DNA of 64,000 nt from contig CACFYZ010000002.1 in the NCBI GenBank assembly GCA_902570675.1, positions 1 to 64,000 of the forward strand. The letters are read 5' to 3'. The DNA comes from an uncultured Pelagibacteraceae bacterium (lineage in GTDB: Bacteria; Pseudomonadota; Alphaproteobacteria; Pelagibacterales; AG-422-B15). Each line of letters opens with the position of its first letter. Positions within the stretch are counted from its first letter, which is position 1. The translations under genes and the position numbers were made by a program. Shown in pieces: positions 1 through 64,000 of this stretch. The notes beneath the pieces were generated by a model. That model saw nothing but the letters and a program-made list of their open reading frames with translations. It did not search any database and was not told the origin of the DNA.

Positions 1-163
1 TATAGTTTTAAGAACAGGAATAATCACTAAAAAGAAACTTTATGTTCAAGCGGGTGGAGGCGTAGTTTATGATAGCAATCCTGAATATGAATATTTAGAA
101 ACGGTTAATAAGGCAAAAGCTGTTTTAACAGCAGCTTCTATAGTTTTGGGAAATAAAAAATGA
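1..163 (+). CDS. trpE: anthranilate synthase component I, C-terminal fragment (5' truncated by window edge)
   Basis: Frame 2 reads ...LRTGIITKKKLYVQAGGGVVYDSNPEYEYLETVNKAKAVLTAASIVLGNKK*, the typical TrpE C-terminus; stop overlaps the trpG start (ATGA). Confidence 0.88.
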   Translation, partial: IVLRTGIITKKKLYVQAGGGVVYDSNPEYEYLETVNKAKAVLTAASIVLGNKK

Positions 164-735
164 TATTGCTAATCGATAACTATGACAGTTTCACATATAA
201 TCTTGTCCACTATGTTGAAGAATTAAATGAAAAAGTTGAAGTTTATCGAAATGATAAAATAAGCTTAAAGCAAATTAGAAAACTAAAACCAAAAAAAATA
301 ATTATTTCTCCCGGACCATGCACGCCTAATGAAGCTGGCATTTCCCTAGAATTAATTAAAACATTTTATAGGGATATTCCTATACTTGGAGTTTGTCTTG
401 GTCACCAATCAATTGGTCAAGCATTTGGATCAAAAATTATTAGAGCTTCAAAAATTATGCACGGTAAAACATCTTCAGTTACTAATTTAGGTTCAAAACT
501 TTTTAAAGGGTTACCTAAAAGATTTGAAGCAACAAGGTATCATAGTCTCATTATTCAAAAGAATACTCTGCCAGAGGATTTTAAAATTATTTCAGATACT
601 TTTGATAATAAAAGTAAAGTAATTATGGGTATTGAGCATAAAATTTATCCGTGTTTCGGAGTCCAATTTCATCCAGAAAGTATTGCAACTGTTCCTTATG
701 GAAAAAAAATAATTAAAAACTTTTTAAAATTATGA
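160..735 (+). CDS. trpG: anthranilate synthase component II (glutamine amidotransferase)
   Basis: LLIDNYDSFTYNLVHY, GVCLGHQSIGQAFG and HPESI class-I GATase motifs; trp operon context. Confidence 0.95.
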   Translation: MILLIDNYDSFTYNLVHYVEELNEKVEVYRNDKISLKQIRKLKPKKIIISPGPCTPNEAGISLELIKTFYRDIPILGVCLGHQSIGQAFGSKIIRASKIMHGKTSSVTNLGSKLFKGLPKRFEATRYHSLIIQKNTLPEDFKIISDTFDNKSKVIMGIEHKIYPCFGVQFHPESIATVPYGKKIIKNFLKL

Positions 736-1748
736 GTATAGATATAAAAAAATATTTGGAGTTAATCTTTGCAGATAATTTAGATCTAGAGTCAACAAAG
801 GAAGTATTTAAATTAATTATGGAAGGTAATGTAAATGAAGTGCAAATTAGCTCATTTCTCTCTTTGCTTCAAAAATCTGGTATAAAAGCTCATCATATAA
901 ACGGAGCTCTAGAAGTAATGAAATCTAAAATGATTAAGATAAAATCACCTAAAGGTTCATTAGATACTTGTGGTACAGGTGGCGATGGTAAAAATAGTTT
1001 GAATATCTCTACTGCTACAGCATTTGTGTTGGCAGCCAAAGGCATACCTATAGCAAAACATGGAAATCGTGCCTTAACATCTAGCTGCGGATCTGCAGAT
1101 GTCCTGAAGTCCTTAAAAATCAATATTGATATGAATATTTCAAAATTAGAAGACTGTTTGAACAAAACAGGTATTTGTTTCATGTTTGCACCTAATCATC
1201 ATCCGGCTATGAAATATGTAGGCCCAGTTAGGCAGCAGCTTGGTTTTAGAACTATATTTAATATGCTTGGACCATTAATGAATCCAGCAGGTGTACGAGA
1301 TCAACTTGTGGGCGTTTATTCAAAAGAGGTGTTTGATATTTATAAGGAAGTTTTTCAAAATGATCCAAATAAGAATGTTTGCCTAGTTTCTGGTTTTGAT
1401 GGAAATGATGAGATATCCCTTGATGGATCAAATTTAATTTTCACAAAGAAAAATGGACTAATTGACTTTGATCCAGAAACAATAGGTTTACAAAGAGCTA
1501 TCAAAGAAGAAATTACAGGCGGTGATGCAAATTATAATGCAGACAGAATATTAGAAATATTTAATGGTAAAATTGACTCATTTTATCATGCAGTTTGTAT
1601 AAATTCAGCTTTTGGAATATTGGTAAGTAAAAATATTGAAATTAACGATAAAAATATTCAAGATTCTCTTGATGAAGTAAAGTTATTAATAAGAGATGGA
1701 ATACCAAATAAAATTATTGAAAAGTTATCAACATTCACAAATAGCTAA
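732..1748 (+). CDS. trpD: anthranilate phosphoribosyltransferase
   Basis: DTCGTGGDGKNSLNIST and KHGNRALTSSCGSADVL motifs; overlaps trpG. Confidence 0.96.
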   Translation: MSIDIKKYLELIFADNLDLESTKEVFKLIMEGNVNEVQISSFLSLLQKSGIKAHHINGALEVMKSKMIKIKSPKGSLDTCGTGGDGKNSLNISTATAFVLAAKGIPIAKHGNRALTSSCGSADVLKSLKINIDMNISKLEDCLNKTGICFMFAPNHHPAMKYVGPVRQQLGFRTIFNMLGPLMNPAGVRDQLVGVYSKEVFDIYKEVFQNDPNKNVCLVSGFDGNDEISLDGSNLIFTKKNGLIDFDPETIGLQRAIKEEITGGDANYNADRILEIFNGKIDSFYHAVCINSAFGILVSKNIEINDKNIQDSLDEVKLLIRDGIPNKIIEKLSTFTNS

Positions 1749-2539
1749 TGTCAATACTAAAGGAAATATATGAATATAAGAAAAATTTTGTTGAACAACA
1801 AAAAAATAAATGTTCGCAAAAAAAAATTGAAAATCAGTTAATCATAGACAAAAATAAAAGTTTTAAATTTTACGAAAAATTAAAAAAAGAATGTGATCAA
1901 ATTTCAATTATTGGAGAAATAAAAAAAGGTAGCCCTTCATTGGGTAAATTCGTAGACGATAATATAAATATAATTCAATTAGCAAATATTTATGAGAAAA
2001 ATAATATTTCCTGCTTATCTATTCTTACTGATGAAAAATATTTTAATGGTAAATTAAGTGATCTTGAAGAAATTAGAAAAAGTACAATCATACCAATTCT
2101 TAGAAAAGATTTTATAGTAGATGAGTATCAAATATACGAAAGTAAACTCAGTGGTGCCGATTGTATATTAATAATTTTATCAATGTTAAAACAAGAAGAT
2201 GCTGATAAATTTTCAATTATAGCCAATGATTTAGGTATGGACTCGATTGTTGAAATTCATAATTTAGATGAATTAAAGAGATCAAATAATATGATTTCTA
2301 ATATGATTGGAATAAATAATCGAAATCTGAATAATTTTGAAACTGACTTAAATACTACGATTAAACTTTCAAAAGAATTGCAAAATAATGAGAAATTATT
2401 CATTTCTGAAAGCGGTTTTCACAGAAAAGAAGATATTGATATAATTTGTAAAAATACCTCGATAAATAATTTTCTAATTGGTGAGTATCTAATGAAATCA
2501 CAAAATTTGCCCTCTCATATCAGAGAATTACTAAATTAA
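1748..2539 (+). CDS. trpC: indole-3-glycerol phosphate synthase
   Basis: EIKKGSPSLG, LRKDFIVDEYQIYES and GINNRNLNNFETDL motifs. Confidence 0.94.
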   Translation: MSILKEIYEYKKNFVEQQKNKCSQKKIENQLIIDKNKSFKFYEKLKKECDQISIIGEIKKGSPSLGKFVDDNINIIQLANIYEKNNISCLSILTDEKYFNGKLSDLEEIRKSTIIPILRKDFIVDEYQIYESKLSGADCILIILSMLKQEDADKFSIIANDLGMDSIVEIHNLDELKRSNNMISNMIGINNRNLNNFETDLNTTIKLSKELQNNEKLFISESGFHRKEDIDIICKNTSINNFLIGEYLMKSQNLPSHIRELLN

Positions 2540-2602
2540 TAGTTTATATAAATTATCTTAATAATTGTTTTTAATAGCTTTTTTTTTATTGAAACTTAAT
2601 GA

Positions 2603-2617
2603 GAACATTGGTAGAAC
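2603..2617. promoter_or_regulatory. putative LexA/SOS box, GAAC-N7-GAAC
   Basis: gaac-attggta-gaac, the reverse complement of the alphaproteobacterial SOS box GTTC-N7-GTTC, 24 bp upstream of the lexA ATG. Confidence 0.8.
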
Positions 2618-2638
2618 ATACTTAGTGGAAACGAATCA

Positions 2639-3319
2639 ATGTTAACAAGAAAACAAAAAGAACTACTAAATTACATACAAAACTTTCAGAGCAAAAGTGG
2701 GGTTACCCCATCTTATGAAGAAATGAAATCTGCGCTCAGATTAAAATCTAAATCTGGTATTCATAGGCTGGTGATAGCTCTTGAAGAAAGAGGGTTTGTA
2801 AAAAGACTTGCTCATAAGGCTCGCGCTCTTGAAGTAATTAAAGATGGTATTTCAAATATTAAAGTTTCTGAACAAAATAAGAAAAATTTAGTAATAGGTA
2901 ATTTTAAAAATAGCATTGGTGAGGAGTCTAATAATAAGTTAAGCACACTGCCTCTATTAGGAAAGATAGCAGCTGGAACACCAATAGAAGCAATTCAGCA
3001 AAATGATACTTCGGTTGATGTCCCAAAGGAAATGATGCCAATAGGAGAAAGCTACGCTCTTTCTGTTGAAGGAGACTCAATGATTAATGAGGGTATACAT
3101 GATGGTGACACTGTTTTAATTAAAAAAACAAATATTGCTGATAACGGAGACATTATTGTTGCCTTGATTGATGATCACGAAGCTACTTTAAAAAGGATTA
3201 GAAAAAAAGGACAAAGTATTGCACTTGAAAGTGCTAATCCTATATATGAAACAAGAATACTTTCCGCACATAGAGTTAAAATTCAAGGTAAGTTAATTGG
3301 CCTCCTCAGGAAATATTAA
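2639..3319 (+). CDS. lexA: LexA repressor
   Basis: N-terminal wHTH (MLTRKQKELLNYIQNFQSKSGVTPSYEEM), S24 peptidase domain with GDSMINEGIHDGD. Confidence 0.96.
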   Translation: MLTRKQKELLNYIQNFQSKSGVTPSYEEMKSALRLKSKSGIHRLVIALEERGFVKRLAHKARALEVIKDGISNIKVSEQNKKNLVIGNFKNSIGEESNNKLSTLPLLGKIAAGTPIEAIQQNDTSVDVPKEMMPIGESYALSVEGDSMINEGIHDGDTVLIKKTNIADNGDIIVALIDDHEATLKRIRKKGQSIALESANPIYETRILSAHRVKIQGKLIGLLRKY

Positions 3320-3368
3320 AAATATTTTTAACTTTTATATTTTTATAAATAGTTTATTTAGTACATGA

Positions 3369-4691
3369 ATGGCTAATAAAAAAATTATTAAGAATAAAAA
3401 AATAGCAAAGTTAACAATAGCTGATAATTCCTACGAATTCCCAATATATAGTTCTACTGAAGGCGAATCTGTCATAGATATATCAAGACTATACTCAGAA
3501 GCAAATATATTTACATATGATCCTGGATTTACATCTACTGCATCGTGTGAATCAAAAATTACCTATATTGATGGAGAAAATGGAATTTTAAGATATAGAG
3601 GATACGATATTGAAGATCTTGCACAAAAAAGTGATTTCATAGAAGTTGTTAATCTTTTAATTTACGGAGATCTTCCAAATAAAGAACAACTAAAAAAATA
3701 TAGAAGATTAATTTCAAGACATACGCTACTACACGAGCAAATAATTAACTTTTTTCAAGGTTTTAGACGTGATGCTCATCCAATGGCTATGATGGTAGGC
3801 GTTATGGGAGCACTATCATCATTTTACCAGGATACTTTGGACATCAGTGACTCACATCAGAGACAAGAAGCAACCAGGAGAATTGTAGCAAAATCAGCTA
3901 CTATTGGCGCAATGGCCTATAAATATTCAATAGGACAATCATTCGTTTCACCCAAAAATAATTTATCTTTTTCAGAAAACTTTTTACATATGTGTTTTAG
4001 CAATACAGCCGAGGAATATAAAATTTCTCCAATACTTTCAAAAGCAATGGATACAATTTTTATTTTACACGCTGATCATGAACAAAATGCATCTACTTCT
4101 ACAGTAAGACTCGCTGGCTCTTCGGGTGCTAATCCATTCGCTTGCATAGCAGCAGGTGTATCGTCATTGTGGGGGCCTGCTCATGGTGGAGCCAATCAAG
4201 CAGCCTTAGAAATGTTGGAAGAAATCGGTTCTACAAAAAATATAAATAAATATATTAAAAAAGCAAAAAATAAAAAAGATCCGTTTAAGCTCATGGGATT
4301 TGGTCACAGAGTCTATAAAAATTATGATCCTCGCGCAAAAATTCTTAAAGGCATCTGTCAAAAAGTATTAAAACATGTAGGTATTAAAAATGATCCAATA
4401 TTAAAACTTGCTATGACCTTAGAAAAAATTGCTCTAAAAGATAAGTATTTCATTGAGAAAAGACTTTACCCTAATGTAGATTTTTATTCAGGTATAATTC
4501 TAAGAGCAATTGGCTTTCCACCAGAAATGTTTACTGTAATTTTTGCCATTTCTAGAACAGCTGGTTGGACTGCACAATGGACAGAAATGATTGAAGACCC
4601 GATTCAAAAAATTGGTCGTCCAAGGCAGTTATATACTGGCAATAAATCACTGAAATATGGAACAATCAGATCTAAGAAAAATACTAGATAA
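3369..4691 (+). CDS. gltA: citrate synthase
   Basis: [54 protein letters not shown]. Confidence 0.97.
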
Positions 4692-4695
4692 TTAC

Positions 4696-5517
4696 TTAAC
4701 ACAGATCATATATTCTTAAATCATTTTCATTGGTAATTTTTAATAATTCAGTTTTTTTATAGACCATTGTCAGCTTCGTGTTTATTGCAATGCCCCTTAA
4801 ATTTGCTTTTAATATTAACTTTATTGTTTTCGGACCAATAACTGGCAAATCAATAAGTTTACTTTGATTTTTTTTTGGAATTTTAGTTAAAAAACCTGAC
4901 TTCTTATTAAGCTGTTTTAAATTTTTTCTAATATTCACAGTTCTTTTGATTAAATTATCAGTACCTTCAGCTGCTTCAATTGCAATGATATATCCATCAA
5001 CACTAATTATTGATTGCGCATTATCATATTTGGAGAGTGCATTAAGTATCTTTATTGACTTATTGATGTCAATTTTGTCGTTTTTATTTATTGATGATCC
5101 TATTTCCGCCTTTGAAAGAAAAAAATTTTTGGATATTTTTTTAGGTGATAATACGCTAAAGCCGTTTTGAGCAAAGATTTTAACTACTGTTGATAGTATA
5201 TTACCGTCCCCCTTTTTAAATGACTCCATTAATAATGGTAAGTAATTTTCTACAATCCCATCATTCTTAAAATCAGATAAATTGGGTCGATTAATTTTTC
5301 CAAGAAATACCAATTTTGAAATTTTATTTTCTTTAAGTGTTCGTAAGATTTTTTTTAATTCAAATATTTTAAAATTAAATACCCCTCTTCTATTAATGTA
5401 TCTTGTATCATCTACATTAATAAAAATTGACAAATCTTCTTTTTTTTTTAATTCAGAATAAAAAGCTTTTGCTAAAAGATCGTAACCACCAATTACACAT
5501 ACTTTGTTATCGCTCAT
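4696..5517 (-). CDS. lpxI: UDP-2,3-diacylglucosamine pyrophosphatase LpxI (DUF1009); track ORF extends to 5544, start MSDNKVCVIGG preferred
   Basis: LpxI-like N-terminus and VIGPKTI / AINTKLTMVYKK C-terminus; adjacent to lpxA. Confidence 0.85.
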   Translation of the reverse strand: MSDNKVCVIGGYDLLAKAFYSELKKKEDLSIFINVDDTRYINRRGVFNFKIFELKKILRTLKENKISKLVFLGKINRPNLSDFKNDGIVENYLPLLMESFKKGDGNILSTVVKIFAQNGFSVLSPKKISKNFFLSKAEIGSSINKNDKIDINKSIKILNALSKYDNAQSIISVDGYIIAIEAAEGTDNLIKRTVNIRKNLKQLNKKSGFLTKIPKKNQSKLIDLPVIGPKTIKLILKANLRGIAINTKLTMVYKKTELLKITNENDLRIYDLC

Positions 5518-6286
5518 ATTTACATAGCCCCCTTGGACTAACATTTTCTATGAAACTTATTAAATCATGTATTAAGTCACTTTTAGTAATATCGATTTTT
5601 TTAATTTCTTTAGAGATTGATTGCCCAGTAAATATTTTATCTACAGATTTGGTATATTCTCTAATATGTTCTTTTGAAATACCGGCACGTTTTAACCCAA
5701 TAATATTTATACCAGTTACTTGTGCCCTATTCCCAATTGCTAAACTGTAAGGAATCACATCATTTTCTACGGCGGACATACCGCCTATCATTGCAAGCTT
5801 TCCTATTCTACAAAATTGATGCACAGCAGACAAACCTCCTATAACTGCATAATCATCAACATGAACGTGACCGCCCAAGGTTGCCTGGTTTGCAAAAATT
5901 GTTTTATTTCCAACAATACAATCATGTGCAATATGTGCACCAGTCATAAATAATGAAGAGTCACCAATAAGAGTTTCCATCCTATCTCCTTGAGTGCCTA
6001 TATTAGCAGTACAATATTCTCTAAAAATATTATCTTCTCCAATAATTAATCTGCTTTTTTCTCCATTATATTTTAGATCTTGTGGAATTGAGCCAATTGA
6101 GCAAAAAGGAAAGAAAATATTTGATTCACCTATGTCTGTATCGCCACATATGTTTACTGAAGATTTAATAATATTATTATTTGCAATTTTAACGTTATCT
6201 TCAATAATTGAGTAAGGACCTACTATAACATTGTCACCAATCTTACAATTGTCACCAATGATTGCTGTTTTATGTATTTTTTTCAT
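5507..6286 (-). CDS. lpxA: UDP-N-acetylglucosamine acyltransferase
   Basis: Hexapeptide repeats, HKTAII, AHIAHDCIVGN, GGHVHVDDYAVIGG, VHQFCRIGKLAMIGG. Confidence 0.96.
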   Translation of the reverse strand: MKKIHKTAIIGDNCKIGDNVIVGPYSIIEDNVKIANNNIIKSSVNICGDTDIGESNIFFPFCSIGSIPQDLKYNGEKSRLIIGEDNIFREYCTANIGTQGDRMETLIGDSSLFMTGAHIAHDCIVGNKTIFANQATLGGHVHVDDYAVIGGLSAVHQFCRIGKLAMIGGMSAVENDVIPYSLAIGNRAQVTGINIIGLKRAGISKEHIREYTKSVDKIFTGQSISKEIKKIDITKSDLIHDLISFIENVSPRGLCKYER

Positions 6287-6734
6287 TCTCCCTATCCATT
6301 ATCATCGCACTCCATTTAGCCTCACAAACTCTTTCTTCATTTATATCTAATGTAACTCCTTCAAAGCGCCATACTCTACCTTTGGACCTAATTGCTTTTA
6401 CATTGGCAAATATTTTCTCATCAGGAAAAACCGGCTTTCTAAACTTTGTGTTTTCTATATTCATCAAGTAAACAATTTTATCAAAAGTTTCATCTCTTAT
6501 ACTATACGCAATTAATGCGGCCGCTGTTTGTGCCATCAATTCAACAAGTATTACACCTGGTACCACGGGTTGACCTGGAAAATGTCCTTTAAAAAATCCT
6601 TCATTTCTTGTAAACGTTTTTACTCCTGTAGCAGTTTCAAGCTTTTTAATATTTTCTAGTTTATCAATGAATAGAAATGGTTCGCGATGAGGAATTAGTT
6701 CCTTTATTTGATTGGTCTCTATTGTATTACCCAT
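6270..6734 (-). CDS. fabZ: 3-hydroxyacyl-ACP dehydratase
   Basis: LIPHREPFLFIDK, GHFPGQPVVPGVILVELMAQ. Confidence 0.96.
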   Translation of the reverse strand: MGNTIETNQIKELIPHREPFLFIDKLENIKKLETATGVKTFTRNEGFFKGHFPGQPVVPGVILVELMAQTAAALIAYSIRDETFDKIVYLMNIENTKFRKPVFPDEKIFANVKAIRSKGRVWRFEGVTLDINEERVCEAKWSAMIMDRENEKNT

Positions 6735-7710
6735 AAGTTTTTTTAAATTGTTTAATATATTTATACTTATTAACTGCTGGATTACCCATTACCGAAGCAT
6801 TATCATCAATATCATTTATTACTCCACTCTTAGCGGCAATTTGAACATTATTTCCAATTTTTAAATGACCAGCAATGCCGACTTGTCCCCCTGATAATAC
6901 GCCGTTTCCTACTGTTGTACTTCCAGCTATTCCGTTCATTCCAGTAAATACACAATCATTACCAATAGATACATTGTGAGCAATATGACATAAGTTATCT
7001 AAATACGTATTTTCTCCTATTACAGTATCACCAAAGCTGCCTCTATCTAAAGTACAATTGGAACCAATTCTTACTCTAGATTGAATTATAACCCTACCCA
7101 CATGAAATATATTTTCATTATTGCTTCTTTGAATAGAAAAACCAAAACCTGGTTGCCCGATAGAACAATTTCTTCCTATCTTGACGTCATCACCGATAAT
7201 CGAGTTTGAAATTACACTGTTACAGTCAATAAATGAGTTATTTCCAATTATGCAACCGCTCTTAATTACTGCTCCATTACATATTTTTACATTACTTCCG
7301 ATTATACTTCCATTTTCAATTATTACTTTATCTTGAATTATTGAATTTTTTCCAATTTCTGGAGAAGGAAAAGTATTGATTTCTTCCTGGCTATATTCTC
7401 GATAGAACAAATTGGAGAGTATCGAAACGGCATGATGCACATCCTTCACGACTATTTTTTGAATATTTTTATTAATTTTTTTTGAGCTTTCTTCAGTACA
7501 AATAATTGCGTAATTGATTGTATTATCAAACTTATAATTTTTTAATTCTTGATTATCATATAAAAAAGAAATCGTATTATTTTCTAAACTAGTAAGACCG
7601 ACTAATTTAGTAAACTCAGCATTTTTTTTATTATCAGCCGTACAGTTAATCTCTGATTTAATAGTTGATAAGTCGTGAGGACCTAAGTTCTTAAAGAAAC
7701 TTGGTTTCAT
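6727..7710 (-). CDS. lpxD: UDP-3-O-acylglucosamine N-acyltransferase
   Basis: Hexapeptide repeats; IGQPGFGF, IGSNCTLDRGSFGDTVIG, HIAHNVSIGND. Confidence 0.94.
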   Translation of the reverse strand: MKPSFFKNLGPHDLSTIKSEINCTADNKKNAEFTKLVGLTSLENNTISFLYDNQELKNYKFDNTINYAIICTEESSKKINKNIQKIVVKDVHHAVSILSNLFYREYSQEEINTFPSPEIGKNSIIQDKVIIENGSIIGSNVKICNGAVIKSGCIIGNNSFIDCNSVISNSIIGDDVKIGRNCSIGQPGFGFSIQRSNNENIFHVGRVIIQSRVRIGSNCTLDRGSFGDTVIGENTYLDNLCHIAHNVSIGNDCVFTGMNGIAGSTTVGNGVLSGGQVGIAGHLKIGNNVQIAAKSGVINDIDDNASVMGNPAVNKYKYIKQFKKTYG

Positions 7711-7713
7711 TAA

Positions 7714-8265
7714 TCAATCTTGAGATATTTTTATACTAGGTAATTCTTTATTAAGAGCTTTGAGAACTTCTTGAGTTATATCCATACTTTCGGCACTTAA
7801 AAGAACTGTACTTTTTTCTAACATGACCGTGATACCTTTTTCGTTAGAAATATTTTCTAAGATAGGTTTAAGTGCGTCTAGTACCTTATTTCTCGAGGAA
7901 CCTAATAAATTGTCAATTGATCTTAGTTTTTCTTGTCTTGATGCATTATAATTTTGGACTTTTTTTTCATATTCCTGTCGTTTAATTTCAAATGCTTCAG
8001 GTGCCATTACTGCTTGTGACTCAATCAATTTATTTTGTTCGTTTATCATTTCTTCATCACTGACTTTGATTTCTTCTTCAATTTTTACAGCGATTTTTTC
8101 AATTTCCTCCGCAGCATCTTTTGCGGCATCAGCTTCAAGCAAAATCAAATTTAAATCAACAATGCCAACTGATGTATTTGGATAGTCGGCTTTAGCGGTA
8201 TTCAAAAGCAAAACAAAAGTTATTAAAAAAATAATTGTAAGTTGTTTTAAATTAAATATTCTCAT
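7714..8265 (-). CDS. skp: OmpH/Skp-family periplasmic chaperone
   Basis: Signal peptide, VGIVDLNLILLEADAAK, coiled coil; between bamA and lpxD. Confidence 0.82.
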   Translation of the reverse strand: MRIFNLKQLTIIFLITFVLLLNTAKADYPNTSVGIVDLNLILLEADAAKDAAEEIEKIAVKIEEEIKVSDEEMINEQNKLIESQAVMAPEAFEIKRQEYEKKVQNYNASRQEKLRSIDNLLGSSRNKVLDALKPILENISNEKGITVMLEKSTVLLSAESMDITQEVLKALNKELPSIKISQD

Positions 8266-10517
8266 TAAAAATTGTATCCTATATCAAAATATAAATTATC
8301 AGTTGTATCAGTTGATACGCTGTCAATTACATTTGCATATACTATATTAATCGGCCCTATTGTTGAGTCCCAATTAAAATTCACTCCTATTGACGATCTC
8401 ATCTTATGATCGTCATTAATAGATGAATATGCTGGATTTTCTAATCCCCATACACTTCCTACATCAACAAACAGAGTGGTTGTAATATCAAACGGCTCAA
8501 TACTTAAATCAATATTTGTTTCAAGAGATGTCAAATAATAGTATTGTCCACCTGTGTATGAATTGCCTGATCTTGGCCCAACTTTGCCTGATTTAAATCC
8601 CCTCAATCTTTTCCCCCCTAAAGTAAAATTTGAGGATAATGGAGCATATTTATCATTATATCCATTAACATTACCAGCCTCTAACTTTAAAGCTCCAATG
8701 AATCTCTCAGAAAGAGGTTTATAAATGTTAAATTCAAAACTATTTTGAATGTAGTAACTTGTACCACCTAATCCAGCTATATCTTGATTTAATTGTATAT
8801 TATATCCTCTTGACGGCTTATATCTACTGTTACGATTATCCAAATTAAGAGTATAACCAAATGCAGATACTGTATCTGTGCCTGCAAGTAATTGTTCATA
8901 TGTGGTAGCTCCTGTATCCGCCTTTACTTTATTAGTGTATAATTCATACCTCATTGACAAAAACCGATTTGATGCCAGTGGAAATCCTGCTGACAAGCCA
9001 AATCCCAGCTCTTCAGTTTCATAATTTACACCAGATGGATCAGAAAAATTACTATATAATTTCGTAGTTAATGATAGTGGCTTATTATTAAAGTAAGGTT
9101 CTGTGAAAGAAATATCATAGAGATTTCTTGTATCTGATAAATTGCCAGAAAAATTTAAGCGTTGACCTTTGCCAAGAAAATTTGTTTCCTTCAAACCAAA
9201 CATTAATGTTGCAGATGTTGAGCTTGAATATCCTGCACCAATTGTTGCCTCTCCGGTGTTTTTTTCCTCTACTTCAACTAAAAGATCAATTTTATCATCA
9301 TAAGTTGTTCTTACTTCATCGATTTCTACGTCAGAAAAAAAACCTAATGCCCTTATAGAATCTTTAGAGTAATTTATAGCATACTTGTTATAGGCATCTC
9401 CTTCTGAAAGAGATATTTCTCTTCGAATTACTCGGTCAATTGTTCTTGTATTTCCAATAATATCTATTTCATTTACGTAAACTCTCGGTCCTTCATTAAG
9501 TAAAAAGTTAACATTTATTAAATTATTTTCATTGTCTTGACTAATTACAGGATTTATTTCTATGAATGAATAACCTTCCACCTCAGCGACTTCTCTGATA
9601 TTTTTTATACCAAGCTTAATTTTACTTGCATCATATAATTCGTTATCTTTAATCGGGATAGTTCTTCTAATTATATCTGAATTTAGCTTTTTTAAGTCAC
9701 TTGTTACTTCGACAGTGCCATAATTATAAAGTTCACCTTCATCAACTTTAATAATAATTTCAAAACTGTTTGAGTTTGGAGTTAACTGTGCAATCGATGA
9801 TAATATTTTAAAATCTGGATAACCCGTATCATTATAAAATTGTGCAATTAATTGTTTATCATATTCAAGTTTATCAGGATCATAGCGTGAGGCAGATGAA
9901 AAGATCCTTAATAGTCTTTTTTCTTTGGTTTTCATCACTGATTTTATCTCAGTTGACGAGTAAACTTTATTGCCAAGAATAATTATATTTGAAACTTCTG
10001 TGATATCTGACTCAGTGATCTCGTAAATTAAATTTACTCTATTATTATTGAGAATTTCTACAGTTGGGTTTATTTCAGTCGATAATCTCCCTGATCTTTG
10101 ATATAGGGTCAGCATCCTTGTAATGTCTTTTTTTACTCTTGATCTAGAATAAACAGACCTCTCTTTTAAAGATATTTCTAGCAATAGATCTTCATCTTTT
10201 ACTTTTTTATTTCCTTCAAATTTTACTAAATTTATAGTTGGATTTTCTTTAACGTATATGTTCAATACATTATCAGTAAATGAAATTTCAATATTACTAA
10301 ATAAATTTGTATCAAATAAATTTTTTAAAATTTTATCACCAAGGTCATCTGTATAATCTTGACCAATAACAACTTCTGAATATGAAATTATGGTATCTAC
10401 ATCTACTCTCTGTTCACCTGATGCTTTAATTTCTAGTATTCTATTATCAGTCGCGTATACCACTGTATTTAGAAAAAAAATAGATATCAATACTATTATA
10501 ATCTTATAATTTTTCAT
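8265..10517 (-). CDS. bamA: outer membrane protein assembly factor BamA
   Basis: POTRA repeats, GAGYSSSTSATLMFGLKETNFLGKGQ, C-terminal beta barrel ending in YNF. Confidence 0.95.
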   Translation of the reverse strand: MKNYKIIIVLISIFFLNTVVYATDNRILEIKASGEQRVDVDTIISYSEVVIGQDYTDDLGDKILKNLFDTNLFSNIEISFTDNVLNIYVKENPTINLVKFEGNKKVKDEDLLLEISLKERSVYSRSRVKKDITRMLTLYQRSGRLSTEINPTVEILNNNRVNLIYEITESDITEVSNIIILGNKVYSSTEIKSVMKTKEKRLLRIFSSASRYDPDKLEYDKQLIAQFYNDTGYPDFKILSSIAQLTPNSNSFEIIIKVDEGELYNYGTVEVTSDLKKLNSDIIRRTIPIKDNELYDASKIKLGIKNIREVAEVEGYSFIEINPVISQDNENNLINVNFLLNEGPRVYVNEIDIIGNTRTIDRVIRREISLSEGDAYNKYAINYSKDSIRALGFFSDVEIDEVRTTYDDKIDLLVEVEEKNTGEATIGAGYSSSTSATLMFGLKETNFLGKGQRLNFSGNLSDTRNLYDISFTEPYFNNKPLSLTTKLYSNFSDPSGVNYETEELGFGLSAGFPLASNRFLSMRYELYTNKVKADTGATTYEQLLAGTDTVSAFGYTLNLDNRNSRYKPSRGYNIQLNQDIAGLGGTSYYIQNSFEFNIYKPLSERFIGALKLEAGNVNGYNDKYAPLSSNFTLGGKRLRGFKSGKVGPRSGNSYTGGQYYYLTSLETNIDLSIEPFDITTTLFVDVGSVWGLENPAYSSINDDHKMRSSIGVNFNWDSTIGPINIVYANVIDSVSTDTTDNLYFDIGYNF

Positions 10518-10538
10518 AATTTTACTATAATGTATTTA

Positions 10539-11687
10539 TTAACCAATAAATAAATTTTTATCAATCCAGCAATTAATATTGTTAATATCATTAATATTTG
10601 GATTTGCTATATTGCTATTTTTATTAAATGTTTTATCAAGATTTATACGATTTAAAGAAATAATATCGGTAAATTTTATTGAACCATTCAGAAATTTATT
10701 TACCAATAATTCATTGATATAATTAAAAGTATTTGGAAACAGCCCCCCTTCGTTCATTACCTCATATCCCAACTTTATGGCTGGAAACCGTTTATTATCT
10801 ATATCATAAAATTCTAAGTTCTTGATTTTCTTTAAATCAAGAACTTTATTAACTTTTGAGTATGTTTCAAATTCAAAAAAAAGTGATGCTATTGGTATTT
10901 GCATACTTGGTTGACTTAGAAGTGCAGTGGTAGATCCATTATTGTAATTGATCATTGCATGAACAATAGCTTGTGGATGTATTATTGCATTAACTTTTTC
11001 TGGCGATAAATCAAAAAAAGATGTTGCCTCAATCAATTCAAGTGCTTTATTCATCATTGTTGCAGAATCAATAGATATTTTTTTTCCCATTTTCCATACT
11101 GGGTGCTTTAAAGCATCTTTAATTGTTATGTCTTTAAATTTACTTAGTTTTAATGACCTAAACGGTCCACCGGTTGCTGTAATTGTTACTGAGTTGAAAG
11201 TGTAATTATTATATTTTGATAAATGATAAATAGCATTGTGCTCTGAATCTAAAGGTATAATTTCAGTATTATATTTATTGGCTAAATTAAATAAATTTTT
11301 TCCTAATGAAATTATACATTCCTTGTTTGCTATACCAATTTTCTTACCCAAGCATACAATTTGTAAGAGTAGGTTCATACCCTCTAGTCCTGAAATTGCA
11401 AAAATAATAAAATCAGTCTTTGGAGTTATTATTTCTTGAAATTGCTTAATATTATCATAAGCTTTTAAGCGAGATGATATTTTTTCTGATTTATTTTTTA
11501 TTTTTTGTGAATTAAATCCAACTTTTTTTATATTAAACTCTTTTGCAATCTTTATTAATTTTTTAATATTTGAATTGCAAGTAACTCCTTCAATATTAAA
11601 TAATTTTGGATTTTTTTTAACTATTGCTAAAGTTGATTGCCCTATACTCCCTGTAGCACCAAATATTACTAAATTTATCTTTTTCAT
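10539..11687 (-). CDS. dxr: 1-deoxy-D-xylulose 5-phosphate reductoisomerase
   Basis: IFGATGSIGQSTLAIV, ANKECIISLG, PLDSEHNAI, TATGGPFR, HPVWKMGKKISIDSATMMNKALELIEA. Confidence 0.96.
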   Translation of the reverse strand: MKKINLVIFGATGSIGQSTLAIVKKNPKLFNIEGVTCNSNIKKLIKIAKEFNIKKVGFNSQKIKNKSEKISSRLKAYDNIKQFQEIITPKTDFIIFAISGLEGMNLLLQIVCLGKKIGIANKECIISLGKNLFNLANKYNTEIIPLDSEHNAIYHLSKYNNYTFNSVTITATGGPFRSLKLSKFKDITIKDALKHPVWKMGKKISIDSATMMNKALELIEATSFFDLSPEKVNAIIHPQAIVHAMINYNNGSTTALLSQPSMQIPIASLFFEFETYSKVNKVLDLKKIKNLEFYDIDNKRFPAIKLGYEVMNEGGLFPNTFNYINELLVNKFLNGSIKFTDIISLNRINLDKTFNKNSNIANPNINDINNINCWIDKNLFIG

Positions 11688-12334
11688 ATGGAAGAAATAA
11701 TTTGGAAAATATTAAATACAAAAAAAACACCAATAAAAGAGTCCATTCTATCTAAAAGCCCCCCATGTCCAGGCATTATATTCCCACTATCTTTTACATC
11801 AGCAATTCTTTTGACCAAGGAAGCAATCATGTCTCCAAAAAAGGCAGAAAAAATAATAACTATAACAAAAAAAATCGAGGTTTCCGATAAGTAAGGTATG
11901 TAAGTCTCAGCAATTTTTACAACAAAGAGTGTTATAACTATACCACTGATGAGTCCACTTATTGTTTTACCTGAACTTACTTTTGGGAATAATTTTCTCC
12001 CTCCAATAATTTTACCTCCTAAATATGAAAATGTGTCAAACAGCCAAATAATTATAATAATTTTAATAAATAATATTTTAAGTATAGGGGCAGTAATTTG
12101 AAGAATTAAAAAAGAAAAAAAAATAAATATTACGGCAAGTATAAAAATATTAATGACGAATTTATTTGTATTATTTTTCATTTTATCTAATTCAAATAAA
12201 ATAATCGAATTGATAATTAAAAAAACTAATAAGGCTAAATAATTATTTAACAATAATGGAGCAATTATTAAGGGGACGAATACTAAAACAGAAACTATCC
12301 TCTTAAATAATTCTTGATTAAACAGTTCTTTCAC
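11684..12334 (-). CDS. cdsA: phosphatidate cytidylyltransferase
   Basis: FDTFSYLGGKIIGGRKLFPKVSSGKTISGLISG and VKDSGNIMPGHGGLLDRMDS CDP-diglyceride synthetase signature; multi-TM. Confidence 0.92.
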   Translation of the reverse strand: MKELFNQELFKRIVSVLVFVPLIIAPLLLNNYLALLVFLIINSIILFELDKMKNNTNKFVINIFILAVIFIFFSFLILQITAPILKILFIKIIIIIWLFDTFSYLGGKIIGGRKLFPKVSSGKTISGLISGIVITLFVVKIAETYIPYLSETSIFFVIVIIFSAFFGDMIASLVKRIADVKDSGNIMPGHGGLLDRMDSFIGVFFVFNIFQIISSI

Positions 12335-13026
12335 TTGCCTAGCTTTCTAGCTCTTTGAGAATATGCGTGAAGTATATAATTTAGATGTCTTAATTTAAAA
12401 TCTGGCCATAACGTTTTTGTAAAATAAAGTTCTGCATATGCACTTTGCCAAAGCATAAAATTACTAAGTCTTTGTTCTCCACCAGTCCTAATTATTAAAT
12501 CTGGATCATGGGAATTCTTTGTATACAAATAATCACGAATATTTTGTGCTCTTTTTTTGTTTTTTATCATTTTTGTAAATGCATCACTTATTTCTTTTCG
12601 TGATCCATAATTAAACATTAAGTTAATAAATGTACCGCTATTTAACTTTGTACGCTCGGTTACTAAATCAATAATTTTTTTTATTCTTCTCGATAAATTA
12701 TCTTTTGAACCATAATGTCTAATTACAAGATTGTTATCATCTGCTGTATTTGAAAAATTCTCATAAAACTCCTCTATTAAAGAAAAAAGGTTATTAATCT
12801 CGTATGGTGATCTTTTCCAGTTTTCTGTCGAAAATACATAAAAAGAAATTTCCCTAATGTTATAATCAAGTTTACGTAGTGATTTGCAGATTTGAATACA
12901 ATTTTTTATTCCAGTCTCGTGACCTTTTTTTTTACTGACTTTATTTTTCAATGCCCATCTGCCATTGCCATCCATTATTACGGCAACATGATTAATTGAT
13001 TTTTTTTGATTAGATAAGCGACCCAC
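12331..13026 (-). CDS. uppS: undecaprenyl diphosphate synthase
   Basis: HVAVIMDGNGRWA, STENWKRSP, DLIIRTGGEQRLSNFMLWQSAYAELYF. Confidence 0.96.
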   Translation of the reverse strand: MGRLSNQKKSINHVAVIMDGNGRWALKNKVSKKKGHETGIKNCIQICKSLRKLDYNIREISFYVFSTENWKRSPYEINNLFSLIEEFYENFSNTADDNNLVIRHYGSKDNLSRRIKKIIDLVTERTKLNSGTFINLMFNYGSRKEISDAFTKMIKNKKRAQNIRDYLYTKNSHDPDLIIRTGGEQRLSNFMLWQSAYAELYFTKTLWPDFKLRHLNYILHAYSQRARKLGK

Positions 13027-13032
13027 AATAAG

Positions 13033-13590
13033 TCAAATCTTTTTTAAATCTTCTTCTTTTGACTTTAATATATCATCAATACTATTTATTTGCGAAGTAG
13101 TTATAGACTCAATGTTATCTTGGAATTTTTTAGAGTCATCTTGACCTATTTCTTTATCTTTTTCCAATTTTTTAACTTTTTCAATTCCATCGCGCCTAAT
13201 ATTTCTTATTGCGATTTTTGTATTTTCTGAAATCTTCCCAGCCATTTTTAAGAACTCGACTCTTCTTTCCTCAGTAAGTTGAGGCAATGGTAGTCTTATT
13301 AAATTACCCTCAACCAATGGATTTATTCCTAAATCAGATTCTCTTATAGCTTTATCAACTAAAGTCACGTTTGCTTGATCCCACACATCAATATTTATTG
13401 TTCGAGCATCTGGTGTTGTTATATTTCCTATTTGGTTAATACTCATTTTTTGCCCATACGTTTCTACTTTTATTGAGTCAAGCATGCTTGGAGAAGCTCT
13501 GCCAGCTCTGATACCTGCCATTTCACTCCTTGCGGATTGAACAGATGATATCATTCTCACCTCTAAGTCATTTTTTATCTCTTCAAACAT
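13033..13590 (-). CDS. frr: ribosome recycling factor
   Basis: RAGRASPSMLDSIKVETYG, LPQLTEERR; frr next to pyrH. Confidence 0.96.
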   Translation of the reverse strand: MFEEIKNDLEVRMISSVQSARSEMAGIRAGRASPSMLDSIKVETYGQKMSINQIGNITTPDARTINIDVWDQANVTLVDKAIRESDLGINPLVEGNLIRLPLPQLTEERRVEFLKMAGKISENTKIAIRNIRRDGIEKVKKLEKDKEIGQDDSKKFQDNIESITTSQINSIDDILKSKEEDLKKI

Positions 13591-14303
13591 TATCTAATCT
13601 CTGAAAATTTTAATTCATTATTATACACTTTTTTTAAGCAATTTTTCTCTAAAATAGAGAAAATTCTAATTGGAATTCTGTTTTCTCTTGCAATACTTAT
13701 TGCTGCACTATCCATTACTGCTAAATTTTTTGATAAGTAAGTAGTATATGAAATTGAAGGGTATTTCTTTGCTTTTCTGAATTTTTTTGGATCTTTATCA
13801 TAAATTCCATCAACTTGGGTGGCCTTATATATATATGAACAATCTAGCTCAGCAGCTCTCAAAGCCGCAGCAGTGTCAGTTGAAAAATATGGATTACCTG
13901 TGCCTGCAGCACAAATAACTATTCTATTTTTCTGCATATGTCTTATTGCTCTTCTGCGGATGTATGTTTCACATACAGATTGTATTGGAAAGGCAGACAT
14001 AACTCTTGTATCAAGGCCTATTTTTTCAAGTGAATTCTGTAATGCTAAACTATTCATTACAGTAGCTAACATGCCCATATAATCAGCATTAGCCCTATCC
14101 ATTCCCTTAGCTGAAGCTGCAAGTCCTCGAAAAATATTTCCGCCACCAATAACTATGCAAATTTCTAAATTTTCTTTTCTTAATGATTGGATGTTTTTAG
14201 ATAGTTTATCAACTGTAGACAGCTCAATACCGTATTTACCTTTACCCATAAGAGACTCTCCGGATAACTTAATAAGTATCCGTTCTTTATTTTTTTTAGC
14301 CAT
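13590..14303 (-). CDS. pyrH: uridylate kinase
   Basis: RILIKLSGESLMG, VIGGGNIFRG, DYMGMLATVMNSLAL, GTGNPYFSTDTAAALRA. Confidence 0.97.
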   Translation of the reverse strand: MAKKNKERILIKLSGESLMGKGKYGIELSTVDKLSKNIQSLRKENLEICIVIGGGNIFRGLAASAKGMDRANADYMGMLATVMNSLALQNSLEKIGLDTRVMSAFPIQSVCETYIRRRAIRHMQKNRIVICAAGTGNPYFSTDTAAALRAAELDCSYIYKATQVDGIYDKDPKKFRKAKKYPSISYTTYLSKNLAVMDSAAISIARENRIPIRIFSILEKNCLKKVYNNELKFSEIR

Positions 14304-14305
14304 GA

Positions 14306-15142
14306 TTATGATCCTATTTCGAATCGAATAAATTTCTTTATAGAAATGTTGACATTTTTCTCTTTAGAAATTTTATCTAGATATTCTGATACGCTTACTG
14401 ATGGATCTATTACAAATTTTTGACCTAGAAGAGTATTTTCGTTAATAAATTTGGATATTTTACCATCCATCATTTTTGCTTGAATATCGTCTGATTTCCC
14501 AGAGTCTTTAAGTTGTTGTTTAATGATCTCTTTTTCAGACTCGATCAGATTAAGATCAAAATCATTCTTTGAAATTGACACTGGGTTTAAGGCAGCGATA
14601 TGCATACACATATTTTTACCTACTTCATTTGCATTTTCCAATTCCGTATCTAAATCTACCAAAACACCAATCTTACCTAATCCTTCACCAGCACTATTAT
14701 GAATATAACTAAATACATTTCCTTCAATACACTCATAACGTTTAAAAACTATATTTTCACCAATTTTAGCTACAGCTTCATTTATTAAATCTGTAGATTG
14801 TTTACTCATTTCGTCTTTATCAGAGAAGTTGGATAATGTTATATCTAAGATTGATCTTACCAAATTTTGAAATTCAGCATTTCTTGAAACAAAATCAGTT
14901 TCCGAATTTATTTCAATAATTGCCGCTTTATTGTCTGTACACTTTATCCCAATTAAACCTTCATTTGCATCTCTAGAAGATTTCTTTTCAGCTTTTGCAA
15001 TACCTTTTTCTCTCAATAACTTAAAGGCTAAATCTAAATCACCATTCGACTCAGATAGAGCTGTTTTGCATTCCATCATTCCAGCGCCAGAGATTTTTCT
15101 TAGTTCTTGGACTTCCTTAGCACTAACTGCCATTTTGTTCAT
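14306..15142 (-). CDS. tsf: elongation factor Ts (MAVSAKEV at 15133 is an alternative start)
   Basis: VQELRKISGAGMMECKTALSESNGDLDLAFKLLREKG, INSETDFVSRN. Confidence 0.96.
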   Translation of the reverse strand: MNKMAVSAKEVQELRKISGAGMMECKTALSESNGDLDLAFKLLREKGIAKAEKKSSRDANEGLIGIKCTDNKAAIIEINSETDFVSRNAEFQNLVRSILDITLSNFSDKDEMSKQSTDLINEAVAKIGENIVFKRYECIEGNVFSYIHNSAGEGLGKIGVLVDLDTELENANEVGKNMCMHIAALNPVSISKNDFDLNLIESEKEIIKQQLKDSGKSDDIQAKMMDGKISKFINENTLLGQKFVIDPSVSVSEYLDKISKEKNVNISIKKFIRFEIGS

Positions 15143-15917
15143 TTACATTGTTTGAATTTACATTCATTTCAGAACTCACATTCTCTTCACGTATTTCAGG
15201 TTGATCTAATTTTTTGCTTTCTTGAAAACTAATTTCATTATTTGAAGAATTAATTGTTTCTCTGATCAAATTGCAATAAAGATCTATAGATCTACGCGAG
15301 TCATCATTACCTGGAATTGGGTAGTCAATCAAATCAGGATCACAATTGGTATCCACAATTCCAATAATAGGTATATTCAAATGATTTGCTTCAGAGACAG
15401 CAATGTGTTCTAGTTTAGTATCAATGATGAACAACAAGTCTGGTGATTTTTTCATTTCACTAATACCGCTTAGTGATTTTACTAATTTTTCGTGTTGATT
15501 AGATATCTTTAATATTTCTTTTTTGGTAAATTCATTATTTGGATTTGATTTAAGTGTCTCTAACTCTTTCATTTTCTTTATCGATTTTGTAATTGTCGAC
15601 CAGTTTGTTAACATTCCTCCTAGCCATCTATGATTTACAAAATACTGATTAGTATCTTTTGCTAAATCTGCAATTTTAGATGCTGCTTGTTTTTTTGTTG
15701 CAACAAAGAGAACCTTGCCACCTTTAGAAACAACACCATCTATTACTGCAAGGGCTTCTTGCATCATTTGAACAGTTTGATTTAAATTAATTATATGAAC
15801 ATTTTCTCTTGTGCTATGTATATATTTTAACATTTTAGGATTCCATCTTTGTGATTTGTGTCCAAAGTGAACTCCCGCATCAACGAGATCTTTAAGAATT
15901 ACATTAGGTATACTCAT
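15123..15917 (-). CDS. rpsB: 30S ribosomal protein S2
   Basis: LVDAGVHFGHKSQRWNPKMLKYI, VNHRWLGGMLTNWSTI, IPGNDDSRRSI. Confidence 0.97.
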   Translation of the reverse strand: MSIPNVILKDLVDAGVHFGHKSQRWNPKMLKYIHSTRENVHIINLNQTVQMMQEALAVIDGVVSKGGKVLFVATKKQAASKIADLAKDTNQYFVNHRWLGGMLTNWSTITKSIKKMKELETLKSNPNNEFTKKEILKISNQHEKLVKSLSGISEMKKSPDLLFIIDTKLEHIAVSEANHLNIPIIGIVDTNCDPDLIDYPIPGNDDSRRSIDLYCNLIRETINSSNNEISFQESKKLDQPEIREENVSSEMNVNSNNVNEQNGS

Positions 15918-15991
15918 TATATTTTCTCCGGTTATTCATCCACAGCAATTTGACCTTTATCAAGGACCGGACAGCAAACGCTATCGCTGTG
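15918..15991 (-). promoter_or_regulatory. candidate structured rpsB 5' leader
   Basis: Complementary elements on the transcript strand: CACAGC(15991-15986)/GCTGTG(15946-15941), and TCCGGT(15971-15966)/ACCGGA(15932-15927), the latter overlapping the GGAG Shine-Dalgarno. Structure paired by hand only. Confidence 0.4.
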
Positions 15992-16045
15992 TGATTAATT
16001 ATGGAAGTGATTTACACGAAACCAATTATCAATTCAACAAGTAAA

Positions 16046-19000
16046 TTAAATGAGGTCAATCTTTTTAACACCATTAAGATTTTTCATCTTACTGATCATT
16101 TCTGAACTTATTTCGAACTGGCCAGGGATCTTAAGTAATTGATTATTAATGATTATTTGAACATTGCTCTTGCCCCTAATCCATTTTAATTTTGATAGCT
16201 CATCTTTTGAAAAATTACCATCTGTGTAAATACTGACTGTTTGTTGGGCTGAAGTAACCTGTTTTACATCTGCAGCAAAATTTTTTGTATCTATTTTTTC
16301 TAGATCATCAAATTTGAATACTTTTTTGAGTTCACCTCTGAGAGTCCCATTTTGTGTACTAAAGTCTACACCTACAATAAACGACTCTCCTTCATTTAGT
16401 ATGTCACGATACTTTCTTAAATTACTTTCAAATATAATTAATTCATAGATTGATGTGAGATCTGAAAAATTAAGAAAAGCATAACTATTACCTCTCGCTG
16501 ACCTTTTTTCTTTCTTTGTTAATAGCGTGCCACTTAATAAAATATCTTTTTGATCATGATATTTACTATTACTTTTTATGTCTGAAAATGATTTGATAAA
16601 TAATTTATCAAAATTAGCTTTATATTGTTCTAGCGGATGACCAGATAAATAAAACCCTAACATTTCATATTCTTTCATAAGTTTATAACCTGTATCCCAC
16701 TCACTTTCAGAAGTTAATTGTATTACTGGTAAAGTTTCGCTACCAAACATATCACCTTGATTGGTCGCACTACTCTCCTTAAAAGATTTATGAAATTTTA
16801 CGATATCAGAGGCTTGATTAAATATTACAGATCTGTGAATTTTAAATTGATCAAATGCCCCGGCGCAAGCTAGAGCTTCTAGTGTTTTTTTATTAATAAT
16901 TGAGTTATCGGACCTATTTATAAAATCATTGAAGTCTTTAAAGGGACCATTTTTTTTTCTTTCCCTAACAAGTTCCTTCATGGAATCTATTCCAACGTTT
17001 TTTATTGCCCCTAATGCATATAAAATTGAGCTATTTTTTCTTGCAAAGTATGGATCAGATTGGTTTATATCTGGTGGGCTTAGTAATATATTGAGCCTAC
17101 TTAATTCCTGCTGAAAAATAGATATTTTATCAGTGTTATTAATGTCCAGTGTCATTGAAGCAGCGAAAAATTCAATTGGATAATGTGTTTTTAAATATGC
17201 AGTTTGAAATGCAATCATTGCGTATGCAGCAGCATGGCTTTTATTAAACCCATAATCAGCAAATTTTGACAAAAGATCAAATATTGTAAGCGCTTCATTT
17301 GGCTTGATATTTTTTTGCCCACATCCGTCTACAAACCTTTGTTTTTGAGCATTCATTTCTTTTTGAATTTTTTTACCCATTGCCCTTCTTAACAAATCGG
17401 CTTCTCCGTCAGAATAGCCAGAGAGCTCTCTTGCTACACCCATCACTTGCTCTTGATATATTACAACTCCATATGTCTCTTTAAGTAAATTTTCTAAAAG
17501 AGGGTGAATATAATCTGGCTTTTCTCTCTCATGCTTTCTTTCAATATAAGCAGGTATGTTTGCCATTGGCCCTGGCCGGTATAGAGCAACAATTGCTATT
17601 ATATCTTCAAACTTATCTGGTTTTAATTGCTTGAGAGTTTCTTTCATCCCAGCACTTTCAAGCTGAAAAATTCCAGTAGTCTCGCCTGTGCTTAAAAGTT
17701 CGTATGTTTTTTTGTCCTCGATTTCAATTTTATCAATGTTAAATTGAGGATTACTAATTTGAATAATTTTTATGCATTTATCTATTAGCGTAAGAGTTTT
17801 TAAACCTAAAAAATCAAATTTAACTAACCCAGCATTTTCAACCCACTTCATATCAAATTGTGTTAAATAGATATTACTTTCAGGGTCGCTATAAAGTGGT
17901 ACATCTTGATAAATTTTATCTTTTGATATCACAACTCCCGCGGCATGAATTGACACGTGTCTTTTTAAACCTTCTAATTTTAGAGAAATATCTAACAATT
18001 GTTTTACTTTTTCATCTCTTGCAGCTTCCTCACTCAACTTTGGTTCTTCATCAATATACTTTTGAAGTGTCATTGGCCTTGATGGATCAAAAGGCATAAG
18101 TTTACAAAGATAATCTACTTGGCCATAAGGTATACCTAAGACTCTCCCTACATCCCTTATGACGGCTCTGGCTTGTAGTTTTCCAAAGGTTATAATCTGG
18201 GCAACATTGTGATTGCCATATTTTTTATGAACATATTCTAGAACTTTGTCTCTACCATCTCTACAAAAGTCTATATCGAAATCTGGCAAAGATACCCTCT
18301 CAGGATTCAGAAAGCGTTCAAAAATTAGTCCAAATTTAATTGGATCTAAATCGGTAATTTCTAAACACCAAGCTACAAGTGATCCAGCTCCCGATCCCCT
18401 ACCCGGGCCAACAGGAATATCGTTATTTTTGGCCCATTTAATGAAGTCAGATACTATTAAAAAATAACCCTCATACTTCATGTTCGTAATTATTTTTAAC
18501 TCTTTATCAAGCCTTTGCTGATAATGCTGCGTAATTTTTTTCTGGTCTTCTGTGGTTTGATGCTCTTGTTTAAACTTGAAATCTAATCTTTTTGTTAGTC
18601 CATCGAATGATAGCTTATTTAATAACATTTTTTCTTTGTCTAGATCTTTATCAAAAACCGGGAGTATGGGCATCTTTGTGTTTGGTCTATGAGAACATCT
18701 TTGTGCGATCTCAAGTGTATTATTAATAGCTTCAGGCAAATCAATAAATAACTCAGACATTTCTTCTTGTGATTTAAAATAGTGTTCACTAGATAGTTTA
18801 TTTCTGTCAAGTTGAGATACATATAGTTTTTTTTCTATACACATTAATGCGTCATGTGCCTCATAATATTCAGGTCCTTCAAAGTAAACATCATTTGTTG
18901 CTACTAAAGGTACATGATGATCATTAGCTAAATTTAAAATCGAATTTTCATTTAAGCGATAATTCGACTTACCTAGTCTTTGGATTTCTATATAAAAATT

Positions 19001-19504
19001 ATCTTTAAAGATTTTTTTAAAATCCTTTATAAATAATGATGATTGAGATGTTGTATAAGAGTCATTTGAATGAGCTAAAATAGAATTATTTCCTCCTGAT
19101 AAAACTATAAGTCCATCATTATATTTTTTTAGCTCATCAATACTAAGATATGCATTAACGTTATCAGTCATGTAAGATGTTGACATCAACTTCAACAGAT
19201 TTTCATAACCTTTTTCATTTTTTGAATAAATGTTTAAGAAAAAATATATGTCATTATTTTGTATATTTTCATGTAAATATTCTTTAGGTGTTTTGATTTT
19301 AATATTACAACCTACTATTGGCTGTACTCCAACTTGTGAAATTCTTTCACTGAACTCTAAAGCTCCAAACATATTGTTTGTATCCGAAATTCCAACAGCG
19401 GGCATTTGAAATGATTGACACAATTCAGCAATTCTGCCTATAGGCAAAGCACCCTCTGATAATGAATATTCTGTTTTATTTGTTAAATGGATAAAATTAC
19501 TCAT
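16046..19504 (-). CDS. dnaE: DNA polymerase III subunit alpha
   Basis: PHP domain, GPGRGSGAGSLVAWCLEITDLDPIKFGLIFERFLNPERVSLPDFDIDF. Confidence 0.97.
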   Translation of the reverse strand: MSNFIHLTNKTEYSLSEGALPIGRIAELCQSFQMPAVGISDTNNMFGALEFSERISQVGVQPIVGCNIKIKTPKEYLHENIQNNDIYFFLNIYSKNEKGYENLLKLMSTSYMTDNVNAYLSIDELKKYNDGLIVLSGGNNSILAHSNDSYTTSQSSLFIKDFKKIFKDNFYIEIQRLGKSNYRLNENSILNLANDHHVPLVATNDVYFEGPEYYEAHDALMCIEKKLYVSQLDRNKLSSEHYFKSQEEMSELFIDLPEAINNTLEIAQRCSHRPNTKMPILPVFDKDLDKEKMLLNKLSFDGLTKRLDFKFKQEHQTTEDQKKITQHYQQRLDKELKIITNMKYEGYFLIVSDFIKWAKNNDIPVGPGRGSGAGSLVAWCLEITDLDPIKFGLIFERFLNPERVSLPDFDIDFCRDGRDKVLEYVHKKYGNHNVAQIITFGKLQARAVIRDVGRVLGIPYGQVDYLCKLMPFDPSRPMTLQKYIDEEPKLSEEAARDEKVKQLLDISLKLEGLKRHVSIHAAGVVISKDKIYQDVPLYSDPESNIYLTQFDMKWVENAGLVKFDFLGLKTLTLIDKCIKIIQISNPQFNIDKIEIEDKKTYELLSTGETTGIFQLESAGMKETLKQLKPDKFEDIIAIVALYRPGPMANIPAYIERKHEREKPDYIHPLLENLLKETYGVVIYQEQVMGVARELSGYSDGEADLLRRAMGKKIQKEMNAQKQRFVDGCGQKNIKPNEALTIFDLLSKFADYGFNKSHAAAYAMIAFQTAYLKTHYPIEFFAASMTLDINNTDKISIFQQELSRLNILLSPPDINQSDPYFARKNSSILYALGAIKNVGIDSMKELVRERKKNGPFKDFNDFINRSDNSIINKKTLEALACAGAFDQFKIHRSVIFNQASDIVKFHKSFKESSATNQGDMFGSETLPVIQLTSESEWDTGYKLMKEYEMLGFYLSGHPLEQYKANFDKLFIKSFSDIKSNSKYHDQKDILLSGTLLTKKEKRSARGNSYAFLNFSDLTSIYELIIFESNLRKYRDILNEGESFIVGVDFSTQNGTLRGELKKVFKFDDLEKIDTKNFAADVKQVTSAQQTVSIYTDGNFSKDELSKLKWIRGKSNVQIIINNQLLKIPGQFEISSEMISKMKNLNGVKKIDLI

Positions 19505-20163
19505 TTAGTTAATTCAATTTTTTTTGTTGATTTATCTTTCATTTCATTGTTATGCGTTGCGATAACAAGCGATATCTTTTCAGATTCTACGTAATCTATT
19601 AAGTAATTAAATATCTTCTTTGAATTCTCCTTATCTAAATTGCCAGTTGGTTCGTCTGCTAATATTATCCTAGGCTTATTAATCAGTGCTCTAGCGATCG
19701 CAACCCTTTGTTGTTCTCCACCTGATAAAGTATTTGGATAGTGTAACTCTCTTCCTTTCAAATCTAAGATTTCAAGCATATCTGATGCTTTTTTCTTTGC
19801 GTTAAACAAACTTTCATTATTTAGAATCAACGGAAGTGCGACATTTTCAATGGAATTAAAATGATCTAATAAGTTATAGTTTTGATAGATAAATCCAAAG
19901 TATTTACGTCTTATCTGATTTTTTTCCTCACTCGATATGCCTGTAATCTCTTCACCATTTAAATAGACTCTACCTTTATCAAACTTATCAATAAAACCAA
20001 TAATATTAAGTAAAGTTGTCTTTCCTGAACCTGAGGGTCCAGTAATAATTATAAATTCACCACTGCCAATCGATAAATCAAAATTCTCAAATAAACTTAT
20101 GCAAGTTTTAGCTTGATTATATTTTTTAGAAATTTTTTCTAATGATAAAATTTGATCAGACAT
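19501..20163 (-). CDS. lolD: lipoprotein-releasing system ATP-binding protein
   Basis: Walker A GPSGSGKTTLLN, LSGGEQQRVAIARAL, DEPTGNLD; paired with LolC/E. Confidence 0.93.
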   Translation of the reverse strand: MSDQILSLEKISKKYNQAKTCISLFENFDLSIGSGEFIIITGPSGSGKTTLLNIIGFIDKFDKGRVYLNGEEITGISSEEKNQIRRKYFGFIYQNYNLLDHFNSIENVALPLILNNESLFNAKKKASDMLEILDLKGRELHYPNTLSGGEQQRVAIARALINKPRIILADEPTGNLDKENSKKIFNYLIDYVESEKISLVIATHNNEMKDKSTKKIELTK

Positions 20164-21379
20164 TGTTCAATATTCCTCTAATCTCCATCTTTGATGCTTT
20201 ATAAGCAGGATAAATTGTTGATATTATCGATACACCAAGAGCAAATAAAATAATAATTACAATTTGCTCAATATCTATGCTGGTAGGCATTTTATCTAAA
20301 TAATAAAATTCAGCAGGAAATAAATTTAAATTGAATGTTTGATTCAATAAATTGCGTATTGCATCAATATTAATTGTAAACAAAACACCTATAATAGTGC
20401 CTATAATAGTTCCGCTTACACCAATTATAGAGCCAACTAGTAAAAATATTCTTAAAATTGATAAATCACTTGAACCAATTGTTTTTAAAACAGCAATTTC
20501 TTTTGATTTATTCTGCACTAAAATAAATAAACTTGTAATCACATTAAATGCCGCAATAATTACAATTAGAGAAAGAACCCAGAACATAAGCTCTCTTTCT
20601 GTGGCGAGGACTTCCCAAAATGAACTGTTTACCTCTATCCAATCACGTATATAAAAGTTATCTGTATAAATTTGATTTAATTGGTTCTTAACTTTATCAA
20701 GCTCAGCAAGATCATGAAGGTGAATTTCAATTGTAGAAATTTTATTTTCGATACTTAATAGTTCCTGAATATTTTTAAGATCTATAAATGCAAAATTTTT
20801 ATCATACTCACTCATTCCAGATAAAAATATACCAGCTACATTAAACGTATCAGTCTTTGGAATATTTCCAATTGGTGTTGAGATTAAATTTGCTGTTAAT
20901 AGTTTTATTTTATCTCCTGAAGAAACTCCTAAGGTTCTAGCTAAGCCTGAGCCAAGTATTATTGATTTATTATCCAAAAAATTTTTCTTTGTGGAATTCT
21001 CAATGAATGGATAATTCTCAATATTTTTACTATTAATAGATTTAACTATTGCTCCATTTGTGTTTTGATCAGATGATATAAGTGCTTGAAGTGTTAAAAC
21101 AGGATCCTCAAATTTAATGTCTTGAATATGAGAAAGATCTTTATCGTGGACGAAATAATTATCATAATTTTGAACAAAAATATGACCATTAAAGCCAATT
21201 ATTCTATTTTTTAACTCTAAGTGGAAACCATTCATAACAGACATCACAATTATTAGAGTTGCTACACCAATACATATTCCTATGAAAGACAGCCATGAAA
21301 TAAGTGATAAAAGCCCTCCCTTTCTTAGAGGAACCAAGTATCTATATGCTACAAATCTCTCAAAATAATTGAATGGCAC
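20156..21379 (-). CDS. lolC: lipoprotein-releasing system transmembrane protein LolC/LolE
   Basis: FERFVAYRYLVPLRKGGLLSLISWLSFIGICIGVATLIIVMSVMNGF, FtsX-like TM segments. Confidence 0.9.
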   Translation of the reverse strand: MPFNYFERFVAYRYLVPLRKGGLLSLISWLSFIGICIGVATLIIVMSVMNGFHLELKNRIIGFNGHIFVQNYDNYFVHDKDLSHIQDIKFEDPVLTLQALISSDQNTNGAIVKSINSKNIENYPFIENSTKKNFLDNKSIILGSGLARTLGVSSGDKIKLLTANLISTPIGNIPKTDTFNVAGIFLSGMSEYDKNFAFIDLKNIQELLSIENKISTIEIHLHDLAELDKVKNQLNQIYTDNFYIRDWIEVNSSFWEVLATERELMFWVLSLIVIIAAFNVITSLFILVQNKSKEIAVLKTIGSSDLSILRIFLLVGSIIGVSGTIIGTIIGVLFTINIDAIRNLLNQTFNLNLFPAEFYYLDKMPTSIDIEQIVIIILFALGVSIISTIYPAYKASKMEIRGILNNV

Positions 21380-21380
21380 T

Positions 21381-22706
21381 TTAAGTATTCAGTTTATCAA
21401 TGAAATTGCTTAAATTTGAAATTTTAATAAGCTCTGTAGCACTAGTTTTTCTATTTTTGTATTCAACAACATTTTCAGATGAGGCTTTAGAACCAATGAT
21501 AATTTGGTGAGGTATTCCAATTAGATCAATGCGTGAAAATTTAACACCAGGATTATCTTTTTTATCATCATAAAGTACTTCATAATTTTTATTTAATAAC
21601 AAGTACAGTTCATTAGCTACCTTGGTTACCTTTTCATCTTTTGGTTTTAAATTGACCAAACCAATTTTAAAAGGCGCAACTACTTCAGGCCATATAATTC
21701 CATTTTCATCGTGTGATGACTCAATTATCGCTCCCACCAATCTTGAAATGCCAATTCCGTAAGAGCCCATATGAACAGATTTTTCTACACCATCAGAATC
21801 AAGTACATTCGCTTTCATAATTTTTGAGTATTTAGTCCCAAAATTAAAAATATGACCTACTTCAATTCCTTTTGAGTGCATTTGGTATTTCCGATCAACT
21901 ATCTCATCAAACTTTTCCCTATTAAATTTATCGTCTGAAGCTGAATAATAACTTTTGAATTTATTTACATGACTGGCTAAATCTTCAGAATAATCAATCT
22001 TATTTATTTGGTCACCTTCTTTAAGAATTCTCTCATCAAAATAAATATCACTTTCTCCTGTTTGTGAAATAATGATAAATTCGTGAGATAGATCTCCTCC
22101 TATAGGGCCCGTATCTGCTGCCATAGGAATTGCTTTTAGCCCTAAGCGTTCAAATGTTTTGAGATAGCAAATAAAAAACCTATTATACGATTCTTCTGAA
22201 CTTATACTATCAATATCAAATGAATAAGCATCTTTCATAAGGAATTCTCTTCCGCGCATTACTCCAAATCTTGGCCTAAGTTCATCTCTAAATTTCCATT
22301 GTATATGATAGAGAAGTTGAGGCAGCTCCTTATATGATTTAATTGAACTTCTAAAAATGTCAGTTATTTGTTCTTCATTAGTTGGACCGTATAGCATCTC
22401 TCTGTTTTGACGATCATTAATTCTAAGCATCTCTTTTCCATAATCTTCATATCTTTCGCTTTCTTTCCACAAGTCTGCTGGTTGAATGGTTGGCATTAAA
22501 ATTTCATTTACCCCAGCAATGTCTTGTTCTTCTCTAACGATATTTTCAATTTTTTTTAAAACTTTAAGACCAAGTGGTAACCATGAATAAATACCTGAAC
22601 TTGATTGTTTGATCATGCCTGATCGTAGCATATATTTATGAGATATAATCTCAGCATCACTGGGGGTTTCTTTTAAAACTGGCAAAAAATAACTAGATAA
22701 CTTCAT
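21381..22706 (-). CDS. proS: prolyl-tRNA synthetase (short alphaproteobacterial form)
   Basis: HKYMLRSGMIKQSSSGIYSWLPLG, GPTNEEQITDIFR, LRPRFGVMRGREFLMKDAYSF. Confidence 0.96.
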   Translation of the reverse strand: MKLSSYFLPVLKETPSDAEIISHKYMLRSGMIKQSSSGIYSWLPLGLKVLKKIENIVREEQDIAGVNEILMPTIQPADLWKESERYEDYGKEMLRINDRQNREMLYGPTNEEQITDIFRSSIKSYKELPQLLYHIQWKFRDELRPRFGVMRGREFLMKDAYSFDIDSISSEESYNRFFICYLKTFERLGLKAIPMAADTGPIGGDLSHEFIIISQTGESDIYFDERILKEGDQINKIDYSEDLASHVNKFKSYYSASDDKFNREKFDEIVDRKYQMHSKGIEVGHIFNFGTKYSKIMKANVLDSDGVEKSVHMGSYGIGISRLVGAIIESSHDENGIIWPEVVAPFKIGLVNLKPKDEKVTKVANELYLLLNKNYEVLYDDKKDNPGVKFSRIDLIGIPHQIIIGSKASSENVVEYKNRKTSATELIKISNLSNFIDKLNT

Positions 22707-22962
22707 CCATGTAAAAAAGTTTTAAGATAAACATCAAAAAACCATCATTATTTAGAAATATGTATATGATAGACCAGATTGCTATCGATACAATTGTTGT
22801 AACAAGAAATTTTTTAAATAATTGTGGATTATTGGGCGCTCCTGGATCCTCGCCATCAATTCCATTACTAACATCGCTGTTTTTTATATTAATGGGTAGA
22901 GATAGAAAAAATATTAACCACCAGATTAAGAGAAATATAATTATAGATCCTGTAATCCCCAA
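22693..22962 (-). CDS. DUF1467 family membrane protein
   Basis: Two TM helices, WLIFFLSLPINIK...DPGAPNNPQLFKKFLVTT; conserved location between proS and mce. Confidence 0.8.
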   Translation of the reverse strand: MGITGSIIIFLLIWWLIFFLSLPINIKNSDVSNGIDGEDPGAPNNPQLFKKFLVTTIVSIAIWSIIYIFLNNDGFLMFILKLFYMDEVI

Positions 22963-22965
22963 TTT

Positions 22966-23370
22966 TTAAACTTCTTCAAGTTCAATCAGGGTACCATTAC
23001 AACTTTTAGGATGCAAAAATACCACGGGCTTTCCATGTGCTCCAATTCTTGGTTTACCTGTTCCAGTAATTGATACCTCGTGCGTATTTAATTTATCAAT
23101 TGCTGCATTAATATTATGAACTTCAAGGCAGATATGGTGCATTCCACCTTTTGGGTTGTTATTAATAAAGTTTTTTATTGGCGAGTCCTCGCCCAAAACT
23201 TCCAATAGCTCTATTTTTGTATTACCAAGATCAATGAAAACTGTTGTGACTCCATGATCTGGTTGCTCTACCGGGTCAGATACTTTAGCGCCAAATATAT
23301 TTTTGTATTGTTCTGCAGCCTCTTTAATATTTGGAACTGCAATTGCTATATGATTTAATTTTCCGATCAT
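22966..23370 (-). CDS. mce: methylmalonyl-CoA epimerase
   Basis: KLNHIAIAVPNIKEA, GGMHHICLEV, VFLHPKSCNGTLIELEE glyoxalase-fold motifs. Confidence 0.93.
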   Translation of the reverse strand: MIGKLNHIAIAVPNIKEAAEQYKNIFGAKVSDPVEQPDHGVTTVFIDLGNTKIELLEVLGEDSPIKNFINNNPKGGMHHICLEVHNINAAIDKLNTHEVSITGTGKPRIGAHGKPVVFLHPKSCNGTLIELEEV

Positions 23371-23375
23371 GTATA

Positions 23376-25043
23376 TTAGATATGAACAATACTTATGTTT
23401 GTCAAAGGTTTTTTGCGTGCATGCTTATAAATAAAGTTACGTGATAATGTTTCTAACTTTTGATGGACTTTTTTTTCTTTTTTTGAAATATTGGATTTAT
23501 CATCAAAAAATTTATAAATTTCTTCCTCTAACAAATAAACCATTTCGTCATTATCATATTCTTCATCACTCACAATTCCACTTGTAAAAATAATTGGAGT
23601 TTCCTTCAGATTCATCTTTTTGTCTAAGAGACAAGTAATATTCAAAACACCATTATAACTCATCTTTTTGCGATCTTTCATATGACTACTGTCGCTTTGA
23701 ACTAATCTATTTCCATCTAAATATTGTCTTCCAGACTTACATTGATCAAATATATATGGTGGTCCTGGTGCAATTTGTAAAATATCTCCATTAGAGATAA
23801 GCATGGGATATTTTATTCCCATTTCTTTTGCCAGATTTGAATGTCTTTTTAGATGTCGGTGTTCACCATGTACTGGTACTGATATATTAGGATTAATATA
23901 GTTATACATATCAATCATCTCCTCTAAACATGGATGGCCAGAAACGTGTATATCTTCATCATATTCTGTTATCACATTTGCTCCAAGTTCAGACAAACGA
24001 TTAAATAATTGAAAGATTTTTTTTTCATTACCCGGAATTATTTTAGAAGAAAATACAATTGTATCATCTTGATCTATATCAACATGGGGAAAGTCCTGAT
24101 TGGCAATCCTCATCATTGCTCCTCTCGGCTCTCCTTGACTGCCAGTGCATAAGTATAAAACCTCTTCTTTTCTTTTTTTAGAAGCTTCTTTTTCAGATAA
24201 GATAATATCTATTTCTGCTAAAATGCCATTTTGCCTAGCTACAGATATCATTCTGTGCATTGATCTTCCTAGTACAACTAGTGATCTTTTTGACTCCTTA
24301 GCAGCAGCGGCAATAGTCTCAAGACGCGCTACATTTGATGCAAAAGATGTTACGAAGACTCTATTTTTCTGATGTTTTATAAGATTAATGAGGTTTCCCT
24401 TCACCTCAGACTCTGAGCCTGACCTGCCTTTGGTTAAAACATTTGTTGAGTCACAAATCATGGCTAGTATTTCTTTCGAGTTTGATTTAAGGGTGTCTAA
24501 ATCTATTGTCTCTCCAACAACAGGATCGAGATCAATCTTCCAGTCCCCTGTGTGATAAACTGTTCCAAGTTTAGTTTTAATGAAGATTGAATTTGGCTCA
24601 GGAATTGAGTGAGTTAATGTTTGAAATTTTAATTCAAAAGGGTTGATTTTGATTTCTGATGACAAATCGATGGTATTTAAATACCCCTCATGATTTATGC
24701 CCCTTTCCTCAAACTTGAGCTTGATAATAGAGGAAGTAAAAGGAGTTGCGTAAATAGGACATTTTAAATCTGGCCATAAATAAGCTAATCCTCCTACGTG
24801 ATCTTCATGGGCATGTGTGATAATTATAGCTTGTAGATTTTCCCGTCTTTCTTTTATGAATTCATGGTCTGGTAGTATAATATCAATCCCCGGGGTTGTG
24901 TCATCGCCAAATGTGATGCCTACATCGACAATTATCCATTTCATATCATCTATTTCATTACCATAACCATACAGATTCATGTTCATCCCAATTTCACCAG
25001 TTCCACCCAATGGAAGAAAAACTAATTTATTATTTTTACTCAT
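23376..25043 (-). CDS. rnj: ribonuclease J
   Basis: ITHAHEDHVGGLAYLWP, CTGSQGEPRGAMMRIA, SGHPCLEEMIDMYNYINP. Confidence 0.94.
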   Translation of the reverse strand: MSKNNKLVFLPLGGTGEIGMNMNLYGYGNEIDDMKWIIVDVGITFGDDTTPGIDIILPDHEFIKERRENLQAIIITHAHEDHVGGLAYLWPDLKCPIYATPFTSSIIKLKFEERGINHEGYLNTIDLSSEIKINPFELKFQTLTHSIPEPNSIFIKTKLGTVYHTGDWKIDLDPVVGETIDLDTLKSNSKEILAMICDSTNVLTKGRSGSESEVKGNLINLIKHQKNRVFVTSFASNVARLETIAAAAKESKRSLVVLGRSMHRMISVARQNGILAEIDIILSEKEASKKRKEEVLYLCTGSQGEPRGAMMRIANQDFPHVDIDQDDTIVFSSKIIPGNEKKIFQLFNRLSELGANVITEYDEDIHVSGHPCLEEMIDMYNYINPNISVPVHGEHRHLKRHSNLAKEMGIKYPMLISNGDILQIAPGPPYIFDQCKSGRQYLDGNRLVQSDSSHMKDRKKMSYNGVLNITCLLDKKMNLKETPIIFTSGIVSDEEYDNDEMVYLLEEEIYKFFDDKSNISKKEKKVHQKLETLSRNFIYKHARKKPLTNISIVHI

Positions 25044-25801
25044 TCTATACTTTCACTAATTATGCTTAGACCTCTTAGAGTAAGGTCGTAGTCAAAATAA
25101 TTAATACATTCGAGATCATTTTCAAACAATCTTGATAACCCTCCTGTTGCAAGAGTATTAGCATCTGCTAAATTTTTACTTCTTTTAAGTTTTCTTACTA
25201 ATCCCTCAATCATGCTTATGTAACCCCAGTAAATACCAGACTCCATGGCTTGGATGGTGTTTTTTCCAATTAACTGATTAGATTTCTTAAATTTAATTAG
25301 TGGAAGCATAGCTGTTCCTTCTGAAAGTGACTTAATAGATAAATTTACCCCAGGACAAATCATTCCTCCAGAATATTTGCCTTCATAATTTACCACATCA
25401 ATTGTTGTGGCTGTTCCAAAATCAACAATTATAATCGGGGATGAATATTTTACTTTTGCTGCTATAGCATTAATAATCCTATCGTCTCCAACCTCATTTG
25501 GGTTTTCTAAATCAAATTCAATAAATCTACGTAAATAATCAGTGCTGACATTAAATATCTTAATTTCTTTCGATATGACTGATATTATTTTATTAAGATG
25601 ATGCTCTGCAACTGGTACAACGCCTGATATGACCACAATCTCGCCGCCTTTGATGAAATTCTGAATAATATTAATTAGATTATCACTGGCTTTGATTTCT
25701 AATAGTTCTCTTGTTTCAATTCTAAGCTGGTCAATAATTTTATCTTTATCTAATCTTCCTAAAAGAGCATTTGTATTGCCAATATCGACTACAATTTTCA
25801 T
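25040..25801 (-). CDS. coaX: type III pantothenate kinase (track ORF extends to 25831; MKIVVDIGNTN start preferred)
   Basis: VVDIGNTNALLG, NEVGDDRIINAIAA, VDFGTATTIDVV, GGMICPGVNLS. Confidence 0.93.
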   Translation of the reverse strand: MKIVVDIGNTNALLGRLDKDKIIDQLRIETRELLEIKASDNLINIIQNFIKGGEIVVISGVVPVAEHHLNKIISVISKEIKIFNVSTDYLRRFIEFDLENPNEVGDDRIINAIAAKVKYSSPIIIVDFGTATTIDVVNYEGKYSGGMICPGVNLSIKSLSEGTAMLPLIKFKKSNQLIGKNTIQAMESGIYWGYISMIEGLVRKLKRSKNLADANTLATGGLSRLFENDLECINYFDYDLTLRGLSIISESIE

Positions 25802-25802
25802 T

Positions 25803-26540
25803 TTAATATCGAAATGATATTTCCCCAGCACTAAATTTCATCACATTATTATCAGTATTTATCAATATTTCAAAATCATCTGTAATATCATCAAATGTAC
25901 CTGTGTATTCCTCGCTATTTAAAACCAAAGTTATTTGATCATTATATCGCCAAGAATACTTTTTATATAATTCGATTAAGTCACGATGCTTATTTAACTT
26001 AATCATATTTAAATAATAAAAAAAGCACTTATTCAATAGATGAATAATATTCTTCAAACCGACACTTTTGTTTACGATAGAATTTAAATACGTAGTTTTA
26101 AAATTTTGAATATTAGGACTAGAGGTAATATTAATACCTATACCAATAATTGAAAATTGTTTGTGAGCTGTAAGAGTATTCTCAATTAATATCCCAGAAA
26201 TTTTTGCATTATTATATAGTATATCATTTGGCCATTTAATTTTTAAAAGTTCTTTATCCTCTATTAATTCAGAAATACATTCATAAACAGATAAAGATGA
26301 AATACATGAAATCAAAGGAAGCTTACTTAATGGAAATTCTATCGGAAGCGCTAGAGAGATGAGTAGATTGCCCGTTTCCGATAGCCATTCCTTTTCGTTG
26401 CGGCCCCTACCAGCTGTTTGATAGTCAGCTTGTACCCATACTGGATCTTTTATAACATTTGCCTCTATCAGTCTTTTACATTCTGTGTTGGTACTATCTA
26501 ATTCTTCAAAATGAATAATCTTAGGTTCCAAATTATCCAT
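25803..26540 (-). CDS. birA: biotin--[acetyl-CoA-carboxylase] ligase
   Basis: ELDSTNTECKRL, AGRGRNEKEWLSETGNLLISL, KWPNDILYNNAKISGILIE. Confidence 0.93.
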   Translation of the reverse strand: MDNLEPKIIHFEELDSTNTECKRLIEANVIKDPVWVQADYQTAGRGRNEKEWLSETGNLLISLALPIEFPLSKLPLISCISSLSVYECISELIEDKELLKIKWPNDILYNNAKISGILIENTLTAHKQFSIIGIGINITSSPNIQNFKTTYLNSIVNKSVGLKNIIHLLNKCFFYYLNMIKLNKHRDLIELYKKYSWRYNDQITLVLNSEEYTGTFDDITDDFEILINTDNNVMKFSAGEISFRY

Positions 26541-26543
26541 TAC

Positions 26544-27953
26544 TTAGAAAAAAGACCTGACTGCATATTCTGCTACACTAAGTACAGGTACAGGATATAT
26601 AAAGAATGCAATTATTAAAAATGAAGAGGTGTAAAATAATATATTCAAAGATCTTATCGAAAAACCATCAAATTCATCTTTAGGTTCATCAAAATAAATA
26701 ATCTTTACAATACGTAAATAATAAAATGCACTTATAACACTTGCTATAATACCAATGACCGCCAAGAAAGTCATATTGCTTTCTATGGCTGCCACAAAAA
26801 TATAAAATTTCCCAAAAAAACCAGCAAGTGGTGGAATGCCTGCTAAAGAAAACATCAAAAGAGCAATTAAAATAGTTGAGAACGGATGGTTTTTGTACAT
26901 GCCAGACATGTCTGAAATATTTTCAAAATAGGCATCATTTCTCTTTAAAGACAAAATGAATGAAAAAGCTGCTATGTTCATTATCAAGTAAATCATTAAA
27001 TAAATTACTAACGACCTTAGTCCTTCACTTGAAACGCAAGCAACACCAATTAATGCAAATCCTATATGACCTATCGAACTATAAGCCATAAGTCTTTTTA
27101 TATTTTTTTGAGCTATAGCTGCAAAAGCAGCAAATGCCATTGAAGCTATAGAAATAAAAAATATTATCTGTTGCCAATCCAAATAGATTTCACCGAATGA
27201 GTTAAGTAAAAAGCGAACCAAAAGCCCCATAGCTGCGACCTTAGGAGCAAGAGCAAAGAAACCAGTAATTGGTGTAGGAGCTCCTTGATAAACATCTGGA
27301 GTCCACATATGAAATGGTACAGCCGAGATCTTGAAAGCTAGTCCTGCAGAGACAAAGACTATTCCTAGCAATAGACCCAAACTTTCAGTGTCATAATTTA
27401 CAGCAATAAGATTAAAATTAGTATTACCAGAAAAGCCGTAAATATATGATATACCAAATAGTAATAGGCCAGACGATAAAGCCCCTAAAATAAAATATTT
27501 TATTCCAGCTTCAGAGGATAAGAGACTATTTCTGTTTAAGGCTGCCAACACATAAAGGCTTAGAGATTGAAGCTCTAATCCAATAAACATTGAAAGCAAA
27601 TCATTTGAAGAGACCATGACCATCATACCGAGTGTGGCAAAAATTATTAAAATTGGAAATTCATAAAAATCTATATGCAAGTCTTCTTTACTGGAAATAA
27701 ACATCATCAATGAAGCAATTGAACCAATTAAAATCATTGATTTGAATACAGTTGAAAATTCATCAATCACATAACTGTTATCAAATATTGATTGGTACGG
27801 TTGATTGATTATTAATATCAATCCAATAAGTAATGAAATAATTGAAAGATTATTTATCAATCTTATATTTTTTATAAACAATCCTAATATTAATAAAATA
27901 GTTGCAACCACAAATAAAAATACTTCAGGTAACAAGTATAAAAAGTTTTCCAT
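26544..27953 (-). CDS. nuoN: NADH-quinone oxidoreductase subunit N
   Basis: Proton-pump membrane subunit; FKISAVPFHMWTPDVYQGAPTPITGF; operon position. Confidence 0.96.
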   Translation of the reverse strand: MENFLYLLPEVFLFVVATILLILGLFIKNIRLINNLSIISLLIGLILIINQPYQSIFDNSYVIDEFSTVFKSMILIGSIASLMMFISSKEDLHIDFYEFPILIIFATLGMMVMVSSNDLLSMFIGLELQSLSLYVLAALNRNSLLSSEAGIKYFILGALSSGLLLFGISYIYGFSGNTNFNLIAVNYDTESLGLLLGIVFVSAGLAFKISAVPFHMWTPDVYQGAPTPITGFFALAPKVAAMGLLVRFLLNSFGEIYLDWQQIIFFISIASMAFAAFAAIAQKNIKRLMAYSSIGHIGFALIGVACVSSEGLRSLVIYLMIYLIMNIAAFSFILSLKRNDAYFENISDMSGMYKNHPFSTILIALLMFSLAGIPPLAGFFGKFYIFVAAIESNMTFLAVIGIIASVISAFYYLRIVKIIYFDEPKDEFDGFSIRSLNILFYTSSFLIIAFFIYPVPVLSVAEYAVRSFF

Positions 27954-27957
27954 AATC

Positions 27958-29439
27958 TTATCTTAATTTATTTTCTATTTGGCTTACAATTTTCTTTGTT
28001 GATGGCTCAATAATGTCAATTACTGGTTTTGGAAAAATGCCAATTAAAATGGTGAGTACAAGTAAAGGGGCAAATATTAAAATTTCTCTTCTAGTTAAAT
28101 CAACCATTTCAGATAATTCATCTTTGATCAATGCACCAAAAATTATACGTCTATATAACCACAAAGAATATGTCGCCGCTAAGACCACACCAGTTGTGGC
28201 AAAAACTGCAAAATATGTATTAATACTAAATATTGACAGTAGAACTAAAAATTCACCGACAAAACCACTAGTTCCTGGCAATCCAAGACTTGCTAAAATA
28301 AAAACCATAAAGCTGAAAGCATAAATCGGCATCTTGTTAACAAGTCCACCATACCTTGAGATATCTCTTGTGTGCAGTCGATCATATACTACTCCAACAC
28401 ATAGGAAGAGTGCAGCTGAGACAATGCCATGGCTTATCATTTGAATAATACCACCCTCAATACCCTGAACTGTGAATGTGAATATTCCTAATGTTACAAA
28501 ACCCATATGCGCTACGGAAGAATAAGCTATTAATTTTTTCATATCTTCTTGAACAAGTGCTATTAGTGATGTGACGATAATTGCTATTACGCTTAAAGCA
28601 AAAATAAATGGTGCAAAAAGTTCTGAAGCTTCTGGAAAAAAACCAATCGAAAATCTTATGAATCCATAACCAGCCATTTTCAATAAAACCCCTGCTAATA
28701 TGACGGAACCAGCTGTAGGGGCCTCAACGTGCGCATCGGGCAACCAAGTATGAAAAGGCCACATTGGGATTTTAACCATAAATGAAGCAAAAAAAGCTAA
28801 CCATAAAATAATTTGTTCATTTCGGGTAAAATTATAATTTAACAATGTCTCAACATTAGTTGTTCCAGTCTGAATAAAAATATAGATAATTGCTAGTAGC
28901 ATAAAAACGGACCCTGCTAATGTGTATAAAAAGAATTTAAATGTTGAATAAACTCTTCGCTCCCCACCCCAAATTCCAATAATTAAGAACATTGGTATCA
29001 ATCCACCCTCAAAAAAAAGATAAAATAAAACTAAATCAAGTGAGCAAAATACACCTATCATAAAGGTCTCTAGTGCCAAAAAAGAAATCAGATACTCTTT
29101 AATTGAAAATTTTATGCTCTCGTAACTTGCAAGTATACATAATGGTACAAGCATAGTTGTCAAAACAACAAAAAGAACCGAGATTCCATCGACGCCTAAA
29201 TGATATGTTATTCCATTTTCAATCCAAAAATATTGTTCAACAAATTGAAAATCAGGATCGTTTTGATCAAATGAAAATAATAAATATAGAGAAATAATAA
29301 AATTAATAAAAGAAATCCACAACGCTGTCAGTTTTAAATTATTAGAGCTTTGATCAGAATTGTTTCTTATTAAAAGCATAAATAATATGCCAATGATTGG
29401 TAAGAAAATAAGAATACTAAGTAATGGGATTTGACTCAT
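27958..29439 (-). CDS. nuoM: NADH-quinone oxidoreductase subunit M
   Basis: VKIPMWPFHTWLPDAHVEAPTAGSVILAGVLLKMAGYG. Confidence 0.97.
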   Translation of the reverse strand: MSQIPLLSILIFLPIIGILFMLLIRNNSDQSSNNLKLTALWISFINFIISLYLLFSFDQNDPDFQFVEQYFWIENGITYHLGVDGISVLFVVLTTMLVPLCILASYESIKFSIKEYLISFLALETFMIGVFCSLDLVLFYLFFEGGLIPMFLIIGIWGGERRVYSTFKFFLYTLAGSVFMLLAIIYIFIQTGTTNVETLLNYNFTRNEQIILWLAFFASFMVKIPMWPFHTWLPDAHVEAPTAGSVILAGVLLKMAGYGFIRFSIGFFPEASELFAPFIFALSVIAIIVTSLIALVQEDMKKLIAYSSVAHMGFVTLGIFTFTVQGIEGGIIQMISHGIVSAALFLCVGVVYDRLHTRDISRYGGLVNKMPIYAFSFMVFILASLGLPGTSGFVGEFLVLLSIFSINTYFAVFATTGVVLAATYSLWLYRRIIFGALIKDELSEMVDLTRREILIFAPLLVLTILIGIFPKPVIDIIEPSTKKIVSQIENKLR

Positions 29440-29441
29440 GT

Positions 29442-31364
29442 CTAAAATCTAAAAATTATTAATGTTATTATTAATGAAAGGCCTATGAGTATCGCAAAAG
29501 CATAATGATATATAAAGCCTGACTGCACTTGTTTTGTTCTGTTTGATATTTTCGTTACGGTTGAGGCAATTCCGTTTGGTCCAAAGCCATCAATTATAAC
29601 CCCATCTATGACTCTCCAAAAAAAACGACCAACACGAAGAGCCGGCACAACAATCAATAAATTGTATAACTCATCAAAATACCACTTATTTAATAAAAAT
29701 TTATACAGAGGCATGTTCAATTCAGCGATATTTTTAGCTAGATTAGATTTTTTAAAATACATCGACCAAGCAATGAAAAAACCAACAATTCCTAAAAAAG
29801 CAGGAAGGTAATAAATTAGCAATGGAATACTGTCGTGATCTAAGTGATGAACAACGATTGAATTATTCCAAAAACTATCACTATAATATCCAATAAAGTA
29901 ACCTTTGAATAAAAAGCCAAAAAACAAAGCACCAATTGCGAGTAAAATTAATGGAATCAACATAATAGATGAAGATTCATGAACTTTTCTGTAATCCTCT
30001 TCTGACATTCTTGTTTCACCATTAAACACAAGAAACATGAGTCGCCATGAGTAAAATGAAGTCATAACCACTCCAACAGTCAGTAATATATATGCGTAAT
30101 CAGCAAATAATGAATTTGATAAGTAAGCACTTTCTATAATTGCGTCTTTTGAGTAATAGCCTGATGTAAATGGAAATCCCATTAGAGAAATTGTTCCAAT
30201 AATCATCATTATTTGTGTAATCGGAATATAATTACTTATTCCTCCCATTTTTCGTATGTCTTGTTCTTCATGCACAGCATGAATAACCGAACCTGCTCCA
30301 AGAAATAAAAGAGCCTTAAAAAATGCATGTGTAAATAAGTGAAACATTGCTACCCCATAAGCTCCGAGACCTGCGGCAACAAACATGTAACCAAGTTGAC
30401 TGCATGTTGAATATGCAATAACTCTTTTAATGTCATTTTGTACTAAGCCAACAGTTGCCGCAAAGAAAGCTGTGCTAGCACCAATCAGGACAACAAAATT
30501 CATAGCAATTGGAGCTAGTTCAAATAAAGGTGAGCATCTGACAACCAAAAATACACCAGCTGTTACCATGGTAGCTGCATGGATAAGCGCTGAAACGGGT
30601 GTTGGCCCCTCCATAGCATCAGGCAACCATGTGTGAAGGAAAAGTTGTGCAGATTTACCCATAGCACCTATAAAAAGAAAAATACAAATTAAAGTTAAGG
30701 CATGAATTTCGTAACCAAAAAATTTAAAACTAGCATCTTTCACACTGTCTGCATTAGCCAATACCTCACTATATTCTATACTTCCGAATAAAATAAAAAT
30801 TGTAAAAATTCCAAGTGCAAGACCAAAATCTCCAATACGATTTACAACAAATGCTTTTATTGCAGCGGCATTGGCCGATGGTTTTTTGTACCAAAAGCCT
30901 ATCAGTAAATATGAAGCAAGTCCGACTCCTTCCCAGCCAAAAAATAGTTGAAGAAAGTTATCTGCAGTTACAAGCATTATCATAGCAAAGGTAAATAGAG
31001 ACAAGTATCCCATAAAACGAGGCTTGGAGGAGTCATGAGACATGTAACCTATCGAATAAATATGTACCAGAGCTGAAACAGTAGTAATAACCACAAGCAT
31101 CACACGTGTTACTGTATCTAAATAAATTGACCAATCCGCATTAAATGATCCCGAGGAGATCCAGTTAAACAATTTTATGGAAACAATATCTGCGTTATTA
31201 AGGTTTGTAAGGAGAAGATAGAAAGAGAAGATTGAAGCTAAAATTATTAACGATGAGGTAATAATCTCTGATAATCGGTCAACAGTAGAATTGGATTTTA
31301 AAAAAGACATTCCGCAAGCAAGAATGAATCCAAGTAATGGAAATAATACAATACTATGAGCCAT
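29442..31364 (-). CDS. nuoL: NADH-quinone oxidoreductase subunit L
   Basis: GKSAQLFLHTWLPDAMEGPTPVSALIHAATMVTAGVFLV. Confidence 0.97.
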   Translation of the reverse strand: MAHSIVLFPLLGFILACGMSFLKSNSTVDRLSEIITSSLIILASIFSFYLLLTNLNNADIVSIKLFNWISSGSFNADWSIYLDTVTRVMLVVITTVSALVHIYSIGYMSHDSSKPRFMGYLSLFTFAMIMLVTADNFLQLFFGWEGVGLASYLLIGFWYKKPSANAAAIKAFVVNRIGDFGLALGIFTIFILFGSIEYSEVLANADSVKDASFKFFGYEIHALTLICIFLFIGAMGKSAQLFLHTWLPDAMEGPTPVSALIHAATMVTAGVFLVVRCSPLFELAPIAMNFVVLIGASTAFFAATVGLVQNDIKRVIAYSTCSQLGYMFVAAGLGAYGVAMFHLFTHAFFKALLFLGAGSVIHAVHEEQDIRKMGGISNYIPITQIMMIIGTISLMGFPFTSGYYSKDAIIESAYLSNSLFADYAYILLTVGVVMTSFYSWRLMFLVFNGETRMSEEDYRKVHESSSIMLIPLILLAIGALFFGFLFKGYFIGYYSDSFWNNSIVVHHLDHDSIPLLIYYLPAFLGIVGFFIAWSMYFKKSNLAKNIAELNMPLYKFLLNKWYFDELYNLLIVVPALRVGRFFWRVIDGVIIDGFGPNGIASTVTKISNRTKQVQSGFIYHYAFAILIGLSLIITLIIFRF

Positions 31365-31369
31365 TAAGT

Positions 31370-31675
31370 TTACCCCTTTAAGGTATTAATTTTCTCAATT
31401 TCAATGCTTCCGGCATTTCTGTTATAAATAACCAATATAGCCAGTCCTATCGCTGCTTCAGCTGCAGCGACTGTCAGAACGAACAAAGAAAAAATTTGAC
31501 CTGTGAGATCGTTTAAGAAGTAAGAAAATGAAACCAGATTTATGTTTACTGAAAGTAGAATTATTTCAATCGACATTAAAATGATGATTACATTTTTGCG
31601 ATTCAAAAAAATACCAATTACACCGATTGCAAAAAGTAAAGCTGATAAAATGAGGAATTGATTGAGTTCAAGCAT
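31370..31675 (-). CDS. nuoK: NADH-quinone oxidoreductase subunit K
   Basis: [43 protein letters not shown]. Confidence 0.96.
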
Positions 31676-32289
31676 TATACATCGATTCCCTCGCCAGATT
31701 TTACATCAACTAGGTCTATTTTTCCTCTGCGATCTAGTTGCTCTGAGATAATTTGTCTTTTAACGCCCTCGCGTTCTCTTAGAGTTAAAACGATGGAACC
31801 AATCATTGCAACAAGCAAGATAATGCCAGATAATTGAAAATAGAGTATATAATTTGTATAAAGAACTGAACCAATTGCCTCAGTATTTGATTGGCCTACA
31901 AAGTTACTCATTGGATTTGATAGAATTTGTATGCTCGTCAAATCAAGTTTGGTATTAATTAAAACAATCACTAATTCGGCAATAAATACCAACCCTACAA
32001 GCAGGCCAATTGGCATATATTGTAAAATATTTTCTTTGCTAATTGATGACTTTATATCAAGCATCATAACCACAAATAGAAAGAGCACTGCAACCGCACC
32101 TACATAGACAATTATTAGTATCATGGCTAAAAATTCAGCGTGTAAAATAACAAAAATACCCGCTGCATTTAAAAATGATAAAATCAAAAAAAGAACTGAG
32201 TGAACCGGGTTTTTTGCGGAAATAACCATAAGTGAAGAAAGTAAAATAACTGCTGAAAACAAATAAAATGTTAATAATGATATTGTCAT
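31675..32289 (-). CDS. nuoJ: NADH-quinone oxidoreductase subunit J
   Basis: [51 protein letters not shown]. Confidence 0.96.
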
Positions 32290-32292
32290 ACT

Positions 32293-32778
32293 TTACCTAT
32301 ATTTTGCATCAGCCTCTAAGTTTTCGGCAATAACGGTCTCCCATTTATCACCATTCTCAAGTAGTTTTTCTTTTGTGTAATAAAGTTCTTTTCGTGTTTC
32401 TGTAGTAAACTCAAAATTAGGTCCTTGGACAATTGCATCAACTGGACAAGACTCTTCACATAAACCACAGTAAATACATTTAACCATATCAATGTCGTAT
32501 CTCAGTGTTCTTCGAGTGCCATCGTCTCTTGGTTGCGTTTCAATTGTAATAGCTTGTGCGGGACACACTGCCTCACATAATTTGCAACCAATGCATCTTT
32601 CCTCGCCACTGGGGTAACGCCGAAGTGCGTGCTCTCCCCTAAAACGAGGACTAAGTTTTCCTTTTTCAAAAGGATAATTAATAGTAGCTTTTTTTTGTAA
32701 AAAATATTTTTGAGCTAAAAAGAATGCCTTTAAAAAATCGAGTAACAAAAAAGATTTAAAGAATTTAAATAGTTTCAT
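32293..32778 (-). CDS. nuoI: NADH-quinone oxidoreductase subunit I
   Basis: Two 4Fe-4S motifs [12 protein letters not shown] and [16 protein letters not shown]. Confidence 0.97.
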
Positions 32779-33791
32779 TACATTCCTGGAGCTAAATTAA
32801 AGAAGAATAAAACCGATGAAGTCATTATAACTGCTAAGAGGGACAAGGGTAAAAAAACTTTCCAACCAAGTCGCATGAGTTGATCGTATCGATACCTTGG
32901 CACAAAAGCTTTTACCATTGCAAACATATAAAAAACCAAAGTCACTTTAAGAAGAAACCAAACAAAGCCAGGTAACTCGTTTAATGGGAATATATCCACT
33001 GGAGGTAACCACCCACCTAAAAATAGTATAGTGGTCATAGCGCACATTAATAAGATATTTATGTATTCTCCAAACATAAACAAAACAAAAGGCATACCAG
33101 AATATTCTGTTTGATAACCCGCAACGAGTTCAGACTCTGCTTCAGGCAGATCAAATGGAGGTCTGTTGGTTTCTGCTAAAGCCGATATAAAAAAGACTAT
33201 AAACATTGGGAAAAGTGGAATAAAGAACCAAATATTTTTTTGTGCCATCACTATTTCAGTCAAGTTCAGTGATCCTACACACATTAAAACTGTAACTATT
33301 ACAAAACCTATTGATACCTCGTAAGAAACCATTTGCGCCGCTGATCGTAGCGCACCAAAGAATGGGTATTTACTATTTGAAGACCATCCTGCCATTAAAA
33401 TTCCATAAACACCAAGTGAACTGATTGCAAAAATATAGAGAATACCAACATTAATATTCGCTAAAACAACCCCTGCTTGAACAGGAACAACAGCCCATGC
33501 AGCAATAGATAAGGCCAGTGTAATAATAGGAGCGACTAAAAAAACTGTTTTATCTGAACCGTCGGGCAGAATAATTTCCTTAAAAATAAATTTTAAACCG
33601 TCAGCTGGAACTTGTAATAGACCAAATGGGCCAACCACATTTGGACCCTTTCGCTTTTGAACGGCTGCCCATATTTTTCTATCGGCATATAAAGCCAATA
33701 CAACGCCAAGAAGGAGAGGAATAAAAATTAATAAACAATAAAATACAATACTCAAGAGATCAAATGTGTAAGTTTGAAACAAATTAAACAT
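32778..33791 (-). CDS. nuoH: NADH-quinone oxidoreductase subunit H
   Basis: [52 protein letters not shown]. Confidence 0.97.
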
Positions 33792-36298
33792 CAGGAAGCC
33801 TTTTCTTTGATTGGGTTTCTTATTTCATTGCGTGCCCTACTACATTCTGCCATTGTATTTGAATGTCTTGAAATAGAGTCATTTATATAAAAATCATTTA
33901 TACTTAAAGAAAGACTCTTATTTTCAAAAAATATCTCTTTGGGCTCTGCATAATAAGCTTCTTGATTGTCATTTAAAACTACGATTCCTTCTGGTGTGAA
34001 TATTGCATCGTCCGCTAAGCCAATAAGATTATTCTTATTCCTTTTAGTGTAAGCCCATTTCTTTTGATTATACGTTAGATCATCCCAAGATTTACCTAAG
34101 CTTTCAGCGTAACTTTCTTCGTAGGGTAAAATGACATTATTTTTCTTTTTAATATCATTTACTACTTTAAATCCAAAGTATTCTGTGAATTCAGACCATG
34201 ATTCAGGATAATTATATTTTCTAAGATATTCTCTTTGTCGATCATTCAAATCTTTCCAGTATGATTTAAATATTTTCTGAGCAGAGTTCTCTTCGAATTC
34301 TTTAATATTACCATTTAATGTATCACTTTTCTTTTCTTTAATAGATCTTGTATCCTTAAGTACAAATTCATTCTCATCCTTTGTTTTATTATCTAATATT
34401 TTAATAAACCCATTTGACAATTCATTAAAATCCTCAGTTAGGTGAGGGAAATCAGAGAAAATTGCATCCCTTACATCTGTCTGGCTAATAAATGACCAAT
34501 CCAATTTCATTAATTCACTTAGTTGATTAATAATTTTCCAATCTTCCTTAGCATCGCCTGGAGGAAAACTAGCTTTATTTGCGAATTGAACTCTTCCCTC
34601 CGTGTTTATATAGATTGAGTCTTTTTCAGTATAAGCGGCTGATGGAAGAATAAGCTGTGCCGCATTCGCACCGCGATCTCCATGGGTGCCGATATATATA
34701 ATTTTGCTATTACCCAATTTATCATAATTGACTTCATCCGCTCCAATTGAAATAATTATTCTATATTTATCAGAACTTGAGTCCAATATATCATCCAACG
34801 TTCGTGATCGCTGAAATGCTCCTACCTCCAATCCCCCTGCTCTTGCCGCAGTTAATTGAAGAATATTAAATCCATTCCATTCGTCCTGTATCAGGTTGAA
34901 CTTATCCGTAAAAGTTTCTAATAAAGAATAAATTTGAAGTGAGTCATCTCTATTTAAGACAGATTGACCAATAATAACCATTGGCTTTTTTGCACGTAAC
35001 AATTCATCACTGAAAGGATTTTTTTCATTAAGAATATCAGTAATAATATTAATATCATTGCCAAGATAATCATAATCATAAGTTAAATCAACATTGTTGC
35101 CTATTAAAGCAATAGGAATATTTTTTGATACTATATTTTTTCTAATCCTTGAATTTATAATTGCAGCTTCCTCTCTAACGTTGCTTCCAATTATTAAAAT
35201 ACAATCAGTTTCATCAATTCCTTTTATTTTTGAATTAAATAAAAATTGAGACCGATGGTTAAAAGGTATCTTGCAGCCTTCTTGTCTACATTCTATCGTC
35301 TTAATGTTTAAATCATCAGCTAATTTTTTTGTTAAATAGGCAGTTTCTAAATCAACAAAATCTCCTAATAAGAATGCAACTTCCTCAGGTTTGGTTGTTA
35401 GCAAGTCTTCTTTTAAATTGCCTAGTGCTTCATTCCATGAAATTTCAGAGAAGCTTTTATCTTTTTTAATGAGAGGTGTGTCTATTCTCTGATTTAATAA
35501 TCCATCACAAGCATATCTTGTTTTATCAGAAATCCATTCTTCATTTATATCTTCATTTAAAACAGGTAAAACTCTTTTTACTTTCCAACCATATGTATCC
35601 ACTCTTACATTTGAACCAACACCGTCCATCACATCTATAGTCTGAGTTTTTTTTAATTCCCATGGTCTCGCTTCAAATTGGTAAGGTTTTGATGTTAGGG
35701 CGCCAACAGGACACAGGTCTACAATGTTTGCTGAAAGTTCAGAGTCGATGGACTTTTCAAGATATGTTGTGATTTCCATGTTTTCTCCACGGTTTACAGC
35801 TCCCAATTGGTTTACACCTGCCACTTCATCAGCAAAGCGAATGCAACGCGTACAATGAATGCAACGTGTCATATAAGTTTTGATTAGTGGCCCCATATGT
35901 TTTTCGTCAACAGATCTTTTATTTTCCTCAAACCTTGAATTTTCTGGTCCAAACGCAACTGTTTGATCTTGTAGATCACACTCTCCACCTTGATCACACA
36001 CTGGACAATCTAATGGATGGTTTATAAGAAGGAACTCCATCACTCCCTCCCTCGCCTTCTTAACTGACTGAGTATTTGTGTGTATGGACATTCCATCGTT
36101 TATTGGCATAGCGCAAGATGCTACTGGTTTAGGTGAGCCCTCAACATCAACGAGGCACATACGACAATTCCCGGCTATTGATAATCGATCATGATAGCAA
36201 AATCTTGGAATTTCTAATCCAGCCTCCTCACAGGCTTGAAGGATTGTCAAGCCATCTGCGACTTCAATATCATTTCCGTTTATTTTTACCTTTACCAT
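33791..36298 (-). CDS. nuoG: NADH-quinone oxidoreductase subunit G, with ~160-aa insertion before the canonical C-terminus
   Basis: N-terminal 2Fe-2S/4Fe-4S motifs ([44 protein letters not shown]) and canonical C-term [22 protein letters not shown]; 835 aa. Confidence 0.96.
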
Positions 36299-37569
36299 TA
36301 CGCTGCTTTAATTTTTTTTAGTTGATCTTCAATTTCATCGCGAAAGTGTCTGAATAGTCCCTGAATGGGCCATGCAGCTGCATCACCTAATGCACAAATT
36401 GTATGTCCTTCTATTTGCTTTGTGACATCAAGTAATTTATCGATATCGCTTGAGTTAGCGTGCCCACTTCCAATTTTTTCCATCATACGCCACATCCACC
36501 CTGTGCCTTCCCTGCAAGGCGTACATTGACCGCAGCTTTCGTGCTTATAGAAGTGTGATAGTTTTGCAATTGCCTTAACCAGATCTGTACTTTGATCCAT
36601 CACAATTACTGCAGCGGTTCCTAGTCCACTTTTTACCGCAGAAAGAGAGTCAAAATCCATCAGAACAGTATCGCAAGTTTTTTTTGGTATGAGGGGTACA
36701 GATGAGCCTCCAGGAATAATTGCTTTTAAGTTACTCCATCCTCCCCTTACGCCACCTGCATGTTTTTCAATAAGCTCTTTTAGAGGCATACCCATTTCTT
36801 CCTCAATGTTACATGGATTATTTACATGACCGGAAATACAAAAAACTTTTGTACCAGTATTTTTTGGACGGCCAAAGGAAGCAAACCACTCTCCGCCTCT
36901 TCGTAGTATTGATGGAACAACTGCAATAGTTTCTACATTGTTAACCGTTGTAGGAGATCCATAAAGACCTTTGTTTGCTGGAAAGGGCGGTTTCAAACGA
37001 GGCAGGCCTTTTTTTCCCTCAAGACTCTCAAGCAAAGCTGTCTCTTCGCCACAAATATATGCACCTGCACCTCTGTGCAGGTAAATATCAAAATCCCATC
37101 CAGAACCTGAAGCATTCTTACCTATTAAACCGGCTTCGTAAGCCTCATCAATAGCTTTCTGCAGAACCACTGACTCATTAAAATACTCACCTCGTATATA
37201 GATATAGCAAGTATGCGCATTCATTGCGAATGATGCAAGTAAGCAACCTTCTATTAGTTTATGAGGTTCGTTTCTGATCATATCTCTGTCCTTACAAGTG
37301 CCTGGTTCAGATTCATCTGCATTCACCACAAGGTAGTTAGTCAAATCTGGATCTTTTGGCATGAATGACCACTTTAATCCCGTAGGAAATCCAGCACCAC
37401 CTCGGCCACGAAGCTCTGATTTTTTCATTTCGTCAATAATCCATTCCCTGCCATTTGCGATAAGGTTTTTAGTTTTATCCCAGTCGCCTCTCTTCAAAGC
37501 CGACTTTAGAGAATAGGATTCATCGCCAAATAGATTTGTAAATATTTTATCTTTTTCCTGCAGCATCAC
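36298..37569 (-). CDS. nuoF: NADH-quinone oxidoreductase subunit F
   Basis: [36 protein letters not shown]. Confidence 0.97.
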
Positions 37570-38123
37570 GAAACCGCTTTCGAACTTTTTCTTCCACTTT
37601 GAGATCCGACCTCAACGGGGGTACCGTCAATAAGGGATTGGAGAACATTTTTTGTGGAGTCGTAAGTTAAATCTTCATAATAATCATCGTTTATTTGTAT
37701 TAGTGGAGCATTTACACATGCACCCAAACATTCAACTTGCATCCATGAAAATATTCCATCCTTTGAAAGAGTATTTTGAGTTGGAGCAATCATCTCTTTA
37801 CATGCTTTAACAATCTGATCCGAACCCCTTAGCCAGCAAGGTGTCGTACCACATACTTGAACAAGATATTTGCCATTATATTTCGTATAATACATAGAAT
37901 AAAAAGTAACGACCTCCCAAGCTCTGATAAAAGGCATTTCTAGATAATTTGCTACGTACTCAACAATTTCCCTGGTTAACCAATTTTCGTTTTGTCTTTG
38001 AGCAAGATCAAGTAATGGCATTACCGCACTTTGTTTTCGGTCTTCTGGATATTTACTCAATATCTTTTTTGCCTCGATTAGATTCCCTTCGTTAAATGTA
38101 AAATTTTCTTTTAGCTCACTCAT
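37566..38123 (-). CDS. nuoE: NADH-quinone oxidoreductase subunit E
   Basis: [33 protein letters not shown]. Confidence 0.96.
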
Positions 38124-39292
38124 CGATCGACCTCGCCAAATACTATTGCAATAGAGCCTAGTATAGCCGGGACATCAGCGAGCAAATGCCCCTTTGATAG
38201 TAGGTCAAATGCTTGAAGATGAGCAAATCCTGGAGCTCTAATTTTGCACCGGTAAGGTTTACTGGATCCATCGGAAATCAAATAAACACCAAATTCACCT
38301 TTTGGAGCTTCAACGGCAGAATAAATCTCTCCCTCAGGTACATGAAATCCCTCAGTAAAAAACTTGAAATGATGAATGATTGATTCCATTGACTTCTTCA
38401 TGTCATCTCTTTTAGGGGCAGCGATTTTAGAGTCTCTATTTATCACCTCGCCTGCTGGCATTTGGTCAAGACATTGAAGCATAATTTTAATGCTTTCTCT
38501 CATTTCATCTATTTGACATAGATAACGATCATAACAATCACCATTTTGACCTACAGGAATTTTAAAATCTAATTTATTGTAACAATCATAGGGTTGTGAC
38601 TTTCTTAGGTCCCAAGGAACGCCGCATGCTCGTAGGACAAATCCACTAAAACCTCTATCGATTGCATCTTCTTTTGATACTTTTCCAATATTTACATTTC
38701 GTTGCTTAAATATCCGATTTTCAGTAAGCATGCTTTCAATATCGTCTAATGCCTTTGGAAAACTATTACAAAAATTAAATATTCGATCAGTTAATCCGTC
38801 GGGGAGATCTTGGTGAACTCCTCCAGCTCTAAAATACGCGGCATGAAATCTTGAACCCGATACTTCTTCATAAAAATCAAGAAGCTTTTCTCTTTCATCA
38901 AATCCCCAGGTTATTGGTGTCATGGCGCCTACATCCATCGCGGTTGTAGTTACGTTTAACAGGTGACTAAGCAATCTTCCTATTTCAGAGTAAAGAACTC
39001 GGATATACTGCCCTCTCAAGGGAACTTCAACCTTTAATAATTTTTCAATTGCTAAAGCAAAAGCATGTTCTTGATTCATTGGAGCCACATAATCTAGACG
39101 ATCAAAATATGGGATAGCTTGAAGATAAGTTTTATGCTCAATCAATTTTTCAGTACCACGATGCAGTAATCCAATATGAGGGTCAGCCCTTTCTACAATT
39201 TCTCCGTCTAAATCAAGGATTAACCTTAAAACCCCATGAGCAGCAGGATGCACTGGACCAAAATTCACTGTTACTGTTTTATTTTCACTCAC
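38120..39292 (-). CDS. nuoD: NADH-quinone oxidoreductase subunit D (likely GTG start; track ORF extends to 39349)
   Basis: [32 protein letters not shown] overlap with the nuoC stop suggests translational coupling. Confidence 0.93.
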
Positions 39293-39878
39293 TATTGCTA
39301 CTTTCTTCCTCAATGTATTTAGTGCCCTCCCAAGGGCTTTGAACATCAAAACTTCTAAAGTCTTGTTGCAGTTTGACAGGCTCGTGTACTATCTTTTTGT
39401 CAATTTCATCGTAGCGAATTTCAACATTGCCAGTTAACGGAAAGTCTTTTCTCAAAGGATGTCCTTCAAAGCCGTAGTCAGTTAGAATTCTTCTAAGGTC
39501 TGGATGGTCTCTAAATTGAATTCCGTACATATCAAAAGCCTCTCGTTCAAACCAATTGGCTGCAGGAAAGAGAGAGGTAATGCTTAGTAGCGTTTCATTT
39601 TCGCTCAATTTAGTTTTTAAACGAAGGCGAATATTGTGCTTAAAACTTAAAAAATGATAGATGACTTCAAATCTTTTTGGCTGATCAGGAAAATCAACAC
39701 CCGCAATGTCTGTAATTTGTCTAAACTCACATGCTGGGTCGTTCTTAATGAAATCAACCAGGTCCAAAATCTTATTTATTTCAAATGAGAACTGCAGCTG
39801 ATTAAAACTCATAGACTCGCATTTTATGCCAAAGTTATTTTCGATAGCAGACTTTGCTAATTCGATTTGACCAGTCAT
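39285..39878 (-). CDS. nuoC: NADH-quinone oxidoreductase subunit C
   Basis: [41 protein letters not shown]. Confidence 0.97.
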
Positions 39879-40420
39879 TACCTTTTGATATTACCTTCTC
39901 TTCTGATTTTTTTTTGTAATTGTAAGAGCCCATAGAGCAATCCCTCTGCAGTTGGAGGGCATCCCGGCACATAAACATCTACTGGAATAATACGATCACA
40001 GCCTCGAACAACTGAATACGAATAGTGATAATAACCGCCACCATTTGCGCAACTCCCCATTGAAATAACATAACGTGGCTCTGGCATTTGATCGTAAGCT
40101 TTACGTAAAGCTGAAGCCATTTTATTGGTTAAAGTGCCTGCAACTATAAGTACGTCTGCATGTCGCGGCGATGCTCTCGGCGCTGCACCAAACCTCTCCA
40201 CATCATAGCGCGGCGTGCCGACGTGCATCATTTCAACTGCACAACAAGCCAATCCAAAAGTCATCCAATGAAGTGAGCCAGTTCTGGCCCAATTAATGAG
40301 GTTATTAATATTTGTGACGACAAAGCCTTTATCGGCGTAAAGTTCTTTAAGTCTCTCTAGCTCAGGACTTGTTTCTTCTATAGCGGGTGTCATTGCCATT
40401 CTAATGCACCTTTTTTCCAT
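39878..40420 (-). CDS. nuoB: NADH-quinone oxidoreductase subunit B
   Basis: [50 protein letters not shown]. Confidence 0.97.
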
Positions 40421-40755
40421 TCATAGATAAATCCTATTGTCAAAACACCCAAAAAAATCATCATAGAGATAAAGCCAAACAGGCCTAAAGTTCCGAATGT
40501 AACAGCCCATGGAAATAAAAAGGCTACTTCGAGGTCAAAAATAATGAAGAGCAATGTAACGAGATAGAACCGTACATCGAATTTCATTCTTGCATCTCCA
40601 AATTGCTCAAAACCGCATTCGTAGGCAGAGTTTTTTTCAGGATCAGGATTATTTACGGCTACAAGATAATTGGCCAAAACAAATAACGAACTGATCGCTA
40701 GCGCCACCAACATAAAAATAAGTATTGGCATATATTCACTTAGTGCATAATCCAT
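40390..40755 (-). CDS. nuoA: NADH-quinone oxidoreductase subunit A
   Basis: [42 protein letters not shown]. Confidence 0.97.
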
Positions 40756-41077
40756 AGGTTATAAGAATCGTATTAGTATCAACGGAAATATATATCTAAA
40801 TATCTTGAATACAATGAAAAACATGAACAAATTAGGCATCCCTACCGTTAGCGATTGATATTTATCCATTTATTTAAGATAAAAATACTTAAATATTAAA
40901 AATAAAACCTTATAATGGCCTATTTAACTAAAAAAATATAAAAAAGCAAAGAATTAAGCCAAAAACATACCATTCGTCAGAGACTGTAAAATTATACAAA
41001 AATTTTGCCCATAAAATTATTACTTAAAAAATAGGAAAAAAGCTTAGTTTTAGTTAATTCAATCATATAATAACTAG

Positions 41078-41986
41078 ATGTTTAAATTAGTGGCAGAAAA
41101 TCTTCATTATGCTGAAGGTCCACGATGGCGGGACGGAAATCTATATTTTTCAGATTTTTTTTTAAAATCAGTAATGTCAATAGATAGCTCTGGGAACCAA
41201 AAAAAAATAGCTGATGTTCCAAATCAGCCTTCAGGTCTAGGATGGCTGCCAAACGGCGATATGATTGTTGTTTCCATGTTGGACCGTAAATTAATGAAAA
41301 TCAAAGACGATAACCTTGAGCTATATGCAGACTTGTCAAATCTAACGCCATACCGATGCAATGACATGGTTATTGATGTAAATGGTAATGCATATGTAGG
41401 AAATTTCGGAACTTATCAACACGGTAAGGGTGTAACGCCCACTGTCCTTATTAGAGTTGATACAAGGGGCAATGCGTCGGTAGTTGCATCAAGATTAGAC
41501 TTTCCAAACGGAACAGTGATTACACCTGATGGAAAAAAACTAATAATTGGCGAAACCTATGCTGGAAGATTAACCTCATTTTTAATCAATAAAGATGGGA
41601 ATTTGTCAAATCGACGAGTGTGGGCTCAGATGATACCTAGATATTACTATTTCATTTCTCGTTGCTCACGTTTTCTAGGAATCTACCCAAAAGAAGGTAG
41701 CGGAATGCCTTTTCCAGTACCGGATGGAATATGTTTAGACGAAGGAATGGGTGTTTGGGTTGCCTCCCCAACCACCTCTGAAGTTATAAGGTACGAAGAA
41801 GGCGGCAAAATAACAAATAGAATTGCAACACCTAATCGAGCATATGCTTGTATGCTAGGAGGCAATGAGGGTAAGACGCTCTTCGTGTGTACAGCGGATA
41901 CATCTGATCCAGAGGAAGCAAGCTCTAAACTATCAGGTAAAATTTATTCAATAGACGTTGAATTGCCAAAAGTTGGCTGTCCATAA
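41078..41986 (+). CDS. SMP-30/gluconolactonase/LRE family protein
   Basis: EGPRWRDGNLYFSDF, PNGTVITPDGKKLIIGETYAGRLTSF, PDGICLDEGMGVWVAS. Confidence 0.85.
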   Translation: MFKLVAENLHYAEGPRWRDGNLYFSDFFLKSVMSIDSSGNQKKIADVPNQPSGLGWLPNGDMIVVSMLDRKLMKIKDDNLELYADLSNLTPYRCNDMVIDVNGNAYVGNFGTYQHGKGVTPTVLIRVDTRGNASVVASRLDFPNGTVITPDGKKLIIGETYAGRLTSFLINKDGNLSNRRVWAQMIPRYYYFISRCSRFLGIYPKEGSGMPFPVPDGICLDEGMGVWVASPTTSEVIRYEEGGKITNRIATPNRAYACMLGGNEGKTLFVCTADTSDPEEASSKLSGKIYSIDVELPKVGCP

Positions 41987-42606
41987 TGAATAAATATCAA
42001 GTCTTTGGGAGACCAGAGACTGGTTCAGACATCATTGAATACGTGTGCCATGAGCTATCAATTGATTACGATTTTATAGAAATGGATACTGACAATATTA
42101 AGAATAGTACGGATTTGCAGAAGCATAATCCACTTGGAAGGGTACCCATGATAAAATTACCTAATGGCGAATATATGATAGAAAGTCTTGCTATTATCTA
42201 TCATTTTTTAGATAAAAATAATCAATTGAATTCGTCTTTTAACGATGAGGAACAAGCGAAATTTCATGAAGTTATGGCGTTTATGTCCTCGTCCTTCTAT
42301 CCGGTGATTTTATTATTTTACCATCCAGATCAGTATGTATCGGCAAATAACGAAAATGATCTCGCAGATAAAGCGAAAGAAATTATTAATATCTATTTAG
42401 GGTTTTTGGAGGGCATGATGGATCTTTATTTAATTGGTGATAAAATATCTTTCGCAGATTTTTATTTATTTACTCTTTTATCATGGCTTGAAGAGGACTC
42501 ATTTTTAGAAAATTATCCAAAATTAACAAAATTTTACAATAAAATGAGGAAGAATCAGACCATAATGTCGATTAAGAAAAAACAGAATGAGAGAAAGAAA
42601 AACTAA
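41986..42606 (+). CDS. glutathione S-transferase family protein
   Basis: N-terminal thioredoxin-like part with NPLGRVPMIKLPNGEYMIESLAIIYHFLD; helical C-terminal domain. Confidence 0.8.
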   Translation: MNKYQVFGRPETGSDIIEYVCHELSIDYDFIEMDTDNIKNSTDLQKHNPLGRVPMIKLPNGEYMIESLAIIYHFLDKNNQLNSSFNDEEQAKFHEVMAFMSSSFYPVILLFYHPDQYVSANNENDLADKAKEIINIYLGFLEGMMDLYLIGDKISFADFYLFTLLSWLEEDSFLENYPKLTKFYNKMRKNQTIMSIKKKQNERKKN

Positions 42607-43174
42607 AAAATTTTTTATAGTTTATGGTCATTATGATGACAATTCATTTAACGCGGCCATAAGAGATACATTTATTGAAAGCGCTAAAAAAGCTGGACAT
42701 AATGTTGATATAGTTGATCTTTATAAAGATAAATTTGATCCTGTTTTTGCAGGTGGTAACCCTGGTCCTGATGTTCTTGATCACAGACGAAGAATTGAAG
42801 CAAGCGATACTATTGTCTTGATTGCACCTATCTGGAATTTTAGGATGCCTGCTATCCTGGAAGGATGGATTGATAAAGTTCTAGCGCCACCATGGGCTTT
42901 CACTTTCAAACAACTTGTCGGAAACTATGGGTACCCACAAGGTAACTTAGGCAATAAAAAAGCTATTATATTCTGTACGTATGGCTCACCCCGTTTAGCG
43001 ATAACCACATTCTTTCTGAATTTGCCCATTCGACGCTTGAAAAGAGGCGTTTTTCATATATGTGGTATCAAGAGTATTCTTTACAAACGTTACTTTGCTG
43101 TTCCTTTTGTCACAGACAAGGTAAGAAAAAAATTTTTAAAGGACGTTAAAGACACAGCAACATTATTTCAATAA
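42587..43174 (+). CDS. NAD(P)H dehydrogenase (quinone)/flavodoxin-fold oxidoreductase
   Basis: FFIVYGHYDDNSFNAAIRDTFIESAKKAGHNVDIVDLYKDKFDP, APIWNFRMPAILEGWIDKVLAPPWAF. Confidence 0.82.
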   Translation: MRERKTKKFFIVYGHYDDNSFNAAIRDTFIESAKKAGHNVDIVDLYKDKFDPVFAGGNPGPDVLDHRRRIEASDTIVLIAPIWNFRMPAILEGWIDKVLAPPWAFTFKQLVGNYGYPQGNLGNKKAIIFCTYGSPRLAITTFFLNLPIRRLKRGVFHICGIKSILYKRYFAVPFVTDKVRKKFLKDVKDTATLFQ

Positions 43175-43181
43175 TATACAA

Positions 43182-43490
43182 ATGAAAAAAATATTAGAAT
43201 TATTTAAAAGTTTTTGGTCGCCCATAATGGATTCCAGTGTAAATCCATTAAAGAACATAACTAACTTAAAAATTCGTCATATGATTATGCAAATCCTTGC
43301 CTTTATGTGGAGTGGTGTGTTTTCTCTCTATATCGTTGAGAGTATTTATGTGTTTGGCTTTACCGCAATTGCCCACGCTTTATTGATCGCTGCTCTTTTC
43401 ATTACAATATTTGTTTTTGTTACTGCTGAGAAAAAACCTCAAATTTATGATTTAAAATTTTTCAGAGGTAAAGACGGTGAGCACGAATAA
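43182..43490 (+). CDS. small membrane protein of unknown function
   Basis: 102 aa, two predicted TM segments; co-directional with neighbours. Confidence 0.55.
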   Translation: MKKILELFKSFWSPIMDSSVNPLKNITNLKIRHMIMQILAFMWSGVFSLYIVESIYVFGFTAIAHALLIAALFITIFVFVTAEKKPQIYDLKFFRGKDGEHE

Positions 43491-43498
43491 TCTAGTCA

Positions 43499-44368
43499 AT
43501 GAGGATTATAAGCTTAACTCCAAGCGCTAGTGAAATAGTCTTTGAGCTTGGTTTAGGTTCACGTTTAGTTGGCATTAGTCATGAATGTAATTATCCAAAG
43601 GAAATTGATAAAATAGAAAAAGTGTCCAGTTCATCCATTGATCCCACTGGTTCTCAGGGTGAAATTGATCATCAGGTTCGAGAAACACTCCAGAGTAATG
43701 CGACTCTATATCAAATAAATACTGAACGGTTAAATGAGTTAAAGCCAGATTTTATTATTACTCAGGGTATTTGCGATGTCTGCTCAATTTCAAGTAATCA
43801 GATTGAAGTCGAATTAAAAGGGACATTATGTACCCTACCCGCATCTACAAAAATCATTTCTTTAAATGGTAGAACTTTTGACGGTATTTGTGATGATATT
43901 ATTACGCTTGGGAATGAGCTTCATTCAATAAACCAAGCTAAAAGTCATGTTGATCAAGCTCGAAATAAAAAAGACATTTTGCAACGTCAAACAAAATACG
44001 ATTATCCAATTCTTTGCTTAGAGTGGATTGACCCCTATTTTTCAGCTGGCCATTGGGTTCCAGAGCAAATTGAGTTAGCTGGTTTTAAATCAGCAATTGG
44101 TAAAACTGGTGATCAATCGAGAGTATTGACCGCTGATGAAATAATCGACTCTGATCCATTTGCGATTGCCCTGATTTGTTGTGGCTACAATGGTGAACAA
44201 AATTCAATTTTTTCAAAACAATTATTGAAAGATAATCGAATAAATCACCTCAAGGCATTTAAAGAAAAAAAAGTTTACTCATTTGATGCTGACTCTTATT
44301 TTAGCCGCCCTACGACAAGAATACTAGAGGGATCAAGCCAGCTTAGAAGTAGAATATTATTGAATTAA
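43499..44368 (+). CDS. cobalamin-binding (BtuF-like, COG0614-type) protein without signal peptide
   Basis: RIISLTPSASEIVFELGLGSRLVGISHECNYP, FIITQGICDVCSIS; starts directly with the mature domain. Confidence 0.8.
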   Translation: MRIISLTPSASEIVFELGLGSRLVGISHECNYPKEIDKIEKVSSSSIDPTGSQGEIDHQVRETLQSNATLYQINTERLNELKPDFIITQGICDVCSISSNQIEVELKGTLCTLPASTKIISLNGRTFDGICDDIITLGNELHSINQAKSHVDQARNKKDILQRQTKYDYPILCLEWIDPYFSAGHWVPEQIELAGFKSAIGKTGDQSRVLTADEIIDSDPFAIALICCGYNGEQNSIFSKQLLKDNRINHLKAFKEKKVYSFDADSYFSRPTTRILEGSSQLRSRILLN

Positions 44369-44785
44369 CTATTGATAAATTTTATCAGACAATCCAAGAA
44401 TTAAGATGATTGATGCTATTAAAGTAAATGTATTAACCGCTAAGTCTGTCACTGAATTTTTAGCACCTTTGTCTTGGTCTATTTTTTTAAGATAAAACGT
44501 CGTGTCGTAAATAGAGAGAATAACGAAGTTTATAAATATTAAATTATAATAAACCCAAGCTCCTTCAGGTCCGTTGGGTCTAAAAATTAAGTAAATACCA
44601 ATCAGGAAAAAAGGAGCCACAAAGGTTCCAAGAACACGCACCATATACACACTGCTTTGGTCCATATTAAATTCCTTAGCCATACCTTCAGGTGCAAAAA
44701 GGGCTCTAAAGGTATAGATGCCAAATAGTGCCGTCATGATAATATGAAGTATAAATAAATAGATGTTGCCAAAATTTTCAATCAT
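44369..44785 (-). CDS. membrane protein of unknown function
   Basis: 138 aa, about four hydrophobic segments; abuts the BtuF-like gene with no gap. Confidence 0.6.
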   Translation of the reverse strand: MIENFGNIYLFILHIIMTALFGIYTFRALFAPEGMAKEFNMDQSSVYMVRVLGTFVAPFFLIGIYLIFRPNGPEGAWVYYNLIFINFVILSIYDTTFYLKKIDQDKGAKNSVTDLAVNTFTLIASIILILGLSDKIYQ

Positions 44786-44820
44786 TATATCAGCTTCTTA
44801 GATTCGTCTAAAAAAATCAA

Positions 44821-44898
44821 TGGCGGGAGTGACGGGACTCGAACCCGCGACCTCCTGCGTGACAGGCAGGCGCTCTAACCAGACTGAGCTACACCCCC
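44821..44898 (-). tRNA. tRNA-Asp(GTC)
   Basis: Reverse complement GGGGGTGTAGCTCAGTCTGGTTAGAGCGCCTGCCTGTCACGCAGGAGGTCGCGGGTTCGAGTCCCGTCACTCCCGCCA; anticodon GTC, encoded CCA. Confidence 0.95.
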
Positions 44899-44930
44899 AC
44901 AAATATTTTGTCATTCCATCTCGTGGGAAA

Positions 44931-45006
44931 TGGTGGGCGATGACAGGTTCGAACTGCCGACATTCACGGTGTAAACGTGACGCTCTTCCAGCTGAGCTAA
45001 TCGCCC
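44931..45006 (-). tRNA. tRNA-Val(TAC)
   Basis: Reverse complement GGGCGATTAGCTCAGCTGGAAGAGCGTCACGTTTACACCGTGAATGTCGGCAGTTCGAACCTGTCATCGCCCACCA; anticodon TAC. Confidence 0.95.
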
Positions 45007-45050
45007 GGAAAAGTTGTAATATATCCATTTTAGTTGAGTTTCACAGTAAA

Positions 45051-45084
45051 AAAAACCCGATCGTTTTAATCCGATCGGGTTTTT
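45051..45084. terminator. bidirectional intrinsic terminator
   Basis: Perfect 13-bp inverted repeat aaaaacccgatcg-(ttttaatc)-cgatcgggttttt between hupB and tRNA-Val, A/T tract on both flanks. Confidence 0.85.
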
Positions 45085-45110
45085 AAAATAAATTTCGCTA
45101 GTGGCAGAAA

Positions 45111-45410
45111 TTACATTTCCATGCCCCCACCACCTGCGTTATTAACAGCTTCTTTCAAACCTTTACCAGCAGTAAACTTCGGTCTTGTTGACTGCGGTAT
45201 TTGAATGACTTCATTCGTACGCGGATTTCGTCCTTGTGATGCCTTTCTGATTGAGGTTTTAAATGTGCCAAAGCCTACTAATCTCACTTCGCCCCGAGCT
45301 TTAAGAGTGTCAGTGATTTGATCAAAAACGGCATTTACAGCCTTTTCTGAGTCTGATTTTTGCATTCCTGTAACTTCGGCTACTTTTGCTATTAAGTCTT
45401 GTTTATTCAT
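45111..45410 (-). CDS. hupB: DNA-binding protein HU (track ORF extends to 45479; MNKQDLIAKV start preferred)
   Basis: MNKQDLIAKVAEVTGMQKSDSEKAVNAVFD, GFGTFKTSIRKASQGRNPRTNEVIQIPQSTRPKFTAGKGLKEAV. Confidence 0.96.
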   Translation of the reverse strand: MNKQDLIAKVAEVTGMQKSDSEKAVNAVFDQITDTLKARGEVRLVGFGTFKTSIRKASQGRNPRTNEVIQIPQSTRPKFTAGKGLKEAVNNAGGGGMEM

Positions 45411-45546
45411 AATCCCCCCCTTTTCTAGGGTTTTGATTCGTAATATAACTATGAGATCTGAACCGATAAATATAGTCAAGAAAAAGGCTTGGAAAACTGC
45501 TAAAAACGAAAAAATATTGTTAAAAATAAAGAAAATATGATCTGAA

Positions 45547-47955
45547 TCAGTGAGTTATAGGATTGTCTGCATCTACTTCAGCATCTTCTTCCTTTAAATC
45601 TCCAGATGACTTTACTGTTTCATCCTCATCCCATTCAATCGGCAACAATGGCTTTGTTAGAGCGATCTTTAATACCTCGTCTACATTATCAACGAATATT
45701 AATTCAAGGCCATTTTTTACGTTATCAGGAATTTCAGCCATATCTTTTTCGTTTTCTTTTGGAACAATTACTGTTTTTGTGCCTGCCCTTAAGGCAGCTA
45801 ATAATTTTTCCTTTAATCCACCAATACCCAGTGCTTTCCCTCTGAGGGTAACTTCACCCGTCATTGCAATATCTTTCCTCACTGGAATTCCTGTCAGTAC
45901 TGATACGATTGAAGTAACCATGCCTAAGCCTGCTGACGGACCATCTTTAGGTATTGCCCCTTCGGGGACGTGTATATGGATATCTCTCATTGGGAAAATC
46001 GTTGGTTTAATTCCAAAATCAATACATCTAGATCTCACGTATGATTTTGCAGCTTGAATTGACTCTTTCATCACATCACCTAATTTACCAGTAATCGTCA
46101 TTCTTCCTTTACCCGGCATTATAACTGACTCAATTGGTAATATATCTCCGCCAACCTCAGTCCATGCAAGGCCAGTAACTATTCCCACTTGGTCATCGTT
46201 GTCGATTTCACCAAACTTGAATTTCCTTACTCCAGCAAAGTCGTGTAAGTTATTTTCGTCAATTGTGATCGATTTAATTTCGCCTGCCACAATCTTTTTG
46301 ACCGTTTTGCGTGCTAGGTTTGATAATTCTCTCTCAAGACTTCTAACTCCAGCTTCTCTTGTGTAGTATCGGATTAAACCCAGAATAGCTGTATCATGAA
46401 TTGTTAATTCTTCTTTATTAAGTCCATGTTTCTCAAGCATTTGTGGTGCAAGATGCTGTTTAACAATTTCGACTTTCTCATCTTCTGTATAGCCAGCAAT
46501 GCGAATAATTTCCATTCTATCAAGAAGCGCTGGGGGCATTCTTAATGTATTTGCTGTTGTAATAAACATTGTGTCAGACAAATCATAATCAACCTCCAAA
46601 TAATGATCGTTAAAAGAGTTGTTCTGTTCTGGATCAAGAACTTCAAGTAACGCCGAAGATGGATCACCTCGATAGTCTGCGCCTAACTTATCAATCTCAT
46701 CTAACAAAAATAATGGGTTAGATGAACCTGCTTTTTTCATCATTTGTAAAACCTTACCTGGCAGTGAACCAATATACGTTCGTCGATGTCCTCTGATTTC
46801 AGCTTCATCACGGACGCCTCCCAATGACATTCTCACAAATTTTCTTCCCGTAGCTCGTGCAATTGATTTACCAAGGGATGTTTTGCCTACGCCCGGAGCA
46901 CCCACAAGACATAGGATTGGCCCTTTCATTTTTTTTATTCTTTGTTGTACCGCTAAATACTCAAGAATTCTCTCTTTCACTTTCTCTAATCCATAGTGAT
47001 CTTCATTTAAAACTTTCTCTGCAAAGTTAATATCTCTTTTAACCTTTGTTTTTTTACCCCATGGAATTGTTAGGACCCAATCAAGGTAATTGCGTATCAC
47101 GCTTGATTCAGCAGACATTGGACTCATTGATCTTAATTTTTTTATTTCTGCATAACATTTCTCTTTTGCTTCTTTTGATAATTTTGTATTTTCAATTTTT
47201 TCTTCATATTCTTGAACATCGTCCTTGCCATCTTCGCCTTCGCCAAGTTCTTTTTGAATAGCCTTCATTTGCTCGTTTAAATAATATTCTCTTTGTGTTT
47301 TTTCCATTTGGTTTTTAACACGACCTCTAATTTTTTTCTCAACTTGCATCACATCAAGTTCAGCTTGAATAAAACTCATAATCTTATCGAAACGTTTTGT
47401 TAAATCCATCGCTTCTAGAATTTCTTGTTTGTCAGATAGCTTAATAGATAAATGAGACGCTATGGTATCACTGAGCTTTGATAGATCATCAATCTCATTT
47501 ATAGTACCCAATACTTCAGGGGGGATTTTTTTATTAAGATTTACATACTTATCAAATAATTCAGTGATTGATTTTGATAGTGCTCTTAATTTTTTATCTG
47601 TTGAGTCTACATTTTCTTCAATTAAATCGATATTCGACTCTAAATGCGTATTCATGTCTGTAAACATGTTGATGGATGCTCTTTGCATTCCTTCAACCAA
47701 AACTTTTACTGTGCCGTCAGGTAATTTTAACAGCTGCAGTACATTTGCTACTGTTCCAAAGTCAAACAGATCATCTTTTTTAGGATCATCAACTGCTGCT
47801 CTCTTTTGAGTAATCAACATTATTCTTTTGTCACCCGCCATGACTTTTTCAAGAGCTTTGACAGATTTATCTCTACCTACAAATAGGGGTACGACCATGT
47901 GAGGAAACACAACAATGTCTCTAAGAGGCAATACTGGGATATTTTTTTCAACCAT
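45547..47955 (-). CDS. lon: ATP-dependent protease La
   Basis: LCLVGAPGVGKTSLGKSIARATGRKFVRMSLGG, PKDGPSAGLGMVTSIVS. Confidence 0.97.
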   Translation of the reverse strand: MVEKNIPVLPLRDIVVFPHMVVPLFVGRDKSVKALEKVMAGDKRIMLITQKRAAVDDPKKDDLFDFGTVANVLQLLKLPDGTVKVLVEGMQRASINMFTDMNTHLESNIDLIEENVDSTDKKLRALSKSITELFDKYVNLNKKIPPEVLGTINEIDDLSKLSDTIASHLSIKLSDKQEILEAMDLTKRFDKIMSFIQAELDVMQVEKKIRGRVKNQMEKTQREYYLNEQMKAIQKELGEGEDGKDDVQEYEEKIENTKLSKEAKEKCYAEIKKLRSMSPMSAESSVIRNYLDWVLTIPWGKKTKVKRDINFAEKVLNEDHYGLEKVKERILEYLAVQQRIKKMKGPILCLVGAPGVGKTSLGKSIARATGRKFVRMSLGGVRDEAEIRGHRRTYIGSLPGKVLQMMKKAGSSNPLFLLDEIDKLGADYRGDPSSALLEVLDPEQNNSFNDHYLEVDYDLSDTMFITTANTLRMPPALLDRMEIIRIAGYTEDEKVEIVKQHLAPQMLEKHGLNKEELTIHDTAILGLIRYYTREAGVRSLERELSNLARKTVKKIVAGEIKSITIDENNLHDFAGVRKFKFGEIDNDDQVGIVTGLAWTEVGGDILPIESVIMPGKGRMTITGKLGDVMKESIQAAKSYVRSRCIDFGIKPTIFPMRDIHIHVPEGAIPKDGPSAGLGMVTSIVSVLTGIPVRKDIAMTGEVTLRGKALGIGGLKEKLLAALRAGTKTVIVPKENEKDMAEIPDNVKNGLELIFVDNVDEVLKIALTKPLLPIEWDEDETVKSSGDLKEEDAEVDADNPITH

Positions 47956-48088
47956 TAAATAAATGACTCAAATATGTTTACATTCGATAAGAAAATTAAT
48001 GTTATCTTAAGTAAAGTTAATAATTCCTATCACATATCTTAAATGTGCATAAAATTGACATTTTCAAGAATATAAACGATTGAGAAGG

Positions 48089-49357
48089 CTAAGCGCTTGT
48101 TTCTGAAGCCTTTTTACTGTCCGAATATGTGTAAAGTGGTCGTGCTCTGCCCTCAGCGACCTCAGCATTGATAACCACTTCCTCAACCCCTTCAAGAGAT
48201 GGCAGTTCAAACATTGTATCTAATAGTATATTTTCAAGAATCGACCTTAGACCTCTGGCGCCTGTTTTTCTCTCAATTGCTTTGTTAGCAATAACTCCCA
48301 AGGCGTCATTAGATAGAATTAACTTGACGTCTTCCATCTTGAAAAGAGTTTGATATTGCTTCACTAGTGCATTTTTTGGCTCCTGCAGAATTTTTACAAG
48401 TGACTCTTCATCAAGATCGGTTAATGTCGTCACAATAGGCAGTCGGCCCACAAACTCAGGTATCAATCCATAATTTAACAAATCCTCTGGTTCTAAATTC
48501 ATTAAACTAGTTCCTAAAGTTTTTTCCTCGTGACTCTTAACATTTGCTTGAAAACCAATGCCTGTACCTTTTGATCTTTTATTAATTATTTTATCTAAGC
48601 CAGAAAAGGCTCCGCCACAAATAAATAAAATATTTGTTGTATCGACTTGCAAGAACTCTTGTTGTGGATGTTTTCTCCCACCTTGTGGAGGAACACTTGC
48701 AACTGTTCCTTCCATTATTTTTAACAAGGCCTGTTGAACACCCTCACCAGAAACATCTCTTGTAATGGATGGGTTTTCAGATTTTCTACTGACTTTATCT
48801 ATTTCGTCAATGTAGACAATACCACGTTGGGCTCTTTCGACATTATAGTCAGAGGCTTGTAATAATTTTAAGATTATATTTTCTACATCCTCTCCAACAT
48901 AACCCGCTTCAGTCAATGTTGTTGCATCGGCCATTGTAAACGGTACATCCAATATGCGCGCCAGTGTCTGAGCCAATAATGTCTTTCCACATCCAGTGGG
49001 GCCAATAAGCAAAATATTTGATTTTGAAAGTTCAACATCAGATTTAAAAGAAGAGTGCTCTATTCGTTTGTAATGATTATGCACAGCCACAGAAAGATTA
49101 TATTTTGCGTCTTTCTGGCCAATAACAAAATCATCTAATGTTGCACAAATCTCTTTTGGTGTTGGTATTCTACTACTAGACTTGGCCTTAGTTTCTTTGT
49201 TTTCTTCCTGAATGATGTCATTACATAATTCAACACATTCATCACAGATAAATACAGTAGGACCTGCAATAAGCTTTTTTACTTCATGCTGACTCTTTCC
49301 ACAAAAAGAACAATATAGCGTATTTTTATTTTTATTATCGTTACTACTTTCACTCAT
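48089..49357 (-). CDS. clpX: ClpX ATP-dependent protease ATP-binding subunit
   Basis: Zinc finger [46 protein letters not shown]. Confidence 0.97.
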
Positions 49358-49478
49358 AAATATTATTTCGAATCAATAATTTACTAGGAAAACATTTTAA
49401 TGATTAAAAAACAAATGATTTTGAAAAAATTGTAAAAAAAAGTGTTTATAAACAGTGGATTAAAGAGATTATTTGACG

Positions 49479-50102
49479 CTATTTCTCAGTTTTTGGGGGA
49501 ATTCTTTTATCTTGAATACTATCAATAATACCAAATTTCTTAGCTTCATCAGGTGACATAAAGTTGTCCCGATCAAGTGCTTCTTCAATTGCCTCAACTG
49601 TCTGACCGGTGTGTTTAGCATAAATCTTATTTAAGTTAGACTTCATTGCTAAGACTTCTTTCGCATGTATTTCTATATCTGTAGCTTGACCTTTAAAGCC
49701 CGCAGAAGGCTGGTGGACCATTATACGGCTATTAGGAAGCGCAAATCTTTTCCCTTGTTCACCTGCAGCTAGCAAAAATGATCCCATAGATGCTGCCTGA
49801 CCAAAACATAGCGTTGAAACTGGAGATTGAATAAATTGCATTGTATCATAAATTGCTAAACCATCGGTAACAACCCCGCCTGGGGAATTTATATATAAAG
49901 AAATTTCTTTCTCAGGATTTTCAGATTCCAGAAATAAAAGCTGAGCTGAAACCAGTGACGCCATGTGATCATTTACAGGTCCTACAAGAAAGATAATTCT
50001 TTCTTTAAGAAGTCTTGAATATATATCAAACGCTCTTTCCCCTCTTCCAGTTTGTTCAACAACCATGGGAACAAGTTGATCGAATATTTTGTCTGCATCC
50101 AT
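49479..50102 (-). CDS. clpP: ClpP protease proteolytic subunit
   Basis: [45 protein letters not shown]. Confidence 0.97.
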
Positions 50103-50107
50103 AAATT

Positions 50108-51520
50108 TTACTTAGCTTTTTTCTTTACAGTCTTCTTTTTAACACTTTTCTTTTTTGTCGGTTTTTTTTCTGGCTGGTTTAAATTATTATAAAGTTTTAT
50201 AAACGAATCAACGTCAACCTCATTTTTTTTCAATTTAACCTTAGTTAAAATAAAGTCTACAATTTTATTTTCATAAATAGGCGCCTGCAATTGCATAGAT
50301 GCTTCCTGATTATTTTTATAATAATCAATTACTTTTTGTTCCTGTCCTTTAAAATTGCTGGCGTACTCAAATAATGCTTTATTCATCTCTTCCGGTGTTA
50401 CTGTGATATTGTGAGCTTTGCCAACTTCTTGCAAAATAAGTCCAAGTTCAATTCTATTTTTTGCATCTTCTCTGAACTTTTTTTCGTTATCTGCTGTGAG
50501 TTTATTATCCTTAATTTCTTTTTGATGATCTATTGAAGATGGATTTTGTGATCTTAGGTAGTTCTCCTTTAAATTATTAAACTCAGCCTCAATTAAATCA
50601 GCCGGTAAATCAAAGGTGTGTGTTTCTTGTAATTTTTCAAATAAATTCTTTTTATCAAGATTTTTAGTAAGATCATTATATTCACTCTGCATTTGCGCCT
50701 CTACCTTTGACTTTAGATCTTTAAGGTCAGATGCTCCCATGGTTTTAGCAAAATCATCGCTTACTTTTGCTTCTTCGGGTGAACTGATTTTTTTAATGAT
50801 GCACTCAAAAATAGCTTCGGCATTTTGAAGTTCTTTTGCTGAATAATCTTTTGGAAATTGTACCTTTACTTTTTTATTATCTCCTTTTTTTGTTCCAATT
50901 AGACCTTCTTCAAGGTCTTTCAGGTACCGTCCTGATCCAATAATTATTGTTTGACTCTCTGCTTTGCCACCATCAAAGTTTTTTCCGTCTATTGTTCCTT
51001 CATAATCAAGTAACACAGAGTCATCATTTTTAGCCTTGTAGTCATCTTTTTGTTCTTTGTAGGTTCTTTGGGACTTAGCAATTAAATCAATTCTTTTATC
51101 AACTTCTTTTTTATCAAGCTTAACTGATATGGAGCTAATTTCGATTTTTTCAAAATTAGCTAATTTAATATCTGGAAATATTTCAAATTCAATTTCAAAT
51201 AATTTATCTTCATCTTGTTTAACATCTTTTTCATTTTTAAAATTAACTTTTGGTTGTGATACCGGTCTGTGATTATTATCTTGGATAATTTTTGATACTT
51301 TCTGCTGTATTAAGGCATTAATGACTTCACTGTTTATTGCCTCACCATGTTTTTGCAAAATAATATTATTTGGAACTTTCCCAGGGCGAAATCCATCAAT
51401 TTTAATTGTTTTTTTTACTTCATTGATTTTTAAATCTATACTGTCAGCAAACTCTTTTGCCTCAACTATGAATTCATAAGCCCTTTTTAAACCTTTATTT
51501 GTAATTTCTTTATATTCCAT
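50108..51520 (-). CDS. tig: trigger factor
   Basis: [40 protein letters not shown]-like domain; Lys-rich C-terminal tail. Confidence 0.94.
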
Positions 51521-51527
51521 AACATTT

Positions 51528-51612
51528 TGGTGCGGATAGAGGGACTCGAACCCCCATGAGTTGCCTCACTGGTACCTAAAACCAGCGTGTCTACCGATTC
51601 CACCATATCCGC
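51528..51612 (-). tRNA. tRNA-Leu(TAG)
   Basis: Reverse complement GCGGATATGGTGGAATCGGTAGACACGCTGGTTTTAGGTACCAGTGAGGCAACTCATGGGGGTTCGAGTCCCTCTATCCGCACCA; anticodon TAG, class II variable arm, encoded CCA. Confidence 0.95.
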
Positions 51613-51696
51613 GATTAATAGAAAATGCAAAATAGACTATTTTTTAGATGTTTACAGTAAAATATTTAAATTTGATGCTATAGTTTATCTGAAATT

Positions 51697-52635
51697 ATGA
51701 AAAATATTGTTTTTCTTGATAGTTCAACTTTTCCAAAAAATATCTTATTCCCTAAACTTGATTTCAACCACTATTGGAAAAGCTACAAATTTACAAGTAT
51801 CTCAGATGTAAAAAAAAGAATTAAAAAAGCAAATATTATTATTACTAATAAAGTTGAATTAAATAAATATAATTTATGTACTGCAAAGAATTTAGAGCTT
51901 ATTGCTATTACAGCCACAGGTACAAATATAATTGATTTAGATTACTGTAAAAAGCACAATATATCAGTATGCAATCTAAGAAACTATGCCTCTGTTTCAG
52001 TTTCAGAACATGTTTTAACTTTAATGCTTACGTTATCTAAAAATATCAAAGGTCTTGAAAAAGATATAAGTAAAAAATTATGGCAACAAAGAAAAGTATT
52101 TGCATTATTAAGTAGAAAAATTAACGATTTGCATGGCAAAACACTTGGGATTATTGGCAAAGGCTCAATAGGCTTAAAAGTTGGAAAGTTAGCAAGAGCT
52201 TTTGGTATGAAGGTTAAATATTTTTCAGTTCGTAAATATACAAATACACAATTTATAAAATTTATTACCTCGGCTGATTACTTATCAGTCCATTGTCCTC
52301 TAAATAAAGATACAAAAAATTTAATTACCTTAAAGGAATTGAAACTTATGAAAAAAAATTTAATTCTTATTAATACTGCTAGAGGTGGAATTGTTAACGA
52401 GAAAGATTTAGTAAAAGCGTTAAAGAAAAATATTATTGCAGGTGCGGGTATTGATGTTGCGACTAAAGAGCCTCCTAATTCTTCTCATGCTTACTATACC
52501 ATTTTGAATCAATCAAATTTTATTTGGACGCCTCATACGGCTTGGGCCTCAGAGGAAACTCTTCAGGAAGCCATTAATCAATTAATTGCGAACATAAATT
52601 CTTTTTATAAAGGAAAAAAAAGGAATATTGTCTAA
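51697..52635 (+). CDS. D-2-hydroxyacid dehydrogenase (glycerate dehydrogenase/hydroxypyruvate reductase-like)
   Basis: GKTLGIIGKGSIGLKVGKLARAFGMKV, LILINTARGGIVNEKDLVKAL, TPHTAWAS. Confidence 0.9.
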   Translation: MKNIVFLDSSTFPKNILFPKLDFNHYWKSYKFTSISDVKKRIKKANIIITNKVELNKYNLCTAKNLELIAITATGTNIIDLDYCKKHNISVCNLRNYASVSVSEHVLTLMLTLSKNIKGLEKDISKKLWQQRKVFALLSRKINDLHGKTLGIIGKGSIGLKVGKLARAFGMKVKYFSVRKYTNTQFIKFITSADYLSVHCPLNKDTKNLITLKELKLMKKNLILINTARGGIVNEKDLVKALKKNIIAGAGIDVATKEPPNSSHAYYTILNQSNFIWTPHTAWASEETLQEAINQLIANINSFYKGKKRNIV

Positions 52636-52766
52636 GATTTTTTCAATCCAGCACATTTTTTTGAACAGTAAATAACCCTATCCCAATTTAATTTCCATTT
52701 TTTTCTCCAATTAAACGGACGATTACATACAGGGCAAATTTTAGATGGTAAGTTTTCTTTTTTCAT
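52632..52766 (-). CDS. DUF2256 family small zinc-ribbon-like protein (44 aa; absent from ORF track)
   Basis: Reverse-strand translation MKKENLPSKICPVCNRPFNWRKKWKLNWDRVIYCSKKCAGLKKS*: CPVC-RPF-WRKKW-W-V-YCS-KC. Confidence 0.88.
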   Translation of the reverse strand: MKKENLPSKICPVCNRPFNWRKKWKLNWDRVIYCSKKCAGLKKS

Positions 52767-52781
52767 GATGTATTAATTAAT

Positions 52782-53000
52782 ATGAAATTATTTCAAGTCC
52801 ATACAGGCTTCTATGACCCTAATATATCTGACGGGTTTTATGAAGGGCACACAAATATATTTGTTTGTGCAAAAGACGAAGAAGATGCTCGTAAAATAGT
52901 TAAAGAAAAGAAGGAGTATAAAATGTTAAAAATGCACATAGATGGTATTCAAGAAATCAGTGTTGTAGATGGCTATAAGGTAGAACTTGCGAAAATTTAG
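52782..53000 (+). CDS. DUF1543-like small protein
   Basis: 72 aa, EGHTNIFVCAKDEEDARKIVKEK...MHIDGIQEISVVDGYKVEL. Confidence 0.65.
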   Translation: MKLFQVHTGFYDPNISDGFYEGHTNIFVCAKDEEDARKIVKEKKEYKMLKMHIDGIQEISVVDGYKVELAKI

Positions 53001-54886
53001 GCTTTATTACATTTGCCGCTCATAAAACTTGCATAAATATCATCAACTTCAGTCTGTGTTAGAGTCGTTCTATTAAACATTTTGTTAATGATATGGCACT
53101 TTTGCGTAAGAGATATGTTTTCACTTGCTATACCCTGCAATATGGAGTCTGCCGAAAGAGTATTATTAAACATTGTGATTCCTTTATCATTTATTGAATC
53201 GAAAACAATAAACCTCTTTTTACCTGATAGCTCATCCCACGGCATCCATTCAGTGCTCATATTATAAGGTGCAGAATTAGGATTTCCATCATATGCAAAA
53301 TTGACCCAATATTGTCCCATTTTTGTAGAGAGATCTAAATCAGTTAATCTATTATTTTCATTATACATTATATCTGTAATTGCATCATAGCTCTCGCCTA
53401 ACAGGCCACCTGATTTAAAAATAAAAGCTATTTCCATAGCATGACCTGCACCCAATAAATTTGGTAGATCAAGATTCAGGTTAATTCCAGGAACGTTGAA
53501 ACCAAGTAATAAATCTAGTCCTAAATCAGAATTCTGTTCATCCCAGTCAAATCGGTACGCGTATACATTTGAATTCTTATTTGTCGATGTGAACTTTGAA
53601 GGCAAATCAACGGCGCCATATTTCCATGACTCAGCCATATATTTACCATAAGCATCATAGAATTTTGGATCCTTAGGTTTTACATACAATTCAAAATACT
53701 CTGAAATAGGACTTAAAATTGAAAGTGGTCTCTCAACAAAATCATCATTGACAAACATAAAGAGCTTGTCCTCATCTCTGGTGGAACCAAATATCATAGG
53801 CTTATCATGCATATCTCCATCACGATAAACGCCATATATACCCTTCATTGGAATTACAATTCCATCAGGGATTACATTGGGAACATCGATCAAGCCTCCA
53901 CTATCATTTCTTGGACGGTAATAGGAAATAATATCATTTGCGCTTGCATGGCGTAAAAAATTAATCGAAGAACTCTTATCATTTATAAAATCAGATAATT
54001 CTTGATCTGAGATTTCTAAATTTTTTGATTTTTTAAGATGTTTAAGCAAACTTATTGAACCAGCTCTATCATTATTTTCAGCATATTCTAATGTATCTGA
54101 CCCAAGATAACCGCTCTGAGATATGCCTCTCTCAAACAAATTCTCACTCAGTGGTGACGACATCAAAGATATTACATTTCTCGCGCCAGCAGATTCCCCA
54201 AAGATCGTCACGTTATTCGGATCACCATTAAAATGGGATATATTTTTATTTACCCATTCGAGAGATTTTATTATGTCAAGTGTCCCAAAGTTAGCTGTGC
54301 TATCAAGTGGGTTACCTGAACTTTGATTGAGACCACTGTAAGCAAACCATCCAAATGGTCCTAACCGATAGTTAGTTGTGACTAATATTACATCATGTTC
54401 TAATACAAAATCTCCAGATGTATAAATGTTAGATGCTGAATACCCCCAAGTATTACCTCCACCATGAATCCAAAACATTACTGGCAAGTTTTCTTTACTA
54501 TTAAGTGCCCTTTCAGATACATAAATATTTAAATAAAGACAATCTTCAGAGCCAATAATTGACCCTCCCTCAATGCCATCCATGGAATCGTAAAAATTAC
54601 TCACTTGCATGCATCGATTAGGTAATTTTGTTGCATCAAAGGTTTCAGGAACATTAGTTAGATCTCTTGGCGCTTTCCATCTTAGCTCATTAACAGGAGG
54701 TTGAGCGAAAGGTATTCCAAGAAATGAAATATTTTTATTGTTATTTTTTTCTTTGGCTATTGAACCAATAAATTTTGTAGACTCAGTTTGAACAGTGTAA
54801 GAAGGCTCATCTGCATAAAGCGGACCATAGTTCAGAAACATTAAAATAATTAAATATTTAAATATATTAATTAGTTTTTTTTGCAT
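52997..54886 (-). CDS. carboxylesterase type B family, predicted secreted
   Basis: Signal peptide; FLGIPFAQPPVNELRWKAPRDL, SEDCLYLNIYV, VTIFGESAGARNVISLMSSP. Confidence 0.92.
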   Translation of the reverse strand: MQKKLINIFKYLIILMFLNYGPLYADEPSYTVQTESTKFIGSIAKEKNNNKNISFLGIPFAQPPVNELRWKAPRDLTNVPETFDATKLPNRCMQVSNFYDSMDGIEGGSIIGSEDCLYLNIYVSERALNSKENLPVMFWIHGGGNTWGYSASNIYTSGDFVLEHDVILVTTNYRLGPFGWFAYSGLNQSSGNPLDSTANFGTLDIIKSLEWVNKNISHFNGDPNNVTIFGESAGARNVISLMSSPLSENLFERGISQSGYLGSDTLEYAENNDRAGSISLLKHLKKSKNLEISDQELSDFINDKSSSINFLRHASANDIISYYRPRNDSGGLIDVPNVIPDGIVIPMKGIYGVYRDGDMHDKPMIFGSTRDEDKLFMFVNDDFVERPLSILSPISEYFELYVKPKDPKFYDAYGKYMAESWKYGAVDLPSKFTSTNKNSNVYAYRFDWDEQNSDLGLDLLLGFNVPGINLNLDLPNLLGAGHAMEIAFIFKSGGLLGESYDAITDIMYNENNRLTDLDLSTKMGQYWVNFAYDGNPNSAPYNMSTEWMPWDELSGKKRFIVFDSINDKGITMFNNTLSADSILQGIASENISLTQKCHIINKMFNRTTLTQTEVDDIYASFMSGKCNKA

Positions 54887-56354
54887 AGGAGTTGAGTTTT
54901 TTAATCATCAAAGGAATGTTGTCAATAATATCCTCAGCTATCAGTCCCGGGCCAATTAATTCCCCCAGTTTTGAATGAATATATGCGCCAGCACAGGCCG
55001 CGTCAAATGCCCTCATTTTATTTTTTCCCACAAGAGAAGATATGATTCCAGCCAAAACATCACCAGATCCAGCTGTTGCCAAATAAGGAGCTTCACTTGA
55101 ATTAATTACAATTTCTCCATCAGGACTTGCTATAATTGTGTCTGCACCTTTCAGTAAAATTATACTGCCAGCTATTTTTGCAGCTTCAATACATTTAAGA
55201 ACTTTGTCTTTCATACTAGCAATTTGTTCACCAAATAGTCTTCTAAACTCGCCTTCATGAGGTGTCAGGATTGTGTGTGGGTAAGTATCGATGAATAATT
55301 CTTCGGGATTATCCTCAAAGCAGGTGATGGCATCAGCGTCAATAACACAATTGTCAACAAATGCCAAAGCCATAAGTGTCCTGGCCTTGGTTTCATCATT
55401 GATACCGTTTCCAGGGCCAACGAGTACACTCGAAATCCTTTTATCTTTGAGAATTTTTTGAAAATCATTTTTTTCTTTTATAACAGAAATTAATTCAATT
55501 GAAATTTGTGGTTCTAAAATTTCTGCAGTCTCTTTATCACAAACTAACATGACTGCACCAGCACCTACTCTCATGGCTGATCTACCTGCTAAACGGGCTG
55601 CGCCTGTTTGAAATTTTGGTCCGACATTGATTAAGAGCATTCCACGAGAATACTTATGATCGCTACCTACAGGAAAAGGAAAGCTATTAATCCATAGTGA
55701 AGGATCATTTTTTTTTATTTTTGGCATTACTTGTTTAAAAACTTTTTGATCTATACCTATATCTTCAACTATTATTTCACCACAATTAAGTTTACCTGGA
55801 TATAGATAATGACATTTTTTTTTATTAAAAAAAGTAATTGTTTTTTTGCAAATAAAGCTGTTACCTAAAATTTCTGATGTATTACCATTAATACCTGATG
55901 GAATATCAATTGCATATATATCGACTAAAGAATTATTTACTCTCTCGATAAATTCAATTATTTCATAAGAAAGCTTTCTCGATAACCCTGTGCCAAAAAG
56001 CGCATCCACAATAAAATCATAAGAAGAAATATCCTCGACACTTTTAACAAAACAATTCTTATCTATTTTCTCTTTATAAAATGTATTGTCATCGGTCTCA
56101 GCTTTATCGTTTACAGGGCAATAGATATTCACTTCATTTCCTAAATCAAATAAGTGCTTTGCAACAACATAGCCATCACCACCATTATTCCCAGGACCAC
56201 AAATAATCAAAATTTTGCCATTTGTGATTTTAGGCAAATTCTCAAAAACTTTTGAACCTGCATTCATCATTAACTTCTTACTAGAAATGCCATCTTCAAT
56301 GGTTAACTTATCAGCTATCATCATTTCCTCGTTCGTAAGTATATATTCAGTCAT
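54867..56354 (-). CDS. nnr: bifunctional NAD(P)H-hydrate epimerase/dehydratase
   Basis: YjeF_N (ICGPGNNGGDGYVVAKHL) fused to carbohydrate-kinase domain (TILTPHEGEFRRLFG, ATAGSGDVLAGIISSL). Confidence 0.94.
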   Translation of the reverse strand: MTEYILTNEEMMIADKLTIEDGISSKKLMMNAGSKVFENLPKITNGKILIICGPGNNGGDGYVVAKHLFDLGNEVNIYCPVNDKAETDDNTFYKEKIDKNCFVKSVEDISSYDFIVDALFGTGLSRKLSYEIIEFIERVNNSLVDIYAIDIPSGINGNTSEILGNSFICKKTITFFNKKKCHYLYPGKLNCGEIIVEDIGIDQKVFKQVMPKIKKNDPSLWINSFPFPVGSDHKYSRGMLLINVGPKFQTGAARLAGRSAMRVGAGAVMLVCDKETAEILEPQISIELISVIKEKNDFQKILKDKRISSVLVGPGNGINDETKARTLMALAFVDNCVIDADAITCFEDNPEELFIDTYPHTILTPHEGEFRRLFGEQIASMKDKVLKCIEAAKIAGSIILLKGADTIIASPDGEIVINSSEAPYLATAGSGDVLAGIISSLVGKNKMRAFDAACAGAYIHSKLGELIGPGLIAEDIIDNIPLMIKKLNSYAKKTN

Positions 56355-56466
56355 ATATTAAGTTTATTACTTAAAACATTGTTAAAATTAATTAAAAATG
56401 ATTTATTATAATTATTCATCTCAAATCTAGCTGTCATTTTGGCATTCAATCATTATATATACAAAC

Positions 56467-56504
56467 TATCATTAATTTTAATTTCAAACGGAAAATTAAT
56501 GATA
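56467..56504. promoter_or_regulatory. perfect 13-bp inverted repeat upstream of glnB
   Basis: TATCATTAATTTT (56467-56479), 12-nt spacer, AAAATTAATGATA (56492-56504), 28 bp before the glnB ATG. Confidence 0.7.
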
Positions 56505-56532
56505 TAAAACATCAGAATAAACCACATATAAA

Positions 56533-56868
56533 ATGAAAAAAATCGAAGCAGTTATCAAGCCATTTAAAATCGATGACGTAAAGGAGTCACTTGAAAAAGT
56601 AGGCGTTAGAGGCATTACAATCTCTGAAGCTAAAGGTCTTGGAAGGCAGAGAGGTTTTACTGAAGTAAACACTGGTGTGGAATATGGTGATTTTCTTCCT
56701 AAGATAAAATTGGAAATTATCTTACAGGATGATCTTGTAGACACTGCTGTAGATGCTATCAGATCGTCTGCGAACACAAACCGGATCGGCGATGGTAAAA
56801 TTTTCGTATCAAATATTGAGACAGTTATGAGAATTCGTACCGGAGAAACTGGATCGGATGCTTTATAA
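56533..56868 (+). CDS. glnB: nitrogen regulatory protein P-II
   Basis: MKKIEAVIKPFKIDDVKESLEKVGVRGITISEAKGLGRQRGFTEVNTGVEYGDFLPKIKLEII; RIGDGKIFV. Confidence 0.96.
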   Translation: MKKIEAVIKPFKIDDVKESLEKVGVRGITISEAKGLGRQRGFTEVNTGVEYGDFLPKIKLEIILQDDLVDTAVDAIRSSANTNRIGDGKIFVSNIETVMRIRTGETGSDAL

Positions 56869-56895
56869 AAACAAATTAAAAAGGGAGAATATTTA

Positions 56896-57876
56896 ATGTC
56901 AGATATAAAAACTTATGAATACATATGGCTTGATGGTTATACACCAGAACCTTTCATGCGGAGCAAAGTAAAAGCCACCAGCGAAACTTCTGCGCCTGAT
57001 TGGTCGTTCGATGGATCATCAACTCAACAAGCTGAGGGAGGAAGCTCAGACTGCCTTCTTCTTCCTGTTCAAACTTACTCAAATCCGAATGGACATGATC
57101 TAGTAATGACACAGGTTCAAGCGGCAGACCATACAGCTCATCCATCAAATTTTAGAGCTGCTGCAGATGAGGTTGTTTCAGATGAATGGTGGTTTGGATT
57201 TGAACAAGAATTTTTCCTTACAGATCCAAAATCAGGAGAACCACTTGGATGGGAAGATGGAACGCCAAGAGAGCAAGGCGAATACTATTGTGGTGTAGGT
57301 GCAAACAATGTTGTTGGACGAGCAGTTTCTGATGCCCATCTTAAAGCGTGTATTGATATTGGAATTTCACTTACTGGTACGAATGCTGAGGTTGCGCTTG
57401 GACAGTGGGAATATCAATGCTTCGGAAAAGGAATAAAAGCTGCAGATGATTTATGGATGAGTAGATATTTGCTTATGAAAATTGCTGAAGAGCACGGTGT
57501 AGGTATAAACTTTCACCCGAAACCAAAAACTGGCGATTGGAACGGTTCAGGTATGCACACTAATTTTTCTAATGAGGCCATGAGAAGTAGTGGTTCTGAA
57601 GAATTATTTACTTCAATGTGTGAAAAGTTGGGTAAAGTTCATGAAGAAGGGATTGCTGTCTATGGAACTGATAACAACATGAGACTTACTGGACTCCATG
57701 AAACGCAAAGTATTGATAAATTTTCTTTTGGCGTAAGTGATAGAGGTGCAAGTATTAGAATACCTGTGTATACAGTTGAACATAATTGGAACGGTTATCT
57801 TGAAGACAGAAGACCCGCTTCAAATGCTGATCCATACAAAATTGTTTCACATATCGTTGGCACATTGACAAAATAA
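56896..57876 (+). CDS. glnII: glutamine synthetase type II (eukaryotic-like GSII)
   Basis: YEYIWLDGY, PDWSFDGSSTQQAEGGSSDCLLLPV, WWFGFEQEFFL, GINFHPKPKTGDWNGSGMHTNFS; 326 aa. Confidence 0.93.
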   Translation: MSDIKTYEYIWLDGYTPEPFMRSKVKATSETSAPDWSFDGSSTQQAEGGSSDCLLLPVQTYSNPNGHDLVMTQVQAADHTAHPSNFRAAADEVVSDEWWFGFEQEFFLTDPKSGEPLGWEDGTPREQGEYYCGVGANNVVGRAVSDAHLKACIDIGISLTGTNAEVALGQWEYQCFGKGIKAADDLWMSRYLLMKIAEEHGVGINFHPKPKTGDWNGSGMHTNFSNEAMRSSGSEELFTSMCEKLGKVHEEGIAVYGTDNNMRLTGLHETQSIDKFSFGVSDRGASIRIPVYTVEHNWNGYLEDRRPASNADPYKIVSHIVGTLTK

Positions 57877-57893
57877 ATATATCCTAAGCCAGT

Positions 57894-59303
57894 ATGACGG
57901 CTGCAAAGGATATATTAAAACAATTTCAAAATGGTGAGGTCAAATATCTTGACTTGAGGTTTACTGACCCAAAAGGTAAACTTCAGCACCTCACCTTAGA
58001 TGGCTCCGTTGTTAACGAAGAACTTTTTGCGGACGGTGCTTTTTTCGACGGTTCATCAATATCGGGCTGGAAAACCATTAATGAGTCCGATATGGTTTTA
58101 ATGCCTGATCCCTCGACAACGATAATAGATCCATTTACGGCTCAACCTACAATGATTGTATTTTGTGACATCCTTGATGCAGTTACTAAAGAACCTTATG
58201 AGAGAGACCCTAGAGGAATTGCAAGAAGAGCTGAGGAATACCTTAAGACGAGCGGTATTGGCGACACGATTTACATGGGTCCGGAAGCTGAATTTTTTGT
58301 GTTTGATGATGTTAAATTCCAAGTAGATATGAATAAATCGATGTTTGAAGTTGACAGTGTGGAAGGACCGTATAACTCAGGTCGTTCATATGAAAGCAAT
58401 AATTTAGGACACCGCCCTGGAGTCAAAGGTGGCTATTTTCCTGTTCCACCAATTGATAGTGCACAGGATCTTAGAACGGAGTTTCTTGAAGAACTGAAAA
58501 ATCTTGGTTTAAAAATGGAAAAACATCATCATGAAGTTGCCCCGAGTCAGCATGAGCTTGGTCTAAGATTTGATACTCTTCTCAGACAAGGTGATGCTAT
58601 GCAACTTTATAAATACGGAGTTCACATGGTCGCCAATGCTTTTGGTAAATCTGCAACGTTTATGCCCAAGCCCATCAAAGGGGATAATGGCACCGGTATG
58701 CATACACACCAATCGATTTGGAAAGATGGCAACCCACTATTTGCTGGTGACAAGTATGCCGGTTTATCTGAGGTTGCCCTCTATTACATTGGGGGAATAA
58801 TTAAACATGGAAAAGCAATAAATGCGTTCACCAATGCGAGCACTAATAGTTATAAAAGATTAATACCAGGATTTGAAGCACCCGTTATTCTTGTTTATTC
58901 ATCTAGAAATCGATCCGCATCATGTCGAATTCCAATTTCAAATAATCCAAGCGGTAAGCGAGTAGAAGTCAGGTTTCCAGACCCATCTGCAAATCCATAT
59001 TTAGCTTTTTCTGCAATGTTAATGGCTGGTCTCGATGGAATAAAAAATAAAATAGATCCAGGTGCTGCTGCCGATGAAGATCTTTACGAACTTTCTGATA
59101 GTGAAGTAAAAAAATTACCTACTGTATGTGGATCGCTGAGAGAAGCATTGGAGTCTCTCGATAAAGATAGGACCTTTTTAACCGAAGGCGGTGTCTTCTC
59201 AGATGATCAAATAAATGCTTATATTGAGTTGAAAATGGAAGAAGTTTACGATTTAGAACATTCTCCTCATCCAATAGAGTATAAAAATTATTTTAGTGTT
59301 TAA
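57894..59303 (+). CDS. glnA: glutamine synthetase type I
   Basis: VKYLDLRFTDPKGKLQHLT, KPIKGDNGTGMHTHQSIWKDG, EDLYELSDSEVKKLPTVCGSL with conserved adenylylation Tyr. Confidence 0.96.
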   Translation: MTAAKDILKQFQNGEVKYLDLRFTDPKGKLQHLTLDGSVVNEELFADGAFFDGSSISGWKTINESDMVLMPDPSTTIIDPFTAQPTMIVFCDILDAVTKEPYERDPRGIARRAEEYLKTSGIGDTIYMGPEAEFFVFDDVKFQVDMNKSMFEVDSVEGPYNSGRSYESNNLGHRPGVKGGYFPVPPIDSAQDLRTEFLEELKNLGLKMEKHHHEVAPSQHELGLRFDTLLRQGDAMQLYKYGVHMVANAFGKSATFMPKPIKGDNGTGMHTHQSIWKDGNPLFAGDKYAGLSEVALYYIGGIIKHGKAINAFTNASTNSYKRLIPGFEAPVILVYSSRNRSASCRIPISNNPSGKRVEVRFPDPSANPYLAFSAMLMAGLDGIKNKIDPGAAADEDLYELSDSEVKKLPTVCGSLREALESLDKDRTFLTEGGVFSDDQINAYIELKMEEVYDLEHSPHPIEYKNYFSV

Positions 59304-59379
59304 CCCAAAAAATTTGGGTACTACATAAATTAAAAATTTTAATTTTGAGGTGACGTCTGCGCAGAAGATGTTATAACGT

Positions 59380-60561
59380 ATGGTTATGGAATTAACGACT
59401 GAACATGAAGAACTTAAACGATCTGCATTAAGATTCGTTGAAGAAGAAATTAATCCTCATGTAGACGAATGGGAAGAAAATGAAATTTTTCCTGCTCATG
59501 AATTATTCAAAAAATTAGGAGATCAAGGCTTTTTGGGAGTTACAAAACCTGAAAAGTATGGCGGTGCAGGGCTAGATTATTCATACGGAGCTGTATTAAA
59601 TGAGGCTATGGCTCATATTAAATGTGGAGGGGTGCCAATGGCGATTGGTGTCCAAACAGATATGTCAACACCTGCCCTTGCAAGATTTGGGAGTGAAAGT
59701 CTTTGCAATGAATTTCTCAAACCATCAATAGCAGGAGACTACGTCTCATGTTTAGGTGTATCAGAGCCTAGTGCTGGATCAGACGTGGCCGCAATAAAAA
59801 CTTTTGCTGTAAAAGATGGTGACGATTACATTATTAATGGATCAAAAATGTGGATAACCAATGGTACGCAAGCTGACTGGATGTGCATGTTAGCTAACAC
59901 AGAAAGTGACCAAAAAAACAAACATTTAAATAAGTCTTTAATTTGTGTTCCCTTAAAAGAAAATGGCAAAAGAACGAAAGGTGTTACCATAAATCGTAAA
60001 CTAAAGAAAATGGGAATGCATTCGTCTGATACTGCCGAAATTTTTTTTGAGGATGTGCGTGTGCCACAAAAAAATCTTGTAGGTGAAGAAGGTAAAGGTT
60101 TCATCTATCAAATGATGCAATTTCAGGAAGAACGATTGTACGCAGCGATTGCAAATTATGCATCTTGTGAATTAGCGATTAATCAAACTATTGACTATAC
60201 CAGACAGAGAAAAACATTTGGAAAACCAATACTAGATAACCAGGTTGTTCATTTTAAATTATCAGAGCTCATGACTGAAGTTGAAGCTTTAAAAGCATTG
60301 ACTTGGAAAGGAATTGAAATTCATGTTAATGGAGGTGACTGTACTAAGCTTGCTTCCATGTCAAAGTTGAAGTCAACCAGACTCTCAAGAAAAGTGAATG
60401 ATGAATGTTTACAATTCTGGGGGGGTATGGGCTATATGGATGAAACACCTATTTCAAGAGCTTATCGAGATGGAAGACTGGGATCTATTGGCGGAGGCTC
60501 TGACGAGGTAATGCTTGGAATTATATCTAAGTATCTTGATATTTTACCAGGCAAAAATTAA
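59380..60561 (+). CDS. acyl-CoA dehydrogenase (possibly citronellyl-CoA dehydrogenase/AtuD-like)
   Basis: CLGVSEPSAGSDVAAIKT, KMWITNGTQADW, RQRKTFGKPILDNQ, QFWGGMGYM. Confidence 0.92.
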   Translation: MVMELTTEHEELKRSALRFVEEEINPHVDEWEENEIFPAHELFKKLGDQGFLGVTKPEKYGGAGLDYSYGAVLNEAMAHIKCGGVPMAIGVQTDMSTPALARFGSESLCNEFLKPSIAGDYVSCLGVSEPSAGSDVAAIKTFAVKDGDDYIINGSKMWITNGTQADWMCMLANTESDQKNKHLNKSLICVPLKENGKRTKGVTINRKLKKMGMHSSDTAEIFFEDVRVPQKNLVGEEGKGFIYQMMQFQEERLYAAIANYASCELAINQTIDYTRQRKTFGKPILDNQVVHFKLSELMTEVEALKALTWKGIEIHVNGGDCTKLASMSKLKSTRLSRKVNDECLQFWGGMGYMDETPISRAYRDGRLGSIGGGSDEVMLGIISKYLDILPGKN

Positions 60562-62199
60562 TTACATTCTTGCTACACCAAATGTGTTTGGCTTGAGTTC
60601 TCTTTTATCTCCATCACATATAATATTTAAACTTTCACCTAAAATCTTTCTTGTATCCTTTGGATCAATGATGCCATCGTCCCATATTCTAGCTGAACAA
60701 AAGATTGCTTCGCCCTCTTCTTTATATTGATCAATGATTTTTTGCTTCATGCCCTCAAGCATTTCTAAATTTTCACCATATATTTTTTTGGGATCCAATC
60801 CTTTTTTTTCAGCTCCTTCTAAAGCAACTTGAGCCATTGTTCGAGCCGCTTGTTCGCCTCCCATAACACTCATCTTTGCATTTGGCCAAGAAAATAGAAA
60901 CCTTGGGTCGTATGATCGACCAGCCATACCATATTCGCCAGCCCCAAAAGAAGCGCCGATACGTAAAGTAATTTTGGGGACCGTGCAATTAGTCACTGCT
61001 TGAATCATTTTTGATCCATGACGGATCATTCCTTTTGCTTCTTCTTTTGTTCCGACCATAAAGCCTGTTATATTTTGTAAAAAAATTAGAGGTGTATTGG
61101 ATTGCGAACAAACCTGAATAAATTGTGTTGCCTTATTAGCACTTTCAGAAAATATCGGTCCATTGTTGGCTAAAATACCAACTTTATATCCATGAATTCT
61201 CGCGTGACCTGTAATAAGAGTTTTGCCCCACCCTTCTTTGAATTCGAGAAAATCTGAACCATCAACAATTCTTGCTATTACCTCGCGGCAATCATATGGA
61301 ACTTTATAATCAACTGGAACAACACCTGTTAATTCCTCAGGTGAGTATACTGGTTCATCAAATTCTTTTTTTTGTGTAGAGACAAAATCATTATTCCAGC
61401 CAATATTTTTCATTACATCTCTTGCAATTTCAATTGCATGCGCATCATCTTTCGCCATATATTCGGCTAGGCCTGAAACAGCATAGTGAAGATCAGCGCC
61501 ACCAATTTCCTCGTCTGTCGCTATTTCACCTAACGAAGCTTTTAAAAGTGGCGGACCTGCAAGAAATATTTTAGATCGTTCCTTTACAACAATTATATAG
61601 TCGGAAAGACCTGTCTGATAAGCGCCGCCAGCTGTAGAAGATCCATGCACAACTCCAATTGTTGGTATACCCATAGCAGACATCTTAGACAAATTAGCAA
61701 AACTTCTACCACCTTTAATGAACATATCTGTTTGTCTTAAAAGGTTAGCGCCAGCACTTTCAATTAGTTGAATAAAGGGCAATTTATTTTCAAATATAAT
61801 TTGTGCTCCTCTTAAAGCTTTTTCTGTTCCCATAGCTGATGCGCTTCCACCTTTGATACCAGCATCGGATACGCCCACCATACAACGAACACCTGAAACA
61901 TAGCCAATGCCACTAATCGAATTGCCCCAGCCAATATTTTTATCACCATCATCATCACCAATTTTGTAACCTGCAAGCGTTGATAGTGGCAGCCAAAAGC
62001 TACCTGGATCTAATAATTTTGCTAACCTCGCTCTTGGTAAAAGTTGACCACGTTTATCAAACTTTTCCTTTGCACGGGCTGAATTATCTGCAATCTTTTT
62101 TTCAAGAGCTCGAATCTCATCAATTAGTATTTGGTGATCTTCCTGATTCTTTTTAAAAGACTTGGAATTGATCATGATTTTTGATTCAATAACTGGCAT
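60562..62199 (-). CDS. acyl-CoA carboxylase carboxyltransferase (beta) subunit
   Basis: GIGYVSGVRCMVGVSDAGIKGGSASAMG, IQLIESAGANLLRQ, GVVHGSSTAGGAYQTGLSDY, GASFGAGEYGMAGRSYDPRFLFSWPNAKMSVMGGEQAARTM. Confidence 0.93.
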   Translation of the reverse strand: MPVIESKIMINSKSFKKNQEDHQILIDEIRALEKKIADNSARAKEKFDKRGQLLPRARLAKLLDPGSFWLPLSTLAGYKIGDDDGDKNIGWGNSISGIGYVSGVRCMVGVSDAGIKGGSASAMGTEKALRGAQIIFENKLPFIQLIESAGANLLRQTDMFIKGGRSFANLSKMSAMGIPTIGVVHGSSTAGGAYQTGLSDYIIVVKERSKIFLAGPPLLKASLGEIATDEEIGGADLHYAVSGLAEYMAKDDAHAIEIARDVMKNIGWNNDFVSTQKKEFDEPVYSPEELTGVVPVDYKVPYDCREVIARIVDGSDFLEFKEGWGKTLITGHARIHGYKVGILANNGPIFSESANKATQFIQVCSQSNTPLIFLQNITGFMVGTKEEAKGMIRHGSKMIQAVTNCTVPKITLRIGASFGAGEYGMAGRSYDPRFLFSWPNAKMSVMGGEQAARTMAQVALEGAEKKGLDPKKIYGENLEMLEGMKQKIIDQYKEEGEAIFCSARIWDDGIIDPKDTRKILGESLNIICDGDKRELKPNTFGVARM

Positions 62200-62281
62200 C
62201 TTAAATTCTCAATAATTTCATACTGTTAGACTAATTAAATATTACACAATGTAAAGAATCTATTAAAGTCATAGTTTAATC

Positions 62282-64000
62282 ATGAAAAAAAAGAACCAAA
62301 AGAAAAAATCATTAAAAAAGAAAAGGTCTAATAACCTAACAACAAATAAAGTTAAGGCTGCATATACGGCAAAAGATATTGAAGTCCTTGAAGGTTTAGA
62401 ACCTGTAAGAAAACGTCCTGGAATGTATATTGGTGGAACCGATATTACGGCGATGCATCATTTGGTAAGTGAGGTACTTGATAATTCGATGGATGAAGTG
62501 GTAGCGGGTCATGCAAACAAAGTCGAAATAAAACTTCTTGATAATTCATCAATTGAAATTTCTGACAATGGACGAGGTATACCTGTTGATAAGCATCCAA
62601 AATTTAAAGTGTCTGCAGCAGAAGTAATTATGACTACCCTTCATTCAGGAGGTAAATTTAACAAATCAAGTTATAAAACTTCTGGGGGGTTGCACGGAGT
62701 TGGGATCTCTGTTGTGAACGCTCTTTCAAAGAGACTCTTCTTAGAGATTGCTCGAGATAAAAAATACTTTTCTCAAACATACCAACAAGGTAATCCTACA
62801 ACTAAACTGAAAGCGACCTTAAAAGGACCTTTAAAAAAAGGAACAAAAATAACATTCTCACCTGACCCAGAAATATTTGGTAATGAAATAGGCTTTGATG
62901 CCTCGATTATCTACAATATGGCAAAGGCTAAGGCATATCTAATTCCTAATGTTGAAATCAACTGGTCGTGCAATAAGTCAGTGGCAGTAAAAGGAATACC
63001 TCTTTCAGATAAGCTGCATTATTCAGATGGAATAAAAGATTATTTGAATAGTCTCTGTAATCCTGAAGAGCCAATATTATCTGAACCATTTTACATCAAT
63101 GAGGAAATTGACAATGATAGTGGCAAAATCGAAGGAATTGTAAATTGGTTTGAGAATCTAGAAATGATCAATCTTTCATATTGTAACACCATCAAAACAC
63201 CTCTCGGTGGGACCCATGAAAATGGATTTAAGACTGGAATATTTAGGGCTTTTAAAGATTTTTCAAAATTAAAGTTTGAGAAAAAAGCATCGCAAATTAA
63301 TCAGGAAGATTTATTTGGCTCCTCGGGTTCAATTATTTCTACTTTTATTGAAAACCCAGAATTTCAGGGGCAAACAAAAGAAAAACTTTCAAGTGTGGGG
63401 GCTGGTAAAAAAATTGAATTAAAATCTCGCTTAGCGTTTGAACAGTGGCTCTCAAAAAAAACTAAGTCTGCTGAGGAACTCTTTTATTATGCGTTCAATA
63501 GATCACAATTACGACTGCAGGACAAATCTAATCAAATTATAGAAAGAAATATAAAGAGAAAAAAAACTACACTGCCTGGTAAACTTACTGACTGCTCAAT
63601 TGATGGAAATAAAGGGACAGAAATTTTCCTTGTAGAAGGTGACTCAGCAGGCGGTTCTGCAAAACAGGCCAGGGATAGAAGGACTCAAGCCATTTTGCCG
63701 CTTAGAGGGAAAATTTTAAATGTTATCAGCGCCGGAAGAGACAAAGTTAATGCTAATCAAGAAATAATTGATTTGGTTCAAGCAATTGGTTGCAAAAGGG
63801 GTGAGAAATATAATTCTAAAGATATAAGATATGAGAAAATAATTATCATGACAGATGCCGATGTAGACGGTGCCCATATCTCAACTTTATTAATGGCTTT
63901 TTTCTACAAAGAGTTTCCAAGTATTATTGATGAGGGTCATCTATATTTATCTGTACCACCCCTATACAAAATTTCCAAAGGCTCACGTACCTTTTATGCT
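62282..64000 (+). CDS. parE: DNA topoisomerase IV subunit B (3' truncated by window edge; absent from ORF track)
   Basis: Translation MKKKNQKKKSLKKKRSNNLTTNKVKAAYTAKDIEVLEGLEPVRKRPGMYIGGTDITAMHHLVSEVLDNSMDEVVAGHA...FLVEGDSAGGSAKQARDRRTQAILPLRGKILNV...TDADVDGAHIS; ParE rather than GyrB from N-terminus and overall pattern. Confidence 0.88.
   Translation, partial: MKKKNQKKKSLKKKRSNNLTTNKVKAAYTAKDIEVLEGLEPVRKRPGMYIGGTDITAMHHLVSEVLDNSMDEVVAGHANKVEIKLLDNSSIEISDNGRGIPVDKHPKFKVSAAEVIMTTLHSGGKFNKSSYKTSGGLHGVGISVVNALSKRLFLEIARDKKYFSQTYQQGNPTTKLKATLKGPLKKGTKITFSPDPEIFGNEIGFDASIIYNMAKAKAYLIPNVEINWSCNKSVAVKGIPLSDKLHYSDGIKDYLNSLCNPEEPILSEPFYINEEIDNDSGKIEGIVNWFENLEMINLSYCNTIKTPLGGTHENGFKTGIFRAFKDFSKLKFEKKASQINQEDLFGSSGSIISTFIENPEFQGQTKEKLSSVGAGKKIELKSRLAFEQWLSKKTKSAEELFYYAFNRSQLRLQDKSNQIIERNIKRKKTTLPGKLTDCSIDGNKGTEIFLVEGDSAGGSAKQARDRRTQAILPLRGKILNVISAGRDKVNANQEIIDLVQAIGCKRGEKYNSKDIRYEKIIIMTDADVDGAHISTLLMAFFYKEFPSIIDEGHLYLSVPPLYKISKGSRTFYA

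Follow-up and report, generated by a model that had tools for sequence, protein, structure and literature searches.

A bacterial tRNA can share a transcript with a protein-coding gene, as in the Escherichia coli secG-leuU transcript and for the tRNA upstream of tufB, where RNase P and a 3' endonuclease release the tRNA. In mitochondrial tRNA punctuation, excision of the tRNA determines where an mRNA begins, giving it a minimal leader or none, and mitochondrial ribosomes have lost the anti-Shine-Dalgarno sequence (PMC5203842). The alphaproteobacterium Caulobacter has 375 leaderless mRNAs that are translated as well as others, and the same holds for its mRNAs lacking a Shine-Dalgarno (SD) sequence (PMC4117421). 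The leaderless 5' ends of Caulobacter and Sinorhizobium, located at the AUG, are usually transcription start sites. Finally, the pelagiphages HTVC011P, HTVC025P and uv-Fonsiphage-EPL integrate in the host tRNA-Leu(TAG) gene, bringing a replacement tRNA-Leu and leaving the prophage flanked by trigger factor (Chen et al, 2019; PMC6811365).

Here, we analyzed the junction between tRNA-Leu(TAG) and tig, the trigger factor gene, in a 64,000-nt stretch of DNA ("the window") from a SAR11 (Pelagibacterales) genome of ~1.03 Mb in 32 contigs (78% complete). As in the E. coli transcripts, a tRNA and a protein gene are apparently joined in one RNA from which RNase P and a 3' endonuclease would release the tRNA, but the spacer here is 7 nt, leaving almost no leader, and the shared transcript is read from the arrangement of the genes. 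As in mitochondria, tRNA excision would fix the 5' end of an mRNA whose leader is very short or absent, but the 16S rRNA of this genome keeps the anti-SD CCTCC (3' end GGATCACCTCCTT) and the processing is putative. Like the Caulobacter and Sinorhizobium messages, tig mRNA would be translated without an SD and with a minimal leader or none, but its 5' end would come from RNA processing rather than from transcription initiation. The tRNA gene is also the one that pelagiphages use for attachment, again with trigger factor alongside, but the earlier phage work concerned integration and not tig expression. The features of the junction are, in order along the minus strand:

51657-51652, minus strand: candidate -35 element CTGTAA, 17 nt upstream of the -10 candidate
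51642-51613, minus strand: conserved putative promoter/leader block AAATAGTCTATTTTGCATTTTCTATTAATC, abutting the 5' side of the tRNA, defined by conservation in the family
51642-51630, minus strand: 13-bp palindrome AAATAGTCTATTT, inside the promoter/leader block
51634-51629, minus strand: -10 candidate TATTTT, inside the promoter/leader block
51612-51528, minus strand: tRNA-Leu(TAG) with encoded CCA (ARAGORN; Rfam RF00005, 57.2 bits)
51527-51521, minus strand: 7-nt spacer AAATGTT, which would be the tig mRNA leader after tRNA 3' cleavage
51520-50108, minus strand: tig, trigger factor, 470 aa (ORF; Pfam PF05697 from model position 1, E 1.8e-34)
50102-49479, minus strand: clpP-like ORF, 5 nt after tig, named from sequence and synteny rather than by family search
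49357-48089, minus strand: clpX-like ORF, next in the tig-clpP-clpX order (sequence and synteny)

The tRNA-Leu(TAG) gene ends in ...TATCCGCACCA, with its last base at 51528 on the minus strand; the Rfam RF00005 match spans 51612-51531 and excludes the CCA. ARAGORN, the ORF call and the sequence agree with an earlier note on this DNA, which had placed the CCA end at 51528 and the tig ATG at 51520 with 7 nt between them. An Rfam scan of the region found no structured RNA apart from the tRNA. The Tig protein is closest to that of AG-337-G05 (97% identity), and the closest named genomes come from uncultured Pelagibacteraceae. The AAATGTT spacer includes an out-of-frame AUG (51525-51523) lying 5 nt ahead of the true tig AUG, and this AUG is common to the window genome and its 97%-identical relative. 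The tig start had been described as well supported, and we found that 51520 aligns with position 1 of the Pfam Trigger_N model and that almost all full-length Tig relatives align from residue 1.

We considered and rejected a tig start further upstream, inside the tRNA: the 15 in-frame codons back to the preceding stop include no ATG, GTG or TTG. At four other loci (L009, L011, L013 and L018), an in-frame ATG lies two codons upstream of the aligned tig start, and the exact start is therefore ambiguous in these four.

The tRNA-tig arrangement is real, its linkage is ancient, and its tight spacing is order-wide and above chance. In an order-level sample of Pelagibacterales, the tRNA-Leu(TAG)-tig pair was present in all 70 genomes read, 68 of them with a spacer of 4-16 nt, and at 39 loci from the window's own family the tRNA lies 7-21 nt before tig. 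Spacing in relatives had been proposed as a check on the window, and tight spacing is kept throughout SAR11, at 4-21 nt in nearly all cases. The exceptions are two genomes, G105, which carries a prophage, and G087, which has a 115-nt spacer. SAR11 spacers vary freely in sequence (65 distinct sequences) and drift in length from 4 to 21 nt; their A/U content is 88%, and 103 of 107 have no SD.

In the long G087 spacer (L202), part of a tRNA D-arm is present as two inverted copies, CGCGTCTACCAATTCC and CGTGTCTACCAATTCC; either a genuine insertion or an error of assembly could account for them.

Across a class-wide sample of other alphaproteobacteria, tRNA-Leu(TAG) lies no more than 600 nt upstream of tig in 58 of 70 genomes, with a median gap of 69 nt (range 7-257 nt). 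The gap grows with genome size (Spearman rho 0.50, p 7e-5, with the genomes' shared phylogeny left in), and several other small-genome lineages reach 7-24 nt separately. Alteromonas carries a tRNA cluster including Leu(TAG) several hundred nt upstream of tig, so the neighborhood may predate the alphaproteobacteria. The simplest history would be an old linkage whose spacer shrank in streamlined genomes.

We next compared the junction with the rest of its genome, using 84 kb (the window and a further 20 kb of its contig) and simple ORF calling. Co-directional genes in these 84 kb are separated by a median gap of 3 nt, and an SD-like 4-mer occurs ahead of 9 of 74 genes, compared to a background of 5.9%. 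A median spacer of 3 nt has also been described in Pelagibacter ubique (PMC5069961). The 7-nt tig spacer itself contains neither an SD-like 4-mer nor a promoter-like site, in agreement with the earlier note's statement that there is no room for either outside the tRNA; the missing SD, which that note had treated as remarkable, is ordinary in a genome where so few genes are preceded by one. Other tRNAs of the assembly also lie close to the next ORF: Pro at 6 nt, Arg-TCT at 10 nt, Arg-TCG at 11 nt and Gln at 17 nt, with tRNA-Trp preceding secE (15 nt before the secE-like ORF) and tRNA-Gly preceding tuf. Together with the 3-nt median gap, these short distances make an abutting start codon a habit of the genome, not a property of tig. 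The tightest of them is tighter than at tig: 6 nt separate the end of tRNA-Pro(TGG) (L049, G000:C2 ~128589) from the ATG that opens an agmatine deiminase-like ORF.

In both SAR11 families, the conserved blocks that resemble a promoter all lie upstream of the tRNA. In the window's family, genera g1, g2 and g4 keep the ~30-nt block before the tRNA almost unchanged; genus g3 keeps the AAAATAGTCTATTTT part, which is present in all genera of the family. The TGTAA core of the -35 candidate is also kept while most of its flanks change. In most of the second family, ATTGGACA...TATATAA (for example TTGGACA...TATATAA) is fixed upstream of the tRNA while its surroundings vary. The -35 candidate CTGTAA agrees with the sigma-70 consensus at only 3 of 6 positions, and a consensus scan of 51480-51720 found no sigma-70-like promoter and no terminator-like site, also missing the upstream candidate. 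Since TATTTT and TGTAA match the consensus weakly and escape the scan, we infer a promoter here from conservation and position. Our literature search on SAR11 transcription start sites returned none on SAR11 among the matches listed.

We also considered a regulon built on the palindrome AAATAGTCTATTT and rejected it: the palindrome occurs once in the genome assembly, and we therefore count it as part of this promoter/leader.

The tRNA and tig are co-directional with no terminator-like site between them. With promoter-like sequence only upstream of the tRNA, a single tRNA-tig(-clpP) transcript is likely, and the clpP-like ORF probably belongs to it. Alternatively, tig could have its own promoter within the tRNA gene, with the 3' half of the tRNA as its leader. 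Such a promoter would escape footprinting, because the tRNA body is conserved anyway. We nevertheless judge it very unlikely, given that the scan that missed the upstream candidate found no sigma-70-like site inside the tRNA either, that the tRNA is far more G+C-rich than the genome, and that relatives show clear promoter-like blocks upstream of the tRNA.

Cleavage of the shared transcript would require a 3' endonuclease. RNase E/G was found in 37 of 38 genomes searched, the sole miss being the incomplete window genome, and a standard RNase Z scored above the family cut-off in none of the 38, which yielded sub-cut-off sequences only. E. coli RNase E processes tRNA precursors (PMC3985628), and RNase E is the better candidate for cutting the A/U-rich spacer. 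In the predicted fold of the uncut tRNA plus leader, the edge of the acceptor stem lies ~12 nt before the tig AUG, so initiation on the uncut RNA should be hindered; the cut leader is predicted to be nearly unstructured (-2.3 kcal/mol). These predictions suggest that cutting of the tRNA makes the tig start accessible. They also bear on the idea that ribosomes translate the tRNA-tig chimera in its uncut form, which is compatible with the sequence and would fit the lack of space for another leader. We regard this as highly improbable: tRNA processing is generally fast, and the stable stem predicted 12 nt before the AUG falls where the 30S subunit requires single-stranded RNA.

Cleavage of the tRNA at its CCA, or beyond it, would produce a near-leaderless tig mRNA with its 5' end within ~8 nt of the start, and the leftover AAATGTT leader contains no SD. 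The translation of leaderless and non-SD messages in Caulobacter indicates that the machinery of this class tolerates such mRNAs. The out-of-frame AUG might be usable by a ribosome that seeks the 5' end; at nt 3-5 of the presumed processed mRNA, it would be awkward for strictly 5'-terminal leaderless initiation.

Taken together, we consider it probable that an old neighborhood has been squeezed, that tRNA and tig share a transcript, and that excision of the tRNA yields a tig mRNA with almost no leader, which would be a by-product of streamlining. The old alphaproteobacterial tRNA-Leu(TAG)-tig(-clpP) neighborhood would have had its spacer reduced to a few nucleotides as SAR11 genomes were streamlined. 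One promoter upstream of the tRNA, suggested by the conserved footprints, would drive the tRNA-mRNA transcript. The tRNA would be released by RNase P and a 3' endonuclease, which could be RNase E, cutting within the A/U-rich spacer, or an RNase Z-like enzyme that cuts after the CCA; tig mRNA would be left with a 5' end 0-7 nt before the AUG. Translation would proceed without an SD, through initiation of the leaderless or A/U-rich-start type, like that of most genes in this genome. Excision would expose the start codon and put tig transcription under the control of a constitutive tRNA promoter, but the arrangement need not serve regulation. A near-leaderless tig message after tRNA processing had been one of two possibilities raised before, and it is the reading best supported by the promoter-like block found only upstream, the absence of a terminator-like or promoter-like site between tRNA and tig, and the SAR11-wide spacing.

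Prophages at this tRNA gene provide a further view of the junction. Genome G105 (contig C1, ~250238-287328; L197, L253/L258/L259) carries a ~37-kb prophage in the tRNA-Leu(TAG) gene upstream of tig, which we labeled T7-like from ORF content judged by eye and a layout resembling HTVC011P and HTVC041P rather than from a family search. The prophage interrupts the host tRNA at its anticodon loop: the 5' half is found at the distal end of the prophage, whereas the 3' half still stops 7 nt short of tig. An intact tRNA-Leu(TAG), oriented like tig, is located 164 nt upstream of that gene, beside an ORF that we infer to be the integrase from its position and by analogy with pelagiphages HTVC011P and HTVC041P. 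In each of these two phages, an integrase is annotated and a tRNA-Leu(TAG) gene is complete, and the anticodon loop recurs as a 13-15 nt copy that is likely the attP core. An integrase (annotated in the phages, putative in the lysogen), a core in the anticodon loop and a phage-borne tRNA-Leu(TAG) recur in HTVC011P, HTVC041P and the G105 lysogen. In HTVC041P and HTVC011P (L251, L252), the anticodon-loop copy lies ~110 nt downstream of the phage tRNA-Leu(TAG). The pelagiphages were found with a composite, non-natural probe built from several SAR11 tRNAs, and later comparisons used real sequences. The window genome has no prophage at tRNA-Leu(TAG), and a search of the phage collection with the window's own tRNA gave general tRNA-Leu matches only, with no SAR11 phage among the matches listed. 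Integration at tRNA-Leu(TAG) was already known; what G105 adds is that tig is intact even though the tRNA normally before it is split and its usual putative promoter lies 37 kb away.

The G105 and G087 genomes appear to weaken any strict need for tRNA cleavage 7 nt upstream of tig, and so bear on a regulatory account in which tRNA-Leu maturation gates tig: the uncut chimera would be untranslatable, tig would report processing capacity, and the short spacer would be under selection. Preservation of the short spacer across the whole order fits such gating, as do the predicted overlap of the acceptor stem with the normal ribosome footprint and spacers that are 88% A/U and mostly SD-free. Against it, spacer length drifts between 4 and 21 nt over 65 distinct sequences, relatives have spacers of 60-250 nt, other tRNAs of the genome abut unrelated genes, and two SAR11 genomes depart from tight spacing, one through a prophage that splits the host tRNA and leaves tig intact. 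We therefore view gating as possible but unlikely, and the pattern can be explained without it. The broader proposal of a SAR11-wide tRNA-punctuation device, in which 3' maturation of tRNA-Leu(TAG) gates tig and pelagiphages rewire the gate through their own tRNA-Leu, strikes us as similarly doubtful. The other possibility raised in the earlier note, translation that depends on the chimera and so couples a chaperone to tRNA maturation, found no direct support; tig is kept intact both behind 60-250 nt spacers in relatives and in the split-tRNA lysogen.

Few cells in the ocean are as abundant as SAR11 bacteria, whose genes lie so close together that the usual leaders and ribosome-binding sites are mostly absent. 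The tRNA-Leu(TAG)-tig junction is a clean, order-wide case in which RNA processing, not transcription, probably sets the 5' end of an mRNA, and the prophages that split this tRNA are a natural experiment on whether tig depends on the tRNA cut.
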